Below are positions 1-64,000 of a stretch of 64,000 nucleotides of DNA, piece after piece (the first letter of the stretch is position 1; each line of letters opens with the position of its first letter). Position numbers and translations under genes: made by a program. Below the pieces are notes generated by a model. It had not been told where the DNA came from. It saw only the letters and a list, made by a program, of their open reading frames with translations, and ran no database searches. The stretch covers positions 2,786,168 to 2,850,167 of the forward strand of contig LT827128.1 in the NCBI GenBank assembly GCA_900170005.1, read 5' to 3'. This DNA comes from Gordonibacter massiliensis (ex Traore et al. 2017). GTDB lineage: Bacteria > Actinomycetota > Coriobacteriia > Coriobacteriales > Eggerthellaceae.

Positions 1-58
1 CGAAGCCGCATAGGCTCAGGACGAGGGCAAGGGAAAGAATCTTCTGCGAAGCGCGCAT
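1..58 (-). CDS. Start of an exported protein, cut by left edge
   Basis: Only the first 19 codons are present. The ATG at position 58 on the minus strand is preceded by a GGGAGG ribosome-binding site. The peptide MRASQKILSLALVLSLCGF has a short basic start and a hydrophobic run, which looks like the start of a signal peptide or lipoprotein leader. Nothing can be said about the mature protein. It is transcribed away from the MoaE-like gene. Confidence 0.6.
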   Translation of the reverse strand, partial: MRASQKILSLALVLSLCGF

Positions 59-164
59 GTGTGCCTCCCGTTTTCGACGACGCTCGCCAGTGTAGCACGC
101 GTGTTGTCGAGAACGCCTAGCGTGCGCGCGCTAGGTAGAATGCCGAACCCTGCCGGTAGCTGCT

Positions 165-314
165 TTGCCGCCCCGAGCGAGCGGCAAGCCTCCTGCTCCC
201 TTGTCGTCCCGAGCGAGAGAAGGCCCCTTTCGTCACCTGTCCAGAAAAGAGTCCTTTTTGTCACCCCGAGCGGGAGAAAAGCCCCTTTTTGTCATCCTGA
301 GCGAGCGTAAGCGA
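165..314. repeat. Degenerate GTCAYCCYGAGCG intergenic repeats
   Basis: Several imperfect copies of a unit of the form GTC(A/G)(C/T)CC(C/T)GAGCG followed by GAGAA and CCCCTTT lie head to tail. The last copy (from 291) reads GTCATCCTGAGCG, the widespread bacterial intergenic-repeat motif, and leads directly into the palindrome at 315-379. The same motif recurs at 55260-55382. No gene is visible here. Confidence 0.6.
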
Positions 315-379
315 GTCGAAGGATCCCGTGCGGCACCAGCCGGAAGCGCCACGGCTGGTGCCGCACGGGATCCTTCGAC
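315..379. repeat. Perfect 28-bp inverted repeat (hairpin)
   Basis: Arms 315-342 and 352-379 are exact reverse complements around a 9-nt loop. The outer ends carry GTCGAAGGATCC, the usual tail of GTCATCCTGAGCG repeats. The hairpin lies 25 bp beyond the stop codon of the minus-strand MoaE-like gene, so it may also act as its terminator, although no T-run follows. Confidence 0.75.
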
Positions 380-404
380 ATCCCAAGCATAGCCTTTCGA
401 GGCT

Positions 405-800
405 CTACGCGTAGATTTCCTTCTCAACCACCAGGTCGTTCTTGATCTTGCCGACGAGCTTCTGAAGCGCGTCGATGCAGTTCGGGCGGATGTCCGCGCC
501 GATGAGCACGTACATGATGGAGTCGCCAACGTCCAAAACGCCCTCGTTCAGCCACGTGCGCACGTAGTACACGCCGGGCCAGGTGAGCGCTTCCTTCTCC
601 GCCGCCGCCACGCCCTCGGCGTCGTAGGAGAACTCGACCTGCGCCACGTCGCCCAGGCCCTCCACGCCTTCGCGCACCTGCTTCTTCGGCGTGATGCGCA
701 CGATGCCGTTGTGGGCGAGGAACATGCCGCACTGGGCGGCCTGCGGATCCTGCTTGGCCTCTTTGAGCCACTGGTCGATGGACGGTTCTTGCTGTGCCAT
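405..800 (-). CDS. MoaE-like protein (molybdopterin synthase large subunit family)
   Basis: The 131-residue product has a C-terminal half that follows the MoaE pattern: a short strand, then EGVLDVGDSIMYVLIGADIR, then a helix ending KIKNDLVVEKE. MoaE makes molybdopterin from precursor Z using sulfur from MoaD. Lys120 and Lys127 have the same 7-residue spacing as the catalytic lysines K119 and K126 of E. coli MoaE. The usual AHR motif is DIR here, and the protein ends shortly after the second lysine, so it is shorter than typical MoaE (about 150). A GAGAGG site precedes the ATG. No moaD is adjacent. Mo-cofactor enzymes occur elsewhere in the window. It could be a divergent or regulatory homologue instead of an active synthase subunit. 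Confidence 0.6.
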   Translation of the reverse strand: MAQQEPSIDQWLKEAKQDPQAAQCGMFLAHNGIVRITPKKQVREGVEGLGDVAQVEFSYDAEGVAAAEKEALTWPGVYYVRTWLNEGVLDVGDSIMYVLIGADIRPNCIDALQKLVGKIKNDLVVEKEIYA

Positions 801-916
801 GGTGCCCCTCTCTTCGTTTTTCCGGTTCGCCCATTATACGGTATCGGGTGCAATAAAAGCACAGCAATAGAGTAGGAATATGATCGAGCGCGCGTCCCGT
901 ACGAAAAGCGAACGAA

Positions 917-932
917 TGTTTCACGTGAAACA
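917..932. promoter_or_regulatory. parS site (ParB/Spo0J binding)
   Basis: The 16-bp perfect palindrome TGTTTCACGTGAAACA is identical to the bacterial parS consensus recognised by ParB/Spo0J. It lies in a non-coding 324-bp gap between the MoaE-like gene and the tetR gene, as expected for a functional site. In most bacteria parS sites cluster near oriC, so this part of the window may lie in the origin-proximal domain. That placement is inference. Confidence 0.85.
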
Positions 933-1124
933 TCGATGCGCAATGCGTCGTGCCCGATGCGCGGGAGGTGCGAAGGGGGAATGCGCGATTCGGAGACGAG
1001 GATTCAGGAAGCGGGCAATGGGGAAAGCGGAATGGCGTTTGGAGGTTGAAACCGAAGCGCCGAAAGCGAAATAGAGAAGCAGGTGCGTTAAAAAACGAGC
1101 AACGAAAAAACGAGCAACGAAAAG

Positions 1125-1679
1125 CTAAAGCGCGGCCAGGCCGCTGTCGGTCATCTTTTCGATGAAACGGGCGATGTCCTCGGGGCTGTCGGCCATGTCG
1201 TTTTGAACCCATGCGCGCACCACCGCGAGGCAACCGTTCGCCATGAACGTGTAGAGGCGGTCGAGCTCGGCTTCCGGCAGCTCGGGCCGCTGCTGGCGCC
1301 ACAGGGCGACGCTGCTCTCGCGCAGCGTCTCCACCACGCGCAGCGGGAACTCGGGGTCGCCGTGCTCGCCGAAGATGGCTTGGCACGACCGCTCGTTGTC
1401 CACGATGATGCGGCATATCTCGTTGCTGAACGCACTCAGCGACTTGCCGGGCAGCGTGGTGCTCAGCGAACGCATGATGGTGTGCGCCAGGTCGCGCTCT
1501 ATCTCCTCGTGCAGGTCGAAGATGTCGCGGTAATGCGCGTAGAACGTGGCGCGGTTGACGTCGGCCTTCTCGCACAGTTCCTTCACCGTGATCTTCGACA
1601 CGGGCTTTTCCAAGAGCAGGTCGAGGAACCCTTCGCGCAGCAGCAGCTTCGTCAGCCGCACCCGATGGTCTTGCTTCAT
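1125..1679 (-). CDS. TetR family transcriptional regulator
   Basis: The 184-residue protein has a classic N-terminal TetR helix-turn-helix (about residues 20-50): KITVKELCEKADVNRATFYA followed by HYRDIF. The C-terminal ligand domain is alpha-helical and ends FIEKMTDSGLAAL. I chose the ATG at 1679 because the helix-turn-helix begins soon after it and GGAAGG lies upstream; a longer frame to 1796 adds an Arg-rich stretch unlike this family. It is divergent from the MMPL exporter operon with palindromic operator-like sequences between, so it is probably the local repressor of that exporter and of itself. Confidence 0.9.
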   Translation of the reverse strand: MKQDHRVRLTKLLLREGFLDLLLEKPVSKITVKELCEKADVNRATFYAHYRDIFDLHEEIERDLAHTIMRSLSTTLPGKSLSAFSNEICRIIVDNERSCQAIFGEHGDPEFPLRVVETLRESSVALWRQQRPELPEAELDRLYTFMANGCLAVVRAWVQNDMADSPEDIARFIEKMTDSGLAAL

Positions 1680-1864
1680 GCCCGCCCGCCTTCCGTCCGC
1701 TCGGTCCTTGCTTTGTGTGCCTTCGCGCCGTGTTCGCCCCTGCTTTTCCGTCCAGCCTACGCGGCGTGTTTCCCCGGCTCGCATGTGTTCGCGCATCGTC
1801 CTTCACGCCGTTTCGCCCGCCCAGCCTGCGCGTCCGCACCTCTTTAACGCATATTTTTCGCCGA

Positions 1865-1902
1865 TGTCCGACACCGACGATGAAAGTGTCGGTTTGCCGA
1901 CA
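1865..1902. promoter_or_regulatory. Candidate TetR operator
   Basis: TGTCGGTTTGCCGACA at 1887-1902 is a 16-bp inverted repeat with 6-bp arms. A related shorter palindrome, TGTCCGACA, lies at 1865-1873. Both sit between the divergent tetR and exporter genes, upstream of an AT-rich stretch (1920-1970) likely to hold promoters. The assignment to this TetR protein is inferred from position only. Confidence 0.5.
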
Positions 1903-2110
1903 TATCGGGGAAGATCATCGGTTGAAGATTCAGCATAATGCAATATAACAGTATTAGCGAAAGATAATCAACACGGTGTTGCCACATGGCCGCGCCTCCG
2001 CCCCATTGCTGCGTCGTTCCTGCGCGTTCCGGCGGCTCTCGGCCTCGCGTGTCGTCCCGTACGGCGACCCGCAGCCGCACCGCGTTGCCGTTGCAGCAGA
2101 AAGGCGTTTT

Positions 2111-4204
2111 GTGAAACGGTTCAGCTCGTTCGTGACGAAGCACCGCGCGCCCATCGTGGGGGTGGCGCTGGCGCTCGCCCTGCTATCCGGCGTCGCGGCG
2201 TTGTTCGTGCCTATCAACTACGATCTGACCTCCTACCTGCCCGAGTCCGCGGAGTCCACGCGGGCGCTCGACGAGATGAACGCCGAGTTCGATGCCTCGG
2301 TTCCAAACGCGCGCGTCATGGTGAACGACGTGGACGTGGAACAGGCGCTGGCGTACAAGCAGCGGCTTGCGAACGCGCTGGGCATCGAGGGCGTTCTGTG
2401 GCTGGACGACGTGGCGGATTTGGGCACGCCGCTCGAAATGCTGGATGCCGCCGCCGTCGACCAGTACTATCGCGACAAGCACGCGCTGTTCGACGTGACG
2501 GTGGCCGAAGGCGAGGAAACCGAGGCGCTCCAGGCCATCTACGACATCGTGGGCGATGACGGCAGCGCCACCGGCCAAGCCGTGAACACGGCCGAGTCGA
2601 AGGCCATGGCCGGCGGCGAGGTTGCCAACGCGTTCGCCATCCTGGTGCCGCTCATCCTGCTCATCCTCATCCTGTCCACCACCTCGTGGATCGAGCCCGT
2701 GTTCTTCCTGCTGGCCATCGGCGTGTCGGTGCTGCTGAACATGGGCACGAACATCTTCATGGGCGAGGTGTCCTACATCGCGTTCACCATCGCGCCCATC
2801 CTGCAGCTGGCCGTGTCGCTGGACTACGCCATCTTCCTGCTGCACGCGTTCCAACGGGCGCGCGAAAGCGAGCCCGACGCCGTGCTCGCCATGCGCAGCG
2901 CCATGAAGCAGAGCTTCTCGGCCATCGCCGCCTCGGCCGCCACCACCATGTTCGGCTTCGCGGCGCTCGGCTTCATGCAGTTCCGCATCGGCGCCGATCT
3001 GGGCATCACCTTGTGCAAGGGCATCGTGTTCTCGTTCTTGTGCGTGGTGGTGTTCCTGCCGGCGTTCACGCTGGTGGCCTACAAGCTCATCGACAAGACG
3101 AAGCACCGCCGTTTCCTGCCGACGTTCAAGGGCGTGGGCAAGGTTCTGGCGCCGCTGCGCATTCCCGTGTTCGCGCTGGTGCTGTTGCTGATCGTGCCGT
3201 GCTTCCTGGCGCAGGCGAACACGTCGTTCACTTACGGCATGGGCTCGACCGAGGGCAGCCAAACGCGCGTGGCGCGCGACACCGAGGCCATCAACGCCGC
3301 GTTCGGCCAGTCCACCCCCGCCGTGGTGCTGGTGCCCAAGGGCGACATGGGCCGCGAGCTGGAACTGGCCGAACGGCTGGAGCAGATACCGCACGTCACG
3401 TCGGTGCTGTCGTACCCCACGGCCGTGGGCGCGCAGGTGCCCACGGGTTTCCTGGATCCTGCCGTGGTGGAGCAGTTCTACTCGGAGCACGACGCGCGGC
3501 TCGTGGTGTACGCCGACACGGAATCGGAAGGCCAGGCGGCCTTCGCCGTGGTGGAGCAGGTGCGCGACGCGGTGCACGACCTGTACGGCGACGAGGGCCT
3601 CGCCACCGGCATGGCGGCCAGCCTCTACGACATGCGCGGCGTGGTGACCGAGGACAACAAGGCCACGAACCTCATAGCCATCGCGGCCATTCTGCTGGTG
3701 CTGGTGCTCACGTTCAAGTCGGCCACGCTGCCCGTCATACTCATCGCCACCATCGAGTCGGCCATCTTCATCAACCTGGCCGTGCCGTACTTCACGGGCG
3801 ACTCGCTGAACTACCTGGGCTTTTTGGTCATCAACACCGTGCAGCTGGGCGCCACGGTGGACTACGCCATCCTGTTCACCGACACGTACCGCAAGCACCG
3901 CCGCACCATGCCCGCGCGCCCGGCGCTGGCGCGCACGCTGGGCACGTCGTTCCAGAGCATTTTGGTGTCGGCGAGCATCCTCACCTCGGCGGGCATCGTG
4001 CTGTGGCTCACGTCCACCAACAACATCGTGTCGCTTTTGGGCGTGCTGCTGGCGCGCGGCACGCTGCTCTCGTTCTTCCTCGTGGTCACGTTCTTGCCGG
4101 CCGCGCTGCTCATATTCGACAAGCTCATCGCGAAGACCACGTGGCGCGCGGGCTTCCTCATGGAAGACCGGCATGCCAATACGGAAAAGGAGGCTTGCTC
4201 ATGA
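2111..4204 (+). CDS. MMPL/RND family exporter
   Basis: The protein of about 697 residues belongs to the RND superfamily, MMPL branch. One TM segment (about 15-33) precedes an extracytoplasmic domain (NYDLTSYLPES), then a block of five TM segments (about 190-350), a second soluble domain, and a second TM block near the C-terminus. The two halves repeat the same plan (QLAVSLDYAIFLLH and QLGATVDYAILFTDTYRKHR). Such proteins use proton motive force to move lipids or hydrophobic compounds. The GTG at 2111 is the best start because AGAAAGG lies 7 bp upstream and the hydrophobic leader begins just after it. Its stop overlaps the next ATG (ATGA), implying translational coupling. Probably controlled by the divergent TetR. 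Confidence 0.9.
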   Translation: MKRFSSFVTKHRAPIVGVALALALLSGVAALFVPINYDLTSYLPESAESTRALDEMNAEFDASVPNARVMVNDVDVEQALAYKQRLANALGIEGVLWLDDVADLGTPLEMLDAAAVDQYYRDKHALFDVTVAEGEETEALQAIYDIVGDDGSATGQAVNTAESKAMAGGEVANAFAILVPLILLILILSTTSWIEPVFFLLAIGVSVLLNMGTNIFMGEVSYIAFTIAPILQLAVSLDYAIFLLHAFQRARESEPDAVLAMRSAMKQSFSAIAASAATTMFGFAALGFMQFRIGADLGITLCKGIVFSFLCVVVFLPAFTLVAYKLIDKTKHRRFLPTFKGVGKVLAPLRIPVFALVLLLIVPCFLAQANTSFTYGMGSTEGSQTRVARDTEAINAAFGQSTPAVVLVPKGDMGRELELAERLEQIPHVTSVLSYPTAVGAQVPTGFLDPAVVEQFYSEHDARLVVYADTESEGQAAFAVVEQVRDAVHDLYGDEGLATGMAASLYDMRGVVTEDNKATNLIAIAAILLVLVLTFKSATLPVILIATIESAIFINLAVPYFTGDSLNYLGFLVINTVQLGATVDYAILFTDTYRKHRRTMPARPALARTLGTSFQSILVSASILTSAGIVLWLTSTNNIVSLLGVLLARGTLLSFFLVVTFLPAALLIFDKLIAKTTWRAGFLMEDRHANTEKEACS

Positions 4205-6099
4205 GGCTTCTGGAAAAGAATCATGGAGAAGCGCGCGCACCGCACTCGGCGCGCTGCGCGCGGACGGCGCATGCGCGCCTGGGTGCGGCGTTCTCGCTCG
4301 CGCTGGCGGGGACGTTGGCGCTCTATCTGTGCGGCGGGTCGTTCGGGTTGGTGCCGGCGCTGGCGGCCGAGGGTTCCGGCTCGCAGGGCGCGGGCGGAAC
4401 CGCTGCCGGTGCGGCGTCGGGCGCGACGGCCTCTGCGGCGAATGACACGCCGAAGGAGGAGGTCGTGTACGCGCGGCTCTCCGCAGGGGGCGCCGTCGAC
4501 AACGTGTACGTGGTGAACGTGCTCAAACCGACCGCAGCGGGGTCGGTGACGGACTTCGGCTCGTACAACGCCGTGCAGAACCTCACGGACGCGAGCGGCA
4601 TCCAGCAAAACGGCGACGCCGTGACGGTGGATGTGGCCGGCGACTCGCTGAGCTACCAGGGCGATCTGGGCGCGGCGGCGTTGCCGTGGGACGTGTCGGT
4701 AGCTTACGAGTTGGACGGCAAGCGCGTCGATGCGGCCGACTTGGGAGGCGCGAGCGGCAAGCTGCGCATTACCATAGCCACGAAGAAGAACGCGTCGGTC
4801 GATCCGGCGTTCTTCGACAACTACCTGCTGCAGATCACCGTGCCGTTCGCGTCCGATCAGGCCAAGGACGTGTCGACCGAGGACGGGCAGATCGCCCTGG
4901 CCGGCTCGAACACGCAGGTCACGTTCACCGGCATGCCGGGCAAGGACGGCACTTACCAGGTTGAGGCGCAGGTGAGCGATTTCTCGTTCGCGGGCATCAG
5001 CTTCGCGGCCGTGCCGTTCTCCATGGGCATCGAGACGCCCGACACGACGGAACTGGTATCGGGTTTCCGCCAGCTGGGCGACGGTGTGGGCCAGCTCAAG
5101 ACGGGAGCCGACGGCGTTGCCAGCGGTGCCGGCAGCCTGGCCTCGGGCGTAGGTCAGGTGGCCGGCGGCGTGAACGGTTTGGCTTCGGGTGCCGGCGAGC
5201 TGGCAGGTGGAGCGAGCGGCGTAGCTTCAGGGGCGCAGGGCGTGGCATCGGGCGCGAGCGGGCTCGCGAATGGGCTGACAATATACCAGAACGAGCTCTC
5301 CGCGCAGGCCGCCGAGCTGATCGGAAAGGTCGACCAAGCGGCCGCCGATGCAGCGCAGAATGCGTACGCGAGTGCTTCTATGCGGTACACGTTGGCGTTT
5401 GTTGGAGCATACACACCCGTGTACACGCAGATGTACGAGGAAAATCTTAAAACGATGGATCCCGAGACCGCGATGCAGGCTGCCATGTCCGTTGCCTCGC
5501 TCACCGCGATGGGCGACGCCTCGGTTGTCGAGGCTCAGGCGAACCTCAAATCGGCGCTTACGAACCTCGTCGCCATCAACGCGGCCAATGCGGGGTACGG
5601 CGCATCTTCCCAGTCGCTTGCGGGTGCGGCTTCGGGCGTCGGTTCCGCCGACAACGCCGAAAGCCTCCTTGGCGGCGCGGCCGCCCTTGCTTCCGGTGCT
5701 TCCGAACTTGCCGGCGGCGCCGACTCCCTCGCGTCTGGCACATCCGAGCTCGCCTCCGGCGCCAATCAGGCGGCTTCGGGTGCGGGCCAGCTCGCCTCGG
5801 GCGCGTCCGAGTTGTCCTCCGGCGTGCAGCAGCTGGCCAGCGGCACGAGCACGCTCTACCAGGAAGTGCAGGGCATGCCCGGCAAGGTGCAGCAGGAGAT
5901 CGACGCCATGATGGCCAGCTACGACAAGAGCAACTTCAAGCCGGTCAGCTTCGCCAGCTCGAAGAACACCAACGTCACACTCGTTCAGTTCGTCATGTCC
6001 ACCGACCCCATTGAGGCCCCGACGCAAGAAGAGCCGACCGTCGAGGAACCGGAGCAGGGCATCTGGGACCGCCTGCTGGCGCTGTTCGGGTTCGCGTAA
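4201..6099 (+). CDS. Exported LASG-repeat protein coupled to the MMPL exporter
   Basis: The 632-residue protein starts inside the exporter's stop codon. Residues about 28-58 form a signal peptide or membrane segment ending near ALAAEG. A beta-rich region follows, then two long blocks of seven-residue repeats of the form (L/V)ASGA(S/G)(E/Q) (about residues 300-360 and 490-550), split by a helical insert. This Gly-Ala-Ser repeat is typical of YhgE/Pip-like and MMPL-partner proteins, where it is predicted to form an extended coiled rod outside the membrane. I see no C-terminal membrane anchor; it ends EQGIWDRLLALFGFA. It is likely the extracytoplasmic partner of the exporter. The molecular role is unproven. 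Confidence 0.8.
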   Translation: MRLLEKNHGEARAPHSARCARTAHARLGAAFSLALAGTLALYLCGGSFGLVPALAAEGSGSQGAGGTAAGAASGATASAANDTPKEEVVYARLSAGGAVDNVYVVNVLKPTAAGSVTDFGSYNAVQNLTDASGIQQNGDAVTVDVAGDSLSYQGDLGAAALPWDVSVAYELDGKRVDAADLGGASGKLRITIATKKNASVDPAFFDNYLLQITVPFASDQAKDVSTEDGQIALAGSNTQVTFTGMPGKDGTYQVEAQVSDFSFAGISFAAVPFSMGIETPDTTELVSGFRQLGDGVGQLKTGADGVASGAGSLASGVGQVAGGVNGLASGAGELAGGASGVASGAQGVASGASGLANGLTIYQNELSAQAAELIGKVDQAAADAAQNAYASASMRYTLAFVGAYTPVYTQMYEENLKTMDPETAMQAAMSVASLTAMGDASVVEAQANLKSALTNLVAINAANAGYGASSQSLAGAASGVGSADNAESLLGGAAALASGASELAGGADSLASGTSELASGANQAASGAGQLASGASELSSGVQQLASGTSTLYQEVQGMPGKVQQEIDAMMASYDKSNFKPVSFASSKNTNVTLVQFVMSTDPIEAPTQEEPTVEEPEQGIWDRLLALFGFA

Positions 6100-6213
6100 T
6101 CTTCGCAGGGAGTCATTTGCTCGGCCCCCTGCGCGCTTTGCGATGGAGGCAGGAGCTGCTTGCGTTCGCGTGGTGGAAAACCTCGTTGGCGAGTCGAACG
6201 GCATAGTGGAAAA

Positions 6214-6257
6214 GAGGGGCACTCCGCACGTTTCTTGTCGGGCGCCTCTCTTTTTGG
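6214..6257 (+). terminator. Candidate terminator after exporter operon
   Basis: A stem of AGAGGGGC pairing with GCGCCTCT (one mismatch) is followed by TTTTT. It lies about 115 bp downstream of the LASG-repeat gene stop. The loop is long, so confidence is moderate. Confidence 0.45.
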
Positions 6258-6302
6258 CGACTCGTCGCCCAAGCTTTGCGCGTTTGCCGTGCTTTTGCCG
6301 TC

Positions 6303-6412
6303 GGAACCTTGCATATTGACCGTCCGAATCTTGCACGAACCTTGCACGAACGCCGCAAGAACCTTGCATAGAACGCTCTGAAACCTTGCGGAAGCCTTGC
6401 TTGAACCCACCC
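6303..6412. repeat. 11-bp tandem repeat array, consensus CGAACCTTGCA
   Basis: About ten in-phase units of 11 bp run from 6303. The best copies start at 6325, 6336, 6358, 6380 and 6391; the others are degenerate but keep the exact period. A period of 11 is not a multiple of 3, which argues against coding. The array ends about 60 bp upstream of the putative toxin promoter. Spacing near one helical turn would suit cooperative protein binding, but it may equally be a simple minisatellite. Confidence 0.75.
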
Positions 6413-6469
6413 GAGAATTTGCACGTTTCTAACGCGAAAAAATAATATATGATCAGGTATTATACTATC

Positions 6470-6498
6470 TTCACACCGCCGCTTTGGCAGCGTACAAT
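6470..6498 (+). promoter_or_regulatory. Promoter of the small hydrophobic peptide mRNA
   Basis: TTCACA at 6470-6475, a 17-bp spacer and TACAAT at 6493-6498 form a strong sigma-70-type promoter. Transcription would begin near 6504, leaving a leader of about 50 nt before the ATG at 6556. Confidence 0.65.
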
Positions 6499-6555
6499 GC
6501 GCTATGCCGGCGGTGTCCGTGTTCGGGTGACGCTTCCATGAAGGGAGTGGTGCCT

Positions 6556-6699
6556 ATGAGCATTGTTCTAGAAATCCTTTACGCCTACGCAGCGGTGGCC
6601 ACGATCGGGAGCTTCCTCCACGATCTGTGGACGGACTATAAGAAACACGGACGAAGCAGGGAGGGATCCAAGGGAGCTGAAAGCAAAGGCCGGGAATAA
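6556..6699 (+). CDS. Small membrane peptide, candidate type I toxin
   Basis: The 47-residue peptide begins MSIVLEILYAYAAVATIG, continues as a single membrane helix to about residue 24, then turns strongly basic and polar (YKKHGRSREGSKG). That plan matches Fst/TxpA/holin-like type I toxins, which depolarise the membrane. I start at 6556 because AAGGGAG lies 8 bp upstream; an upstream in-frame ATG at 6538 has no site. The stop codon lies in the loop of a GC-rich hairpin shared with a convergent antisense transcript. No sequence identity to a named toxin family can be claimed; the call rests on size, topology and locus architecture. Confidence 0.6.
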   Translation: MSIVLEILYAYAAVATIGSFLHDLWTDYKKHGRSREGSKGAESKGRE

Positions 6700-6708
6700 T
6701 CCCGGCCT
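6687..6708. terminator. Hairpin shared by toxin mRNA and antisense RNA
   Basis: A-GGCCGGG and CCCGGCC-T pair around the loop AATAAT, forming an 8-bp stem readable from both strands. It lies at the convergence point of the two divergently placed promoters at 6470 and 6815, as a bidirectional terminator would. T-runs are weak on both sides. Confidence 0.55.
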
Positions 6709-6781
6709 CCCGTAAAACCCGCGCCGCCCGAGCTGGATGGTGTAGCTGCCTAAGTCTCGCCGTCCTGGGCACCGCCGGTAA
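6690..6781 (-). ncRNA. Putative antisense RNA (type I antitoxin)
   Basis: A good minus-strand promoter (6787-6815) would start an RNA near 6780 that runs toward the toxin gene and ends at the shared hairpin, about 90 nt later. Its 3' part is complementary to the 3' end of the toxin mRNA. Its first 20 nt (GCGGATTACCGGCGGTGCCC) closely resemble the 5' end of the toxin mRNA itself. No convincing ORF with a ribosome-binding site is seen in it. Confidence 0.5.
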
Positions 6782-6786
6782 TCCGC

Positions 6787-6815
6787 ATTATACGCAGCCG
6801 CTCGTTTCCTCGCAA
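6787..6815 (-). promoter_or_regulatory. Promoter of the antisense RNA
   Basis: Reading the minus strand, TTGCGA (6815-6810), a 17-bp spacer and a perfect TATAAT (6792-6787) form a strong promoter directed at the toxin gene. The 16 bp around its -10 box resembles the toxin promoter (GGC(T/A)GCGTA(T/C)AATGCG). Confidence 0.65.
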
Positions 6816-7088
6816 CAGGTTTGACCTCGAATTTAGTTGCTGTTTCGCGCATCGGATGGGAGGTTAGGGGGAGCAGAATTCACAGATCAGGATTGGTTCG
6901 AGCGGGGTACTTTACTTGAATCGACTCTCGGCGGCGATGTTCGGGCGGAGCGATCGGCGCGTGGTTGCGGCCATGTGGATCACTGGGTACTATCTTTCTA
7001 CTGCCGATCGCTGCGTCTGCCGACATGGAACGGCATCGAAACGGGCGGCATCCACGGCGCATGCGGGCGACGAACAAGGGAGCGGGCG

Positions 7089-8054
7089 ATGGTTGCCAAG
7101 GAGAACATGAAAAAGACGGCGAGTAGGGTTGCCGCTCTTGCGGTATGCGCGCTGCTGTGTGCGGTTTCCCTGGGCTCGCTTGGATGCGCGGCTGGCGAAA
7201 CTACGGTCGAGAAGCCCGAATCCGGCTCGCCCGCGACCGACGAGCCTTCGGGCGACGAAGGCTCCGCGGAGAGCGGGCGCGATTCGCAGCGCGTCTCCGC
7301 CGATGGGTTTGTCGATGCGCTCGATCGGTCCGTTTCCTATGCGGTGGATCGCGAGGTGTACCACAACGTGACGGTTGACACCTCGTCGGGGTATTTGACG
7401 GAACGCGACGGGCTGAACTTCCATGTTGAATATCCGCAGATGAAGGGCCTCTCCGAGGAGAAGGAAGCCGTCGTCAACGAGGCCGCTCGCGACCGCGCCA
7501 TGCTGTGGGTGGACAAGATGTACCTCGACCCCTCCGGCGACGTGCAGAAATTCCTCCGCAATCACAACGCCACCGAAGGCAAGTACCTGGGCAGCCAAGT
7601 GGAAAGCTTCATCACCCGCAACGACGAGCATTCCATGAGCATCGCATTCGTCGACAACTACATGATAGGGTCGGTGTATTCCGAATACCGCGACCTGCGC
7701 ACGCTCAACGTCAATCTCGACACGGGCGAGCGATGGCACTACACCAACGAGATCGTGAAGGCGACGCCCGAGTTCGCGACGCTCTGGCTCGAGCGATCGC
7801 GCGAGCAGCGCGGCAGCACGGCGCTGCACGAGCGCGTGCCGCTCGACGACGTTGTGGCCATCCTCCAAAACGACGACCGGATCGCCAACCGCTATTTCAG
7901 CGACTTCTTCGTCGATGCGGATGGGAACATCTGCATCGCGATCTCCTACCACGTGGGCGACGACGTGGGCATCGCGCGCGGTTTCACCTGGGCCTCGTTC
8001 TCGAGGGAAGAGTTGGAACCCTATCGTGTCGAGAGCCCGTTCTGGTCGATGTGA
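7089..8054 (+). CDS. Predicted lipoprotein, DUF3298/RsiV-like
   Basis: The 321-residue protein starts at ATG 7089, with AAGGGAG 6 bp upstream. The signal peptide ends in the lipobox LGSLGC, so it should be a lipid-anchored extracytoplasmic protein. A Ser/Glu/Gly-rich linker follows (about 35-70), then a compact alpha-beta domain. The stretch YSEYRDLRTLNVNLDTGERW and the ending ISYHVGDDVGIARG resemble DUF3298 domains found in RsiV-type anti-sigma factors and exported lysozyme-binding proteins. No adjacent sigma factor gene is present, so an anti-sigma role is not supported. It stands alone between the toxin-antitoxin-like locus and lysA. Confidence 0.6.
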   Translation: MVAKENMKKTASRVAALAVCALLCAVSLGSLGCAAGETTVEKPESGSPATDEPSGDEGSAESGRDSQRVSADGFVDALDRSVSYAVDREVYHNVTVDTSSGYLTERDGLNFHVEYPQMKGLSEEKEAVVNEAARDRAMLWVDKMYLDPSGDVQKFLRNHNATEGKYLGSQVESFITRNDEHSMSIAFVDNYMIGSVYSEYRDLRTLNVNLDTGERWHYTNEIVKATPEFATLWLERSREQRGSTALHERVPLDDVVAILQNDDRIANRYFSDFFVDADGNICIAISYHVGDDVGIARGFTWASFSREELEPYRVESPFWSM

Positions 8055-8211
8055 TCCGCCGTTTTGCGATCCTGCGGCATTCGGCCGGACGCACGGGGCG
8101 AAAGCGGCTGTTCGCCGTGTAATATTCCTCTTTTTAACCGGCCTGAAAACCGCCTTTCGCATGGCAATGTTAGACTGGGCGAAACCCAAGGTGGACACGA
8201 AAGGATAACGC

Positions 8212-9567
8212 ATGTCCCTCCCTGCAGCCGATACGAGCAAACAACCCGACAACCGCACGACCATGGACCTGGGCGCGGTGCTGCCCATGACGGCCGACGT
8301 GAAGGACGACCACTTGTACGTGGGCGGCGTCGATATGGTGGAGTTGGCGCATGAGATGGGCACGGCCCTGTACGTCATGGACGAGGCCGATCTGCGCCAC
8401 CGCATGGCGACGTACCGCGAGGCGTTCCGCAGCCGCTACCCCAACTCCGACATCGCGTTCGCCAGCAAGGCGTTCCTCAACAAGGAGATGGCGCGCATCG
8501 TGAACGAAGAGGACCTGTGCCTGGACGTGTCGGGCGGCGGCGAGCTGGCCGTGGCGCAGGCGGCCGGCTTCCCCATGGAGCGCGTGGTGGTGCACGGCAA
8601 CAACAAGACGCCGCTCGAGCTGCGCGAGGCCATCCAGGCGGGCGTCGGGCGCATCGTCATCGACAGCCGCATCGAGCTGGCGCGCATCTCGGAAATCGCG
8701 GGTGATCTGGGCGTCGAGCAGGCCATCTACATGCGCATCACGCCGGGCGTGGAGGCCGACACGCACGAGTACATCCGCACGGGTTGCGAGGACAGCAAGT
8801 TCGGCTTCAACATGCGCGACGACTGGGCGTTCAACTGCGTGAAGGACGTGCTCGCGGCACCGAACGTGCGGCTGGCGGGCCTGCACTGCCACATAGGCTC
8901 GCAGATATTCGCGCTGCACTCCTACCCCGAGGCCGTGGAGATCATGGTGGAGCTCATGGCCCGCATCCGCGACGAGTACGGCTACGAGATCGACGAGTTC
9001 GACGTGGGCGGCGGCGTGGGCATCGCCTACGCGGCCGACGACCAGCCGGCTTCCATCGACCAGTTCGCCGAGATCGTGACCTCGTCGGTGCGGGAGGCCT
9101 GCGCCAAGCACGGCGTGAAAGAGCCGCGCCTGCTCACCGAGCCGGGGCGCAGCATCGTGGCGAACGCGGGGGTGACGCTGTACACGGTGGGCATCCTGAA
9201 AACGCTGCCCGGCATCCGCAAGTACGTGGCCGTAGACGGCGGCATGTCCGACAACATCCGCACGGCGCTCTACCATGCGAACTACGAGCCCGTCATTGCC
9301 AACAAGGCCGGCCAGCCGCGCACCGAGATCGTGACCATTGCCGGCAAGCACTGCGAGAGCGGCGACGCCGTGGTCATCGACATGCCGCTGCAGCATCCCG
9401 ACCTGGGCGACATCGTGTGCGTGTTCGGCACGGGCGCGTACTGCTACACTATGGCCAGCAACTACAACGGCCAGCCGCGCCCGGCCATCGTGTTCGTGAA
9501 GGATGGCGAGGCGCGCGTGACCACGCGCCGGGAAACGTACGCGGATCTCATGAGCCGGGACATTTAG
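8212..9567 (+). CDS. lysA: Diaminopimelate decarboxylase
   Basis: LysA removes CO2 from meso-diaminopimelate to give L-lysine, using PLP. The 451-residue protein has an alanine-racemase-fold TIM barrel followed by a beta domain. The PLP lysine is in AFASKAFLNKE. HCHIGSQ, the glycine loop VGGGVGIAY, and the substrate and PLP motifs TEPGRSIVANAG, CESGD and GTGAYCYTMASNYNG are all present. An AAAGGA site precedes the ATG. The homoserine dehydrogenase gene follows after 22 bp, so the two form an aspartate-family amino acid operon. Confidence 0.96.
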   Translation: MSLPAADTSKQPDNRTTMDLGAVLPMTADVKDDHLYVGGVDMVELAHEMGTALYVMDEADLRHRMATYREAFRSRYPNSDIAFASKAFLNKEMARIVNEEDLCLDVSGGGELAVAQAAGFPMERVVVHGNNKTPLELREAIQAGVGRIVIDSRIELARISEIAGDLGVEQAIYMRITPGVEADTHEYIRTGCEDSKFGFNMRDDWAFNCVKDVLAAPNVRLAGLHCHIGSQIFALHSYPEAVEIMVELMARIRDEYGYEIDEFDVGGGVGIAYAADDQPASIDQFAEIVTSSVREACAKHGVKEPRLLTEPGRSIVANAGVTLYTVGILKTLPGIRKYVAVDGGMSDNIRTALYHANYEPVIANKAGQPRTEIVTIAGKHCESGDAVVIDMPLQHPDLGDIVCVFGTGAYCYTMASNYNGQPRPAIVFVKDGEARVTTRRETYADLMSRDI

Positions 9568-9589
9568 GAACCAAGAAAGGGAAACGAAC

Positions 9590-10873
9590 ATGGCGGTAAA
9601 ACTGGGGCTCGTCGGCACGGGAACGGTCGGCGGCGGATGCATCGACATCCTGAAGAACCACGGCGAGGAGTTCAAGCGCCACTACGGCATCGACGTCGAG
9701 CTGGTGCGCGTGTGCTCGCGCAACCCCGAGCAGGCGCTCGAGCACGGTGTGGAGGACATCTTCACGCAGGACTACCAGGACATCCTGAACGACCCGGACG
9801 TCGACATCGTCATCGAGCTCATCGGCGGCACCACCGTGGCCCGCGACGTGGTGCTGGGCGCCCTGCGCGCCGGCAAGAACGTGGTCACGGCCAACAAGGC
9901 GCTCATGGCCACGTACGGCGAGGAGGTCATGGGCGCGGCGGCCGAGGCCGGCAAGGAGATCGCGTTCGAGGCCAGCGTGGGCGGCGGCATCCCCATCATC
10001 GACCCCATGAAGCACTCGCTCATCGCGAACCGCATCGATTCCGTCATGGGCATCGTGAACGGCACGACGAACTACATGCTCACCCGCATGGCCGAAGACG
10101 ACATGCCTTACGCCGATGTGCTGGCCGAGGCGCAGGCGAAGGGCTTCGCCGAGGCCGACCCCACCGCCGACGTGGACGGCTTGGACGCGGCGGCGAAGAT
10201 CGCCATCCTGGCCTCCATCGCCTTCAACTCGCGCGTGACCATCAACGACGTGCACGCCGAGGGCATTCGCAATATCACGCCGCTCGACCTGGAGATCGCG
10301 AAGGACATGGGCTACTGCGTGAAGCTGCTGGCCCACGCCCACCGCACCGAAGAGGGCATCGACGTGCGCGTGCACCCCACCATGCTGCCGCTGAACCATC
10401 AGCTGGCCACCGTGAACGGCGTGTACAACGCCATCTACGTGGTGGGCGACGCCGTGGGCGAGACCATGTTCTTCGGCGAGGGCGCGGGCTCGGGACCGGC
10501 CGCGAGCGCCGTCATGGGCGACGTGCTGGAAGTGGCGCGCCACCTGCAGGCGGGCATCCCGCCGTTCGTGGGCTGCACCTGCACCGACGAGCTGCCGCTC
10601 GTTCCCATGGAGGAGCTCAAGACGAAGTACTACATCCGCTTCGCCGTGGCCGACCGCTCCGGCGTGCTGGCGGCCATGGCCGGCGTGTTCGCCGACCACA
10701 ACGTCAGCGTGCACTCGGTCATCCAGCGCGGCAAGAAGGACGGCAACACCGTCGACATCACCTACGTCACCCACACCGCGCGCGAGAAGAGCGTGCGCGC
10801 CGTGCTGGCCGACATCGCCAAGCTCGACGACGTGCTGCGCGAGGAGCCCAGCGTCATCCGCGTGGAGGACTAG
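9590..10873 (+). CDS. hom: Homoserine dehydrogenase
   Basis: The enzyme reduces aspartate semialdehyde to homoserine, the branch point to threonine and methionine. The 427-residue protein starts with the Rossmann motif GLVGTGTVGGGCIDIL. The middle holds the catalytic domain, including TANKALMATYG, EASVGGGIPII and GIVNGTTNYML. The C-terminal 80 residues form an ACT domain (FAVADRSGVLAAMAGVFADH), usual for threonine feedback. AAGAAAGGG precedes the ATG. It is co-transcribed with lysA; metA and metY, which use its product, lie at 24683-27150. Confidence 0.96.
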   Translation: MAVKLGLVGTGTVGGGCIDILKNHGEEFKRHYGIDVELVRVCSRNPEQALEHGVEDIFTQDYQDILNDPDVDIVIELIGGTTVARDVVLGALRAGKNVVTANKALMATYGEEVMGAAAEAGKEIAFEASVGGGIPIIDPMKHSLIANRIDSVMGIVNGTTNYMLTRMAEDDMPYADVLAEAQAKGFAEADPTADVDGLDAAAKIAILASIAFNSRVTINDVHAEGIRNITPLDLEIAKDMGYCVKLLAHAHRTEEGIDVRVHPTMLPLNHQLATVNGVYNAIYVVGDAVGETMFFGEGAGSGPAASAVMGDVLEVARHLQAGIPPFVGCTCTDELPLVPMEELKTKYYIRFAVADRSGVLAAMAGVFADHNVSVHSVIQRGKKDGNTVDITYVTHTAREKSVRAVLADIAKLDDVLREEPSVIRVED

Positions 10874-10978
10874 CGCATCCGGCGCCTTTCCGTCCTCGGC
10901 GCTCGCGCGTCGGGCGGGGAGGAAAGGGCGTTGCGCTATACTGGTAGGAAAGCACGTTCGCAGATAAGAGAGGATTCC

Positions 10979-11206
10979 ATGGTTGAGATAAAGAGCATAC
11001 CGAAAGCCGCACGCGGTTTGCGTGTCTTGACCGACGAGGTACTTGACGGCTTTGCCATCGAAGACGTCAAATGCCGGTCGTGCAGCGGCTACGGCAACTG
11101 CGGTTACAAAAGCATGTACCTGAACCCTGCCGGCGGCGTGGTGTCCATCTGCATGAACCGTCGAGAGCAGCTGCAGAAGAAGCGCGACGGCGTCCCTGCC
11201 GAGTAG
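10979..11206 (+). CDS. Small Cys-rich protein of unknown function
   Basis: The 75-residue protein begins MVEIKSIPKAARGLRVL and has the cluster CRSCSGYGNCGYKSMYLNP, with a fourth cysteine near ICMNRREQL. Four cysteines could bind zinc or a cluster, though the spacing is not a standard zinc ribbon. AGAGAGG lies just before the ATG, and a TATACT box at about 10937 suggests its own promoter. A strong hairpin terminator follows. I do not recognise the family. Confidence 0.65.
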   Translation: MVEIKSIPKAARGLRVLTDEVLDGFAIEDVKCRSCSGYGNCGYKSMYLNPAGGVVSICMNRREQLQKKRDGVPAE

Positions 11207-11260
11207 CGCCGAGGCAATCCTCGTCACGGAAAACCATCCTATAGCTGGATCCGAGCTCGA

Positions 11261-11288
11261 CGGCCAGCGCCTTGCGAGGCGCTGGCCG
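11261..11288 (+). terminator. Rho-independent-like terminator
   Basis: Perfect 12-bp stem CGGCCAGCGCCT/AGGCGCTGGCCG with a TGCG loop, followed by TTCGTTT. It ends the small Cys-rich gene. Confidence 0.7.
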
Positions 11289-11502
11289 TTCGTTTGCCGG
11301 CGGTCGCATGCCGGACCCTGTCGCTTTTCGCGCGCTTCGTGTGCGCAACGTCGAGAAGCTGTGGCCGTCTTGTGGCGGTAAGGTCTTGATTGGGTGACGG
11401 CGGCGGAAAACGATCGCAATAGTCTTATTTTATAACTAAATACATTTCCTCGCCTTCCATCGTCCGAGAAGCGGACGGGGCGTAGGAGCGGGAAGGTTCG
11501 TC

Positions 11503-11919
11503 GTGAGAGGTTTTCTTGAGCGTTTGCAGTGGAAGCTGGCCGCGTGGATGCAGGGTCGCAACGGCGTGGACGGGTTGTCGAACTTCCTCATGGGCGTGGG
11601 CATCATCCTCATCCTCGCCTCCATTGTTCCCGGACTCGACCTGTTATCGTGGTTCGCGCTGGTGTTTTTGCTGGTGGCGGTGCTGCGCAGCTTCTCGAAG
11701 AACGTTTCGGCCCGGTCGAAGGAGAACGAGGCTTTCGAGCGTGTCGCCGAAAAACCCAAGCGCTGGTTCGCGCTGAGGCGCAAGATGTGGACGAACCGCA
11801 AAACCACGCGCTACTTCAAGTGCAAGGGCTGCGGCACGGTGCTGTCGGTTCCGCGCGGCAAGGGCACGTTGCGCGTGGTGTGCCCGAAATGCAAGACCGA
11901 GACCATGAAGAAGTCGTAA
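11503..11919 (+). CDS. Membrane protein with C-terminal zinc ribbon
   Basis: The 138-residue protein has two adjacent membrane helices (about 26-60: FLMGVGIILILASIVPGLDL then FALVFLLVAVL), a basic linker, and a C-terminal zinc ribbon with CKGCGTVLSVPRGKG and CPKCKTE, i.e. two CxxC knuckles. I use the GTG at 11503 with GGGAAGG upstream. It sits 9 bp before the MarR gene, so the two are probably co-transcribed. The zinc ribbon should face the cytoplasm. Function unknown. Confidence 0.75.
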   Translation: MRGFLERLQWKLAAWMQGRNGVDGLSNFLMGVGIILILASIVPGLDLLSWFALVFLLVAVLRSFSKNVSARSKENEAFERVAEKPKRWFALRRKMWTNRKTTRYFKCKGCGTVLSVPRGKGTLRVVCPKCKTETMKKS

Positions 11920-11928
11920 GGGACGACG

Positions 11929-12369
11929 GTGGACATAAACGACTTCAGGCGCGAGTTCTTCGTCGTGACGTGCAACATGCAGAAGCTGATGCACGACACG
12001 GTGGCGCCCGTGTGCCTGCAGCACGGCGTGACGCTGCAGCAAATGCACGTGCTGCTTGAGCTGGTGGGCACGCCGGGGCAGACGTCGACCCAGCTGAGCG
12101 AGCGTGCCGGCATCTTGCGCACGAACTTCTCCAGCGTGTTCCACAAGCTGGAGGAACGGGGGTTGGCGGAGCGTCGTCGCAGCGAGCACGACCACCGCTC
12201 CTACGAGCTGCGCGCCACCGCCGAGGGCCGCGCCCTGCTCGAGCGCATCGACGCGGACGTCAGGAGCCGCTACGGCGAAGCGTTCGAGCAGGAGCCGCCG
12301 GAAACGTTCGAGACCATCCTCGCCGGCATGCGCGCCCTCAGCGCCTTTTCCGCGAAACTGGGACGCTAG
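11929..12369 (+). CDS. MarR family transcriptional regulator
   Basis: The 146-residue protein has the MarR winged helix: QMHVLLELVGTPGQTSTQLS, recognition helix AGILRTNFSSVFHKLEERG, and wing RRRSEHDHRSYELRATAEG. Helices at both ends form the dimer interface. GTG start with AAGGGA upstream. It lies in a tight run (11503-14051) with a zinc-ribbon membrane protein, a DUF5685-like protein and a J-domain protein. Its ligand is unknown. Confidence 0.85.
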   Translation: MDINDFRREFFVVTCNMQKLMHDTVAPVCLQHGVTLQQMHVLLELVGTPGQTSTQLSERAGILRTNFSSVFHKLEERGLAERRRSEHDHRSYELRATAEGRALLERIDADVRSRYGEAFEQEPPETFETILAGMRALSAFSAKLGR

Positions 12370-12370
12370 C

Positions 12371-13243
12371 ATGTTCGGTTACGTGATGCCCCGCATGGAG
12401 GATCTGTCGCAGGAGGAGCGAGAGCGCTACCATGCCGCGTACTGCGGCGTGTGCCGCGCGTTGGGCGAGCGCTGCGGACAGCGCTGCCGGGTCGCGCTCA
12501 CCTACGACATGACGTTCTTGGCCTTGCTGCTGGGCTCGCTGTACGAGCCTGAGGAGCGGCGGGGCTGCAAGCGCTGCGCTCCGCACCCGTTGAAGCCGCA
12601 TGAATACGCGTGCTCGGAATGCGTCGACTACGCGGCCGACATGACGGTGGCGCTGGTGTACCACAAATGCCTCGACGATTGGAACGACGACCGTAGCGGG
12701 TGGGCGCGCGCCTACGCCGCGCTGTTGGAGAAATCGTACCGCGCCGTGCGCGAGCGGCACCCCCGCACGTGCGCGGCCATCGAGGAGGGCCTGGCCGACA
12801 TCGGACGCCTCGAGCAGGCGGCCGCGGCGGCGGAAAGCGCCGACGAAGCGCCGCCTCCCGACGCGGCGGCCAACCGGTTCGGCGCGCTGCTGGGCGAGGT
12901 GTTCGTCTACCGCGACGACTTCTGGGCCGACGGTTTGCGCAGTTTGGGCGCGAAGTTGGGCAAGCTCGTGTACGTGATGGACGCGGCGCTGGACATGGAC
13001 GACGACCGCGCGTCGGGCAACTACAATCCGCTCGTCGCCTTGGACGCGCGGCCGCAGGACGTGCGCGAGGATTTGGAGCTGCTGGCGGCCGACGCCGCGG
13101 CGGCGTTCGAGAAGCTGCCGCTCGAGCGGGATGCGCGCGTGCTGCGCAGCGTGCTGTACGCGGGCGTGTGGCAGAAGTACCGCGCGAAGGAAGAGAAGCT
13201 GGCGAAGCAAGCGAAGGAAGACAAGGAGGCGCGCCGTGGTTGA
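12371..13243 (+). CDS. DUF5685-like cysteine-rich helical protein
   Basis: The 290-residue protein opens MFGYVMPRMEDLSQEE and has two cysteine groups, YCGVCRALGERCGQRC and CKRCAPHPLKPHEYACSEC, followed by a long helical region with DDWNDDR and MDAALDMDDDRASGNYNPL. This matches DUF5685-type proteins as I recall them, whose function is unknown. The Asp-rich helices loosely recall isoprenoid-synthase-like folds. It starts right after the marR stop and overlaps the J-domain gene by 8 bp, so the products are likely made together. The C-terminal tail is very Lys/Glu-rich. Confidence 0.6.
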   Translation: MFGYVMPRMEDLSQEERERYHAAYCGVCRALGERCGQRCRVALTYDMTFLALLLGSLYEPEERRGCKRCAPHPLKPHEYACSECVDYAADMTVALVYHKCLDDWNDDRSGWARAYAALLEKSYRAVRERHPRTCAAIEEGLADIGRLEQAAAAAESADEAPPPDAAANRFGALLGEVFVYRDDFWADGLRSLGAKLGKLVYVMDAALDMDDDRASGNYNPLVALDARPQDVREDLELLAADAAAAFEKLPLERDARVLRSVLYAGVWQKYRAKEEKLAKQAKEDKEARRG

Positions 13244-14051
13244 GAACCCTTACGACGTGTTGGGCGTGAGCCGCGACGCCTCGCTCGACGAGGTTAAGAA
13301 GGCGTACCGCAAGAAGGCGCGCGAGAACCACCCCGATCTGAATCCGAACGATCCGGCCGCGGCCGATCGCATGAACAAGATCAACGAAGCGTACGACCGC
13401 ATCGTAAACCCGGAGAAGTACGAGGCGCGCGATCGCCGCGCTGCGGCCGCCAACGGCGGTCCCGCCGCAGGCTACGGCGGGCCGGGCGGCGCGGCCGGCG
13501 GCCCCGGGTACGGCGGCGCGGGGCCGAACTACGGCGGCCCCGGCAGCGGGCAGGGCGGTTACGGCTCCGAAGGCCCCTACGGCTGGACGGGGGGCTTCGG
13601 GTTCGACTTCGACGATCTGTTCGGCTTCGGCGGTGCGGGGCCCGGCACGCGCGAGCCCATCCACCCCGAGGCGTCGGCGGCCGACAGCCCCGCCATCCGC
13701 AGCGTGATCGACGCCATAAACGCCGGCTTGTTCCAGCAGGCCATCGACCAGCTGAACGCGGTGACCAGCGACGGGCGCAACGCGCGCTGGTACTACCTGA
13801 GCGCGCTCGCCAACGACGGCGCGGGCAACTCGCTCATGGCGTTGGAGCAGATACGCCGCGCCGTGCGCCTCGATCCGAACAACCCCGATTACCAGCGCGC
13901 CCAACGGCAGTTCCAGCAAGCAGGGCAAACCTACCAGCAGGAGGGCCAGGCGCGCGGCTTCAGCATGGGCATCGATCCCATGACCATCTGCTGCGGCATC
14001 TGGTGCTGCGGCCCGGCGATCTGCCGCATGTGCGTGCCGTTCGGGTTCTAG
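13236..14051 (+). CDS. J-domain protein with Gly-rich linker and Cys-rich tail
   Basis: The 271-residue protein starts at GTG 13236 (AAGGAGG 8 bp upstream), inside the previous gene. Residues 4-65 are a J domain with the invariant HPD at 32-34; J domains stimulate Hsp70 ATPase. A Gly/Pro/Tyr-rich stretch (70-130) and a Phe/Asp-rich GFDFDDLFGFGG follow, then a helical TPR-like region (about 150-235). The end is unusual: CCGIWCCGPAICRMCVPFGF. It lacks the DnaJ zinc-finger repeats, so it is a type III J protein, not DnaJ. The nearby DnaK homologue at 14306 is its likely partner. Confidence 0.85.
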   Translation: MVENPYDVLGVSRDASLDEVKKAYRKKARENHPDLNPNDPAAADRMNKINEAYDRIVNPEKYEARDRRAAAANGGPAAGYGGPGGAAGGPGYGGAGPNYGGPGSGQGGYGSEGPYGWTGGFGFDFDDLFGFGGAGPGTREPIHPEASAADSPAIRSVIDAINAGLFQQAIDQLNAVTSDGRNARWYYLSALANDGAGNSLMALEQIRRAVRLDPNNPDYQRAQRQFQQAGQTYQQEGQARGFSMGIDPMTICCGIWCCGPAICRMCVPFGF

Positions 14052-14085
14052 GGAAGGCGGAACGGTTGTGCATGCGGCCATCCTC

Positions 14086-14193
14086 GTAGGGGCGATCTCC
14101 TGATCGCCCGTTCGCGCGAAGCGCGAAAACGCGGCACTCGGTTGCTTTTCCGGCTTCGCCGGAACGGGCGCTCTGGAGAGCGCCCCTACGAAG
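14086..14193. repeat. Composite palindromic intergenic repeat (GTAGGGGCG family)
   Basis: The left half (14086-14130) is identical over 45 nt, in reverse orientation, to 52601-52645. The right half (about 14147-14193) is a diverged copy in the opposite orientation, keeping the CTTCG loop, AACGGGCG and GCGCCCCTAC blocks. The element is therefore two REP-like units head to head, like a BIME. It fills the gap between the J-domain gene and dnaK. Confidence 0.8.
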
Positions 14194-14305
14194 GACGGCC
14201 GAAACCGCACGACTCGGTTAACCGTGCGGCGAACGAACGAGAGCGGACGATTTGAAAAGACGGCTGGCACCGTACGGGCCAACTATCATCGAAAGGAAAC
14301 GAATC

Positions 14306-16078
14306 ATGACAGCGACGATAGGCATCGATCTCGGCACCACGAACAGCTGCGCGGCCACGGTGGAGGGCGGTCGGCCCGTCATCATACCGAACGCGGAGGG
14401 CGAGCGCACCACGCCGAGCGTGGTGGCGTTCTCGAAGGACGGCGAGCGCCTGGTGGGCACCGTCGCGTGCCGCCAGGCGGCGGTGAACCCCGACCGCACC
14501 ATCGCGTCGGTCAAGCGCAACATGGGCAGCAACTGGCGCGTCAACATCGACGGCAAGGCGTTCACGGCGCAGGAGATTTCGGCCATGATCCTGCGCAAGC
14601 TGCGGCGCGACGCCGAGGCGTTCCTCGGGCAGGACGTCACCCAGGCCGTCATCACGGTGCCCGCGTACTTCGACGATGCACAGCGCCAGGCCACGAAGGA
14701 CGCCGGCAAGATCGCGGGCCTCGACGTGCTGCGCATCATCAACGAGCCCACGAGCGCAGCACTGGCCTACGGCCTGGACAACGGCACGCCGCAGAAGGTG
14801 ATGGTGTACGACCTGGGCGGCGGCACGTTCGACGTGTCCATCATCGAGATAGGCGACGGCGTGATCGAGGTGCTGGCCACGTCGGGCGACAACCATCTGG
14901 GCGGCGACGACTTCGACGAGCGCGTGGCGAACTACCTGATCGACCAGTTCAAGCGCGAGCACGGAGAGGACCTGCGCGGCAATCCGGCCGCCCTGCAGCG
15001 CGTGCGCGAAGCGGCCGAGCAGGCGAAGAAGGAGCTCTCTTCGCTCGACTCCGCCCACGTGAACCTGCCCTTCCTCGCGCAGAACGCGAGCGGCCCTTTG
15101 CACCTCGACGCCACCATCACGCGCGCGGCGTTCGACGACATGACGCGCGACCTGGTGGAGCGCACGACCGTTCCCGTGCAGACGGCGCTCAACGACGCCG
15201 GCATCGCCGCCTCCGAGCTGGGTTGCGTGCTGCTGGTGGGCGGTTCCACGCGCACGCCCGCCGTGCAGGCGCACGTGCGCAAGCTCACGGGCCAGGAGCC
15301 GTCGGCCTCCATCAACCCCGACGAGTGCGTGGCCACCGGTGCGGCCATCCAAGCCGCCACGCTGTCCGGCGCGTCCACGGGGCTCGTGCGGGCGAACAGC
15401 CTGCTTCTGCTGGACGTGACCCCCTTGAGCTTGTCCATCGAGACGGTGGGCGGCGTGGCCACGCGTCTCGTGGAGCGCAACACCACGCTGCCCGTGCACT
15501 ACTCGCAGGTGTTCTCCACGGCGGCGGCGTTCCAAACGAGCGTGGAGGTGAAGGTGCTGCAGGGCGAGCGCCCCATGGCCGCCGACAACAAGGCCATCGG
15601 CACGTTCCGCCTCAAGGGCATCAAGCGCGCTCCGGCCGGCGTGCCGCAGATCGAGGTGACGTTCGACATCGACGCGAACGGCATCCTCACCGTGTCGGCG
15701 AAGGACCTGGACACCGGCAAGCAGCAGTCCATCACCATCGACGACTCGGATCGCATGTCCGACGACGAGGTGAACCAGGCTATCCGCGACGCGGAGCTCT
15801 ACGCGTCGCAGGACGAGGCGCGCCGCGACGCCATGGTGGCCCGCGAGGAGGCGCAGCGTTTGGCCAACGAGGCCGACCAAGCGCTCGCGCAGGTGGGCAA
15901 GCAGTTGGAGAAGGACGAGAAGAAGCAGATCAAGGCCGATGTGGCCGCCGTTCGCAAGCTGTTGGGCAAGAAGGTCGACAAGGTGGACGACGCCGACGTG
16001 GCGGCCCTGCGCACGGCTGCCGAGCAGTTGGAGCGCTCGAGCGCCCGCGCTCGCGACCTCGTGGCGCAGAAGGGCTAG
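14306..16078 (+). CDS. dnaK: Hsp70 family chaperone (DnaK homologue)
   Basis: The 590-residue protein has the full Hsp70 ATPase domain: [19 protein letters not shown], phosphate loop [17 protein letters not shown], and [14 protein letters not shown]. The interdomain linker [14 protein letters not shown], the beta-sandwich substrate domain and a shortened helical lid follow. It ends [13 protein letters not shown], lacking the acidic EEVD-like tail and about 40 residues of lid. No grpE or hrcA is adjacent. Together with the type III J protein upstream, this suggests a specialised second DnaK instead of the housekeeping copy. The start is the ATG after GAAAGGAAAC; 54 nt of upstream frame is unlikely coding. 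Confidence 0.9.
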
Positions 16079-16249
16079 CCGCGGCGAGGGGCTGCACCGG
16101 TTGAAAAGCAGGTTGAAGCCGATGTTTAAAAAGAAGCGATCCGCTAGCTTTTTTAGCACACCCCACTTGAAAGGTATGCAAAAGCGTAAGATAATCTTCT
16201 CATCTGGCCGTATAGGTTGATTCGATGAGGCGATCCCGCTCCTTCGATT

Positions 16250-16277
16250 CCCCCCTCCTTCCTTCGGGGGGGGGGGG
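16250..16277. other. C6...G12 tract between dnaK and the GGDEF/EAL gene
   Basis: CCCCCC (16250-16255), a short linker and an uninterrupted run of 12 G (16266-16277), then TCTTTC. It can fold as a terminator-like hairpin for dnaK. A 12-nt homopolymer is also prone to slipped-strand length change, and it lies 46 bp before the ATG of the next gene. Confidence 0.6.
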
Positions 16278-16323
16278 TCTTTCAACGAGGTCGCACGCAA
16301 CGTGCGGGAGCGAGGAAGCATCA

Positions 16324-18426
16324 ATGGAAGGCGCAATCAATTCGATACTCTCGGGTTTGTCCGAATTGGTTTACCTGTGCGACGTCGAAACGTACGAACT
16401 CGTGTACCTCAATGAAACCGGCCAAAAAGCCTTCCATGCAAGCGAGGCGAAGGGCGAGCCTTGCTACCGCGTTCTGCAGGGCAGGGATGCGCCGTGTCCG
16501 TTCTGCACGAACGACAAGCTGGGTTTCGATTCGTTCTACGAGTGGGACACGACCAACGAGGTGACGGGCCGTCGTTACTTCCTGCGCGACAAGCTGCTGA
16601 ACTTGGACGGGCGCACGCTGCGCCTGGAGATCGCGTTCGACGTGACTGGTCGGCAGAACGAAAAGGACCAGTTCAAGTTCCTCGCCGATGCCGGTGTGGT
16701 GGTTATCGACTGCATCAAGATCCTCGAGACCCAACCCGACCTGCCCAAAGCTCTCGATGAGACGTTGCGACGGCTGGGGACGTTCCTCGAGGCCGATCGG
16801 GCTTACATCTTCGAGGTGGAAGGCGATTCCATGTCGAACACGCACGAGTGGTGCGGGCTTGGCGTGGAACCACAGCTCCCCGACCTTCAGGACATGCCCC
16901 TCTCGCTCATCGATCATTGGTTGGCGCGCTTCGAGGCTGGCGAGGCCGTGCTCATCGACAGCGTGGCTGATTTGCCGGAAGACCGGCGCGATGAGCATGA
17001 CGTGCTTGCGGCTCAGGGCATAAGCTCGCTTGCGGCCGTGCCCATCGAAATAGACGGACGGTTGGCGGGCTATCTCGGCGTCGACAATCCTTTGCATGGG
17101 AACCTCGGGATCATAGAGATGCCGCTTGTCGGGTTGGCGTACTTCACGTCGTCCAGTATGAAGCGCGCGTACGTGCAGAAGCAGCTTGAAACGCTCACGT
17201 GGAACGACCCGCTGACCGGCACCCACTCTCGGGCCGCGTTCCACCGTGATTTCGACCGGGGCACGTTCGATCGCATCGGGTTCGCCTTGGTGGACGCCGA
17301 CCGGCTGTCGGAGATCAACCGGGAGGAAGGGCGCCCTGCGGGCGACGAAATGCTTCGCCGCATCGGCTCTTGCCTGCACGAGGTGTTCGGCGATGCCGTG
17401 TACCGCATCGGCGACGACGAGTTCTGCGCCGTGGCCATACACATCGACTACGCGCGCTTTGCCGGCCTCTCCGTTCGCGCAGCGCAGCTGTTCCTCGACG
17501 AAGGCATTCCGGCGTCGCTCGGCCCGGCATGGCACGAGCGGTGCGCGAACACCACGAGTCTGCTCGACTTGGCGGGCGACCGCATGCGCAGCGCGAAGCG
17601 CGGTCGGCATCGTGCGGTGGACCTGGGCGTCGACTTGGAGTCCGACGCGGCCGTGAGCAGCCTTCTGCGGCCGGGCGGTGCGCAGGAGGCTGCGGACAAG
17701 AACTTGCTGGATATCCATCTTATGCCGCAGTCTTCGAGCGAAACGGGCGAAATCGTCGGCGCCGAGGCGCTCATCCGCTATCGCGACAGCGAGCGCGGCA
17801 TGCAGGCGCTTCCCTCGTCGTTCATCCCCGCCTTGGAGGACATGGGCGAAATAGCCGCCATCGACTTCTTCGCGCTGTCGAAGGCGTGCGAGACAGTGGC
17901 GCGCTGGCAGCGGGAGGGCAGGAAGACGATCCCGCTCGCCGTGAACTTCTCGCGTCGCACCATCGGAGGCGAGGGGTTCGTCGAGCGCGTCGCCCAAACG
18001 GTGGCGTCGCACGGCGTCGACCGGTCGTTTATCGAGATCGAGATCACCGAATCGGCCCGCGAGGAAGACAAGACGCTGTTGCGCACGGTGGCCGAGGGGC
18101 TGCGGGCCTTGGGGTTCCGGGTGGCCATCGACGACTTCGGGGTGGACAACGCCAACTTCCAGCTGTTCATCCAACTGGAGTTCGACGTGCTGAAGATAGA
18201 CAAATCGCTGGTGTGGGGGCTGGGCACCGAGGATCGCACTATGCAGGTGATCTGCGGTTTGGTGGACCTGTGCACGGGTTTGGGCATCGAGACGGTGGCC
18301 GAGGGCATCGAGACCGACGAGCAGTACCGCGCCCTGCGCGAGGCTGGGTGCACGCGCGCGCAGGGCTACCTCATCGGACGCCCCCAGCCTATTGGAGAGT
18401 TCGAGCGGGGGTTTCTGGATGCCTGA
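16324..18426 (+). CDS. PAS-GAF-GGDEF-EAL cyclic-di-GMP protein
   Basis: The 700-residue cytoplasmic protein has an N-terminal PAS-like domain (residues 1-110) with CYRVLQGRDAPCPFC, a GAF-like domain (about 125-280), a GGDEF domain (about 295-440) and an EAL domain (about 460-700). The GGDEF signature is RIGDDEF, with the second glycine replaced by Asp, so cyclase activity is doubtful. The EAL domain keeps GAEALIRYR, VNFS, EIEITES, IDDFG, LKIDKS, ETVAEGIET and AQGYLIGRP, so it may hydrolyse c-di-GMP; the DFGxG loop reads DFGVDNANF, which is atypical. I start at ATG 16324; a longer frame runs through the G12 tract. Confidence 0.88.
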   Translation: MEGAINSILSGLSELVYLCDVETYELVYLNETGQKAFHASEAKGEPCYRVLQGRDAPCPFCTNDKLGFDSFYEWDTTNEVTGRRYFLRDKLLNLDGRTLRLEIAFDVTGRQNEKDQFKFLADAGVVVIDCIKILETQPDLPKALDETLRRLGTFLEADRAYIFEVEGDSMSNTHEWCGLGVEPQLPDLQDMPLSLIDHWLARFEAGEAVLIDSVADLPEDRRDEHDVLAAQGISSLAAVPIEIDGRLAGYLGVDNPLHGNLGIIEMPLVGLAYFTSSSMKRAYVQKQLETLTWNDPLTGTHSRAAFHRDFDRGTFDRIGFALVDADRLSEINREEGRPAGDEMLRRIGSCLHEVFGDAVYRIGDDEFCAVAIHIDYARFAGLSVRAAQLFLDEGIPASLGPAWHERCANTTSLLDLAGDRMRSAKRGRHRAVDLGVDLESDAAVSSLLRPGGAQEAADKNLLDIHLMPQSSSETGEIVGAEALIRYRDSERGMQALPSSFIPALEDMGEIAAIDFFALSKACETVARWQREGRKTIPLAVNFSRRTIGGEGFVERVAQTVASHGVDRSFIEIEITESAREEDKTLLRTVAEGLRALGFRVAIDDFGVDNANFQLFIQLEFDVLKIDKSLVWGLGTEDRTMQVICGLVDLCTGLGIETVAEGIETDEQYRALREAGCTRAQGYLIGRPQPIGEFERGFLDA

Positions 18427-18431
18427 CGCGG

Positions 18432-19757
18432 CTATCCGTTTCTCAGCGTGTCGCGCAAGGCGCTCATAAACCAGTCGACGTCGCTTTCGTCGAACACGAG
18501 CGGCGGGCGAATCTTCAGCACGTTGCCGAAGGGCCCGCATAGCGAGGTGAGCACGCGCCGCTCGCGCATGCCTTCGATGAGGCGCACGGCGGCAGGGTAG
18601 TCGGGGTCGGTGGTGCCGGGTGCCACCACGTCGGCTCCGATGAACAGTCCGGCGCCGCGCACATCGCCGATCTGCGGAAACTCGCGAGCGAGCGAGCGCA
18701 GCTCTTCGAGGAGGACGCCGCCTATGCGCCGCGCGTTGCCCATGGTGTCCTCTTCGCGCATCGCGTCGAGCGTGGCCTGGGCGGCCGCCATGGCCACGGG
18801 GCTGCCGGCGAACGTGTTGAAGTACGGGGAGCTTTGCGCGAAGGCGTCGAGCACGTCTTCGCGCGCGGCCACGGCCGAGCAGGCTATGCCGTTGGCCATG
18901 GGCTTTCCCATGGTCACGATATCGGGCACCACGTCGTGGCGCTCGAACCCCCAGAACGTGCCCGTGCGCGTGAACCCAGGCTGCACCTCGTCGGCGATGT
19001 ACACGCCGCCCAGCTCGTGCACCGCTTCCACCACCGGCTTCAAGAATCCCGGTTTCCCGGGAAACACGCCGTCCGAGGAAAAGATGTCGTCGATGAGCAA
19101 GCCGGCGAACGCTATGCCGTGCCGCCGCATGTCGGCCACCTGCTTGCGCACGTGCTCGGCCATCCAGGTGCCCAGGTCCTCGGTTCGCAGGCGGTAGGTG
19201 TCGGGCGTGGGTATCATGCGCATGTCGACGGCCATGGGCTGCTCGTGCCCGATGGAGGGGGACAGCTTCGTGATGAGCTCGGTGTTGCCGTGGTAGGCCT
19301 CGCTCGTGACGATGATGCCCGTGCCGCCCGTGTACGCCCGCGCCACGCGCACGGCCAAATCGTTCGCCTCCGATCCTGAGAGCAGGAACATGACGCGGTT
19401 CAGCTCGCCGGGCATGGTGGAGAGCAGGTCCTCGGCGTAGTCGAGGATGCTCTCGTGCAGGTAGCGGGTGTGCGTGTTGATGAGGCCCAGTTGGCGCGAC
19501 ACGGCTTCCTGCACCGCAGGGTGGCTGTGCCCGAGGGACGGTATGTTGTTGTACACGTCGAGGTACTCCGTGCCATCGCCGTCGAACAGCCTGGTTCCTC
19601 TGCCGCGCACGAGGTTGAGCGGGTGGTGGTAGAACAGCCGGTAGCTGGGGCCGAGGATGGCGCGGCGCTCGGCCAGGCTGCGCGTGCGCTCGTCCAGATC
19701 GGCCATGTCCTCCGGTCTGAAACTGTTCGAATCCATGATGGTCGACGATGTGGTCAT
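18432..19757 (-). CDS. Class III PLP enzyme, probable ethanolamine-phosphate phospho-lyase
   Basis: The 441-residue class III aminotransferase-fold enzyme has the core GHSHPAVQEAV, LSGSEANDLA, EAYHGNTE, IADEVQPGFTRTG and the PLP lysine in VTMGKPMANG. That last motif and the overall pattern fit the AGXT2L/phospho-lyase branch, whose members split O-phosphoethanolamine or 5-phosphohydroxylysine into aldehyde, ammonia and phosphate. The neighbouring divergent genes encode an APH-fold kinase and an ethanolamine-type permease, which makes O-phosphoethanolamine the best substrate guess. AAGGAGAC precedes the ATG at 19757. It could still be an ordinary omega-aminotransferase or alanine-glyoxylate aminotransferase; sequence alone does not settle it. 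Confidence 0.75.
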   Translation of the reverse strand: MTTSSTIMDSNSFRPEDMADLDERTRSLAERRAILGPSYRLFYHHPLNLVRGRGTRLFDGDGTEYLDVYNNIPSLGHSHPAVQEAVSRQLGLINTHTRYLHESILDYAEDLLSTMPGELNRVMFLLSGSEANDLAVRVARAYTGGTGIIVTSEAYHGNTELITKLSPSIGHEQPMAVDMRMIPTPDTYRLRTEDLGTWMAEHVRKQVADMRRHGIAFAGLLIDDIFSSDGVFPGKPGFLKPVVEAVHELGGVYIADEVQPGFTRTGTFWGFERHDVVPDIVTMGKPMANGIACSAVAAREDVLDAFAQSSPYFNTFAGSPVAMAAAQATLDAMREEDTMGNARRIGGVLLEELRSLAREFPQIGDVRGAGLFIGADVVAPGTTDPDYPAAVRLIEGMRERRVLTSLCGPFGNVLKIRPPLVFDESDVDWFMSALRDTLRNG

Positions 19758-20010
19758 GACGGGTCTCCTTGGGCTCTCGACGGTCGATGGTTTGCAGGCG
19801 AAGTGTGCCATCCCCGTGTTTCGCCTGCGTTAATCCTTCCGTTTCGGCGCATAGGTTAAACCGAGGTTTCGCGGCTATTTCCCATCGGTAAAAAAGCGCG
19901 TTCGGGTTTGTTTCGCCTCGTCATGAAGCCGGCCTTCGGCGTGTCCTTTGCTAGGGTGCGGGCATTACGGCAAAGCGGTTTCACGTCAACGGGCGATCGA
20001 GGAGGACTTC

Positions 20011-21312
20011 ATGGCAACCATGGCGACGAAGATGCGGACATGTGCGGAACCTGTGCGGCAGGGCGGGGGGCCGGTTGGCGAGGCCGGGTCGCCGCGCGTC
20101 GATCGATCGTGCGCCGAGGCGGCGGAACAAGCCGTCCAGTGCGCCGAGGCGGCGGAACAAGCCGTCCAGGCGGCCGAGCGCACGCTGGCGATGGCGGCCG
20201 ACGTGCAAGAAGCCGAGGCGCGGCAGACCGCGAGCGAGCGAACTCCCGGTCTGCGCATGCCGCCGCAGCTGCAGGCTACCGGGGGCGCAACGGGCTTGGC
20301 GGCGTTCGCGGCTTACAGCAAAGGGTCGCTGGCGCCGTGGTGGCTGTTCCAGGGCGTGTGCGACGCGTGGGGGTTCGACGTGTTCAGCACGGAGCTGCGC
20401 CTCATCACCGTGTCGGAGAACGCAACGTATTTGGTGGTATGCCGCGACAAGCCGTTCGGAGTGGTGCGCGTGTCGCAGCCGGGGTACGTGGGCGGTCCCG
20501 TGGCGGTGGCCTCCGAGATCGCCTGGGTCGAGGCGCTGCACGCCGTGGAAGGGGTGAACGTGGTGGACGACGTCCCCACGGCGGCCGGGTTCAAGGTGGC
20601 CACGGTGTCCGACGGGTCGGGGACGGAATGGGCGTGCGTGTGCACCGGTTTCGTGGAGGGCGTGGTGCTTGAGGACTTGCCTGACCCCTCGTCGTTCTAC
20701 CGCACCATCGGGCGCTGGGCGGCCCTGTTCCACGCCCACGCCCGCACGTGGCATAGGCCGGACGGGTTCGAGCGCTTCAACTGGGACCTCACCGACATGG
20801 TGGGCGAGCGCCCGCGCTGGGGGCGTTGGGAGGACAAGCAGCTTTCTCCGGGTGAGTTCGACCTGTTCAAACGCGCCGAAACGGCGGCTCTTCGCGTGAT
20901 GGAACACGTGCCGCGCACGAGCAAGACCTGGGGTTTGATCCATGCCGACCTTCGTCCCTCGAATGTCATCGCGAGCGTCGACGGGTCGCTCACCGTCATC
21001 GACTTCGACGACTGCGGCTTCTCGTACTACCTCTACGACTACGCCGCGGCCCTCTCGTTCGTCGAGCACGAGCCGTACGCCCCCGCCATGGCGAAGGAGT
21101 GGGTGGCCGGCTATGGGGAGGTCGCGCCGTTGTCCGACGAGGACCTCGCCTGCGCGAGCGCGCTTTCGATGATCCGCCGATTGCAGATGGTGGGTTGGAC
21201 CACCAACCACTACGCCGACGCGCTGCCCGACGGCCTGTACGACGCGCAGGTGCCGGGCACCGTCTACTGCGCCGAGCGCTACCTGCAAAGCCCCACCTGG
21301 CTGTTGGAATGA
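20011..21312 (+). CDS. APH-family small-molecule kinase, probable ethanolamine kinase
   Basis: The 433-residue protein is a choline/ethanolamine/aminoglycoside-kinase-fold enzyme. The catalytic loop is GLIHADLRPSN and the metal motif is VIDFDDCGFSYY; the N-lobe begins around residue 90. Residues 25-75 form an Ala/Glu-rich helix with a perfect ten-residue duplication (CAEAAEQAVQ twice). The ATG at 20011 has GAGGAGG upstream. It is divergent from the phospho-lyase-like gene and 79 bp upstream of an ethanolamine-type permease. I infer ATP-dependent phosphorylation of ethanolamine (or a related amino alcohol), feeding the lyase. Hydroxylysine is the alternative, since hydroxylysine kinase has the same fold. 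Confidence 0.7.
   Translation: MATMATKMRTCAEPVRQGGGPVGEAGSPRVDRSCAEAAEQAVQCAEAAEQAVQAAERTLAMAADVQEAEARQTASERTPGLRMPPQLQATGGATGLAAFAAYSKGSLAPWWLFQGVCDAWGFDVFSTELRLITVSENATYLVVCRDKPFGVVRVSQPGYVGGPVAVASEIAWVEALHAVEGVNVVDDVPTAAGFKVATVSDGSGTEWACVCTGFVEGVVLEDLPDPSSFYRTIGRWAALFHAHARTWHRPDGFERFNWDLTDMVGERPRWGRWEDKQLSPGEFDLFKRAETAALRVMEHVPRTSKTWGLIHADLRPSNVIASVDGSLTVIDFDDCGFSYYLYDYAAALSFVEHEPYAPAMAKEWVAGYGEVAPLSDEDLACASALSMIRRLQMVGWTTNHYADALPDGLYDAQVPGTVYCAERYLQSPTWLLE
20110..20169 (+). repeat. Perfect 30-bp tandem duplication inside the kinase gene
   Basis: 20110-20139 and 20140-20169 are identical. The duplication keeps frame and doubles CAEAAEQAVQ in an alpha-helical N-terminal extension. Identity at every base suggests a recent event or an unstable copy number. 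Confidence 0.9.
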
Positions 21313-21391
21313 CTAAGGCGACAGACTAGAAGCAACAACGGATTTATCCGAGCACATACAGACGGCGTTAATCATTTGAAGGAGGCATCAT

Positions 21392-22846
21392 ATGGCTGCT
21401 GCACGCGAGGCCGTCACCGTGCCCGCAAGCGCGGGAGCGGTGACGGCGGAAACGAACGACTACTTTGCAAAGCGCGCGTTGAAGAAAGGCTCGGCCGGTT
21501 GGCTTTTGCTGGCGGGCCTGGGCGTGTCCTACGTGATATCGGGAGACTTCTCCGGCTGGAACCTGGGCATGGCGCACGGCGGGTTCGGTGGCCTGCTCAT
21601 CGCGTTCGCTGCCATGGGCGTCATGTACGCGTGCATGGTGTTCGGCCTGGCCGAGATGTCCTCGGCGCTGCCCACGGCCGGCGCGGGCTACGGCTTCGCC
21701 CGGCGCGCCCTCGGCAAGCTGGGCGGCTATGCCACCGGCGTGGCCATCCTCATCGAGTACTCCATCGCTCCGGCCGCCATCTCGGTGTTCATCGGCGGGT
21801 ACGTGGAGTCGCTCGGCCTGTTCCCGGGCTTGTCGCCCATCGTCGTCTACGGCGCTTGCTTCGTGCTGTTCATTGCCATCCACATGATCGGCGTGGGCGA
21901 GGCGCTCAAGGTCATGTTCGCCATCACGGCTGTGGCCATCGTGGCGCTCATCGCGTTCGCGGCGGGCATGATCCCGCACTTCGGCGCGGCGAACCTGTTC
22001 AACATAGCCGCCGACGGCTCGGCAGGCTCCAGCTCGTTTCTGCCGTTCGGCGTGAGCGGCGTGCTGGCAGCGCTGCCCTTCGGCATCTGGTTCTTCTTGG
22101 CCGTCGAGGGCGTTCCGCTGGCCGCCGAGGAGGCGAACGACCCGAAGAAGGACATGCCGAAGGGCATCATCGCAGCCGTGTCCGTGCTGGTGGTGACGGG
22201 GCTCGCTGTGCTGCTGCTGTGTCCCGGCGGCGCGGGCGCCGCGCTCATGAGCGCGTCCGGCGCGCCGCTGCCCGACGCGTTGAACGCCGTGGGGGAGACC
22301 GGCTTGGCCACCTTCGTGAACTATGCGGGTTTGGCGGGCCTGGTGGCCTCGTTCTTCTCCATCGTGTTCGCCTATTCCCGCCAACTGTTCGCGCTGTCCC
22401 GCGCGGGGTACCTGCCGCGCTTCCTGTCCGTGACGAACGGGCGCAAGACGCCCACGTGGGCGCTGCTCGTGCCCGGCGGCATCGGGTTCGTGCTGGCCTC
22501 CGCGCTGCAGAACGGCGACATCCTCATCAACATCGCCGTGTTCGCCGCCGCCATCTCCTACGCGCTCATGAACCTGTCGCATATCGTGCTGCGCGTGAAG
22601 GAGCCGGATCTGGAGTGTCCGTACAAGACGCCGGGCGGTGTGGTGACCACGGGTATCGCGTTCGTTTTGTCCTGCGTGGCTGTGGTGGCGACGTTCTTCG
22701 TGGACGTGACGGCCGCCCTGTGCGCCGCCGGCGCGATGGCGTGCTTCGTGGCGTACTTCCTGCTGTACAGCCGCAAGCACCTGGTGGCGAACGCTCCGGA
22801 AGAGGAGTTCGCCTGCCTGGCCGCTGCGGAAAGCGAGCTGCGCTAG
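21392..22846 (+). CDS. Ethanolamine permease (APC superfamily)
   Basis: The 484-residue protein has about 12 membrane segments and the look of the EAT/ethanolamine permease family: KGSAGWLLLAGLGVSYVISG near the start, GWNLGMAHGGFGGLLIA, LPTAGAGYGFARRALG, and IEYSIAPAAISVFIGGYVES. It should import ethanolamine, probably with protons. GAAGGAGG precedes the ATG. It follows the kinase in the same direction. No eut genes (ammonia-lyase, microcompartment shell) are present in the window. Confidence 0.85.
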   Translation: MAAAREAVTVPASAGAVTAETNDYFAKRALKKGSAGWLLLAGLGVSYVISGDFSGWNLGMAHGGFGGLLIAFAAMGVMYACMVFGLAEMSSALPTAGAGYGFARRALGKLGGYATGVAILIEYSIAPAAISVFIGGYVESLGLFPGLSPIVVYGACFVLFIAIHMIGVGEALKVMFAITAVAIVALIAFAAGMIPHFGAANLFNIAADGSAGSSSFLPFGVSGVLAALPFGIWFFLAVEGVPLAAEEANDPKKDMPKGIIAAVSVLVVTGLAVLLLCPGGAGAALMSASGAPLPDALNAVGETGLATFVNYAGLAGLVASFFSIVFAYSRQLFALSRAGYLPRFLSVTNGRKTPTWALLVPGGIGFVLASALQNGDILINIAVFAAAISYALMNLSHIVLRVKEPDLECPYKTPGGVVTTGIAFVLSCVAVVATFFVDVTAALCAAGAMACFVAYFLLYSRKHLVANAPEEEFACLAAAESELR

Positions 22847-22948
22847 GGACTGGCGACGCCGGAGGGCTTGGTAAGCCTTCTGCAAAATCGGGCCGGCCGA
22901 TCCTCGCGGCGCGGGATCATCTGATAAGCTGATGTTCGAGAGAAAACC

Positions 22949-22975
22949 CGTCGGGGGCCGAAGCGGCCCCCGACG
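22949..22975 (+). terminator. Hairpin after permease gene
   Basis: Perfect 12-bp stem CGTCGGGGGCCG/CGGCCCCCGACG with loop AAG. No T-run follows, so it may attenuate more than terminate. It separates the permease from the HAD phosphatase. Confidence 0.55.
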
Positions 22976-22994
22976 TGCGCGAAAGGACTGCTGC

Positions 22995-23663
22995 ATGGAA
23001 ACATCCCGCATCGGCGTCATCTTCGATTGCGACGGCACGTTGCTCGACTCGATGGGCGTATGGCGCGAGGTGGAGGGAGAGCTCGCACGCCGCGCCGGCG
23101 TGAAGTTGACTGCGGCCGATGTCGACGAGCTCACCACGCTCACCATTCCCGAATGCGGTGCGTTCTTCCACGAGCGGTACGGTTTGGGCGATTCGAGCAA
23201 GGCGGTGGTGCGCACGATCGACGAGCTGATGCTCGATTTCTACCGCACGCGCGCCGAGGCGCGACCCGGCGCGCTAACGTTCGCACGCGCGCTTGCCGAA
23301 CGGGGCGTGCGCCTGAGCGTGGCATCGTCCAGCCCGCTGCCCTACTTGCAAGCGGGGCTCGCCCGGTGCGGCTTCGCGCCTTATTTGGACGCTATCGTCT
23401 CGGTGGACGACGTGGGGAAGTCGAAGCGCGAGCCGGCCGTGTACGACCGAGCCCGCGAGGCCATGGGCACGCCGTTGGCAACCACTTGGGGCGTCGAAGA
23501 CTCGGTGTACGCCGTGCACACGCTGCGCAAAGCCGGCTACCGCACGCTCGGCATCTACGATTGCGACATTTCCGGCACCCCCGAGCAGCTGGAAGCAGCA
23601 GCCGACCGGTTCGTCGCAAGCTTCGAAGAACTGGATGCCGATACGTTTTTGAGCTGGAATTAG
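22995..23663 (+). CDS. HAD family hydrolase (phosphatase-like)
   Basis: The 222-residue protein has HAD motif I IFDCDGTLLDSMG, a four-helix cap (about 18-85), motif II ASSSPLP, motif III around KSKREPAVYDRA, and motif IV-like GVEDSVYAV. This is the beta-phosphoglucomutase/phosphonatase-like subfamily, which act on small phosphorylated compounds. The ATG at 22995 has GAAAGGA upstream. It follows the ethanolamine gene set but is separated by a strong hairpin, so membership in that pathway is not established. Confidence 0.85.
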   Translation: METSRIGVIFDCDGTLLDSMGVWREVEGELARRAGVKLTAADVDELTTLTIPECGAFFHERYGLGDSSKAVVRTIDELMLDFYRTRAEARPGALTFARALAERGVRLSVASSSPLPYLQAGLARCGFAPYLDAIVSVDDVGKSKREPAVYDRAREAMGTPLATTWGVEDSVYAVHTLRKAGYRTLGIYDCDISGTPEQLEAAADRFVASFEELDADTFLSWN

Positions 23664-23759
23664 GATGAGCCGGCTTTTCATGTGAAGTGCCGGCTCATTA
23701 ATCTTTTTTTTGGCATCGGTAGCTATAGCTGTGTTGAAGCCGATTCCGAAGACTTGCTG

Positions 23760-24146
23760 TTAGATTTGCTCTTCAATCCACACAACAAGCTCGTCGTAAC
23801 TCATGGTGCCATCTGCTATAGCGATAATAACGTTTTGCATGTCGGTCAGCCTTGGTTTGAAACGCACGCCATTTGCGCGAAGAAACACTCCAAGAACAGC
23901 GGCTCCCGTTCTCTTGTTCCCATCGGCGAATGGGTGGTTGTTTACGATGCCGTAAGCGTAGCGAGCGGCTTTTTCCGCAAGCGATGGGTACAATTCAACG
24001 TCGTCAAACGTTTGCGCCGGCTGAGCTAGTGCCGATTCGAGCAATCCTTCGTCACGTGTGCCCTCTGCTCCTCCATAGCGCTTAATCGATAGCGCATGCA
24101 TTGCGAGGGCGTCTTGCAGAGACACATACTGAACGGGCGCACTCAT
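23760..24146 (-). CDS. doc: Doc family (Fic-fold) toxin
   Basis: The 128-residue protein carries the Fic motif HPFADGNKRTG with catalytic His71, in the size and layout of Doc. Doc phosphorylates elongation factor EF-Tu and arrests translation. The motif here has Gly where P1 Doc has Ala (GNKR, not ANKR), so classical AMP-transfer by a small Fic enzyme is not excluded. Its ATG overlaps the phd stop by 4 bp, the usual antitoxin-first order. The local DNA is more AT-rich than the neighbours, consistent with acquisition. Confidence 0.9.
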   Translation of the reverse strand: MSAPVQYVSLQDALAMHALSIKRYGGAEGTRDEGLLESALAQPAQTFDDVELYPSLAEKAARYAYGIVNNHPFADGNKRTGAAVLGVFLRANGVRFKPRLTDMQNVIIAIADGTMSYDELVVWIEEQI

Positions 24147-24358
24147 TTTGCAAGTTCAACGAACATGTCGTCATATTCGTCCATGAACTCTTCTGCAAGC
24201 TTTACCATATCTGCTTCCTCCTTCACCTCGTTGATCGGAATGATCTGGGCGATGGGGCGGCTATTCTTGATAACGGTCACGCTTCCGGCCGCTCGCGCCT
24301 TCTCCATCACGCCGTTGAAGTTGCGGGCGACTTCTGTCGCGGTGACGCTAATGGGCAT
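24143..24358 (-). CDS. phd: Phd/YefM family antitoxin
   Basis: The 71-residue protein begins MPISVTATEVARNFNGVMEK and continues VTVIKNSRPIAQIIPI, the Phd/YefM DNA-binding fold. The acidic C-terminal tail (MDEYDDMFVELAK) would neutralise Doc. A GAGGAGG-type site precedes the ATG. On the minus strand a TATAAT lies about 40 bp upstream (24396-24401), with a weak -35. Phd proteins repress their own promoter; a TATTTTTTAAAAAATA palindrome lies farther upstream at about 24437-24452. Confidence 0.88.
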   Translation of the reverse strand: MPISVTATEVARNFNGVMEKARAAGSVTVIKNSRPIAQIIPINEVKEEADMVKLAEEFMDEYDDMFVELAK

Positions 24359-24477
24359 GGCGTCCTCCTCGGTCCGTCTTTCGTTGCCGCCATTATACTG
24401 TGTCTGTTACGGAATGCAAACAATTATACCAACTATTTTTTAAAAAATATTACGTAAAATAATGCAAAAACAGGGCT

Positions 24478-24690
24478 CTATCTCCAAGGATCATCCTGAT
24501 AAGCGGGATCGGGGTCGGCCGGGCGGTCGGAGTAGGGATCGTAGCCGTCATCGTCTTCCGCCTCAGGGCGGATGAAGGGGTCGTCGGCTTTCGCATCTTC
24601 TGCCGTGCGCCCGCGCGACCGCTCGCCCTCGCCGGCAGCTGGCACGGGCGTGGTCACGGGGCGCACGGTGTAGCGCGGCTTGCTATTCAT
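24478..24690 (-). CDS. Small acidic protein of unknown function
   Basis: The 70-residue protein begins [17 protein letters not shown] and becomes rich in Asp, Glu, Pro and Tyr ([19 protein letters not shown]). It looks intrinsically disordered. Its ATG overlaps the end of metA by 8 bp, with GAAGG inside metA as ribosome-binding site, so it is the second gene of that transcript. No family recognised. Confidence 0.55.
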
Positions 24691-25648
24691 GTGCGATGCC
24701 TTCCGCACGGAGCGCGTCGGCCTCCGCTTCCTCGCCCATGCTGTCCAAGTCGTACGGCGTGGTCTGGTACACGTAGTAGTTCAGCCAGTTCGTGTAGAGC
24801 AGCTGGGCATGAGCGCGCCAGGTGGCGCGCGGTTTTTGCGCGGGATCGTCGTTCGGGAAGTAGTGGCGCGGCAGGGGCATGTCCAAGCCCTTCGCGATGT
24901 CGCGGTCGTATTCCGCCATGAGCGTGTCGGCGTCGTACTCGGGGTGGCCGAATACGAAGAAATGGCGGCTGTCGGTGCTCTTGGCCAGGTAGACGCCGGC
25001 TTCGTCGGACACGGCGATAAGCTCCAGATCGGGGTGCGCCTCGATGTCCTCGGCGTGCACCTCGGTGTAGCGCGAATGGGGTGCCATGAAGAAGTCGTTG
25101 AAACCGCGCACGAGCGGCGAGGAGGGCTTCACCACCTCGTGCTCGAACACGCCGAACAGCTTGGTGGGCAGCTCGTACTTGGGAATGCCGTAATGGTAGT
25201 AGATGCCCGCCTGCGCGCCCCAGCAGATATGAAGCGTGGAATGCACGTTCGTGGCCGACCAGTCCATGATGGCCGCCAACTCGTCCCAATAGTCCACGTC
25301 CTCGAAATCCAACAGCTCGACGGGCGCGCCGGTGATGATCATGCCGTCGAAGCGCTCGCCTTTGATCTCGTCGAACGTGGTGTAGAAGGTTTCCAGATGC
25401 TGCTCGGACACGTTCTTGGCCTCGTGGCTGGCCGTTTGCATGAGGTCTATCTCTATCTGCAGCGGCGTGTTCGAGAGCTTGCGCATGATCTGCGTCTCGG
25501 TGACGATCTTCGTGGGCATGAGGTTCAGCAGCACGAGCTTCAGCGGGCGGATGTCCTGGTGCATGGCCCGGTACTCGGTCATGACGAAGATGTTCTCGCC
25601 TTCCAAGATATCGGTGGCGGGCAGGGAGTCGGGGATTCTGATGGGCAT
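24683..25648 (-). CDS. metA: Homoserine O-acetyltransferase (MetA family)
   Basis: The 321-residue MetA-family protein has catalytic Cys142 (HICWGAQAG) and the His/Glu pair in FGHPEYD. Residue 111 is Glu (GAPVELLDF). In this family Glu111 marks acetyl-CoA users and Gly111 succinyl-CoA users, so the product should be O-acetylhomoserine. AGAAGGAGCC precedes the ATG at 25648. The divergent metY encodes an O-acetylhomoserine-using enzyme, which agrees. No SAM riboswitch or S-box is apparent upstream. Confidence 0.93.
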
Positions 25649-25869
25649 GGCGGCTCCTTCTGTTCTCGTGCGGCGCAAACGTTTGTTCTCGCGCCTCGCG
25701 CGTTCCATTGTACGGCAAAAGACGTTCGGATGCCGCCGAAAGCGTTTGCCCGATTATAGTAAAAATCGATCATGAGTTATCAGAAAGACGGCGCTACCGA
25801 ACGCGAACACCCGGCGGCTATAATGATGCGGACACAAGACCACCCAACCTGCGCGAACGAGGAGCCCCC

Positions 25870-27150
25870 ATGAGCGAGAGCATCGGCACCACCTGCGTCC
25901 AAGGCGGTTACCGCCCCGGAGACGGCGATCCCCGGCAGATTCCCATCTACCAGTCAACCACCTGGAAGTTCGATTCGAGCGAGCACATGGGCCGCCTGTT
26001 CGATTTGGAGGAGGCGGGCTACTTCTACACGCGCCTGTCCAACCCCACGAACGACTTCGTGGCTGCGAAGATCGCCGAGCTCGAGGGCGGCACGGCGGGC
26101 ATGCTCACGTCGTCGGGCCAGGCGGCGAACTTCTTCGCCGTGTTCAACATCGCGGGCTGCGGCGACCATGTGGTGGCGTCGTCGGCCATTTACGGTGGCA
26201 CGTACAACCTGTTCGCCGTGACCATGAGGCGCATGGGGGTGGAGTTCACGTTCGTCGCGCCCGATTGCACGAACGAGGAGCTGGAGGCCGCGTTCCGCCC
26301 GAACACGAAGGCCGTGTTCGGCGAGACCATCGCCAATCCCGCGCTCACGGTGCTCGATATCGAGCGGTTCGCCGCTGCGGCGCACGCGCACGGGGTGCCG
26401 CTCATCGTGGACAACACGTTCCCCACGCCGGTGAATTGCCGTCCCATCGAATGGGGCGCCGACATCGTCACGCACTCCACCACGAAGTACATGGACGGCC
26501 ACGGCGCCAGCGTGGGCGGGTGCATCGTGGATGCCGGTCGTTTCGATTGGTTCGCGCATGCTGACAAGTTTCCGGGCCTCACCACGCCCGACGAGAGCTA
26601 CCACGGCGTGGTGTACGCCGAGCGCTTCGGTTTGGAGGGTGCGTTCATTACAAAGGCCACGGCCCAGCTCATGCGTGATTTCGGCTGCTCCCAGTCGCCG
26701 CAGAGCGCGTTTCTCATCAACATGGGGCTGGAAAGCCTGCACCTGCGCATGGCTCAGCACAACAAGAACGGCCTGGCGCTCGCGCAGCATCTGGCGGCGC
26801 ATCCGAAGGTGGCGTGGGTTCGCTATCCCGGCTTGCCGGGCGATACGCAGTTCGAGCTGGCGCGGAAGTACCTGCCGGGCGGCGCGAGCGGCGTGGTGAG
26901 CTTCGGCGTGGCCGGCGGGCGCGCGGCGGCCGAGACGTTCATGGCGAGCCTCAAGCTCGCGCAGATCGCCACCCACGTGGCCGACGCGCGCACGTGCGTG
27001 CTGCACCCGGCCAACGCCACGCACCGCCAGATGAACGACGACGAGCTGGCCGCCGCCGGCATCACGCCCGACCTCGTGCGCCTATCGTGCGGCATCGAGG
27101 CCACCGAGGATCTCGTGGCCGACGTGGACCAGGCGCTCGCGGCGGTGTAA
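25870..27150 (+). CDS. metY: O-acetylhomoserine sulfhydrylase
   Basis: The enzyme joins sulfide to O-acetylhomoserine to give homocysteine, using PLP. The 426-residue protein is a Cys/Met-metabolism PLP enzyme: YTRLSNPTNDFVAAKIAELE, SSGQAANFF, ASSAIYGGTYNLF, DNTFPTPVNCRP, and the PLP lysine in HSTTKYMDGHG. Length and the VGGCIVD segment fit MetY instead of MetB/MetC. GAGGAG lies 6 bp before the ATG. Together with MetA it provides direct sulfhydrylation, bypassing cystathionine. Confidence 0.93.
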   Translation: MSESIGTTCVQGGYRPGDGDPRQIPIYQSTTWKFDSSEHMGRLFDLEEAGYFYTRLSNPTNDFVAAKIAELEGGTAGMLTSSGQAANFFAVFNIAGCGDHVVASSAIYGGTYNLFAVTMRRMGVEFTFVAPDCTNEELEAAFRPNTKAVFGETIANPALTVLDIERFAAAAHAHGVPLIVDNTFPTPVNCRPIEWGADIVTHSTTKYMDGHGASVGGCIVDAGRFDWFAHADKFPGLTTPDESYHGVVYAERFGLEGAFITKATAQLMRDFGCSQSPQSAFLINMGLESLHLRMAQHNKNGLALAQHLAAHPKVAWVRYPGLPGDTQFELARKYLPGGASGVVSFGVAGGRAAAETFMASLKLAQIATHVADARTCVLHPANATHRQMNDDELAAAGITPDLVRLSCGIEATEDLVADVDQALAAV

Positions 27151-27260
27151 CCAAGGGCGAACGTCAATGATTATTTGATCGAAAATCGTCTGCGCATCGT
27201 TTTTGCGCGAGTGGTTATACTGCTTGCTGTCAGATAGTTCGGCGACAAGGAGAGCGAGCC

Positions 27261-27557
27261 ATGGACATGCAGACGATCGTCGATCAAGTCGTGGAAGCGT
27301 TGCGCGAGGCGCCGGAGAAAGCGCAGGAGGTCATGGCCGATCCGGCAGGCGCCGTCGAGCAGATCACGGGGCATCGGCTCGAAGCGGACGATTTGGCTTC
27401 GGTTGCGCAAGGCGTGCTTGCGAAGATCGCCGAAGAAGGCGGCGACTTGCAGGAGAAGCTGGCCGGTTTGGGCGACTCCATCGGCGATAAAGTCTCGTCT
27501 CTCATCGGCGATAACGAAACGTTTGGCAATCTGCTGGACAGCATCTTCAAAAAATAG
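27261..27557 (+). CDS. Small helical protein, paralogue of 30632-30910
   Basis: The 98-residue protein begins MDMQTIVDQVVEALREAPEK, then PAGAVEQITGHRLEADDLAS, and ends GNLLDSIFKK. It shares its plan with the product of 30632: an MDxQxIVxQ start, a DPAxAxxxxTGxxL core, and a Gly/Leu-rich end. Predicted to be small, soluble and helical. AAGGAGAG precedes the ATG and a bidirectional terminator follows. I do not recognise a named family. Confidence 0.7.
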   Translation: MDMQTIVDQVVEALREAPEKAQEVMADPAGAVEQITGHRLEADDLASVAQGVLAKIAEEGGDLQEKLAGLGDSIGDKVSSLIGDNETFGNLLDSIFKK

Positions 27558-27623
27558 GGAATCCGCTTTGCCTCTCTCGCAACCGAAAGGGGCTGCAACC
27601 GAAAGCGCCGCCGAGACGTGTTT

Positions 27624-27667
27624 GTAGGGCAAGGGCTCTGCCCTTGCCGCCGACTTGCGGAAACGTT
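27624..27667. repeat. GTAGGGCAAGGGCTCTGCCC repeat, copy 1
   Basis: The core is a short palindrome (GGGCAAGGGCTCTGCCCTTGCC) followed by GCCGACTTGCGGAAACGTT. A second copy at 49897-49940 differs at one base over 44 nt. Confidence 0.8.
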
Positions 27668-27691
27668 CCTTGTTTTATGCTCGTGCAATCG

Positions 27692-27728
27692 AAAGGGCCG
27701 GAATCCACACCAGATTCCGGCCCTTTTT
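27692..27728. terminator. Bidirectional terminator
   Basis: A 14-bp perfect stem, AAAGGGCCGGAATC with GATTCCGGCCCTTT, followed by TTTTT on the + side and, on the minus strand, a short T-run read toward the small gene. It sits between the convergent small-protein gene and the surface-protein gene. Confidence 0.8.
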
Positions 27729-27785
27729 CAAGAGCGATCATCGGTCGGGCACCGGTTTCGCGCGACTTCGGCGCTCGATCCTGCG

Positions 27786-29045
27786 CTAGTCGCGCTTGCG
27801 GCTGCGCACAAACGCCACCGCGCCGGCCGCCGCGGCCACGATGCCTGCGGCAACTGCGGTGGTGGCCACGTCGGCCATTGAGTCGCCGGTCTGCGCCATC
27901 GCGCCGTCGGCGGTGGCGGCGTAGGCTTTGCCGTTGCTGACGGGCGTGGGGGTCGGCGTGGGCGCCGGTGTCGGCACGTTCGGCTTGATGAGCGCGTCCT
28001 TCGCGATCTCGGCGCTCGCTATGTCGGTGATGGTGCCCTTGCCGGTGCCGAGCGTCTGGCCCCAGGCGTCGCCGTACATGGCGGGAACGATCGCCGCGAC
28101 ATCCTGGATGCCCACGCCCTCGGTGACGATGGAGCAGTCCTTCAGCTCGATGAAGGCATGGTTCTTCTCGTAATCGCTGTCGTTGGATATCGCGATCATG
28201 GCGATATCGCCCTCGGCGTGCACCGTGGAGTTCTCGACCTTGATGTACACGGGTTTCATGCCGCCGGTGGTGGTTCCCTGGGAGTTCTGCGCGGCGATGC
28301 CCCACGATTGCCCGTTGACGCCCTCCGCCTTGGCGTTGACGACGGAATCCTTGATGTAGATGTGGCCGCCCAGGTTGGCCCAGCTCTGCTGGGCGTCGGA
28401 GAGGATGCCGTAGTTGTTGATTTCTTTCGAGGTCGTGGTGTTCTTGCTGGTGGCCGTGACGACGGAGTCCACGATCTTGATGTCCTCGCCCATGGCCGCG
28501 ATGGCGGCCGTACTGTAGGCGTCATAGTCCGTCACGTTGACGGCTTCGACCGTCGTGCCTTCGATGGTGAGGCGGCCGTCCGCTTGGAGGGCGATGTCCA
28601 TGCTGCCGTCGCTCGACGCGTCCACGTGCAAGCTGGCATCCGCGTCGCCGGTGATCGTGGTGTCGCCTTCGATGTGAACTTGACCGTCCACGTAGTTCTC
28701 GCCGGACAGGTTGATGTTCAAGCCGCCGTCGCCCCCAACGCTATCGGCCCCGGCCAGAATCGACCCGCCGTCGTAGCCGTTCAGCGTCATGCTCTCGCCG
28801 CCGTCCCATGCCCAGGTATCCTCGGTGTGGGCATCGTGGTACGTGTTGCCGTCGACGTTCACCCACTCGGCCGCCCAGGCCATGTTCGGCATCATGAGCA
28901 TGCCGCTCATGGCAATGGCGGTTGCGCCCACCGCGAACTTCCTGCGCGTAGCCTGCCAGCGCTGGCTGGGCAACGAAGGGGCTGCGTGCTGGGCACGTGC
29001 CCTAACGGTTAGCCCCCTGTGCGTCGATTTCGTATTTGCTGACAT
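27786..29045 (-). CDS. Cell-surface beta-solenoid protein with sortase-like tail
   Basis: The 419-residue protein has a long basic leader and signal sequence (KFAVGATAIAMSGMLMMPNM then AWAAEW). Residues about 80-340 are rich in Gly, Asp, Thr and short beta repeats (for example IKIVDSVVTATSK, IYIKDSVVNAKAEG, IKVENSTVHAEGD), typical of a right-handed beta-helix. A Pro/Thr linker (PTPAPTPTPTPV) follows, then MAQTGDSMADV, a hydrophobic segment and RSRKRD. This end has the shape of a sortase signal, but the motif is MAQTGD instead of LPxTG. GGAGGGAG precedes the ATG. No sortase gene is in the window. Confidence 0.8.
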   Translation of the reverse strand: MSANTKSTHRGLTVRARAQHAAPSLPSQRWQATRRKFAVGATAIAMSGMLMMPNMAWAAEWVNVDGNTYHDAHTEDTWAWDGGESMTLNGYDGGSILAGADSVGGDGGLNINLSGENYVDGQVHIEGDTTITGDADASLHVDASSDGSMDIALQADGRLTIEGTTVEAVNVTDYDAYSTAAIAAMGEDIKIVDSVVTATSKNTTTSKEINNYGILSDAQQSWANLGGHIYIKDSVVNAKAEGVNGQSWGIAAQNSQGTTTGGMKPVYIKVENSTVHAEGDIAMIAISNDSDYEKNHAFIELKDCSIVTEGVGIQDVAAIVPAMYGDAWGQTLGTGKGTITDIASAEIAKDALIKPNVPTPAPTPTPTPVSNGKAYAATADGAMAQTGDSMADVATTAVAAGIVAAAAGAVAFVRSRKRD

Positions 29046-29177
29046 AAATGCTCCCTCCTACTTGCCTGACAAGCGGTTTTCCTCTGCTTGTCAGCATAGC
29101 GAGGAGGCAACACCTGATGAACACCAAGCCTTACCGTTTCCCGCAGCATTCCTCCGCTCGCTTGACTTTCGAGTGTC

Positions 29178-29223
29178 GAGCACGACATATTTCGCGTGAA
29201 ACATCGCGAAATATGTCGTGCTC
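29178..29223. repeat. 19-bp perfect inverted repeat containing a near-parS sequence
   Basis: Arms 29178-29196 and 29205-29223 are exact reverse complements around an 8-nt loop. Within it, TATTTCGCGTGAAACA (29188-29203) matches the parS consensus at 14 of 16 positions. It lies between two minus-strand genes and could be the terminator of the upstream gene at 29322; no T-run follows. Confidence 0.6.
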
Positions 29224-29321
29224 GCGCGCGGCCGCGCGCAGGAGCCGACCGAACGGTTCGCGGCATCACCCTGCGCGACGGCTCGGACGGCGTTCTTGCT
29301 CGGTTGTTCGGCTGCGATACG

Positions 29322-30491
29322 CTATGCCGCCTTGGGCAGCTGCTTCTCGGCTTCTTCGTCAGCTTTTTCCTGATCCGGCGCTTTCGCGTCGCCGTCGGTT
29401 CCGGACGCCGTCTCGTCGCCTCCCACTTTGATGACGTTCGCGAGCGCTGCGGCGACCGCCTCGGGATCGGCCTTCGAGAGCACGTCGGTGCCGTTCTCCA
29501 CCGTGCAGCCCGAGCAGCCGCGCGTGCGCTTCGCGTCGATGGCGTCCTGCACGGTGCCGGAGTAGATGGTGCCGGAATTCTTGATGTGCTGGCAATCGGG
29601 GTTGAAGTGGTACACCTCGCCGAACGGCGTCCAGTAGGCCAGCCCGTCGTCGGACAGCACGGCCGCGCCGGCCTCGGCCTGGTCGAGGTCTTCCTGCGTG
29701 GCCGGATGGTAGTCGACGCCGCTCGCCACGGCGGCTATGAGCGCCACGGCCGCCACGATGGTGCCCACGCGCTTCGTGCCCTTGTCCAGGTCCTTGTTCG
29801 TCAGCATGAGCAGGATGATGGGCGCGAACGCGATAGCCGCGATGATGATACCCAGATCGGTTTGCACCCAGTACGCCACCTTGTTCTCCTTGGATGCGGG
29901 CGCCACGTGATTCGCGTGCTTCCACAACTGCGAGCCGGCCACCACCAGCACCAGGTCGGCAACCAGGAAGATGACGAGCCAGGTGGAAGCCGCCGGGCCC
30001 GGCAGAAACAGCGTGCCGTTCATCACGAGGACGGCCAAAACCTCGCATACCAGGCCCAGCACCCACAGCACGATCGCGCCGATGCGGAAGGGAAGCGCCG
30101 AGCCGTTGCGGGCTGCGTGCATATCGTCGCGCACGGCCTTGTTGGCCTCGGCGCCCGAGCCGCCCTGATGGGGATGCGCGATGGTCTCGCCGGTCTTGGC
30201 ATCGACGAACGTGCGCTCCTTCGGCTCCTTTTTGGCGGGCGTTGCAGCGGCCTCGGGTTCGCTCGAGACTTCGGGCTCCGCTTCTTCAGGTTTCGCCTTG
30301 GCTGCGGCTTCTGATTCCGCTTCCCCGGCGGGCTGCGGATCGGCCGCTGTCTCGGGTTTCGCCTTCGATTTCGGTTCCGCTTTCGGCTTCTCGTCTTTGG
30401 CGGAAAGCTCTGCTTCGCTCTTGGCTTTCGACGCGGCTTTCGCGGGCTTTTTCGGCTCTGCGGCCTCGTCGTCGCTTTTCTTCGTTGCCAT
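29322..30491 (-). CDS. Membrane protein with Lys/Ala/Glu-rich tail and C-terminal metal-site motif
   Basis: The 389-residue protein starts with about 115 residues made almost only of Lys, Ala, Glu, Pro and Ser, likely disordered. Four or so membrane helices follow (about 135-250: IGAIVLWVLGLVCEVLAVLV, STWLVIFLVADLVLVVAG, LGIIIAAIAFAPIILLML, and a fourth). The C-terminal domain has VYHFNPDCQHIKNSG and ends its core at RGCSGC, the H-x-x-x-C...CxxC pattern found at the ends of some exported nucleases and membrane proteins and thought to bind metal. AAGGAGAC precedes the ATG. Function unknown. Confidence 0.7.
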   Translation of the reverse strand: MATKKSDDEAAEPKKPAKAASKAKSEAELSAKDEKPKAEPKSKAKPETAADPQPAGEAESEAAAKAKPEEAEPEVSSEPEAAATPAKKEPKERTFVDAKTGETIAHPHQGGSGAEANKAVRDDMHAARNGSALPFRIGAIVLWVLGLVCEVLAVLVMNGTLFLPGPAASTWLVIFLVADLVLVVAGSQLWKHANHVAPASKENKVAYWVQTDLGIIIAAIAFAPIILLMLTNKDLDKGTKRVGTIVAAVALIAAVASGVDYHPATQEDLDQAEAGAAVLSDDGLAYWTPFGEVYHFNPDCQHIKNSGTIYSGTVQDAIDAKRTRGCSGCTVENGTDVLSKADPEAVAAALANVIKVGGDETASGTDGDAKAPDQEKADEEAEKQLPKAA

Positions 30492-30631
30492 GTATCCCCG
30501 TCTCCTTGCGGTTCAATATCTAGTTGAGCTGGATCTTTGCCTATGAGCCAGCGTGCTCCCCATTATAATTCCCGGAAGGAGAGGGCAGGTTTTCCCTGCT
30601 TGGGTACAAAAATATATTGAAAGAGGAAGCC

Positions 30632-30910
30632 ATGGACGTGCAGGAGATCGTGGGTCAGTTGATGAAGTCGGCTGCGGAGAATCCCGAGAGCCTCAAGCAG
30701 TTCGGCGTCGATCCGGCCGCTGCCATCAAGGGTGCCACGGGCCTCGACTTGAGCGAGGAGGAAGTGACCGACGTGGTGAAGGCCGTTGAACCGCTGCTGG
30801 AGGGCAAGGAGCTCAACCTGGACGCCGTCATGAAAGCAGCCGGCGATTTCCTGGGCAACGACCCCGGCGCGCTCCTCGGCAAACTGGGCGGTCTCTTCGG
30901 CGGCAAGTAG
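30632..30910 (+). CDS. Small helical protein, paralogue of 27261-27557
   Basis: The 92-residue protein starts MDVQEIVGQLMKSAAENPES, with the core GVDPAAAIKGATGLDLSEEE, and ends LLGKLGGLFGGK. It shares its architecture with the product of 27261. GAGGAAG precedes the ATG. An intrinsically simple, acidic, helical protein; no named family recognised. Confidence 0.7.
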   Translation: MDVQEIVGQLMKSAAENPESLKQFGVDPAAAIKGATGLDLSEEEVTDVVKAVEPLLEGKELNLDAVMKAAGDFLGNDPGALLGKLGGLFGGK

Positions 30911-30934
30911 TTAGCCTGCCATTCGAATATCGCA

Positions 30935-31219
30935 TCATAGTTCGTCGTCAGCCAGCCTTTCGGCTACCCTTTTGCGAATTTCAACCTTCGCCTCTTCGGC
31001 CGTGTACGTTTGGGGGTGTCGTTTGTTGTGCTCGATAGCCTCGTCGATCATGAGCCCTACGTACTGGTCGTAGTCGAACGTCGCCGCGTCGATGACCACG
31101 AGGGAGGCGCGGCCATTCTTCGTCAGATAGATGGGCTGGCCGGTCTCTTTCGCCAGAGCCTCGATGCTGTTGTAGTCCCTGCGGATGTCGGTCGAAGAAC
31201 GAATGATGGGTGCTGCCAT
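30935..31219 (-). CDS. Orphan Phd/YefM-like antitoxin
   Basis: The 94-residue protein has the Phd/YefM N-terminal fold (IIRSSTDIRRDYNSIEALAK then QPIYLTKNGRASLVVIDAAT) and a charged helical C-terminus (EEAKVEIRKRVAERLADDEL). AGGAGAC precedes the ATG. No toxin gene is adjacent: the next gene in its direction is convergent and 25 bp away. It may be a remnant of a toxin-antitoxin pair or a stand-alone repressor. A 42-bp palindrome begins 20 bp upstream of its start. Confidence 0.8.
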   Translation of the reverse strand: MAAPIIRSSTDIRRDYNSIEALAKETGQPIYLTKNGRASLVVIDAATFDYDQYVGLMIDEAIEHNKRHPQTYTAEEAKVEIRKRVAERLADDEL

Positions 31220-31238
31220 GCTGGTCTCCTTACACGTG

Positions 31239-31280
31239 TATACTACTTAAAGCATATTATAATATGTTTTAAGTAGTATA
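31239..31280. promoter_or_regulatory. 42-bp AT-rich near-perfect palindrome (candidate operator)
   Basis: TACTACTTAAAGCATATTA (31241-31259) pairs with TAATATGTTTTAAGTAGTA (31260-31278) with one mismatch and no loop, extended by TA on each side. It lies 20 bp upstream of the orphan Phd-like gene and 175 bp upstream of the heme sensor kinase. It is strikingly AT-rich for this genome. Autoregulatory binding by the Phd-like protein is the simplest reading. Confidence 0.65.
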
Positions 31281-31454
31281 AAAATATGTTTTTGAACAAT
31301 TTCCCCATTTCCGCTCGAAAAGCAATGCGGTCAATCGGAAAAGCGGCAGAGCCTCGCATCTTTATGTAACGCTTTACCGTAGGCGACCCCCTTTCGCTCC
31401 TTCGAAATCGCTCCGATATGTTATGGTTGCGGCGCAAGGGGGAAGGGGCGCGTT

Positions 31455-33191
31455 TTGCTGCACGGAAAGCTCAAGTACAAGTTAGCGATACCCACCGTGG
31501 TTATCATCGTGCTGCTCATGGCGTTGAACCTTACGTGGTCGTACACCTCGCAACGCGAGCAGGCCCAGGTGGCCATGCGCGAGCAGGCCAGCATGCTCAC
31601 GCGGCAGCTGAACGCCATGTGGGATTTCATGGCCATCAACCAGGACCGCATCAACTACGATGCCGATGGCAACTACGACTTCAAGGGCCTGCACTGCTCC
31701 ATCGTGGGCCTGAGCGTGAGCGGCCGCTTCTCGCAAGAGACCGATTACAAGATCCGCTACGTCAGCGACAGCCCGCGCAACTCCGCGCACGCCACCGACC
31801 CGTTCGAAACGCAGGTCATGGAGCGCTTCCGCGAAGACCCGGAACTGGTCGAGTACGACGAGATGAGCGAGTTCGACGGGCAGAGCTCGCTGCGCTACCT
31901 CACGCCGCTGCGCATAGACGCAAGCTGCATTTCCTGCCATGGCAGCCCGGCCGGCGAGAAGGACGTGACCGGGTACGCGAAGGAGGGCCTCGAACGGGGG
32001 GACCTGTACGGGGTCATCAGCGTGGTCGTGCCGTCGGAGATTTACGACGAGAGCATCGCGCAGAACGTCATGCGGGAGGGCTTGCTGTTCTTCGCGCTCA
32101 TCGTGGCATGCGTGGTGTCCGTGTACTTCTTCGTCAACCGGTTCGTCACGGCTCCGCTCGAACGGCTGAAGAACGCCGTGCGCGTGACCGACGAGGGTCG
32201 CTTCGCCGTGGACGTGAAGGACGTGCGCGGCGACGGCGAGGTGCACGACCTCGCCGCGTACTTCGACACGATGAGCTCCGAGCTGAACACGCTGTACGAC
32301 GACCTCGAAAGCCAGGTGGAGCTGCGCGCCGGCCAGCTGGTGCTGGCGAACGAGGAGCTGATCCGCCAGCGCGAACAGCTGGAATCCATGAACGAGCGCC
32401 TGTTCGAGGAGAGCCGTTACAAGTCCGACTTCCTAGCCATGATGAGTCACGAGTTGCGCACGCCGCTCACCTCGGTCATCGCGTTCACGGAGATACTGCA
32501 GGCGGAGGAGGCCGATGCGCAGGGCAACCGCGCGCGCATCCTCGGCGAGATTCGGCAGAACGCCGCCATCTTGCTCAGCCGCATCAACAACATTCTCGAC
32601 GTCGCCCGTCTCGAGGCGGGCAAAAGCGAGCTCGACCTGCAGCTCGTGGACGTGGCCGACGTGGTGAACAGCGTGGAGGCCGCGCTCGAGCCGCTGGCGA
32701 GCGCCAAGCGCATCGCGCTTGCGGTGGAGGTCGCACGCGACGTGCCGCTCATCACGGCGGATCCCGACAAGGCCCGCCGCATCGTGGAGAACCTGGCGGG
32801 CAACGCCGTGAAGTTCACGCCGGAGGGCGGCCGCATCTCCATCAGCGCGCTGTTCGATCGGGAGACCGACCGGGTGCTCGTGAGGGTGGAGGACGACGGC
32901 ATCGGCATCGCCCCCGAGGACGTGCCGGTCATCTTCGACAAGTTCACGCAGGGCGACGCCTCCGCGTCGCGGCGTTACAACGGCAGCGGCCTGGGGCTCT
33001 CGCTCGCGCGCGAACTGGCCGAGCTGCACGGAGGCACCATCGAGGTGCGCAGCGTTGCGGGGAAGGGCAGCACGTTCACGGCGGCGTTTCCGGTTCAGGC
33101 GAACAAGGCGGAGGCGACAGACGACGAGAAGGTCGCTGACGAAGGCTCAGGGGGAGAGGAGAGGGCGGATGGCTCGCATACTGCTGGCTGA
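31455..33191 (+). CDS. Sensor histidine kinase with periplasmic c-type heme motif
   Basis: The 578-residue protein has TM1 (about 10-28), an extracytoplasmic domain (about 30-205) of Tll0287/DUF3365 type with the heme motif CISCH at 158-162, TM2 (about 208-228), a HAMP linker, and HisKA (SHELRTP, His332) plus HATPase (NAVKFTPEGG, DDGIGI, GSGLGLSLA). The heme suggests redox or gas sensing outside the membrane. The start is TTG 31455, with GGAAGGGG just upstream. It overlaps the response regulator gene by 23 bp, and a DMSO-reductase-family operon follows, the likely target. Confidence 0.9.
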   Translation: MLHGKLKYKLAIPTVVIIVLLMALNLTWSYTSQREQAQVAMREQASMLTRQLNAMWDFMAINQDRINYDADGNYDFKGLHCSIVGLSVSGRFSQETDYKIRYVSDSPRNSAHATDPFETQVMERFREDPELVEYDEMSEFDGQSSLRYLTPLRIDASCISCHGSPAGEKDVTGYAKEGLERGDLYGVISVVVPSEIYDESIAQNVMREGLLFFALIVACVVSVYFFVNRFVTAPLERLKNAVRVTDEGRFAVDVKDVRGDGEVHDLAAYFDTMSSELNTLYDDLESQVELRAGQLVLANEELIRQREQLESMNERLFEESRYKSDFLAMMSHELRTPLTSVIAFTEILQAEEADAQGNRARILGEIRQNAAILLSRINNILDVARLEAGKSELDLQLVDVADVVNSVEAALEPLASAKRIALAVEVARDVPLITADPDKARRIVENLAGNAVKFTPEGGRISISALFDRETDRVLVRVEDDGIGIAPEDVPVIFDKFTQGDASASRRYNGSGLGLSLARELAELHGGTIEVRSVAGKGSTFTAAFPVQANKAEATDDEKVADEGSGGEERADGSHTAG

Positions 33192-33885
33192 CGACGAGGA
33201 GAGCATGAAAAACGTGGTGGAGCACATCGTGGTGCAAGGCGGCCACGAGTTCCTGTACGCGAAGAACGGTGCGGACGCGCTGGCGCTATTCGCCGATCGC
33301 GCGCCCGACCTCGTCATCCTCGACGTCATGATGCCCGACGTGAACGGTTTCGACGCGTGCGACGCCATTCGCCGTCGCGATCAGGACGTGCCCGTGATGT
33401 TCCTGTCGGCCAAAGGCGACATCGTCGACAAGAGCATGGGCTTCAAGATGGGTTGCGACGACTACCTGGTCAAGCCGTTCAGCCCCGCCGAACTGGCGCT
33501 GCGCATCGAGGCGCTGCTCCGCCGCCGCGACCATGCGCGGCCGGATGCCGCAGCGAAGCGCTCGACCATCGAAGCGGGCGATCTGGTGCTCGACCTGGGC
33601 AGCTACGAGGCGGTGAAAGCCGGACGTCCGTTGGATCTGACGGCCAAAGAGTTCGAGATACTTTCCTTCATGGCCCAGCATCCCGGTCAGGTGTTCACGC
33701 GCGACCAGCTCTTCGAGAACGTATGGGGCGAAGACGTCGTCAGCGACGCGAACACCATCACCGTGTTCATCCGCAAGATTCGCGAGAAGGTGGAAGACGA
33801 CCCTTCGAAGCCGCGCTACGTGCTCACCGTATGGGGCGTGGGGTATAAATTTGCCGCCTTTTCCACCTCTCATCAGGGACGGTAA
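33169..33885 (+). CDS. OmpR family response regulator
   Basis: The 238-residue protein has a receiver domain (phospho-acceptor Asp52 in LVILDVMMPDVNG, conserved Lys in LVKPFSP) and a C-terminal winged helix (LTAKEFEILSFMAQHPGQVF and ITVFIRKIREKVE). It overlaps the kinase gene, so the two are a pair. AGAGGAGAGG precedes the ATG. Direct repeats with 11-bp period start in its stop codon and lead into the DMSO-reductase-family gene, suggesting direct control. Confidence 0.93.
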   Translation: MARILLADDEESMKNVVEHIVVQGGHEFLYAKNGADALALFADRAPDLVILDVMMPDVNGFDACDAIRRRDQDVPVMFLSAKGDIVDKSMGFKMGCDDYLVKPFSPAELALRIEALLRRRDHARPDAAAKRSTIEAGDLVLDLGSYEAVKAGRPLDLTAKEFEILSFMAQHPGQVFTRDQLFENVWGEDVVSDANTITVFIRKIREKVEDDPSKPRYVLTVWGVGYKFAAFSTSHQGR

Positions 33886-33904
33886 TACTTCAGTAATACT
33901 TTGG
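33883..33904 (+). promoter_or_regulatory. Candidate response-regulator binding site (11-bp direct repeats)
   Basis: TAATACTTCAG TAATACTTTGG, followed by TAAGG, gives two good and one partial 11-bp direct repeat. OmpR/PhoB-type regulators bind such tandem sites. It lies 150 bp upstream of the molybdopterin oxidoreductase gene. Assignment to the adjacent regulator is inferred. Confidence 0.5.
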
Positions 33905-34056
33905 TAAGGGAAAAATAAGCTGCCGTCACAAAGAGCGTAACATTTCGCGCGTACCATCGACGGCAAGGACGAGGGGGCGCAGCCGGCAGGGGGACTGCTC
34001 GACGTGCGCGCTCCCCGCGTGCGAGGGAACCAATCTACGATGGGGGAGGATGACGT

Positions 34057-36435
34057 ATGCAGAAAACCGGATTGTCACGACGGTCGTTCTTGGCGCTTTC
34101 GGGCGCCGTGGGCGCGAGCGCGCTCATGTTCGGCGGCTGCGCGCCTAAGGGCGAGCAAGAGGCGAAGAAGGGCGATTCCGCATCGTCCGCCGACGACGGC
34201 ACGCAGGTGGTCAACACGTGCTCGACGTTCGACTGCGGCGGCAAGTGCCTGATCAAGGCGCACATGAAGGACGGCGCCATCGCGCGCATCGACACGCGCG
34301 GCGTGTACGAGGACGACGAGGCGAACCCCTGCCTGAAGGCGTGCGTGCGCGGCCGCTCGTATCGCAAGTGGCAGTACCATCCCGACCGCCTGCAACATCC
34401 CATGAAGCGCGTGGGCAAGCGCGGCGAGAACAAGTTCGAGCAGATCAGCTGGGACGAGGCCATCGACTTCATCGTGAGCGAGAACGAGCGCCTGCTGAAA
34501 GAGTACGGCCCGCTCACCCGCTACATCAACATCGGCACGGGCGACACCGGCGGCACCATCGTGCGTGCGAACCTCGCCGCGCGGTTCTGCGACGCCACCG
34601 GCGGCCACGTGGGCAACTACAACTCGGTGTCCATGGGCAACACGGGCACGGCCACCCCGTATATGTTCGGCGTTGCGTCGTCCGGCAGCAGCCTGCCCAG
34701 CCTGAAGGACACGAAGCTGGTCATTCTGTGGGGGCACAACCCCGCCGAGACGATCTTCGGCCTGTCGAACTACTACTTCCGCCAGATGAAGGAGAACGGC
34801 TGCAAGTTCATCGTCATCGACCCGCGCAACTCGAACACCGCGATCGAGCTGGCCGACGAGTGGATTCCCATTCTGCCCACCACCGACAACGCGCTCATGG
34901 ACGCCATGGCGTACGTCATCGTGACGGAGGGGTTGCACGACCAGAAGTTCCTGGACACGTTCGTGATCGGCTTCGACGAGGAGCACCTGCCCGAGGGCGT
35001 GGAGGCGAACCAGTCCTACCAGGCGTACCTGACCGGCGCGGCCGACGGTGTTGAGAAGACGCCCGAATGGGCCGAGCCCATCTGCAAGGTGCCGGCCGAC
35101 ACCATCCGCCGCATCGCGCGGGAGTACGCCACCACGAAGCCCGCGGCGCTCATCGAGGGCTGGGGTCCGCAGCGCCACGTGTGCGGCGAGCGCACGGCGT
35201 TGGGCGGCGGCATGCTGGCGTGCCTGACGGGCAACGTGGGCGTCGAAGGCGGTTGGGCCGGCGCGTACAACGGCTTCACGCGCAAGAGTCCCGTGGGCAT
35301 GGCCCCCTTGCCCGACAGCGTCGATTTCAAGACGGTGAGCGTTCCCATGTCGTCCGGCTGGATCGACGCCATCGACGACTACACCACCATGACCAAGGAG
35401 ACCGGTCTCACGGGCGCCGACAAGCTGGAGTACCCGGTGAAGATGCTCTGGAACATCGCGAGCGACTTCATGATGGCGTCGAACCCCGACATCAACCGCG
35501 TGCGCGCCATCTTGGAAGACGAGAGCAAGGTCGAGTGCATCATCACGTCCGACGTGCTCATGACGCCCACGGCGCAGTGGTCCGACATCGTCCTGCCGGC
35601 CTGCACGTGCTTCGAGCGCTGGAACGTGGGCGCCACGTGGAACAACGGCGACTACTTCATCCTATCCCAGAAACTGTGCGAGCCCTTGGGCGAAGCGCGC
35701 TCCGAGTACGACTGGCTCGCCGAGTGCGCCGACCGCATGGGTGTGAAAGACGTGTTCACCGGCGGCAAGACCGAAGAGGAGTGGGTGCGCTACATCGTCG
35801 AGGAAACGGCGAAGAAGTATCCCGAGGACGACCTGCCCGACTTCGACACCATGGTGAAAGAGGGCGTCGCCTACTTCAAGAAGGAAGAGCCCCGCGTGGC
35901 CTTCCAGAAGCAGATCGAGGACCCGAAGAACAATCCGTTCGAAACGGACTCGGGCAAGATCGAGCTGTTCTCGAAGAAGCTCTACGACATGCAGAACCCC
36001 GACGTCCCCGCCACGCCGCACTACGTTCCCGTGGCCGAGGGGCCGGGCGGCGAGCTCGCTGCCGCCTATCCGCTCCAGCTCATCGGATGGAAAACGAAGG
36101 CGCGCGACAACTCCAGCTACTTCACGCATCCGTGGCTCGTGCAGACGCAGGACACCGAGCTGTGGATCAACCCCATCGACGCCGAAGCGCGCGGCATCGC
36201 CGACGGTGACGAGGTGAAGGTGCTGAACGATCGCGGTGCCATGAAGATTCCGGCGAAGGTGACCACCCGCATCGTTCCCGGCTGCGTGGCCGCGCCCACC
36301 GGCTCCTGGTACAGCCCCGACGCCGAGGGAGTCGACCAGAACGGCTGCGTGAACGTGCTCACCTCGTCGGCGCGTACGTCGATGACGCACGGCAACACGC
36401 AGCACACCAACCTTGTCGAAGTCGCGAAGCTCTAG
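34057..36435 (+). CDS. DMSO-reductase-family catalytic subunit (Tat, lipoprotein-like)
   Basis: The 792-residue molybdopterin oxidoreductase begins with a Tat signal (LSRRSFLALSGAVGAS) ending in a lipobox-like MFGGC. A [4Fe-4S] site follows (CSTFDCGGKC and NPCLKACVRG). The molybdopterin-binding domains include GTGDTGGTIVRANLAARFC, VILWGHNPAETIF and, near the end, the cap domain ARGIADGDEVKVLNDRGAM. Length fits DmsA-like reductases of sulfoxides or N-oxides. The probable Mo-ligand region is GNYNSVSMGNTG, with Ser the likely ligand; this is not certain. Followed after 13 bp by its ferredoxin subunit. No TorD/DmsD chaperone or DmsC anchor gene is adjacent. Substrate unknown. Confidence 0.88.
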   Translation: MQKTGLSRRSFLALSGAVGASALMFGGCAPKGEQEAKKGDSASSADDGTQVVNTCSTFDCGGKCLIKAHMKDGAIARIDTRGVYEDDEANPCLKACVRGRSYRKWQYHPDRLQHPMKRVGKRGENKFEQISWDEAIDFIVSENERLLKEYGPLTRYINIGTGDTGGTIVRANLAARFCDATGGHVGNYNSVSMGNTGTATPYMFGVASSGSSLPSLKDTKLVILWGHNPAETIFGLSNYYFRQMKENGCKFIVIDPRNSNTAIELADEWIPILPTTDNALMDAMAYVIVTEGLHDQKFLDTFVIGFDEEHLPEGVEANQSYQAYLTGAADGVEKTPEWAEPICKVPADTIRRIAREYATTKPAALIEGWGPQRHVCGERTALGGGMLACLTGNVGVEGGWAGAYNGFTRKSPVGMAPLPDSVDFKTVSVPMSSGWIDAIDDYTTMTKETGLTGADKLEYPVKMLWNIASDFMMASNPDINRVRAILEDESKVECIITSDVLMTPTAQWSDIVLPACTCFERWNVGATWNNGDYFILSQKLCEPLGEARSEYDWLAECADRMGVKDVFTGGKTEEEWVRYIVEETAKKYPEDDLPDFDTMVKEGVAYFKKEEPRVAFQKQIEDPKNNPFETDSGKIELFSKKLYDMQNPDVPATPHYVPVAEGPGGELAAAYPLQLIGWKTKARDNSSYFTHPWLVQTQDTELWINPIDAEARGIADGDEVKVLNDRGAMKIPAKVTTRIVPGCVAAPTGSWYSPDAEGVDQNGCVNVLTSSARTSMTHGNTQHTNLVEVAKL

Positions 36436-36448
36436 GAGGGGACGAGCC

Positions 36449-37030
36449 ATGACCCAATACGGATTCCATATGCGCCAAGATCTGTGCACGGGCTGCCATG
36501 CCTGCCAGATGGCCTGCAAAGACGAGAAGAACCTCGACGACGCGCGGCTGTTCCGCCACGTGTTCGAGACGGAGGGCGGCGCGTTCTCGGCCGCCGGGAG
36601 CGGTTACGTGCACGACGCGTTCGCGTTCTACACGTCCATGTCATGCAACCACTGCGAGCGCCCCGCCTGCCTGGGCGTGTGCCCAGCGGGCGCCATCGCC
36701 AAGGACGAGAAAACCGGCATCGTTACGTACGACGGCGAGCTGTGCATCGGCTGCAAGTACTGCGAGCAGGCGTGCCCGTACGGCGCGCCCCAGTACGACG
36801 AGGTGGCCGGCAAGATGACCAAGTGCGACCTCTGCGCCGATCGCGTGGCGGCGGGAGAGCTGCCGGTGTGCGTGGCGGCCTGCCCGTTCAACGCGCTCGA
36901 GTTCGGTGAGCTTGACGACTTGCGCGCAAAGTACGGCGATGCGGTGACCACCCTCGGCCTTCCCGAGGACACCACCGGCCCCAGCATCGTCATCACCCCG
37001 CACGCCACGAACGCGACCTCAGCAGCGTAA
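36449..37030 (+). CDS. Four-cluster ferredoxin subunit (DmsB/NrfC type)
   Basis: The 193-residue protein has four [4Fe-4S] cysteine groups: CTGCHACQMACK, CNHCERPACLGVCPAGA, CIGCKYCEQACPYG and CDLCADR...CVAACP. It passes electrons to the molybdopterin subunit encoded upstream. AGGAGGGG precedes the ATG. A membrane quinol-oxidising subunit is expected next but is missing; ribosomal protein genes follow. Confidence 0.92.
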   Translation: MTQYGFHMRQDLCTGCHACQMACKDEKNLDDARLFRHVFETEGGAFSAAGSGYVHDAFAFYTSMSCNHCERPACLGVCPAGAIAKDEKTGIVTYDGELCIGCKYCEQACPYGAPQYDEVAGKMTKCDLCADRVAAGELPVCVAACPFNALEFGELDDLRAKYGDAVTTLGLPEDTTGPSIVITPHATNATSAA

Positions 37031-37068
37031 CGACAGCGTTTCCCTTTCCAACAACTCTTCCCTCCCAT

Positions 37069-37095
37069 CGGCCCCGCAAGCACCACGCGGGGCCG
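37069..37095 (+). terminator. Hairpin after the oxidoreductase pair
   Basis: CGGCCCCGC and GCGGGGCCG form a 9-bp stem with a 9-nt loop, 38 bp after the stop codon. No clear T-run. Confidence 0.5.
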
Positions 37096-37163
37096 ACCTG
37101 GTTTCGGTCGCGCATCGCATGCGCAAAACTTCTGCAGATCGCGCGCATCGTGGGGGAAATTCG

Positions 37164-37193
37164 TTGACTTTGTGAACTTTCCCGGCATACAAT
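37164..37193 (+). promoter_or_regulatory. rplM-rpsI promoter and long leader
   Basis: TTGACT (37164-37169), 18-bp spacer, TACAAT (37188-37193). Transcription from here gives a leader of about 260 nt before rplM, with no convincing ORF and several GC-rich potential stems. Leaders upstream of rplM bind L13 in some bacteria; I see no specific match to that motif. The 430-bp gap otherwise holds only the upstream hairpin. Confidence 0.6.
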
Positions 37194-37460
37194 GCAAAGG
37201 TTCGCTTTCAAAAGCCCCGTGCATGCAGCGAAAACGGAGACGCAGACAAAGGAGTCCAGGCCGGAGTCGCGTGTCAGCGTAGGAACCTGACGTCCGTCTC
37301 ACCTGCACTTTTGAAAACCGACGCGCCGCTTCCGCACCATGGACGACAACCGGCGAGGCTCGACCTCGAAGGGAATCGCCCGGACGCGTGGAGAGCGGTA
37401 ATCCCGGCGGGCGCGTTCGCGCGCGCACGGCGGAATGTAAGATTATTGGAGGAAGCAGAA

Positions 37461-37895
37461 GTGAAGACGTATTACGCGAAGCCCAACGAAGTTGAGCGCG
37501 AATGGGTCTTGATCGACGCCACGGACCAGGTTCTGGGCCGCGTCGCCGTGAAGGCCGCGCACATCCTGAAGGGCAAGCACAAGCCGCAGTACACCCCGCA
37601 TGTCGACACCGGCGACTTCGTCGTCATCATCAACGCGGACAAGATCCGCGTGACGGGCAACAAGGCCGACGACAAGCGTTACTACCGCCACAGCGGTTTC
37701 CCCGGCGGCTTGAAGTCCGAGACCTTCAACGAGGCCATGGCCAAGCATCCCGAGCGCGTGATCGAGCATGCCGTGAAGGGCATGCTGCCGAAGAACACGC
37801 TGGGTCGCGCCATGGGCAAGAAGCTCAAGGTCTACGTTGGTGCGGAGCATCCGCACATGGCTCAGCAGCCCCGCGAGATTAAGATGGAGGGTTAA
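37461..37895 (+). CDS. rplM: Ribosomal protein L13
   Basis: The 144-residue protein is a clear L13 (uL13): [52 protein letters not shown], and [20 protein letters not shown]. It binds 23S rRNA early in 50S assembly. GTG start with GGAGGAAG upstream. The standard rplM-rpsI operon order is kept, with 3 bp between the genes. Confidence 0.98.
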
Positions 37896-37898
37896 ACA

Positions 37899-38291
37899 AT
37901 GGCAGGTGAAGCTTTGTACTACGGCACCGGCCGTCGTAAGAACGCCGTCGCTCGCGTGCGTCTCGTTCCCGGCACCGGCAAGGTTACGGTCAACGGCCGC
38001 GAGGCTCTGCAGTACTTCGGCCGCCAGGCTCTGGTGGACTACGCCAAGACGCCGTTCAAGGTGACCGACACGATGGACCACTTCGACGTCATCGCCCGTA
38101 TCGATGGCGGCGGCATCTCGGGTCAGTCCGGCGCTCTGCGCCACGGCATCGCCCGCGCGCTGCTCGCGGCCGGCGACTACCGCGGCGAGCTGAAGAAGGC
38201 CGGCTACCTCACGCGTGACGCCCGTATGGTGGAGCGCAAGAAGTACGGCCTGAAGAAGGCCCGCAAGCGCCCGCAGTTCAGCAAGCGCTAA
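37899..38291 (+). CDS. rpsI: Ribosomal protein S9
   Basis: The 130-residue protein is S9 (uS9), with [38 protein letters not shown] and the conserved C-terminal [12 protein letters not shown], whose last Arg reaches the P-site tRNA. GGAGG overlaps the end of rplM. A strong terminator follows. Confidence 0.98.
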
Positions 38292-38321
38292 GCCGAACAA
38301 CGCAATCGCTCGGCTCTTTGG

Positions 38322-38353
38322 CCCGCTTCCGAAAGGAGGCGGGCTATTTCTTT
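38322..38353 (+). terminator. Rho-independent terminator of rplM-rpsI
   Basis: GCCCGCTTCC/GGAGGCGGGC, a 10-bp stem with one G-U pair and a GAAA loop, followed by TATTTCTTTTTC. Confidence 0.85.
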
Positions 38354-38486
38354 TTCTGCCTCTTTGCCGAGCGCGGTTGGTGCGGGTTTGCTGTGTTCCG
38401 CTCCGTAGAATGCACTTGCTATCGGGCGCCTTGCGCCTGCATGACGGATAGGCCCACCAAGCGGCGCATCGTGCCGGGCGGGTCGG

Positions 38487-40409
38487 ATGGCGAGAGGCGC
38501 GGATCTGGAAAAACGAGGGGCACAAGCGCAGGACGAGCCGCATCGTCCATCGGCCGTCGCGGCGAAACGCGACGATGCGCTCGCGCGCGCGATAGCCGTT
38601 TTGGTGTCGCTTGTGGTCGTGGGATCGATAGCGGCCCTCGTGGGCTCGTGGCGCGGCGATGCCGGCAATCCGGCGTTCGACGGCGCCGTGGGCGAGGTGA
38701 CCATGCTCTCGATAGACGGAACGTACCGCATCGGCGACGGGGAGTGGCGACCTGCCGACGGCTCCTCGTTCGAAGCCGCGCTCGTGGGCGTGCAGTCGGT
38801 GACGGTGCGGGGGCGGCTGTCCCATGCTGTGCCGGAAGGCGAGCGCGTGAACCTGCGCTTGAGCAGCACGTCGTGCGTCGTCCGAGTGAACGGGATGGAG
38901 GCGTTCTCGTTCGACGGCCGCAGCGGTACGGGCCCGGCCAGCGAGCCCATGCTGGGTTGGGTGGGCTTCACGTCTCCCGGCATAACCGAAGGCGACCAGG
39001 TGGAAGTGGAGCTGCGCAGCGCCTCGCGGTGGAGCTCGCTCGGGGATTACGAGCTCACGTTCCGCACGCTGAACGCCGGCGATGCGGACTCCCTGCGCAG
39101 GGCCATGACGCAGCTGTTCTTCCCGATGCTCGCGTGCGGTGCGGCCGTGCTGTGCGCCGGCGTCGTGCTGCTTTTGGTGGCGAGCCTGGGACATCTCATC
39201 GGCGTGCCCAAAGAGCGGGGCGGCATGCTGTTCGCCGTCTACGTGCTGCTGGGCGGCGTGTGGATATTCTTCTGCTTCGACTACGTCACGCTGTTCATTC
39301 CCCATCCGCAGTTCACGGCTACCGTTAGCCTGCTGGCGCAAGATGCGATGCCGCTCGCGCTCGTCGGATACGTGATCCAACGATCGGCCGGCACGTTGCG
39401 GAGGTTCGCCCGGGCCGTGCTCGCCGCGATGGCGGCCGTCGAGGCGACGGCGATAGCGTTGCGTGTCGCCGGGGTTTGCTCGCTGTTCGACGCGAACATA
39501 CTCATCGTAACGTTGTTCGTGACGGCCGAGGTCGCCGTGGTGGGCGCGTTCGCGTTCCGCGCTGTTCGGTCAAGCAATCGGGAGATGCGGGAAGCGGCCG
39601 TTGTCGTGCTGCCATGCACGGTGGGATCGCTGCTCGAGGCGCTTTCGTTCCTTGTGTGGGGCGTGTCGACGGGGTTCGCGTTGACGGCGGGCATCGCGGT
39701 GTCGGCGGCCTTCCGCTTCGTGGCTCTGTATGCATACGCGCGCAAGCAGGTCGAGCTTGCCGAGCGGGCCCGCCGCGCCGAGCAGGAGCTCGTCCAGTCG
39801 CGCGTAGCTATCGCGCTTTCGCAAATACAGCCCCACTTCCTGTACAACGCGCTCGCCACCATCCAATACCTCTGCACCGAGGACCCGCCGCTCGCGGCGC
39901 GCACAGTGGACGATTTCGCACGCTACCTGCGCGGCAACATGGACTCGCTCACGAACGACCGGCCCATCCCGCTCACGCGCGAGTTGGAGCACCTTCGCCA
40001 TTACGTGGCCATTGAGCAGCTCCGTTTTCCGCATATCGACGTTGAGTTCGATGTGGAGGAAGAACAATTCCTGTTGCCGGCGCTCACTGTGCAACCGCTG
40101 GTGGAGAACGCCGTTCGACACGGGCTTCGCAATCGCGCGCAAGGCGGGACGGTGACGGTGTCGACGCGTTCCGGCGAAGGATGCTTTTTGGTGTGTGTGA
40201 GCGACAACGGAATGGGGTTCGAGCGCGCTTTGGATGTGCCCGACATCGCCGATGCGCCCCAAGACTTCGCTGCGCGCCTCGATCCGGTCCGCAGTCATAT
40301 CGGGCTGTCGAACGTGGCGTTTCGCGTGCGGTCGTTGTGCGGCGGCTCCGTGTCGCTGCGCAGCCGGCCCGGCGAAGGATGCCGTGTGACCGTGACGATC
40401 CCGCGATAG
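38487..40409 (+). CDS. Orphan LytS/YehU-type histidine kinase with 7TMR-DISM-like sensor
   Basis: The 640-residue protein has one N-terminal TM segment (about 35-53), an extracytoplasmic beta-rich domain (about 60-195) resembling the 7TMR-DISM extracellular domain, then seven or eight TM segments (about 205-420), and a His_kinase domain (LSQIQPHFLYNALATIQYL) with HATPase (VQPLVENAVRHGL, VSDNGMGFE). Such kinases usually pair with LytTR response regulators, often for peptide, envelope or carbohydrate signals. No response regulator is adjacent. The ATG at 38487 has only a weak site (GGGCGGG), so the exact start is uncertain. Confidence 0.85.
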   Translation: MARGADLEKRGAQAQDEPHRPSAVAAKRDDALARAIAVLVSLVVVGSIAALVGSWRGDAGNPAFDGAVGEVTMLSIDGTYRIGDGEWRPADGSSFEAALVGVQSVTVRGRLSHAVPEGERVNLRLSSTSCVVRVNGMEAFSFDGRSGTGPASEPMLGWVGFTSPGITEGDQVEVELRSASRWSSLGDYELTFRTLNAGDADSLRRAMTQLFFPMLACGAAVLCAGVVLLLVASLGHLIGVPKERGGMLFAVYVLLGGVWIFFCFDYVTLFIPHPQFTATVSLLAQDAMPLALVGYVIQRSAGTLRRFARAVLAAMAAVEATAIALRVAGVCSLFDANILIVTLFVTAEVAVVGAFAFRAVRSSNREMREAAVVVLPCTVGSLLEALSFLVWGVSTGFALTAGIAVSAAFRFVALYAYARKQVELAERARRAEQELVQSRVAIALSQIQPHFLYNALATIQYLCTEDPPLAARTVDDFARYLRGNMDSLTNDRPIPLTRELEHLRHYVAIEQLRFPHIDVEFDVEEEQFLLPALTVQPLVENAVRHGLRNRAQGGTVTVSTRSGEGCFLVCVSDNGMGFERALDVPDIADAPQDFAARLDPVRSHIGLSNVAFRVRSLCGGSVSLRSRPGEGCRVTVTIPR

Positions 40410-40485
40410 CCCGCTCTGCAGGCGAAGCGGCATGGCACGCGTCTGTTTTCCGCTCGCGTCCAGCCCCGTGCGGATTTGTTCCTGC

Positions 40486-40545
40486 GCGCGTCCGGCTCCA
40501 TGCATGTCCGGCCCGTGCGCGTCCGGCCCGTGCGTGTCCGGCATC
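40486..40545. repeat. 15-bp tandem repeat (TGCGCGTCCGGCCCG)
   Basis: Four units of 15 bp starting at 40486, 40501, 40516 and 40531 vary at a few positions; a diverged fifth lies near 40454. The array fills part of the gap between the histidine kinase and PASTA genes. It is readable as an ORF in one frame, but no ribosome-binding site supports that. Confidence 0.65.
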
Positions 40546-40656
40546 GTTCGCGCCCAGTCGCGTGCTGTGCCGGTCTTGCGTCCGCGGAGGTATTTTGATG
40601 TGCATGGAGGCGTATAGTCCGCGTTCAAGGAGTTCTCGAACGATAGGAGGGCGAAC

Positions 40657-41661
40657 ATGCTGACGGTAAACAAGGCGATGCATTCGCCGAAGCGCGGTTG
40701 GCTCGTTGCGGCATGCGCGGCGCTGCTCGCGTGCGGGCTGCTGGTCGGCCTCGTAGGATGCAGCTGCGGCAGCGACCAGAACCAGGGCGGCAAGCAGGAA
40801 ACCGAGAAAAAAGCCGAGGATACGAAGATGCCACCGAACGTGGTGGGCATGACGAAGGACGATGCGGCCCGCGTCATCGCCGACGCCGGCTTCAAGGTGG
40901 GCACCGTCACCGAGGAGGAGAGCGACAAGGTGGCCATCGGCATGGTGGTGAGCCAGAAGCCAGGCTCGGGCACCGAGGCGAAGCCCGGCTCGACGATCGA
41001 CTACGTGGTGTCGAAGGGCGTGAAAAAAACGCCCGCACAGGTGGCCGTACCGAACCTTGCGGGCATGACGCAAACGCAGGCTGAAGACGCCCTCGCGAAG
41101 GCCAAGCTCGTGTCGAAAGCCGAAGACCCGGTGTACGCCGACGGTGTGGAGCCCGGCAAGATATTCAAGCAGTCCGTCGCCCCCGACACGAAGGTCGAGG
41201 AAGGCACGGCGGTGAGCTTCGTGGCGGCGCTGGGCAAAGAGGTCGTAGCCGTGCCGAACGTGGCGAACATGGCGAAGGACGCGGCCATCAAAGCGCTGAC
41301 GAGCGCTTCGTTCAACGTCGACATTGTTGAGATGTACAGCTCGTCGGTGGCCGCCGGCAACGTGATCGGGCAGAACCCCAACCCGAAGATCCAGTGCGTG
41401 AAGGGCACCACGGTGACGCTCTCCATCTCGAAGGGTGCCGCGCCCGCTCCGAAGGAGCAGGTGGCCATGCCCGACTTCATGACGCTGTCTGTCGAGCAGG
41501 CGGAAGCCGTGTGCTCGAATGCCGGCCTGAAATGCGCGTTCACGGGTGCCGACAGCGGCACGGTGGTGGCCCAAAGCATCGTGGCCGGCACGAAGGTCGA
41601 CCGCGGCACCACGGTAACGCTCACGATAGAGGAGCTGCCGACCCTGGCGACGGAGGGGTAG
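40657..41661 (+). CDS. PASTA-repeat lipoprotein
   Basis: The 334-residue protein has a signal peptide with lipobox GLVGC, a Lys/Glu-rich linker, and four PASTA domains (about 57-122, 127-193, 195-262, 268-330), recognisable from PNVVGMTKDDAARVIADAGF, VPNLAGMTQTQAEDALAKA, VPNVANMAKDAAIKALTSA and MPDFMTLSVEQAEAVCSNAG. PASTA domains bind muropeptides or lipid II in cell-wall kinases and penicillin-binding proteins, but no kinase or transpeptidase domain is attached here. AGGAGGG lies upstream of the ATG. A stand-alone wall-sensing or scaffold role is inferred. Confidence 0.88.
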   Translation: MLTVNKAMHSPKRGWLVAACAALLACGLLVGLVGCSCGSDQNQGGKQETEKKAEDTKMPPNVVGMTKDDAARVIADAGFKVGTVTEEESDKVAIGMVVSQKPGSGTEAKPGSTIDYVVSKGVKKTPAQVAVPNLAGMTQTQAEDALAKAKLVSKAEDPVYADGVEPGKIFKQSVAPDTKVEEGTAVSFVAALGKEVVAVPNVANMAKDAAIKALTSASFNVDIVEMYSSSVAAGNVIGQNPNPKIQCVKGTTVTLSISKGAAPAPKEQVAMPDFMTLSVEQAEAVCSNAGLKCAFTGADSGTVVAQSIVAGTKVDRGTTVTLTIEELPTLATEG

Positions 41662-41687
41662 GCGCGCAAGCATAGCATGTTTCCGAA

Positions 41688-41719
41688 GGGCCTGCGCTCA
41701 CGATGCGCGGGCCCTTTTT
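41688..41719 (+). terminator. Terminator of the PASTA gene
   Basis: GGGCCTGCGC/GCGCGGGCCC stem (one G-U-type pair) followed by TTTTTG. Confidence 0.75.
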
Positions 41720-41730
41720 GCGTGGAGCGC

Positions 41731-41796
41731 GGAACACTGTCGGCCCAAAAGTACGGAATTCGTCTCGAAAACGTGTTTTTGGGCCGACAGTGTTCC
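41731..41796. repeat. ACTGTCGGCCCAAAA palindromic repeat, copy 1
   Basis: GGAACACTGTCGGCCCAAAA at the left and its reverse complement at the right enclose CGGAATTCGTCTCGAAAACG. The same outer arms and a closely related core, in reverse orientation, recur at 50031-50089. Confidence 0.8.
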
Positions 41797-41884
41797 GCGT
41801 TTTATGGCGGGAGACGCGCAACAGGGAACATTGTCGAAAAAAGCTGATTGCTATGATCCGTCTCGTCTCCTATATGCTTATGAC

Positions 41885-41925
41885 TATTAGTTGATATTGT
41901 CTAATAATAAAATATGTCTTACAAT
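41885..41925 (+). promoter_or_regulatory. Promoter and operator-like palindrome before the radical SAM operon
   Basis: TTGTCT (41897-41902), 17-bp spacer and TACAAT (41920-41925) form a plausible promoter. An inverted repeat, TATTAG-N10-CTAATA (41885-41906), overlaps the -35 region, the usual position for repressor control. The stretch 41840-41940 is AT-rich compared with its surroundings. Confidence 0.5.
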
Positions 41926-41988
41926 TGCGTAACGCTTATAAATGGCGCCGTGGAGCCGTCGCGGTCGCCACGGCAAGAGGAGGTAGTT

Positions 41989-42999
41989 ATGCAATCGTTC
42001 GACCAGCGGATATACGAGATCGTAGAAAAGGGCCTCGAGGGCCATGGTCTTGCCGAAGAAGAGGTTCTCGCGCTTTACGAGGTTGATGAAACTAGCAAGG
42101 AAGCCTCGCTTGTCCGCTGGGCCGGTCAGGAGTTGTCGATGTTGGCTTCTGACGGAACGGCTGAAATCCATGCGCAGATCGGTTTGAACTCTACGGTGTG
42201 CCCCAAGAATTGCAAATTCTGTTCGTTTGCCGCATGCAACAACGTGCGCAAGGGCAAGTTCGAAGTGCCCAAGGATGATGTGCTCGAATACGCGAAGATG
42301 TACATGGAAGAGGGTGCGAACCTGTTGCTCATGCTGACAACCGCCAGCTACAGCTTCAACAAGCTCGTCGATATGGTGGGCTCGGTGCGCGAAGTTATTC
42401 CGGTTGACATGCCGCTGTTGGTGAACACCGATGATATGGAGCTCGACCAATGCAGGGAACTCAAGGCTGCAGGCGCGAACGGTGCCTACCATGCCGTGCG
42501 CATGCGAGAGGGCGAGGACACGGAAATCCCCGTCGAAAAGCGTTTCGAGACGTTTGCAAATTTGCGCGAAGCCGGCCTCTCGCTTTCCACGTGCGTGGAG
42601 CCGGTGGGTCCCGAAAACACTCCCGAAGAACTGACCGAAGCCACCATGCGCTGCATTGCCACGAACCCGGTATCCGCCGGCGTGGGCAAGCGCATAGGCG
42701 TTCCCGGCACGCTGGTGTACGATCGCGGCATGCTCACCGACGTGGCGAATGCCAACATGGTGGCCATCTACCGTTTGGCCACCGGCCGCGAGCTGCGTTT
42801 GAACTGCTCGGCCAACACCGTGATGACCGCCGCGTCCGGCGCGAATCTAGCCTGGGCGGAGGTGGGCACGAATCCGCGCGACACCGTGGAGCGCACCGAG
42901 CACGGCGGCCGCGGCAGCAATATCGACCAGCTGCGCAAGATGTTCGCCGCCTCCGGTTGGAGCGTGCTCGACGGCCCCTCGAAGGGTTGGATGCGGTAA
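41989..42999 (+). CDS. BioB-like radical SAM enzyme of unknown substrate
   Basis: The 336-residue protein has the radical SAM cluster motif CPKNCKFC (Cys71, 75, 78) at the mouth of a TIM barrel. The later segments (NTDDMELDQCRELKAAGANG, YHAVRMREGEDTEIP, FANLREAGLSLSTCVEPVGP, RLNCSANTVMTAASGANLAW) follow the order seen in biotin synthase, HydE and PylB. It lacks the extra [2Fe-2S] pattern I would expect of true BioB, and no biotin genes are nearby. GAGGAGG precedes the ATG. Its stop directly abuts the GTG of an ABC permease, so it heads an operon with a NitT/TauT-type importer. Confidence 0.8.
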   Translation: MQSFDQRIYEIVEKGLEGHGLAEEEVLALYEVDETSKEASLVRWAGQELSMLASDGTAEIHAQIGLNSTVCPKNCKFCSFAACNNVRKGKFEVPKDDVLEYAKMYMEEGANLLLMLTTASYSFNKLVDMVGSVREVIPVDMPLLVNTDDMELDQCRELKAAGANGAYHAVRMREGEDTEIPVEKRFETFANLREAGLSLSTCVEPVGPENTPEELTEATMRCIATNPVSAGVGKRIGVPGTLVYDRGMLTDVANANMVAIYRLATGRELRLNCSANTVMTAASGANLAWAEVGTNPRDTVERTEHGGRGSNIDQLRKMFAASGWSVLDGPSKGWMR

Positions 43000-44031
43000 G
43001 TGGCCGCCGCCCTAGAAAAAAGCCTGCATGAACGGCAACGCACAGCGCCTACGCGTAAAATTGAAAAGCGGCGTTTGGTCTCTGGGCGCGAATTCGTGAA
43101 GATGCTGCTGCCGGTGGCCGCCATCTGCATCGCCTATGGTGCGACGAACGGGTTGCCGAACGTGTACCCCGTCGATTATGTCGAAAGCTATTACCCGCTG
43201 TTTCTTCTGGTGATGCTGGGCATGTATGCTGCATGTATGGCAGCGGCCTGCTTCATGCCTAAATTGCGACGCTACGTCGTCCACTATACGTATCTGATCG
43301 CTGCGGTGTTTTTGCTTGTGGAAGTGCTGGACGTGCTCACGCTCAAGACGGGATACCTGCTGTTGCCGTTCGCGCCAAGCCCCGACCGTATTTTGGAGGC
43401 GGTGCCGAAGAACCTCGAAGCCTATGCCTCGAACCTGGCTGCTTCGATGATGCTGCTGGGAGAAGGGGTGGTTATAGGCTTGGTGACGGGCTTCGTAACA
43501 GGGTTGCTCATGGGTTGGTCGAAAATTGCGAACTACTGGTTCGCGCCGTTGCTCAAAGTAATAGGTCCTGTGCCGTCGGCTGCATGGCTCCCTATCGCCG
43601 TGGTGCTCATGCCCTCGGCGCATCTGGCAGGCGTGTTTCTCATATCGGTGGCCATCTGGTTCCCTTTGTCGCTCATGCTGTCGGGGGCCATCCGCTCGAC
43701 GGACAGACGCAAGATCGAGGCGGCACGCGTTATGGGAGCGAGCGAGCCTTACATCCTTTTCCACGTCGCCCTGCCAGCTGCGGTCCCCGATATCTTCACG
43801 GCCCTGTTCATGGGCTTGTCGTCCAGCTTTGGCGCGCTCATCATATCCGAGCAGCTGGGCGTGAAAGCCGGTTTAGGCTGGTACATCAACTGGGCCAGCC
43901 AGTGGGGCGAATACTACAAGGTGTTCGCGTCGGTGGGCATATTCATCATCATCTTCTACGTCCTCATCAACGTGCTGTTCAAGATTCGCGATCACGTGAT
44001 GACGTGGCAGAAGTCCGTGGTGAGGTGGTGA
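43000..44031 (+). CDS. ABC importer permease (NitT/TauT/SsuC type)
   Basis: The 343-residue protein has an extra N-terminal region with three hydrophobic segments (about 35-110), then the standard six-helix permease core of the SsuC/TauC family. The EAA loop reads EAARVMGASEPYILFHVALP. The GTG start directly follows the radical SAM stop, implying coupling. Partner of the ATPase at 44036 and the binding protein at 44907. Confidence 0.88.
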   Translation: MAAALEKSLHERQRTAPTRKIEKRRLVSGREFVKMLLPVAAICIAYGATNGLPNVYPVDYVESYYPLFLLVMLGMYAACMAAACFMPKLRRYVVHYTYLIAAVFLLVEVLDVLTLKTGYLLLPFAPSPDRILEAVPKNLEAYASNLAASMMLLGEGVVIGLVTGFVTGLLMGWSKIANYWFAPLLKVIGPVPSAAWLPIAVVLMPSAHLAGVFLISVAIWFPLSLMLSGAIRSTDRRKIEAARVMGASEPYILFHVALPAAVPDIFTALFMGLSSSFGALIISEQLGVKAGLGWYINWASQWGEYYKVFASVGIFIIIFYVLINVLFKIRDHVMTWQKSVVRW

Positions 44032-44035
44032 CGGC

Positions 44036-44857
44036 ATGGGTAGGGGAAAGCGCATAGATCCCCGGCCGGAACTGCCGCTGTTCGCTTCGTCGGGCAAGCA
44101 TGAACTGGTGGCCGAGCACGTGACTCAGACGTTCCTCGATGAGAACGGTAGCGAGGTGTGGGCGCTCGACGACTTCTCGCTCACCGTGTCCGGATCCGAG
44201 ATAGTGGGTATCATCGGCCCCTCGGGCTGCGGAAAGTCCACGTTCCTTCGCCTGGTGGTGGGATTGGACGAACCCTTGTCAGGCGCGCTGTCGTTCGACG
44301 GTGAAACCATCAACGGCCCGTCGGTGGCGCGTTCCATGGTGTTTCAGAACGCGAACCTGTTCGAGTGGCTTACGGTGGAAGAAAACATTGCGTTCGGCTT
44401 GCATGCCACGCACACCTACGACAAAGGCAAGTACAAGATCCCCCGCCTTATCGAGATGATGGGCCTGGGTGGGTTCGAGCGGGCGTATCCGCCTCAGATA
44501 TCCGGTGGCATGGCAAGCCGCTGCGCGCTTGCTCGATCCTTCGTGCTGAACCCGTCGCTCATCTGCTTCGACGAGCCGCTGTCGGCGCTCGACGCTTTCA
44601 CGCGCGCCGCTTTGCAGGACGAGATCTTGGCCATGCAGACTATAGCTCATACTTCCATGATCTTGGTGACGCACGATATCGAAGAAGCCGTGTATCTGTG
44701 CGATCGCGTGGTGGTCATGACACCGCGCCCGGGACGTACGAAGGGCGAGCTGACCATCGATCTGCCCCACCCTCGTGATCGGGTCTCCCCCGAATTCGTA
44801 AACAGGCGCAGGCAGCTGCTCGCGATGCTCGATGATTCGGAATCGGTTTCGGTATAA
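44036..44857 (+). CDS. ABC importer ATPase (NitT/TauT/SsuB type)
   Basis: The 273-residue ATPase has Walker A GPSGCGKST, Q-loop VFQNANLFEWLTVEEN, a signature reading ISGGMASR in place of LSGGQ, Walker B LICFDEPLSALD, and switch His in LVTHDIEEAVYL. The N-terminus carries about 25 extra residues. It starts 4 bp after the permease stop. Confidence 0.9.
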   Translation: MGRGKRIDPRPELPLFASSGKHELVAEHVTQTFLDENGSEVWALDDFSLTVSGSEIVGIIGPSGCGKSTFLRLVVGLDEPLSGALSFDGETINGPSVARSMVFQNANLFEWLTVEENIAFGLHATHTYDKGKYKIPRLIEMMGLGGFERAYPPQISGGMASRCALARSFVLNPSLICFDEPLSALDAFTRAALQDEILAMQTIAHTSMILVTHDIEEAVYLCDRVVVMTPRPGRTKGELTIDLPHPRDRVSPEFVNRRRQLLAMLDDSESVSV

Positions 44858-44906
44858 AGAGCCTCAGACCACTTTATCGGTTGCGTATAGAGAGATAGGG
44901 AAGGGT

Positions 44907-45974
44907 ATGAACATGAATCTGACCAGAAGAAACTTCGTGAAGCTGGGTGGAGTTGCCATGGGTGCTGCCGCATTGGGGTCAGGGTTGCTTTCGGGCTGTA
45001 GCAGCCAGGCGACGAATGCAGGGGGCGGTTCCGGATCGTCTGAAGGCGGAAAAGCCGGAAACCATGTGGTTTTGGGCTATTGGGGCGGCACGTGCGAAGC
45101 GCCCATTTACATTGGGCTGGAAAAAGGTTATTTCAAGGATGCCGGTCTTGATCCCGAGCCGTTGCTCATCACCTCCGACGTAACAGCGCTCATGGCCAAC
45201 GACAAGTTGGACTGCTTCGAGCTGACACCTGACAAGTTCAAGCCCATGGAGCAGGGCTTGGAGCTGGCCATCATCGACTCTTTGCATGTTGGCTGCATCC
45301 AGGGCGCCGCCTCGGCTGCCTCGGGCATCAAGACTGTCGAAGACCTTGAGGGTAAAAAAGTGGCCGCCGCCATGGGGTCCATCCCCCAAATACAGATTGC
45401 CTCGCAGATGGTGTTGGCCGGCAAGGATCCCGGAAAAGTGGAGTGGCTCACGTATCCGGCCGCGCAGCTTGAACAGGCTATGAACGCTGGCGAGGTGGAT
45501 GCGTTTGCCCAATACGATCCGTGGGCGGATATCGCCGTGGCCAACGGCGCGACGAAGTTCTTCTCCAACACGTTTGACGAGGGTCTCAAAGATTATCTGT
45601 GCTGCTTTGTGGGCATGTCGACGAAAACGCTCAAGGCACGTCCCGAGATCGGGCCGAAGTTGTCCGAGGGCTTTGCCAAAGCCGCTGATTTCCTGAACAG
45701 CAATCCCGAAGAAGCTGCCGAGATCATTGTCGAGGCTGGCTACGTGCCCGTCAACACCGATGCGGGATTCACGAAAGACATCATGTTGGAAGAAATCAAG
45801 GCATATCGCTGGAGTTCGGGCGACCGCCAGCTTATCGACGACAGCTTCCACGAGATATGGATGCAGATCAACCGTGCCGGAGCTATGGAGGACGCACCGA
45901 CCGACCCGGCCGAGCTAAGCAAGTACATCGACGAGACGCTGTATAGCAAGATGGTGAGCTACCAGGGCAAGTAG
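44907..45974 (+). CDS. Tat-type lipoprotein binding protein (NMT1/SsuA family)
   Basis: The 355-residue protein has a twin-arginine leader (LTRRNFVKLGGVAMGAAALG) and lipobox GLLSGC, then a two-lobed binding domain. Features of the NMT1/SsuA family are APIYIGLEKGYFKDAGLDPE at the start, TVEDLEGKKVAAAMGS in the middle, and AQYDPWADIA. Two extra cysteines (WGGTCEAP and LHVGCIQG) lie where the ligand is usually bound. Ligands in this family include sulfonates, nitrate, thiamine precursors and aromatic acids; none is predicted with confidence. GGGAAGGG precedes the ATG. Confidence 0.88.
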   Translation: MNMNLTRRNFVKLGGVAMGAAALGSGLLSGCSSQATNAGGGSGSSEGGKAGNHVVLGYWGGTCEAPIYIGLEKGYFKDAGLDPEPLLITSDVTALMANDKLDCFELTPDKFKPMEQGLELAIIDSLHVGCIQGAASAASGIKTVEDLEGKKVAAAMGSIPQIQIASQMVLAGKDPGKVEWLTYPAAQLEQAMNAGEVDAFAQYDPWADIAVANGATKFFSNTFDEGLKDYLCCFVGMSTKTLKARPEIGPKLSEGFAKAADFLNSNPEEAAEIIVEAGYVPVNTDAGFTKDIMLEEIKAYRWSSGDRQLIDDSFHEIWMQINRAGAMEDAPTDPAELSKYIDETLYSKMVSYQGK

Positions 45975-45976
45975 TC

Positions 45977-47182
45977 ATGGGCTCCCTTATTCGACACAGT
46001 CTGCGCATGCGTCGCGTGCTCACCGCTTCCGTCATGCTGGCGGTTGCGGTGAGCGTCATGGCGCTGTTCGCGCTGGGGTTAACGTACGGCGGCGTACAGC
46101 AGGGGGTGCGGGCTTCGGCCGAGCGCGGCGGCGCGCAGGTTATGGTGGTGCCCCGCGATGCAGCGGCCGACGTGTCCGATACGGCGCTGCTGTTCACGGG
46201 CGCTCCTGCGCCCATCTATCTGCCAACATCGACGGCGCGAGACATTGAAGAGATACCTGGTGTGGAACGGGCGACCCCTCAGTTCTTTAGCCAGACGCTT
46301 AATGAGAGCTGTTGTTCCACAGGGGGTGCAACGCGTCTCGTCGGCATGGATTTCGCGAAAGATTGGACGATCCAGCCTTTTTCGGGGCGCGATCTGTCTG
46401 CCGGTTTGTCCGATGACGAGGTCATCGTGGGGGCGGATGTCGGCGGCGACGTGGGCGGGCGGCTGTCGTTGCTGGGCAGCGTGTTCACCATTGTGGAGAA
46501 ACTCGAGCCGAGCGGCGCCGACCTCGATGACTGTCTGCTGCTGGATATCGATGTGGCGCGCGGATTGTCGGCGGAAAACCTGGGGCTTTCCCACTTGTGG
46601 GAGAAGTACGGCAGCCCGGCCGATCTCGTGTCGTGCGTGCTGGTCGATTTGGACGGTGACGTCGAAGCGAGCATCGTGCTCAACCGCATCAACGCGTTGG
46701 ACGGCGTGCAGGGCATTCAGCGTTCGGACGTGGTCGCCTCGTCGCAGAAACAGCTGGAAGCGGTGTTTCTCATCCTGTTGGGCGCAGGTGTGCTCATGCT
46801 GGCATCTACGTTGGTGCAGCTGTTCGCGCGCTTCTACTCGTGCGTATGGGAGCGCAAAAGCGAGCTGGCTCTCTACCGGGCCATGGGCGCGAGCAAAGGC
46901 CAGATAAGGTCGCTCATCGGCGGGGAGGTTTCCGTGATCGTGGGCGTGGGATTGGTGTTGGGGTTGGCTTGCGGAGCCGGGCTGTACGAATTGCTGGTGG
47001 GCATGTTGCAGGACGGTTCGGCTTTCCCGTTCATCCCGCTTGACACGGGGGCGGTTGTCGGGTTGTCGGCGGCTATCGTGCTTGCGTTCGCGCTGCTGTC
47101 GTTGGCTGCTATCGCGGCGCCGCTCGCGCAGATCGGGCGGCTCGATCCGTCGTTGGCCATGCAGCAGGGGGATATCGATTAA
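45977..47182 (+). CDS. FtsX/MacB-type ABC permease with SCC motif
   Basis: The 401-residue protein has TM1 (about 16-36), a large extracytoplasmic domain (about 40-250) and three TM helices at the C-terminus (about 255-280, 310-335, 350-380), the FtsX/LolCE plan. The extracytoplasmic domain contains a vicinal cysteine pair, NESCCSTGG (Cys112-113), followed by RLVGMDFAKDW. A Cys pair in this position could bind metal or form a redox disulfide. It starts 2 bp after the binding-protein gene and 1 bp before its ATPase gene. Confidence 0.82.
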   Translation: MGSLIRHSLRMRRVLTASVMLAVAVSVMALFALGLTYGGVQQGVRASAERGGAQVMVVPRDAAADVSDTALLFTGAPAPIYLPTSTARDIEEIPGVERATPQFFSQTLNESCCSTGGATRLVGMDFAKDWTIQPFSGRDLSAGLSDDEVIVGADVGGDVGGRLSLLGSVFTIVEKLEPSGADLDDCLLLDIDVARGLSAENLGLSHLWEKYGSPADLVSCVLVDLDGDVEASIVLNRINALDGVQGIQRSDVVASSQKQLEAVFLILLGAGVLMLASTLVQLFARFYSCVWERKSELALYRAMGASKGQIRSLIGGEVSVIVGVGLVLGLACGAGLYELLVGMLQDGSAFPFIPLDTGAVVGLSAAIVLAFALLSLAAIAAPLAQIGRLDPSLAMQQGDID

Positions 47183-47183
47183 C

Positions 47184-47843
47184 ATGAGCATGCTGGAAGT
47201 GCGGAACCTGGGCAAGTCCTACGACGGCAACGTCGTCTTGGAGAACGTGTCGTTCACAGCGGAGCCGGGCCAGTCTATCGCGTTCGTATCGCCCTCCGGG
47301 TCGGGCAAGTCAACGCTGCTGTCCATGCTGGGGCTGTTGCTGTCTTCCACGACCGGCACCGTGGTCGTGGACGGGCAGGACAGCGACGCGCTGGGAGACA
47401 AAGAGCTGTCCCGGCTGCGGCGCGAGACGTTCGGCTTCGTGTTCCAGCACACGCAGCTCGTGGGCTCGCTGCGCGCCATCGAGAACGTCACGGCGCCGGC
47501 CAACTTCGCCGGACGCCTACCGTTCGATGCGCGTGAGCGCGCCGAACGGCTGTTGGGCAGCTTGGGATTGTCCGACCGCCTGCTGCACTTTCCCTATCAG
47601 TTGAGCATCGGTCAGAAACGCCGCGTGTCGGTTGCCCGCGCACTGCTGCTGGACCCTCCCATCGTTATAGCGGACGAGCCCACGAACGATCTCGACGCCG
47701 CGAGCTCCTCCAGCGTGGCCGACACGTTGTTCGAGCGGACGCGCAACGGTGGTATCCTGTTGTTCGCCACGCATGACCGAGAGTTGGCGTCGCGCGCCAC
47801 GCGCGTCATGCATTTGGAGGGCAAGACGTTCGTCGAGGGGTAG
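47184..47843 (+). CDS. ABC ATPase of the FtsX/LolD type
   Basis: The 219-residue ATPase has Walker A SPSGSGKST, Q-loop FVFQHTQLVGSLRAIEN, Walker B IVIADEPTNDLD, and His switch LFATHDREL. The signature is LSIGQKRR instead of LSGGQ. Size and motifs fit LolD/MacB-type ATPases, which drive export or lipoprotein/substrate extraction without a classic import reaction. It pairs with the permease just upstream. Confidence 0.88.
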   Translation: MSMLEVRNLGKSYDGNVVLENVSFTAEPGQSIAFVSPSGSGKSTLLSMLGLLLSSTTGTVVVDGQDSDALGDKELSRLRRETFGFVFQHTQLVGSLRAIENVTAPANFAGRLPFDARERAERLLGSLGLSDRLLHFPYQLSIGQKRRVSVARALLLDPPIVIADEPTNDLDAASSSSVADTLFERTRNGGILLFATHDRELASRATRVMHLEGKTFVEG

Positions 47844-47861
47844 AAGGGCTGGAAGCGGCGG

Positions 47862-49094
47862 TTGGCAAAGGGTTTCGATCGGGGCGTGTACCGCGCGGTT
47901 CTGCGGGTGAGGGGGGCCTACGCGTTCGACGCGGGCGGGTTCCTCATGCGCATCTACGCCTACATGGCCACCATCGGGTCCATATCCATGCTCACGCTGG
48001 CCGGGTACTCGTTCTTCACGGCGGGCACCATCTCCTCGACCATCGCGTTGGCCACGTTCTTCATCTCGCCGCGCGTTTCGAAGCTTGTCGACGAGAAGGG
48101 GCAGCACGCCGTGGTTCCCTGGGCGGCGGCCATCGCGCTTGCGGGCCTCACGCTCATGCTCACGACGGTGAGCTTCGGCGGGCCGACGGCGCTCTGCTAC
48201 GTTGCTGCCCTGCTCATGGGCTTCATCCCGAATGCGCAAGCCCTCACGCGCGCACGGTGGACCTACCTTGTGCGCACGGGCCGGTTGGGAAGCGATGCTC
48301 CCACGCTGAAGACGGTGTTCTCCTACGAGGGCGTCATCGACGACATCGCGTTCATGATCGGCCCCGCCGCCTCCATCGCGCTGGCGGCGGCGCTGTTCCC
48401 GGCGGCGGGCATGCTGGGAGGCGGGGTTTGCTTCGTCGTGGGCACGTGCGTGCTCTCCCTTTCGCGTTCGACCGAGCCCCAGGCCGGATGGGTGGCCGAG
48501 GCGAGCGAGGGCCCTCGTCGCAAGAGTATCATCGTCACTTCGTCCACCGTGCGCATCCTGTTCGCGCTCATGTTCTTCCTGGGGGCGTTCTACGGGGTGT
48601 TCGACACGGCCACGGTCGCGCTCGCCGAGGACGTGGGCAATCCCTCCGCCGCCAGTTTCATCCTCATCGTGGCGGCGTGCGTGTCCATCGCCTCCGGGCT
48701 CGTGTTCGGCATGGTCCGCCTAGCCCTGCCCCAGTACGCGCAGCTGGTGTTGACGGGCACGCTCGTGGGATGCGCTTACGGAGCCATGGTGTTCATCGAC
48801 TCCATCGAGGCGCTGTTCGTGGTTTCCACGGTGGCGGCGCTGTTCTACGCGCCCTTCCTCATCACGGCGAACGGCGCGTGCGAGCAGATGGTGCCGGGGG
48901 AGCGCCTGACGGAGGCCATCACGTGGCTGAACTCGGGCAGCATCTGCGGTCTGGCTTTCGGGCCCACGCTGGGCGGCGTCATTATCGACGAGCTGGGCAC
49001 CACGGCCAGCTTCGACTTCGGCGCGGTGCTGGCCATCATGATTCCCGTCATCGCGTTCGCGTGCCTTCCCATCCTGAAGCGCCGCAGAAAGTGA
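47862..49094 (+). CDS. Major facilitator superfamily transporter
   Basis: The 410-residue protein has about 12 membrane segments in two blocks separated by a basic cytoplasmic loop (SEGPRRKSIIVTSSTVR). Loops such as RARWTYLVRTGRLGSDAPTL lie between helices 4 and 5. The proposed TTG start at 47862 has GGAAGCGG upstream; the next in-frame ATG would remove part of TM1. It follows the LolD-type ATPase by 18 bp, in the same direction, and may be the last gene of the radical SAM operon. Substrate unknown. Confidence 0.8.
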   Translation: MAKGFDRGVYRAVLRVRGAYAFDAGGFLMRIYAYMATIGSISMLTLAGYSFFTAGTISSTIALATFFISPRVSKLVDEKGQHAVVPWAAAIALAGLTLMLTTVSFGGPTALCYVAALLMGFIPNAQALTRARWTYLVRTGRLGSDAPTLKTVFSYEGVIDDIAFMIGPAASIALAAALFPAAGMLGGGVCFVVGTCVLSLSRSTEPQAGWVAEASEGPRRKSIIVTSSTVRILFALMFFLGAFYGVFDTATVALAEDVGNPSAASFILIVAACVSIASGLVFGMVRLALPQYAQLVLTGTLVGCAYGAMVFIDSIEALFVVSTVAALFYAPFLITANGACEQMVPGERLTEAITWLNSGSICGLAFGPTLGGVIIDELGTTASFDFGAVLAIMIPVIAFACLPILKRRRK

Positions 49095-49117
49095 GACGGC
49101 GAAGCTCCAGACGAATC

Positions 49118-49168
49118 GTCGCCTGAAACGGTTGGTTTCGGAGCAATTTCCGACCGTTTCAGGCGACG
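49118..49168. terminator. Bidirectional terminator-like palindrome
   Basis: Perfect 16-bp arms (CGTCGCCTGAAACGGT and its complement) with further pairing inside. It sits between the convergent MFS gene and DUF4418-like gene. No T-runs. Confidence 0.65.
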
Positions 49169-49238
49169 ACGGCCCGCAAAGGCGCGCTCGGGGTTCGTTT
49201 GAGGTTGGCAGGGGCTTGCCGGATGGGCGCATCGGCCG

Positions 49239-49679
49239 CTACAGCTGCATCTTCGGCAGCTCGGCGGCTTTCGGGTCGGCCTTCGCCAGCTGCACGATGC
49301 CCACCACGATGGCCGCGCCGGCGGCTATCCACAGGGAGAGGGCCGTTTGGTGGCAGTGCATGTCGGCGCTGCCGCACAGGCCGATGCCGGCGGGGGTGGT
49401 GAGCAGCACGGCCACGACGGCCGTGGCGATGGAGGCGACGGCGGCGAAGCGGCGCCCCTCCGTCGTGGATCCGGCCAGCGCGAGCAGCGACGTCACCGCG
49501 CCGATGATGCCCACGAACGTGGTCGCCACGAACGTCCAATGGCACTTCATGGGCACGGTTCCGCCCGCTGCCGTCTCCACCGGCTTCGAGCAGCCGCCCA
49601 TGAACGCCGATACGGCCACTATCGCCAGCATGGCAACGAGCCCCACCGCCGCCAGTATCGTCCATGCCCGCTTGCTCAT
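49239..49679 (-). CDS. DUF4418-like membrane protein with Cys/His pairs
   Basis: The 146-residue protein has four membrane helices. The extracytoplasmic loops carry CH motifs: MKCHWTF after the first helix and SADMHCHQTA between helices three and four, plus GLCGS. This fits my recollection of DUF4418, whose members sit beside FtsX-type ABC genes in anaerobes. An FMGGC sequence at the end of TM1 is lipobox-like. It faces the radical SAM/ABC operon from the opposite strand. The Cys/His arrangement suggests metal or thiol chemistry at the membrane surface. GAGGGGAT precedes the ATG. Confidence 0.7.
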   Translation of the reverse strand: MSKRAWTILAAVGLVAMLAIVAVSAFMGGCSKPVETAAGGTVPMKCHWTFVATTFVGIIGAVTSLLALAGSTTEGRRFAAVASIATAVVAVLLTTPAGIGLCGSADMHCHQTALSLWIAAGAAIVVGIVQLAKADPKAAELPKMQL

Positions 49680-49896
49680 GATGGTATCCCCTCTCCAGTA
49701 TTATTCTTGAACATAGTTATTATCATACCGCAAGTATTTGATATAAGCCATGGTCAAAGGTGAAAACGCAGCGCGAAAATCAGGCTGCGGGCGAAACGCC
49801 TCGACGTCTCGGAGGGGTAGGCGCATGATCCGTAACCTATTGCCGGAAGGGGCTGTATCAAAAGGATCGGCGAGGCACGCCCGTGCTGGTCGAACC

Positions 49897-49976
49897 GTAG
49901 GGCAAGGGCTCTGCCCTTGCCGTCGACTTGCGGAAACGTTGCTGGTTGAGCGGCAAGGGCAGAGCCCTTGCCCTAC
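49897..49976. repeat. GTAGGGCAAGGGCTCTGCCC repeat, copy 2 (composite)
   Basis: 49897-49940 repeats 27624-27667 with one base change. 49951-49976 is the same core inverted (CGGCAAGGGCAGAGCCCTTG...), giving a head-to-head pair. This is one of two repeat elements in the 628-bp gap 49680-50307, where I see no gene. Confidence 0.8.
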
Positions 49977-50030
49977 AAGAGCGTCGAAATGTGGCTTTTG
50001 ATGCAGCACCTTCCGCGTGAAGCGGGGGTG

Positions 50031-50089
50031 CATTGTCGGCCCAAAAACGCGTTTTCGAAGCGAATTCCGCGTTTTTGGGCCGACAGTGT
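50031..50089. repeat. ACTGTCGGCCCAAAA palindromic repeat, copy 2
   Basis: Arms TTGTCGGCCCAAAAACGCG and CGCGTTTTTGGGCCGACA enclose TTTTCGAAGCGAATTC, the reverse complement of the core of 41731-41796 with a few changes. Confidence 0.8.
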
Positions 50090-50307
50090 AACGCGGGGCG
50101 GTTCCGGGGATAGACCGGCGGGGCTCCAGGTCGGTTTCCGCTCTGCCGCAACAAACAGTTCTCTTGGCCGAAAACTCTCCGAAACAATTCGCCGTTAGTT
50201 TGATGAGAGGAAGTTGACCATGTGTTTCAAGCGACGTCATGCTATCGTATCGCATGTTATGAACGAATCACGGGCGAGCGGCAGGCCATGAGGTCGGGGA
50301 GCACCGC

Positions 50308-52428
50308 ATGCAGGCGATGAGTGAGGAGCAAAGCCCTATGGCGAAAGTATCGGAGATCTACGGTTCTATGGTGTTCAATGAGCACACGATGCAGGAGCGC
50401 CTGCCCTCTGCAACGTACAAGAGCCTGCTCAAGACCATCAAAGAAGGCAAGCCGCTCGACATCGAAGTGGCCAACGTCGTGGCGCACGCCATGAAGGAAT
50501 GGGCCATCGAGAAGGGCGCCACCCACTACACGCACTGGTTCCAGCCGCTCACCGGCATCACGTCGGAGAAGCACGACAGCTTCCTCGATCCCTGCGGCGA
50601 CGGCCGCGCCATCATGAGCTTCTCCGGCAAGGAGCTCATCCAGGGCGAGCCCGACGCGTCCAGCTTCCCCTCCGGCGGCCTGCGCGCCACGTTCGAGGCC
50701 CGCGGCTACACCGCATGGGACCCCACTTCCTACGCGTTCATCAAAGACGAGGTGCTGTGCATCCCCACCGCCTTCTGCTCCTACACCGGCGAGGCGCTGG
50801 ACAAGAAAACGCCGCTGCTGCGCTCCATGAGCGCCATCGACGAGCAGGCCAAGCGCGTGCTGGCGCTGTTCGGCGAGAAGCCCCTGCGCGTGACGACCAC
50901 CGTGGGCGCCGAGCAGGAGTACTTCCTCATCTCCGAGAAGGACTACGCGCAGCGCCAGGACCTCATCATGACGGGCCGTACGCTGTTCGGCTACGCGCCG
51001 TGCAAGGGCCAGGAGCTCGAGGAGCACTACTTCGGCGCCATCCGCCCCACGGTGAACGAGTTCATGAAGGAACTCGACGACGAGCTGTGGAAGCTGGGCG
51101 TGTCCGCCAAGACGAAGCACAACGAGGTGGCCCCCGCGCAGCACGAGCTGGCGCCCATCTTCGCCAACAGCAACCGCGGCATCGACGAGAACCTGCTCAC
51201 CATGGAGAAGATGCGCTTGCTGGCCAGCCACTACGGTCTGGTGTGCCTGCACCACGAGAAGCCGTTCGAGGGCATCAACGGCTCCGGCAAGCATAACAAC
51301 TGGTCCATCTCCACCGGCAAGACGAACCTGCTGGAGCCGGGCGAGAGCCCCATGGACAACCTGCGCTTCCTCGTGTTCCTCACGGGCGTGATCCAGGCGG
51401 TCGACGACTACCAGGAGCTGCTGCGCATGTCTGTAGCCACTGCTGGCAACGACCACCGCTTGGGCGCCAACGAGGCGCCGCCGGCCATCATATCCATGTT
51501 CCTGGGCGACGAGCTGGGCGCCATCGTGGACGCGCTCATCGACGACCACGAGTACACGTCCGCCGAGAAGGTGGCTATGGACCTGGGCGTATCCGTGCTG
51601 CCGAACTTCCTGCGCGACAACACCGACCGCAACCGCACGAGCCCCTTCGCGTTCACGGGCAACAAGTTCGAGTTCCGCATGCCGGGCTCGGCCGTGAACC
51701 TGTCGGACTGCAACATGATTCTGAACACGGCCATGGCGAAGAGCCTGAAGGAATTCGCCGACGCCATGGAGGGCAAGGCGGGCGAGGAGTTCGAGGCCGC
51801 CGCCATCGCCTACATCAAGGACATGCTCACCAAGCACCAGCGCATCATCTTCAACGGCAACGGCTATTCCGACGAATGGCCGGTGGAGGCGGAGCGCCGC
51901 GGGCTGGCGAACCATCGCACCACGGCCGACGCGCTGCCCTGCTTCGTCGACCCGAAGAGCATCGCGCTGTTCGAGGAGTTCGGCGTGCTGTCCGAGCCCG
52001 AGGTGCGCAGCCGCTACGAGGTGAAGCTCGAGAAGTACAACAAGCTCGTCAACATCGAGGCCCGCACGATGAAGCGCATGGTGCGCCGCGCCTACCTGCC
52101 CGCCATCAACGACTACGCCGCCGAGGTGGCCAGCAACATCACCACCGTCAAGGCCGCTTCCGCCGGTGCCGACATGGGCCAGCAGGAGGACTTGCTGAAG
52201 AAGCTGCTGGCCGGCATCAAGGAGATCAACGAGCAGCTGATCGCCCTCGACGAGAACCACCACGCCTGCGTCGCCCTCGAAGACGAGCAGGAACAGGCCA
52301 ACATGAACGCCCACACCATCCTGCCCATCATGGACAAGCTGCGCGCCGCCGTCGACCAAATGGAGATCGTCACCGACCGCGACCACTGGCCCGTCCCCAC
52401 ATACAACGACATGCTGTTCTACGTGTAG
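50308..52428 (+). CDS. glnN: Type III glutamine synthetase
   Basis: The enzyme makes glutamine from glutamate, ammonia and ATP. The 706-residue size and sequence ([20 protein letters not shown] at the start, [65 protein letters not shown]) are those of GSIII, common in anaerobes and much larger than GSI (about 470). The start may be ATG 50308 (GGGGAG upstream) or ATG 50338 (GAGGAG farther upstream). The gene stands alone and ends in a perfect hairpin. Confidence 0.93.
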
Positions 52429-52455
52429 GTTCCGCGGGCCTACGGCCCGCGGAAC
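52429..52455 (+). terminator. Hairpin directly after glnN stop
   Basis: Perfect 12-bp stem GTTCCGCGGGCC/GGCCCGCGGAAC with loop TAC, starting at the first base after the stop codon. No T-run. Confidence 0.6.
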
Positions 52456-52468
52456 GACTCGACGCTGC

Positions 52469-52569
52469 GGCCCGCCCTCGCACCCGACCTCGCGGCGATC
52501 CCGCGGACTCGCGTACCGAAGTACGCGTCGCCCGCGCGATCCCCACGATCTCGGGCACGAGGGCGGGCC
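52469..52569. repeat. About 100-nt imperfect long hairpin
   Basis: The left arm 52469-52516 and right arm 52521-52569 pair at roughly four of five positions around the loop CGAA, from GGCCCGCCCTCG to GGGCGGGCC. It follows the glnN hairpin in the 413-bp gap before the HipA-like genes. It may be an RNA structure or a repeat element; no second copy was noticed here. Confidence 0.6.
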
Positions 52570-52600
52570 TCGCTGACTCACTGCGCCAACCTGGGCGGCA

Positions 52601-52645
52601 GTTTTCGCGCTTCGCGCGAACGGGCGATCAGGAGATCGCCCCTAC
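52601..52645. repeat. GTAGGGGCG-family repeat, second copy
   Basis: Identical over 45 nt to the reverse complement of 14086-14130, 38 kb away. Includes the TCGCGCTTCGCGCGA stem and the GGGCGATCAGGAGATCGCCC palindrome. Confidence 0.85.
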
Positions 52646-52841
52646 GGGGTATCCGGGGCGCCTCTTCTCGTCCGCGCGCTGTTTTCCGCATCGCGCGGCT
52701 GTACTTCTCGCGATTCCGCTACAATGCTTCCCGAAGGGATTCCCGGCGGAAAGAAAGGCGGACGCGGCACCGGTGGCATTCGATTCGACACCCCGCAAAG
52801 AGGCGGACCGCTCCTCCAAGGCCCTCGTCCGTGACGAGGGC

Positions 52842-53978
52842 ATGCATGCTTTCACGCTCATGAACCGCACCCACGAGGTTTTCCAGTTCTGCTACAACGA
52901 CGCCACCGGGTTGTTCTACGACCAGAACCGCATCGTCGACCCCGGTCGGGCGCCGCTCGGCATGGTGTCGTCGAACGGGAAGAAGGTGTCGACGAAGCTT
53001 CTCGCCTTCTGGTGGAACTACCGGGCCATTCCCACCATCCGCGAAGACATCGACGTCAAGCTGGAACAGCTCGACCTCAGGGCGCCTTCCCAGATACCGT
53101 TTCGAAGCTGGGGCCTATCGCTTTCCGACCAGTACTGGATCAAGCCCTTCAGATCCCCGGTGCAATGGGAGGATATCAACTTCTTCTACCACGGCTTCCC
53201 GTCCTCGGACGAGTCCTCCTGGTTGGACGAGGTGGGGGGACGCTCGCCCGACAACACGACCGACGGGGAGCTTCCCAAGCGCTGGGTGTGCGAGCGCGGC
53301 AGGGGCGTGCTCCTCAAGGCCGGCGGACGGTTGAACCAGGAGCCTTACAACGAGGCGGTGGCCACGGCCCTGTACCGTCGCCTGCTTCCCAAGGGCGAGT
53401 ACGTGCCCTACGCCTTGCGCGGCGCGGGGGAGCGCGCCGTGTGCGCCTGCGAGAACTTCGTGTCGTCGACGGAGGAGTACGTCCCCGCCTACTACGTGCG
53501 CCGCCTCGTACGCCATCCGTCCCCGCGCAGCGACTACCGCCGTTACCTCGATTGCTGCGCGAACCTGGGCGTGGCGAACGCGGAGGAGGCCCTGGCCAAG
53601 ATGATCGTGTGCGACGACATCCTGGGCAACCGCGACCGGCATTGGCGCAACTTCGGCCTCGTGCGCGACGTGGAGACGGGCGCCTGCCGCACCGCCCCGC
53701 TGTTCGACACGGGCAACAGCCTGTGGTCCAAGGTTACGCCGGAGCACCTGGCAACCGACGACTACTCGTTCACGGCGAAGCCCTTTCACACGGACGCATC
53801 GCGGCAGCTGCGCCTCGTACGTGACTGGTCGTGGTTCGACCCGTCCGCCCTCAAGGGGTTCGAGGACGAGGCGGCGGACATCCTCTCCGCCAACCCCGCC
53901 CTCGCGGGGCGCGTCGACTTCGTCCGCCGCGCCGTGCGCTGGCACATCGACCGGTGCGTGAAGGCGTCCCATGGCTGA
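52842..53978 (+). CDS. HipA-like kinase, first of a tandem pair
   Basis: The 378-residue protein keeps HipA kinase landmarks: ATP-binding Lys159 (VLLKAGG), Glu171 (PYNEAVATAL), the catalytic NRDRHWRN (Asp265, Asn270) and the metal Asp289 (PLFDTGNSLW). It lacks the HipA N-terminal swapped domain and has its own N-terminal region (MHAFTLMNRTHEVFQFCYND). Start uncertain: ATG 52842 resembles the second gene's start; GTG 52773 is an alternative. HipA phosphorylates aminoacyl-tRNA synthetases; the target here is unknown. No HipB-like helix-turn-helix gene is adjacent. It overlaps the second kinase gene by 8 bp. Confidence 0.8.
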   Translation: MHAFTLMNRTHEVFQFCYNDATGLFYDQNRIVDPGRAPLGMVSSNGKKVSTKLLAFWWNYRAIPTIREDIDVKLEQLDLRAPSQIPFRSWGLSLSDQYWIKPFRSPVQWEDINFFYHGFPSSDESSWLDEVGGRSPDNTTDGELPKRWVCERGRGVLLKAGGRLNQEPYNEAVATALYRRLLPKGEYVPYALRGAGERAVCACENFVSSTEEYVPAYYVRRLVRHPSPRSDYRRYLDCCANLGVANAEEALAKMIVCDDILGNRDRHWRNFGLVRDVETGACRTAPLFDTGNSLWSKVTPEHLATDDYSFTAKPFHTDASRQLRLVRDWSWFDPSALKGFEDEAADILSANPALAGRVDFVRRAVRWHIDRCVKASHG

Positions 53979-55221
53979 GGCGACCTACATCCTCATGCAC
54001 CGGGACGTCGAGACGGTCCGGTTCGCCTACGACCTCGACGCGCACGAGGTGTCGAAGGTGCTTTCGGTTCCCTGCGCGGCGCACGCCCCCATCGCCATCG
54101 TCGACGTGCTGGGCCGGGTGAGCGCGTTCAAGCTGAACCGCTGGTGGCACGAGCGGGGCATCTTGGCTTCCCGCCATCACCTGCGCTCGCTCGCGGGCGA
54201 TCCCGGCATCCACAGCACCATGACGCTGTCGGAGAAGTCGTTCTGCCTCTGCCTTTCCGACTGCTATTGGGTCAACGACGAGGCGAACCCGCAGAACTGG
54301 CACGAGATCAACTTCTTCGACAACGATTTCAGCGAGGACCTCCAGCTCGTGCCCATGCACGTCGACGCGCGCGGCTCCAGCTGCCTGGCGCGCAGCCTGT
54401 CGGCCCACGACGTCGAGCAGCGCAAGAAGTGGGTCATCTCCCACGGTCGGCGGCTGTTCATGAAGGCGGGCGGGCAGCGTTTCAACCAGGTTCCGTACAA
54501 CGAGGTGGTGGCAACCAGGCTCCATCAGCGCCTTCTGCAGGAAGACGACTACGTGAGCTACTCGCTCTACCGCGACGAGATGGGCACCTACTGCGCGTCA
54601 CGGTGCCTGCTCGGCAAGGACGAGGAGCTCATTCCGCTCTACGACCTCATTCGCAGCAGGCGGAAGCCGGCCGGCATGAACCCCCTCGCCTTCGCTTTCG
54701 CGCGGCTGCGCATGCTGGGCGCCATGAGCACCCTGAGCACGCCGAGCCGCGAGCTTCACCTGGTGGTGCAGCGTTTGCGCGAGCTGGGCATCGAGGATCC
54801 CCAGACGTTCCTGTCGAAGATGTTCACCTGCGACTACCTGCTGGCGAACAACGACCGCCATTTCTGCAACTTCGGCATCATCCGCGACGCGAAAACGCTG
54901 AAGTACAAGCGCATGGCGCCCATCTACGACACGGGAACATGCCTGTGGTGCAGCGCGAAGACCCTCGACAAGCCGGAGGACTTCGCCTATCGCACCAAGC
55001 CGTTTCGCCCGAACGGGATGGAACCGGGCAAGCAGCTCGTTCTCGTCGACCGCTACGAGTGGTTCGACGAGCGGGCCTTGGACGGGTTCGCGGAAGAGGC
55101 GAAGGCCATACTCGACCAGAACCCCCTCATGCCGCCCGGCCGCACGGAGGCCATCCGCCAGGGTATCGAGCGAAACATCGACCAAGTCCTGGCCCACGTC
55201 GCCAGAGTCCGCCGCCCGTAG
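53971..55221 (+). CDS. HipA-like kinase, second of a tandem pair
   Basis: The 416-residue protein parallels the first: YILMHRDVETVRFAYD at the start, Lys165 (LFMKAGG), Glu178 (PYNEVVATRL), catalytic NNDRHFCNFG (Asp295, Asn300) and metal Asp320 (PIYDTGTCLW). The central region has an insert (SRRKPAGMNPLAFAFARLRM) absent from the first copy. All kinase residues are retained in both proteins, so both may be active. The 8-bp overlap means they are made together. No antitoxin is obvious. Confidence 0.82.
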   Translation: MAEATYILMHRDVETVRFAYDLDAHEVSKVLSVPCAAHAPIAIVDVLGRVSAFKLNRWWHERGILASRHHLRSLAGDPGIHSTMTLSEKSFCLCLSDCYWVNDEANPQNWHEINFFDNDFSEDLQLVPMHVDARGSSCLARSLSAHDVEQRKKWVISHGRRLFMKAGGQRFNQVPYNEVVATRLHQRLLQEDDYVSYSLYRDEMGTYCASRCLLGKDEELIPLYDLIRSRRKPAGMNPLAFAFARLRMLGAMSTLSTPSRELHLVVQRLRELGIEDPQTFLSKMFTCDYLLANNDRHFCNFGIIRDAKTLKYKRMAPIYDTGTCLWCSAKTLDKPEDFAYRTKPFRPNGMEPGKQLVLVDRYEWFDERALDGFAEEAKAILDQNPLMPPGRTEAIRQGIERNIDQVLAHVARVRRP

Positions 55222-55259
55222 GGCGGGTTGCTCATCATGGAGCGGGGGCGGTAACCCTC

Positions 55260-55382
55260 CCTTCTGTCATCCTGAGCGGAGCGCCGAAGGCGCGGAGTCG
55301 AAGGATCTTCAACCACATGAGAGCTCCTTTGTCGAAGATCCTTCGACTGCGGCCTACGGCCTCCGCTCAGGATGACAGAAGG
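55260..55382. repeat. GTCATCCTGAGCG palindromic repeat, second copy
   Basis: CCTTCTGTCATCCTGAGCGG...AGTCGAAGGATCTTC on the left is matched by its reverse complement on the right, so the whole 123-bp element is an inverted repeat with small internal stems. It shares GTCATCCTGAGCG and GTCGAAGGATC with 291-379. Confidence 0.85.
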
Positions 55383-55406
55383 AGCGCCTACGGCTCGCCG
55401 CTCCGC

Positions 55407-56780
55407 TCAGCAGTCGTCCAGCGGCAGCGCGACGGTGAACGCGGTGCCGTGTTCGGCGTCGCTCGTCACGGTGATGGTGCCGCCGTGCTCTTCGGCCACC
55501 GTTCGGGCTATGGCGAGCCCCAGGCCGTAGCCGCCCTCGTCGCGGGTGCGGGCCTTGTCGGCGCGGTAGAAGCGGTCGAACACGTGGGGCAGGTCGTCGT
55601 CCGCGATGGCGGGCCCGGTGTTGTGCACGACCAGCTCGGCTTTCCGGGCCGCCTTCCGCAACGTCACGTCCACGCGCCCTCCGTCGTCGGCGTACTTGCA
55701 GGCGTTGTCGATGAGCGTGGTGGTCAGCCGATGGAGGCGCGATGCGTCGCCCCGCACCTCCACGCCGGGATCGACGGACGACTCCAGCTCCACGCCGCGC
55801 TCGAAGGCCACGGACTCGAACTGTAGCAGGTCGCCTTCCAAGAGGTCGGTCAGGTCGATGCGCTCGCGTGCGGGCGAGGGGCCCGCGCTTGCGCCGGCGC
55901 CTTCGTCCAGCTTGGCCAGCAGCAGCAAGTCGCCCACCAGCTGCTGCATACGCTCGGCCTCGGTCTGCGTGCTCTCCACCCATTGGCTTTGGCTGGCAAC
56001 GGAGCGCTCGGGGTGCTCCAGCACGATGGAGCTGTTCGCCAAGATCACAGTGAGCGGCGTTTTCAACTCGTGCGACGCGTCGGCCACGAAGCGTTTCTGC
56101 TGCGTCCAGGCCGCTTCCACCGGCCGAAGCGCCCAACGCGAGAAGAACAGGCTTATCACCAGGAACACCAGCAGCGCCGCCACGCCCACGCCGGCCAGCG
56201 TCCAAGCGAGCGTCTGCCAGCCGTCGCCCGAGCTCTTGTCGGCGAAGGCGAGAAAGGTGCCGGAGTCGTTCGTGCGTTTCACGTAGTAGAGCCCCACGCC
56301 GTCGAGCAGGCCCGACCCGTCGCCGCGTTCGGCCAGGGCTGCCCCCGCCTGTTCCAGCACGTCGTCGGCCAGCGAGGCGGTGCCGGCATCAGACACGGCC
56401 TCGAGCGCTCCGTCCTCGCCCACCTGGTACACGGCTACGGGAATGAACCGGCCGTCCTGCTTCTTGCCGCCGATCTCGAACGGCGCGTTCCCCTCGTCGT
56501 CGCGGGCGCGCTCTACGGCCGAGCCTCCCAGATCTGGCTCGTCGTCCGTGCCGCCCGCCGGCGCGCCCTTCCAAGCGGTTCCGTCGGGCGGAGCGATGTC
56601 GGCAAGGGGCTCCTTCTTTGCTTGCGAATCGTGCTCGATGGCCGCGTTCAGGGCGGCGTACACGTCGCCGATCGACTGCTGGTAGTTGATGGCGCAGATG
56701 GCCGTGAACACCACGGCCAGCACGGCCGCGGCCATGGCCATGTTGAGGGCGATGAATTTCAGGCGCAGCTTCTTCAGCAT
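55407..56780 (-). CDS. Sensor histidine kinase (BaeS/CusS-like)
   Basis: The 457-residue protein has TM1 (about 10-30), an extracytoplasmic domain (about 35-190) rich in Asp/Gly/Ala, TM2 (about 192-214), then HisKA (ASHELKTPLTV, His237) and HATPase (IDNACKYADDGG, VFDRFYRADKARTRDEGGYG, LGLAIARTVAEEHGG). There is little or no HAMP. GGGAGCG lies before the ATG at 56780. It overlaps the response regulator gene by 7 bp. The signal is unknown; no target gene is adjacent. Confidence 0.92.
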   Translation of the reverse strand: MLKKLRLKFIALNMAMAAAVLAVVFTAICAINYQQSIGDVYAALNAAIEHDSQAKKEPLADIAPPDGTAWKGAPAGGTDDEPDLGGSAVERARDDEGNAPFEIGGKKQDGRFIPVAVYQVGEDGALEAVSDAGTASLADDVLEQAGAALAERGDGSGLLDGVGLYYVKRTNDSGTFLAFADKSSGDGWQTLAWTLAGVGVAALLVFLVISLFFSRWALRPVEAAWTQQKRFVADASHELKTPLTVILANSSIVLEHPERSVASQSQWVESTQTEAERMQQLVGDLLLLAKLDEGAGASAGPSPARERIDLTDLLEGDLLQFESVAFERGVELESSVDPGVEVRGDASRLHRLTTTLIDNACKYADDGGRVDVTLRKAARKAELVVHNTGPAIADDDLPHVFDRFYRADKARTRDEGGYGLGLAIARTVAEEHGGTITVTSDAEHGTAFTVALPLDDC

Positions 56781-57598
56781 GGGGCGCTCCCGCGCGCGTC
56801 TTCGGTGGGCCTCGTCTCCGCTGGGACGTTCGGCACACCTGCCGTATCGCCTGTCGCGGCGTTCCCCCGCGCATGTTCCGACGTGCTCGACGCGCTCGGT
56901 CCGCCGGACGCGCCGCCGGCGTCGGTTGAATTCACGGCGAAGCGGTACCCCGCCTTCCGCAGGGTCTCGATGCGGCAGGACGATCCTAGGAACACGAGTT
57001 TCTTGCGCAGAAACGACACGTACGCCTCCACGTTGTTGTCCTCCGCGCTGGACTCGATGCCCCACACCTTCTCGATGAGCAGGTCCTTCGACACCACCTG
57101 GCCGGGGTTCGCCATGAGCACGCGCGCGAGCGAGAACTCCTTGAAGCTGAGGTGGATGGACTTCGCGCCGCAGGCAAGGTCGAAGCTCTCAAGGTTGAGC
57201 GACAGGTCGCCGGCGGCGAGCGTTTCGAACACCACCTCGCCCTGGCGGCGCGTGAGCGCGCGCAGGTGCGCCAGCAGCTCGGCGGGGGAGAACGGCTTGG
57301 TCATATAGTCGTCCGCGCCGCTGTCCAGTCCCGTGATCTTGTCGGGCACGGCGTCGCGGGCCGTGAGCAGCAGCACGGGCGTGCTCACGCCGGCGCGCCG
57401 CAGCTCGGCCACCACGGCGAAGCCGTCCATCTTCGGCAGCATGACGTCGAGGATGACCACGTCGTAGAGCCCCGAGGCCGCCCAGTCGCGCCCGGTGGCC
57501 CCGTCGTGCACCACGTCCACGCCGTAGCCGTTCTCCTCGAGAATATGTCCGAGCGCCTGGGCCAGGCGCACGTCGTCCTCCACCACGAGGATCTGCAT
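56774..57598 (-). CDS. OmpR family response regulator with extended tail
   Basis: The 274-residue protein has a receiver (Asp51 in VVILDVMLPKMDG; Lys in MTKPFSP) and a winged helix (LSFKEFSLARVLMANPGQVV and AYVSFLRKKLVFLG). About 45 extra residues at the C-terminus, rich in Ser, Gly, Ala and Thr, follow the wing and are unusual. AAAGGC precedes the ATG at 57598. First gene of the two-component operon. Confidence 0.92.
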   Translation of the reverse strand: MQILVVEDDVRLAQALGHILEENGYGVDVVHDGATGRDWAASGLYDVVILDVMLPKMDGFAVVAELRRAGVSTPVLLLTARDAVPDKITGLDSGADDYMTKPFSPAELLAHLRALTRRQGEVVFETLAAGDLSLNLESFDLACGAKSIHLSFKEFSLARVLMANPGQVVSKDLLIEKVWGIESSAEDNNVEAYVSFLRKKLVFLGSSCRIETLRKAGYRFAVNSTDAGGASGGPSASSTSEHARGNAATGDTAGVPNVPAETRPTEDARGSAPC

Positions 57599-57705
57599 GG
57601 CATCTGCCTTTCGTCGCGCGTTCCTCACCCCATTGTACCGGTTTGCCTGAAATTAGCCTGAAGGGGTCTCAGGATGGCGGGGAGGCGGGGCCATGCGGCG
57701 TTCGC

Positions 57706-59160
57706 TCAGGACAGATCCCTGTCGGAGGCGATGAGCTGCACGAACTCGGCGTGCGTGTGCACACCAAGCTTCGCGTAGATGTTGCGCACGTGCGTGCGCA
57801 CGGTGTTGTAGGAGATGAACAGGCGCTCGCCGATGGTTCTCGCGTCGATGCCCTTCGCCATCAACATGAAAACTTCCCGTTCGCGTCGAGAGAGGCCGTA
57901 CTGTTCGGCCACCTGGGCGCAGTGGTCGCGAAAGCCCGGCTTCTGATAGGCGTCGAGGGATTCGCGGGTGTTCTCGGGAAGGGCGAAGTCCGCCTTCTCA
58001 ACGGGGACGTCGAGCATCTTCTCGAGCTTCTTCTCGTTCATGAGGAAGAACTCAGCGAACAGCACGAGGGCGATCATGCCGATGCCGATGGCGCCGATGG
58101 GAAGGATGCCGTAGACGATCTCGCCTCCCGCCCATCCGACGAGCGAGCCGCCGTAGACCGCCCCGCTGCCGTATCCCACCACCTTGATGGAGGACGCCGA
58201 CGTTTTGAAGGCGATGGCCGAAAGCAGGATCCAGCTCGAAGACGAGATGGCCGCACTGCAGCAGTCGAACGCGGACAGCACGACGATGGAGCCGTCCCCC
58301 GTGAGCCAAAGCGCGAACAGAACAATGCTGATGGCCAGGAACACGTGGTAGATGAACCGGGTGAACGAAAACTTCTCCGAGGCCATGAGCGCCAGGGCCA
58401 CGAACACGATGCCGAGGAACGTGACCCAGAGCGAGACGAGTATCCGCTCGTCGGCGAACAGGTCGGCCGAAAGCCTGCCGATGGAGTGCCCGCGCATGAA
58501 CGATGCGGCGAACCCGAGCACGAACAGCCCTCCGATGAGCGATTTGAATCCGGGGGGAAGCGTTTGCGACCCGTTGTCGGCCTCGAACCCGCCCTCGCTC
58601 GCCGCCATGAGTGAGAACGCGCTTGCGCATAGGGGCAGCAGCGAGAGCAGCGCCTTCTCGATGGGACCGGGCAGCTGCAGGAAGAAGTTGTAGCACAGAA
58701 ACGCCGAGATGAGCGAAAGCGAGGCGTAGATGACCATGGTGCGGATGCCCAGCTCGGCGAACTTAGAGAAGAGCTTGAGCGCGACGACCCCGGTTCCCAA
58801 GCCAGTGAAGGCGGCGAAGATCAGGAACACGGGCAAGGGAAGCTGCAGGTAAGTTGCCGCAATGCATCCCACGGTGGCCAGCGACGCGACGAACCCGGCA
58901 AGAAGGACGAACCACCCCTTGCGCAAAAGGTCGTAAGCGGCCGAATCGTGCGTGGCTGCCACGACGATGATGAAAACCAAGGCGGCGGTCGAAACCGCGT
59001 ACTGCTGCATGACCACGGTTTGCAGCGCGTGATAAGCCGGGTTCAGGCACTCTCCGGTGTATATCAGCAAAATCCACGCAACCCAGAACACGGTGCCCAA
59101 GACCCAGGCGAACGGCATAAGGCGCGCAGCGTTGTTCTGATATTCTTCGAGCTTCCCCAT
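57706..59160 (-). CDS. LuxR-type regulator with polytopic membrane domain
   Basis: The 484-residue protein has about 12 hydrophobic segments (residues 12-385), arranged like an MFS-type membrane domain, then a C-terminal LuxR helix-turn-helix: YGLSRREREVFMLMAKGIDA and SYNTVRTHVRNIYAKLGVHT. It must bind DNA while membrane-held. Regulators of this kind are numerous in Eggerthella and lie next to molybdopterin enzymes, such as catechol dehydroxylases, which they are thought to control. GAGGGGG precedes the ATG at 59160. The divergent operon at 59351-64000 is the likely target. Confidence 0.88.
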   Translation of the reverse strand: MGKLEEYQNNAARLMPFAWVLGTVFWVAWILLIYTGECLNPAYHALQTVVMQQYAVSTAALVFIIVVAATHDSAAYDLLRKGWFVLLAGFVASLATVGCIAATYLQLPLPVFLIFAAFTGLGTGVVALKLFSKFAELGIRTMVIYASLSLISAFLCYNFFLQLPGPIEKALLSLLPLCASAFSLMAASEGGFEADNGSQTLPPGFKSLIGGLFVLGFAASFMRGHSIGRLSADLFADERILVSLWVTFLGIVFVALALMASEKFSFTRFIYHVFLAISIVLFALWLTGDGSIVVLSAFDCCSAAISSSSWILLSAIAFKTSASSIKVVGYGSGAVYGGSLVGWAGGEIVYGILPIGAIGIGMIALVLFAEFFLMNEKKLEKMLDVPVEKADFALPENTRESLDAYQKPGFRDHCAQVAEQYGLSRREREVFMLMAKGIDARTIGERLFISYNTVRTHVRNIYAKLGVHTHAEFVQLIASDRDLS

Positions 59161-59232
59161 AGCCCCCTCGCTTATCGGAACGAGCGTTTCCCCCGACGCT
59201 TCGCCAACTATAACAGAGTGCTTACGTAGGGT

Positions 59233-59253
59233 TTTACTGCAATTTGCAGTAAA
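59233..59253. promoter_or_regulatory. 21-bp palindrome, candidate LuxR-regulator site
   Basis: TTTACTGCAA-T-TTGCAGTAAA is a perfect inverted repeat around one base, in the 190-bp gap between the divergent luxR-type gene and the molybdopterin operon. A related half-site, CTGCAAAT, lies about 15 bp further right (near 59269). Length and symmetry suit a dimeric LuxR-type DNA-binding domain. Confidence 0.6.
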
Positions 59254-59350
59254 GTGCGCGACCTTACCCTGCAAATCGTACGTAGTTCAACGACTTCGCT
59301 TATCGGTATGTTCTCACAGGCAGGCGAACGATACGAGGGAAGGGGCCGGG

Positions 59351-60004
59351 ATGGAACAAACCGTTACCGCGACGAAAGAAGAGGCCGCATGCGAGGCGCT
59401 GCATAGCTTCGTTGCGGGCAATCCCGCATACCGCGACATCGCCCTCGCGCTGGTGCGGGCCTGCCGCGAGGAGCGCCCGGTTGCGGATGCCGTGCGCCTG
59501 GCCGAGCAGTCCGTGCCTGCGAAGGCGCAGCGCCTGCAGCGCCCCGAGACGGTTGCGAGCACGCTCGCGGACAAAGACATTCTGGAAGGCCGGGCCTACG
59601 TCGACGGCGAGCCGTGCGATCCGGCCGAGCTCGCGCGGCGCGACGACCTTCCCGAGAACGCGACGGTCGCGTATACGCTGCAAGCCGCCCCTGGGGCCCT
59701 TCGCGCTGCGGAGGCGCTGCAGCCGAAACGGCGGCTCGCCGCGCTGGTGGACGAGCACGCTCATCAGAAAGAAGCTCTCGTCGCGATTCTCGAGGCGGCT
59801 CGTGAGCGCGACGGGCTCGCCCGCACGGACGTCGACGAGGTGCTGAAGGACAGCCCGGCGCTTGAGAAGGACGAGCGCACCGGCATCCCCCGTTACTATC
59901 CCAGCTATTTCACGGGTTTGCTTGAGCACGCGGGCGGGCTTGTGTGGAATGGCGCGTGGCGCGTTACGCAACCCGGTCTGGATCTCCTGGACTCGCTTTC
60001 GTGA
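59351..60004 (+). CDS. Unknown protein heading the molybdopterin operon
   Basis: The 217-residue, mostly helical protein begins MEQTVTATKEEAACEALHSF and ends PSYFTGLLEHAGGLVWNGAW followed by RVTQPGLDLLDSLS, which could be a small winged-helix-like C-terminus. It has no signal peptide and no cysteine cluster (two isolated Cys). It sits 56 bp upstream of the catalytic subunit, where a TorD-type assembly chaperone would be expected, but I do not see the TorD signature. GAGGGAAGGGG lies before the ATG. Function unknown. Confidence 0.65.
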   Translation: MEQTVTATKEEAACEALHSFVAGNPAYRDIALALVRACREERPVADAVRLAEQSVPAKAQRLQRPETVASTLADKDILEGRAYVDGEPCDPAELARRDDLPENATVAYTLQAAPGALRAAEALQPKRRLAALVDEHAHQKEALVAILEAARERDGLARTDVDEVLKDSPALEKDERTGIPRYYPSYFTGLLEHAGGLVWNGAWRVTQPGLDLLDSLS

Positions 60005-60060
60005 CGGTCGCGCGAATAGAGGAGCAAGCAGCAAGAGCACGTGAAAAGGAGGAGGTACAG

Positions 60061-62820
60061 GTGAACACAATGACAATGAGCCGTCGCGGATTCGTGAAAA
60101 CCGCTGCCGCGGCCGCCGTTCTGTCCGGTGTCGCCGCCGAAGGGGTTTCCCACCTGGTTCCGGTTGCCGAAGCGCATGCCGACGAAGGGGGAGGCGAGAC
60201 GATCGTCCGGTCGATGTGCCGTGCGTGCATCCACAACTGCGGCGTGAAGGTGCACATGCGCAACGGCCGCGCGGTGAAGATCGAAGGCGACGAGGCCGAC
60301 CCGATGTCCCACGGAGCCATCTGCCCCAAGGGCCTTGCGGGCATCCAGGCGCTCTACAACCCCATGCGCATGAAGTACCCCATGAGGCGCGTGGGCGAGC
60401 GGGGCACGAACGAGTGGGAGCGCATATCCTGGGAGGAGGCCATCAACGAGATAGCCGATGCCCTGTGGGAGGCGTACCAGAGCGACGGCCCTCAGGCGCT
60501 GGTCTGCTCGACGGGTGGCGGCGGCAACCCGCAGTTCTTCTCGCCGCACCGGTTCTTGGGCGTGTGGGGCGGCGGCAACTTCTTCGAGCCGGGGTGCGCT
60601 CAGTGCTACCTGCCGCGCAACTGCGTGCAGCCGAAGATGAACGGCACGTCGGACACGTCCATCGCCGACGGCAACTGCAGCGAGCTGTACTTCGACGACA
60701 CGCCCACGGAATGCCTGGTGTGCTGGGGCGTCTGCCCCAGCTACGACTCGCCTGGAACGGGCGGCGTCATGATGTCGCGCTTGCGCGCCCAAGGCGTGCG
60801 CACGGTCGTGATCGACCCGCGTCTGACGCCCGATGCGGCGAAGGCCGACGTGTGGCTGCAGATCCGCCCGGGCACGGACGTGGCGCTCATGCTCTCGTGG
60901 ATGAAGTACATCGTGGACAACGAGGCGTACGACGAGGAGTTCTGCCTTAAGTGGACGAACCTGCCGTTTCTGGTGAACGAAGAGACCATGTGCACGTACC
61001 GTGCGAGCGAGCTCGGCCTGGGCTCTGACACGGACGGCGTGGTGTGGGACAAGAAGACGCAATCGGTCAAGGCGCTTCCGTATCCGTGGGACGACGCGAT
61101 CGAGCCGGCTCTCGACGGCGAGTTCGAAGTCGACGGAAAGAAGAGCCGCACGGCGTTCCGCGCGCTGAAGGACAACTGCGCCGCGTGGACGTTCGAAAAG
61201 ACCGCGGAGGTGTGCTGGGTCGACGCGGACGACATAGAAGCGGCCGTGAAGCTGTTCATCGAGGGCTCGCCCCAGGCTGGCATCGCGCTGGGCGTGGCCA
61301 CCGACCAGTACATCCAGTCGGCGCAGGCGCCCGAGGGCGTCACCATCCTGGACTGCCTCATGGGCAACGTGCAATGCCCGGGAGCCATGATCCAGCTGCG
61401 CGCGTCGAAGATCCCCTGCAACTACATCGTGCTCCCGTTCGACGTGTTCGGCGAGCATCCCCTGCAAACGCCTTACGAGGAGAAGGTCAAGCGCCTGGGG
61501 TATATCGAGCACAAGGCGCTGGGGCATTGGCTGGCGTCGCAGATACCCGCCGTGTTCGATGCCATCGACACCGGCAAGCCGTACCAGCCAAAGATATGGA
61601 TCGACCGCTCCGGCAACAAGCTCGCCATGCTGGCCGACGCCTCCCACAAGGCGGCCGTCGGCAAGAAGATGGAGCTGATCGTGCACATGTACATGTACCC
61701 CACCTCCATGTCGGTGGAGCTTGCCGACATCATCCTGCCCACGGCGGAATGGCTCGAGACGGCGTACGCGCAGGATCGCATGAACATGTACTTCGCGCGC
61801 CGACCCGTCACGCAGCTGTACGAGGCGGTGGACGAGTGCATGATCTGGTCGTGGATCGCGAAGGCCCTCGCCGACCGCGGGCACAAGCGCTTCCAGCAGT
61901 CGTTCGACGAGGAGGTGGCCACGAAGTTCCTGAGCCCTTACTGGACGAGCTACGACCAGTACAAGGACTACATCGCCTATCGCGTGGGCAGCGACTACTT
62001 CGGGGACGAAACGTGGACGTGGGACAAGTTGGACAAAACGCTCCCCGCCGCGTACAAGTCGATGGAGGACTACCAGAACGACGTGTACTACAGCTACCAG
62101 GCGACGAACCCCGAAACGGGCAAGCCGGTTGGGTTCGGCACCACGTCGGGCAAGTGCGAGCCGTACTTCGACGGCATGACCATCATGGGGCGCACGGGCG
62201 GCGTGAACGGTGCCGACGCCCAAGGGTTCACCTACCCGCCGGCGTCCGTGGACTACCTGCCGCTCCCGCATTACGTGGAGCCGACGGAGTCTCCCCTCAC
62301 CGATACGGAGTACCCCCTCGTGCTCACCCAGGGCCGCATCCCCTTCTACCACCACGGCACGCTGCGCAACGTGCCCTACCTGCGCGAGCTGTACCCGGTC
62401 GCGGAGATATGGGTCAACCCCCGCAACGCGAAGGACGCGGGTGTGGAGACCGGCGATTGGGTTTCCGTCGAGTCGCGCCGCGGCGCAATCAGCGCCCGGG
62501 TGCTCGTCACCGAGGGCATCGCGCCGGGCGTCACATACATGGAGCGGTTCTGGAACCCGGAGCTGCTCGACTCCGACGACCCCTCGCGTTCGTGGAAGGT
62601 CATGAACGTGAACGTTCTGACCAAGGGCGACGGGCCGTTCAATCCCGAGTTCGGCACGTACACGCTGCGCGGCATAACCGTGAAGATCACGAAGGTCGAC
62701 GGCCCGCCCGAGGGGGTGTGGATCGAGCCTGCCGACTTCGAGCCGTGGATGCCCCAGCCGAGCGATCCCACCGGTGGCGCCGAAGCCGTTTACGACTGTG
62801 GGGAGGCGAACTATGCGTAA
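60061..62820 (+). CDS. Molybdopterin oxidoreductase catalytic subunit (Tat-exported)
   Basis: The 919-residue protein has a Tat leader (MSRRGFVKTAAAAAVLSG...EAHA), a [4Fe-4S] motif CRACIHNCGVKV...CPKG, and the DMSO-reductase-family domains (WERISWEEAINEIADALWEA, VVIDPRLTPDAAKADVWLQI, and a late cap domain VETGDWVSVESRRGAISARV). The segment EPGCAQCYLPRNCVQP near the active site is Cys-rich. Size and style match the catechol-dehydroxylase and acetylene-hydratase-like group abundant in Eggerthellaceae, but the substrate cannot be read from sequence. GTG start with AGGAGGTACAG upstream. It overlaps the ferredoxin subunit by 8 bp. Confidence 0.88.
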   Translation: MNTMTMSRRGFVKTAAAAAVLSGVAAEGVSHLVPVAEAHADEGGGETIVRSMCRACIHNCGVKVHMRNGRAVKIEGDEADPMSHGAICPKGLAGIQALYNPMRMKYPMRRVGERGTNEWERISWEEAINEIADALWEAYQSDGPQALVCSTGGGGNPQFFSPHRFLGVWGGGNFFEPGCAQCYLPRNCVQPKMNGTSDTSIADGNCSELYFDDTPTECLVCWGVCPSYDSPGTGGVMMSRLRAQGVRTVVIDPRLTPDAAKADVWLQIRPGTDVALMLSWMKYIVDNEAYDEEFCLKWTNLPFLVNEETMCTYRASELGLGSDTDGVVWDKKTQSVKALPYPWDDAIEPALDGEFEVDGKKSRTAFRALKDNCAAWTFEKTAEVCWVDADDIEAAVKLFIEGSPQAGIALGVATDQYIQSAQAPEGVTILDCLMGNVQCPGAMIQLRASKIPCNYIVLPFDVFGEHPLQTPYEEKVKRLGYIEHKALGHWLASQIPAVFDAIDTGKPYQPKIWIDRSGNKLAMLADASHKAAVGKKMELIVHMYMYPTSMSVELADIILPTAEWLETAYAQDRMNMYFARRPVTQLYEAVDECMIWSWIAKALADRGHKRFQQSFDEEVATKFLSPYWTSYDQYKDYIAYRVGSDYFGDETWTWDKLDKTLPAAYKSMEDYQNDVYYSYQATNPETGKPVGFGTTSGKCEPYFDGMTIMGRTGGVNGADAQGFTYPPASVDYLPLPHYVEPTESPLTDTEYPLVLTQGRIPFYHHGTLRNVPYLRELYPVAEIWVNPRNAKDAGVETGDWVSVESRRGAISARVLVTEGIAPGVTYMERFWNPELLDSDDPSRSWKVMNVNVLTKGDGPFNPEFGTYTLRGITVKITKVDGPPEGVWIEPADFEPWMPQPSDPTGGAEAVYDCGEANYA

Positions 62821-63400
62821 CACCTTGGTTATCGATCTCGACCGGTGCATCGGCTGCTACAGCTGCGCCGTCGCATGCAAGACGGAAAACGACATCCCGT
62901 TGGGCACGTATTGGAATAAGGTCATCGAGATGGGCCCGACGATCAACGATCGTGGCAAGAAAGAAACGTACTGGCTGCCCGTGCAGTGCCAGCAGTGCGA
63001 GAACGCTCCGTGCATCCACGTGTGCCCCACCGGCGCCTCCTATCGAGACGAGGAAAGCGGCATCGTGCTCATCGACAAGGAGAAGTGCATCGGCTGCAAG
63101 TACTGCATGATGGCGTGTCCCTACGGCGTGCGCACCTGGAGCGAGACCGAGCAATGCGTGGAGAAGTGCACGCTGTGCGGCCAGCGCACGTCGGCCGGCG
63201 AGCAACCTGCCTGCGTGGCCGCGTGCTGCGCCGAGGCGCGCTTCTACGGCGACCTCGACGACCCCGCGAGCGATGTCGCGCGGGCCGTGGCGGCGGCCGA
63301 TCCGAAAAGCGTGCACGCGCTCATGAACGTGGGAAACGATCCGACGACCGCCTACCTGCTCTCGGAGTCGGTCGCTGCTTGGAAAGGCGGTGATAACTGA
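62813..63400 (+). CDS. Four-cluster ferredoxin subunit of the molybdopterin complex
   Basis: The 195-residue protein has four [4Fe-4S] cysteine groups: CIGCYSCAVACK, CQQCENAPCIHVCPTGA, CIGCKYCMMACPYG and CTLCGQR...CVAACC. It would carry electrons between the membrane subunit and the catalytic subunit. The last group ends CVAACCAEA instead of the common CVxxCP. GGGAGG precedes the ATG; stop and next start overlap (TGATG). Confidence 0.92.
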   Translation: MRNTLVIDLDRCIGCYSCAVACKTENDIPLGTYWNKVIEMGPTINDRGKKETYWLPVQCQQCENAPCIHVCPTGASYRDEESGIVLIDKEKCIGCKYCMMACPYGVRTWSETEQCVEKCTLCGQRTSAGEQPACVAACCAEARFYGDLDDPASDVARAVAAADPKSVHALMNVGNDPTTAYLLSESVAAWKGGDN

Positions 63401-64000
63401 TGGCTGTTCAGTGGTCGCTCGTTGTATTCACGCTGCTCACCGGTGCCGCCGGTTGGTGCTTCGCGGCGTTGGCGTTCGATGCCGTGCGCGGCAAGAACCG
63501 GGACAAGGCATTCTTCGCCACGATCGTCGCGCTCGTGCTGATGGTGGTGGGCGGCGTGGCCTCCGTCACGCACTTGGCGCACCCTGGGAACATGCTCGCC
63601 GCGCTGAACAACCCTACGTCGGGCATTTTCGTCGAGGCGATGCTCGTCGGGTTGTCGTCGGTATGCATGATCGTGTTCGCCGTTCTGGTGAAGCGCGGTG
63701 CGGCGCCCACGGCAGCCAAGGTCTTCGCGGTTGCCGGCGGCGTGTTGGGCGCGGCTCTTTCGTATCTGGCAGGATCCTCCTACCTTATGGAGGCCATCTC
63801 CTCGTGGAACACCGTCGTGCTGCCCTTGGGCTATCTGGCAACGGCGGTTCCGGCCGGCATCACGCTGTACCTGGCGTTGGTGGGCAACGATGCCGAAGAC
63901 CCGCAGACCCTGCTCGTCGTCATGGTGGCTGGTGCGGTGTTGGGCGCGGTGTTCGGACTGGTTTACGCGCTCGGTAGCGGGTCGCAGGCCGATGTGACGC
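63400..64000 (+). CDS. DmsC-like membrane anchor subunit, cut by right edge
   Basis: The first 200 residues are visible and the frame is open to the end. It begins MAVQWSLVVFTLLTGAAGWC and has six or so membrane helices, with VTHLAHPGNMLAALNNPTSG after the second, the pattern of DmsC-type quinol-oxidising anchors. The ATG overlaps the ferredoxin stop by one base. This makes the operon a complete three-subunit membrane complex, unlike the pair at 34057-37030. Confidence 0.85.
   Translation, partial: MAVQWSLVVFTLLTGAAGWCFAALAFDAVRGKNRDKAFFATIVALVLMVVGGVASVTHLAHPGNMLAALNNPTSGIFVEAMLVGLSSVCMIVFAVLVKRGAAPTAAKVFAVAGGVLGAALSYLAGSSYLMEAISSWNTVVLPLGYLATAVPAGITLYLALVGNDAEDPQTLLVVMVAGAVLGAVFGLVYALGSGSQADVT

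Follow-up and report, generated by a model that had tools for sequence, protein, structure and literature searches.

The described C-As lyase, ArsI, is a dioxygenase. We know of no arsenosugar gene set that has an importer or an FtsX pair as a member. A 2023 study describes the mechanism by which dimethylarsenate is demethylated as still unclear (PMC10579292). An organometal theme has been proposed for the selenocysteine-assisted organometal (SAO) system (Haft and Gwadz 2023), as far as it is summarized in PMC13188914 and PMC10418091, and the type 1 mlp gene cluster comprises two Mlps, a corrinoid protein, and an activase (PMC10418091). The LipS1/LipS2 lipoyl synthases, which are BioB-like, annotated as biotin synthases, and often encoded by paired radical SAM (rSAM) genes, carry the rSAM motif at positions 27/31/34 or 39/43/46 (PMC9585515). 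In Thi5, the CCCF stretch is a reported iron-binding motif and is required for activity (PMC10512395).

Here we describe a locus of Gordonibacter massiliensis that combines an rSAM enzyme with a NitT/TauT-type ABC importer, an FtsX-LolD pair, and a DUF4418 membrane protein. It lies in a window of 64,000 nucleotides (the whole stretch of DNA analyzed), taken from a genome of 3.95 Mb that is assembled as a single contig. By the features tested, the operon is neither a biotin nor a thiamin operon; judged from sequence, the rSAM-importer-FtsX-LolD-DUF4418 set is conserved but unnamed in gut bacteria related to Gordonibacter.

Organization of the locus

The compact unit consists of seven plus-strand genes (41989-49094) and a facing DUF4418 gene (Table 1). 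All eight genes exist as the preliminary description had listed them, and the tight spacing that it reported from the rSAM gene to the MFS gene holds: the gaps are 0 (rSAM-permease), 4, 49 (before the binding-protein gene), 2, 1, and 18 bp (LolD-MFS), that is, 0-18 bp save for the 49 bp. The DUF4418 gene lies 144 bp from the MFS stop. The operon start, formerly put at about 41930, was moved to 41989, where the rSAM start is preceded by a ribosome-binding site, GAGGAGGT, and the product is 336 aa long; 41914 is only the start of the longest rSAM ORF. We infer a single transcript from the rSAM gene to the MFS gene. A scan for promoters and terminators gave counts not clearly above chance, and this includes the candidate promoters ahead of the operon. 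Neither a TPP riboswitch nor one of another class was found in 40500-50400, where the Rfam matches were sub-threshold miRNA models on palindromes.

Table 1. Features of the locus, in window coordinates. SBP, substrate-binding protein. Scores are given against the cut-off of the curated model.
Feature	Position	Strand	Characteristics
BioB/PylB/HydE-fold rSAM enzyme	41989..42999	+	C71xxxC75xxC78
NitT/TauT-type ABC importer permease	43000..44031	+	top curated model SaoP, 86 vs cut-off 295
Importer ATPase	44036..44857	+	top curated model SaoA, 200 vs cut-off 360; ISGGM signature
Lipoprotein SBP	44907..45974	+	RR, lipobox Cys31, NMT1/Thi5 fold
FtsX/MacB-type permease	45977..47182	+	invariant C112-C113, outside domain
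LolD-type ATPase	47184..47843	+	LSIGQ signature, Walker A SPSGSGKS
MFS transporter	47862..49094	+	set member in Gordonibacter only
DUF4418 membrane protein	49239..49679	-	invariant C30, C46-H47, C102, C109; H110 12/13
Weak sigma-70-like promoter candidates	41880..41925	+	upstream of operon

The rSAM enzyme

We compared the rSAM enzyme with curated models of its relatives. It scored 37.9 bits against the BioB model TIGR00433 (cut-off 225), 28.1 against PylB (348), 24.4 against MqnE (435), and 21.2 against HydE (255). The scores for PylB, HydE, MqnE, CofH, and ThiH spanned 15-28 bits, with cut-offs of at least 254, and none passed. In the AF2 model of the enzyme (pLDDT 94.3), the Z scores to BioB, PylB, and HydE were tied at 33.2, 32.3, and 32.2, with 14-17% identity, and both the predicted fold and the CxxxCxxC motif place it in the BioB/PylB/HydE structural group. 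BioB, PylB, HydE, and ThiH resemble the enzyme in fold (Z 29-33) and motif, whereas its scores fall far short of all the curated cut-offs.

In a profile alignment to E. coli BioB (1r30), whose [2Fe-2S] cluster ligands we take to be C97, C128, and C188, the rSAM enzyme has no cysteine at any of these three auxiliary-cluster positions. The nearest cysteine to the C188 column is C202, two residues past it. These absent ligands, together with the TIGR00433 score, ruled out an ordinary biotin synthase, the identity that the preliminary description had named as fatal to its proposal of an undescribed system. Across 50 diverse homologues, H168 is invariant and C202 and C273 are near-invariant, beyond C71/C75/C78. 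This conservation may point to a second metal site or to a substrate thiolate. By these comparisons, the enzyme is a member of an unnamed clade of BioB/PylB/HydE-fold enzymes.

Distribution of the gene set

A tree of 93 rSAM homologues placed the window enzyme in a clade of 17-18 rows (SH-aLRT 98-99), here called clade A, from Coriobacteriia-type genomes and one Syntrophomonas. A large sister clade holds enzymes of Desulfobacterota, Nitrospirota, Chlorobiota, Thermoplasmatota, and others. The family is patchy: it was detected in 16 of 60 Eggerthellaceae genomes at E up to 1e-3, or in 15 after a weak match (G018, 21%) was dropped, and among 296 sampled Actinomycetota one rSAM genome besides the window's own was found at E up to 1e-30.

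An importer adjoins the clade-A rSAM gene in 16 of about 20 loci, so the pairing of importer and enzyme pointed out in the preliminary description recurs. In 13 of them the importer is of the window's NitT/TauT type (the window and L026, L042, L043, L045, L046, L047, L048, L050, L052, L055, L057, and L108), usually with FtsX, LolD, and DUF4418 genes alongside in varying order and strand; in the other three (L053, L054, L058) it is a non-homologous PRK11622-type importer. At least two of the four loci without an importer sit on very short contigs. The strongest argument for the rSAM enzyme acting on an imported compound is that an importer stays beside it even where that importer is of another type.

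Besides its recurrence across Coriobacteriia, the full set was found in a single Syntrophomonas genome (UBA5288), and is thus conserved beyond close relatives, as the preliminary description had required of a genuine system. A search for the gene order was positive in Coriobacteriia and Syntrophomonas but returned only sister-clade rSAM genes, in other operons, from Desulfobacterota and Nitrospirota. The arrangement goes beyond chance, as orthologues repeat it in further genera and also beyond the family. The Syntrophomonas locus, L057, is on a MAG contig whose G+C of 0.45 is normal for the genus and whose second rSAM falls mostly among those of other Bacillota; neither gives a sign of mis-binning, although some contamination of the MAGs is conceivable. 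Genes of the relatives were called with a simple ORF-finding script, and contig borders cut several of the loci short; since in MAG loci the script missed or displaced some FtsX/LolD frames and one importer ATPase, absences of single genes carry little weight.

The closest records with the set or the site are two from Gordonibacter. G. pamelaeae has an rSAM at 90% and an identical gene order. Gordonibacter sp. 28C has the same chromosomal site, with flanks about 93-95% identical, in which a single rSAM gene of the sister clade stands in place of window positions 41731-47693; the MFS gene, DUF4418, and a remnant of the LolD 3' end are retained. The remnant indicates that LolD, and probably the full set, was present at this site in the 28C ancestor. 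The swap fits related rSAM enzymes serving the same membrane partners, which may instead be mere leftovers.

Conserved residues of the importer and the membrane proteins

In the SBP, C63, H127, C130, C232, and C233 are invariant in all 13 clade-A copies. A control search of the relatives for the NMT1 family gave 24 matches: the four of the window SBP's family all had the full Cys/His set, compared with none of the 20 other NMT1 proteins of Coriobacteriia, seven of which had the CC at that position, alone or nearly so. The CC column is common to SaoX and to a second importer of the window's genome, and it aligns with the CCCF stretch (CCCFC) of Thi5. The SBP model is confident in its mature part, with thiamin-bound 4nmy as the closest solved fold, followed by Thi5 and ThiY. 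As read from secondary structure and knowledge of the fold, the five Cys/His residues are expected in loops and strands lining the cleft.

The Cys-Cys motif and the CH pairs first noticed in the bare sequence were confirmed as Cys112-Cys113 in the outside domain of FtsX, invariant in all 12 copies covering that stretch, and as C46-H47 and C109-H110 in DUF4418, where C30, C46-H47, C102, and C109 are kept in 13/13. The suggested tie to metal(loid) or thiol handling fits these invariant Cys/His residues of the SBP, FtsX, and DUF4418, which lie outside or in the membrane; the conserved cysteines could instead be structural or hold another metal. Of the two ATPase signatures that had been called altered, LSIGQ is indeed unusual in a LolD-type protein; 13 of the 15 listed LolD rows have it (as LSVGQ in two), the rows including some repeats and one remnant. 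The other, ISGGM, is ordinary: (I/V/L)SGGM is a normal signature of NitT/TauT ATPases and is common to all orthologues examined. The MFS gene, initially counted with the set, belongs to it in Gordonibacter only.

Arsenic genes

ArsM-like genes recur near clade-A rSAM genes. One overlaps the rSAM gene in L026, and others lie 64 bp (L053), 2.7 kb (L045), and about 9-10 kb (L043, L108) from it, the L043 copy being fused to a SufS-like desulfurase. The encoded proteins retain the expected cysteines, except that the L026 copy is without the third. ArsS (TIGR04167) is found 0.6 kb upstream of the rSAM gene in L057, 7.7 kb from it in L046, and 9.1 kb from it in L054. No arsenic gene was found near the rSAM gene in the clade-A loci L042, L048, L050, L052, and L055. 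ArsM and ArsS are likewise absent from the eight genes of the locus, the nearest ArsS in the genome being about 0.6 Mb off. Three ArsS-type genes lie elsewhere in this genome: two are in long frames, of which one also contains an ArsM match, and the third has an in-frame TGA. The bare-sequence description had missed both the ArsM/ArsS neighbors and the SAO likeness of the importer.

Across the 60 Eggerthellaceae genomes, with kinship ignored, full-length ArsS was present in 12/15 rSAM genomes compared with 13/45 others (p 7e-4), ArsM in 12/15 compared with 9/45 (p 5e-5), and either of them in 14/15 compared with 13/45 (p 1.3e-5); neither was detected in the rSAM genome G030. Two ArsS calls (G004, G050), at 290-293, fall short of the cut-off of 300, and when it is applied strictly the counts for ArsS were 10/15 and 13/45 (p 0.011, kinship again ignored). 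ArsS was found in 9/10 clade-A genomes checked, once as a contig-edge fragment. Both ArsS and ArsM are common in Eggerthellaceae, and the genomes are not independent. In the sister clade, about 20/53 loci contain TIGR04282/TIGR04283, which NCBI names arsenosugar biosynthesis, a label that is itself inferred. ArsS is rare among the sister-clade genomes (about 4/18), which makes the arsenic link weak for that clade.

Proposed function and alternative explanations

We tentatively propose that a thiophilic organometalloid is imported and processed by the operon. The compound would most likely be an organoarsenical, a reading to which we give somewhat less than even weight; that the ligand is a thiophilic metal(loid) compound of some kind seems probable. 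From residue conservation and fold, the SBP would capture the compound at its Cys/His-lined cleft, and the importer, as its family suggests, would carry it inside. The rSAM enzyme, assigned to its class by sequence and fold, may then alter or cleave the compound via a 5'-deoxyadenosyl radical. FtsX-LolD, DUF4418, and in Gordonibacter also the MFS protein could use vicinal thiols at the membrane to handle the product or to expel it, FtsX-LolD presumably by export. ArsM and ArsS may act on the same pool, in cis in the relatives and in trans in Gordonibacter, whose ArsS-type genes lie elsewhere. Their repeated company suggests an oxygen-free organoarsenic pathway as a testable guess. Because ArsI is a dioxygenase and the demethylation of dimethylarsenate is mechanistically unclear, we also considered that the rSAM enzyme cleaves C-As bonds, or else degrades arsenosugars or methylarsenicals, without O2, as an anaerobic counterpart of ArsI with a dedicated organoarsenical importer; this specific version is unlikely.

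The same scheme could serve another thiophilic ligand, such as an organomercurial, an organoselenium compound, or a complex of iron, copper, or nickel, as has been proposed for SAO. SaoA and SaoP are the top importer models, SaoX is among the best for the SBP and has the CC in common, Thi5 binds iron at the aligned position (PMC10512395), and one neighbor scores strongly on a selenocysteine-lyase/cysteine-desulfurase model. However, all SAO cut-offs were missed, SAO loci have a different gene content (see below), and the specific neighbors found are arsenic genes, which leaves this a minority reading that we still take seriously. Salvage of a vitamin-like or metal-free molecule, for example thiamin pyrimidine, by a ThiXYZ-like importer with structural cysteines would agree with the nearest folds of the SBP; the absence of a riboswitch, the absence of thiamin genes from the set and its repeated neighbors, and the absence of the CC from two complete thiamin-like control proteins make it very improbable.

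Other doubts concern the company that the genes keep. In Eggerthellaceae, ArsM/ArsS genes and rSAM genes may simply accumulate in common variable regions, in which case the arsenic association would be that of a bystander: ArsS is over the cut-off in 23/60 genomes, everything is patchily distributed, and the cassette was replaced in Gordonibacter sp. 28C. Against a bystander effect, which we regard as improbable, stand the arsenic genes that directly adjoin or overlap the rSAM gene in several lineages, Syntrophomonas among them, and the 14/15 against 13/45 above. The rSAM-importer pair and FtsX-LolD-DUF4418 might also be separate modules, the latter for envelope or lipoprotein maintenance with a disulfide. 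L053, L054, and L058 have the rSAM and importer genes with FtsX absent from the stretch examined, and DUF4418 occurs in 5/52 genomes without a clade-A rSAM; against this, it occurs in 6/8 clade-A genomes (p 2e-4, 60 genomes), and the genes form one packed operon in several genera. We regard a split into two modules as very improbable.

With its wide spread in anaerobes, its thiol-rich importer, and its arsenic-methylation neighbors, the rSAM family is a candidate for organoarsenic turnover in gut and sediments. Should some other metal(loid) prove to be bound, the genes would nonetheless make up an unnamed system for uptake and radical processing in gut bacteria, with a list of diagnostic residues at hand.

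Comparison with known systems

The type 1 mlp cluster was rejected on gene content, none of its core genes being among the eight of the locus. LipS1/LipS2 were considered for their paired BioB-like genes and wide distribution; on comparison with the published positions, the window rSAM motif, at 71/75/78, and the extra cysteines, of which only C202 and C273 are near-invariant where LipS has three auxiliary-cluster cysteines, appear not to match. No lipoate genes were noticed near the rSAM gene.

ThiXYZ/Thi5 (NMT1) proteins share the fold of the SBP and the aligned CC, but the window set is without a thiamin context or riboswitch, and its conserved residues differ. The ArsM/ArsS arsenosugar sets (NF008823, TIGR04167, TIGR04282, TIGR04283) occur in anaerobes and are recurrent neighbors of the rSAM family; ArsS belongs to a different rSAM family from the window enzyme.

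SAO is nearest in its importer. The window's NitT/TauT importer is closest to the SaoA, SaoP, and SaoX curated models, and the two systems share a Cys-Cys in the binding protein and, as far as the SAO summaries go, the organometal theme. All scores are below the cut-offs (Table 1, and 60 against 300 for SaoX), and no SaoB/C/T/L-type companions were found among the eight proteins of the locus. In six SAO loci of Bacillota (L164-L169), the companion genes are different ones, with no rSAM, FtsX-LolD, or DUF4418 gene among them, and one Syntrophomonas genome contains both SAO and the window-type set. SAO membership was therefore rejected on scores and gene content, and the importer is best described as SAO-like, in a gene set distinct from SAO.

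Replacement of most of the set in a related strain and repeats around the set

Comparison of the locus of Gordonibacter sp. 28C with positions 41731-47693 of the window showed that one radical SAM (rSAM) gene of the sister clade replaces the block from the rSAM gene to most of LolD, and that a LolD remnant is still present beside the replaced block. In the window, the whole set is bracketed by two copies of a palindromic repeat. The half-site of this repeat has only six exact matches genome-wide, three of which lie here, and its expectation in the window with one mismatch is 0.03. The repeat was not detected at a clade A locus (L042) or at that of Gordonibacter sp. 28C (L089). A long near-perfect hairpin lies between DUF4418 and the next gene, and its likeness to miRNA models is one of shape only.

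Positions of features (C1, contig of the same genome; L106 and L054, other loci)
Feature	Position	Sequence or remark
Palindromic repeat, copy 1	41738-41789	TGTCGGCCCAAAA...TTTTTGGGCCGACA
Palindromic repeat, copy 2	50034-50085	TGTCGGCCCAAAA...TTTTTGGGCCGACA
Hairpin	49895-49978	GTAGGGCAAGGGCTCTGCCCTTGCC...
Second rSAM gene (L030)	C1:1834709-1835689	37% identical
ArsS-type gene	C1:3429300-3430208	
ArsS-type gene	C1:279313-280197	
ArsS-type gene	C1:3698343-3699236	
Fusion protein	L106:12823-15318	SufS-like desulfurase + ArsM
Fusion protein	L054:11234-13474	long N-terminal region, then SufS-like desulfurase

Related genes and systems

A second rSAM gene of the genome (L030) is divergent to another NitT/TauT importer, the binding protein of which also harbors Cys-Cys. 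Sister-clade rSAM genes (e.g., L070, L102, and L105) form compact operons with TIGR04282 and TIGR04283 in many anaerobic phyla, sometimes together with a MerA-like or rhodanese-like protein; a further protein cluster in these operons, which had no curated match, was read as TVP38-like. Among the three ArsS-type genes of the genome, one has an in-frame TGA, which possibly encodes selenocysteine, one has an ArsM match within the same frame, and one has a long open frame (684 aa). Two fusion proteins at other loci contain a SufS-like desulfurase. One Syntrophomonas genome (G347, locus L057; contigs C42 and C99) harbors both a window-type set and a locus of the selenocysteine-assisted organometal (SAO) system.
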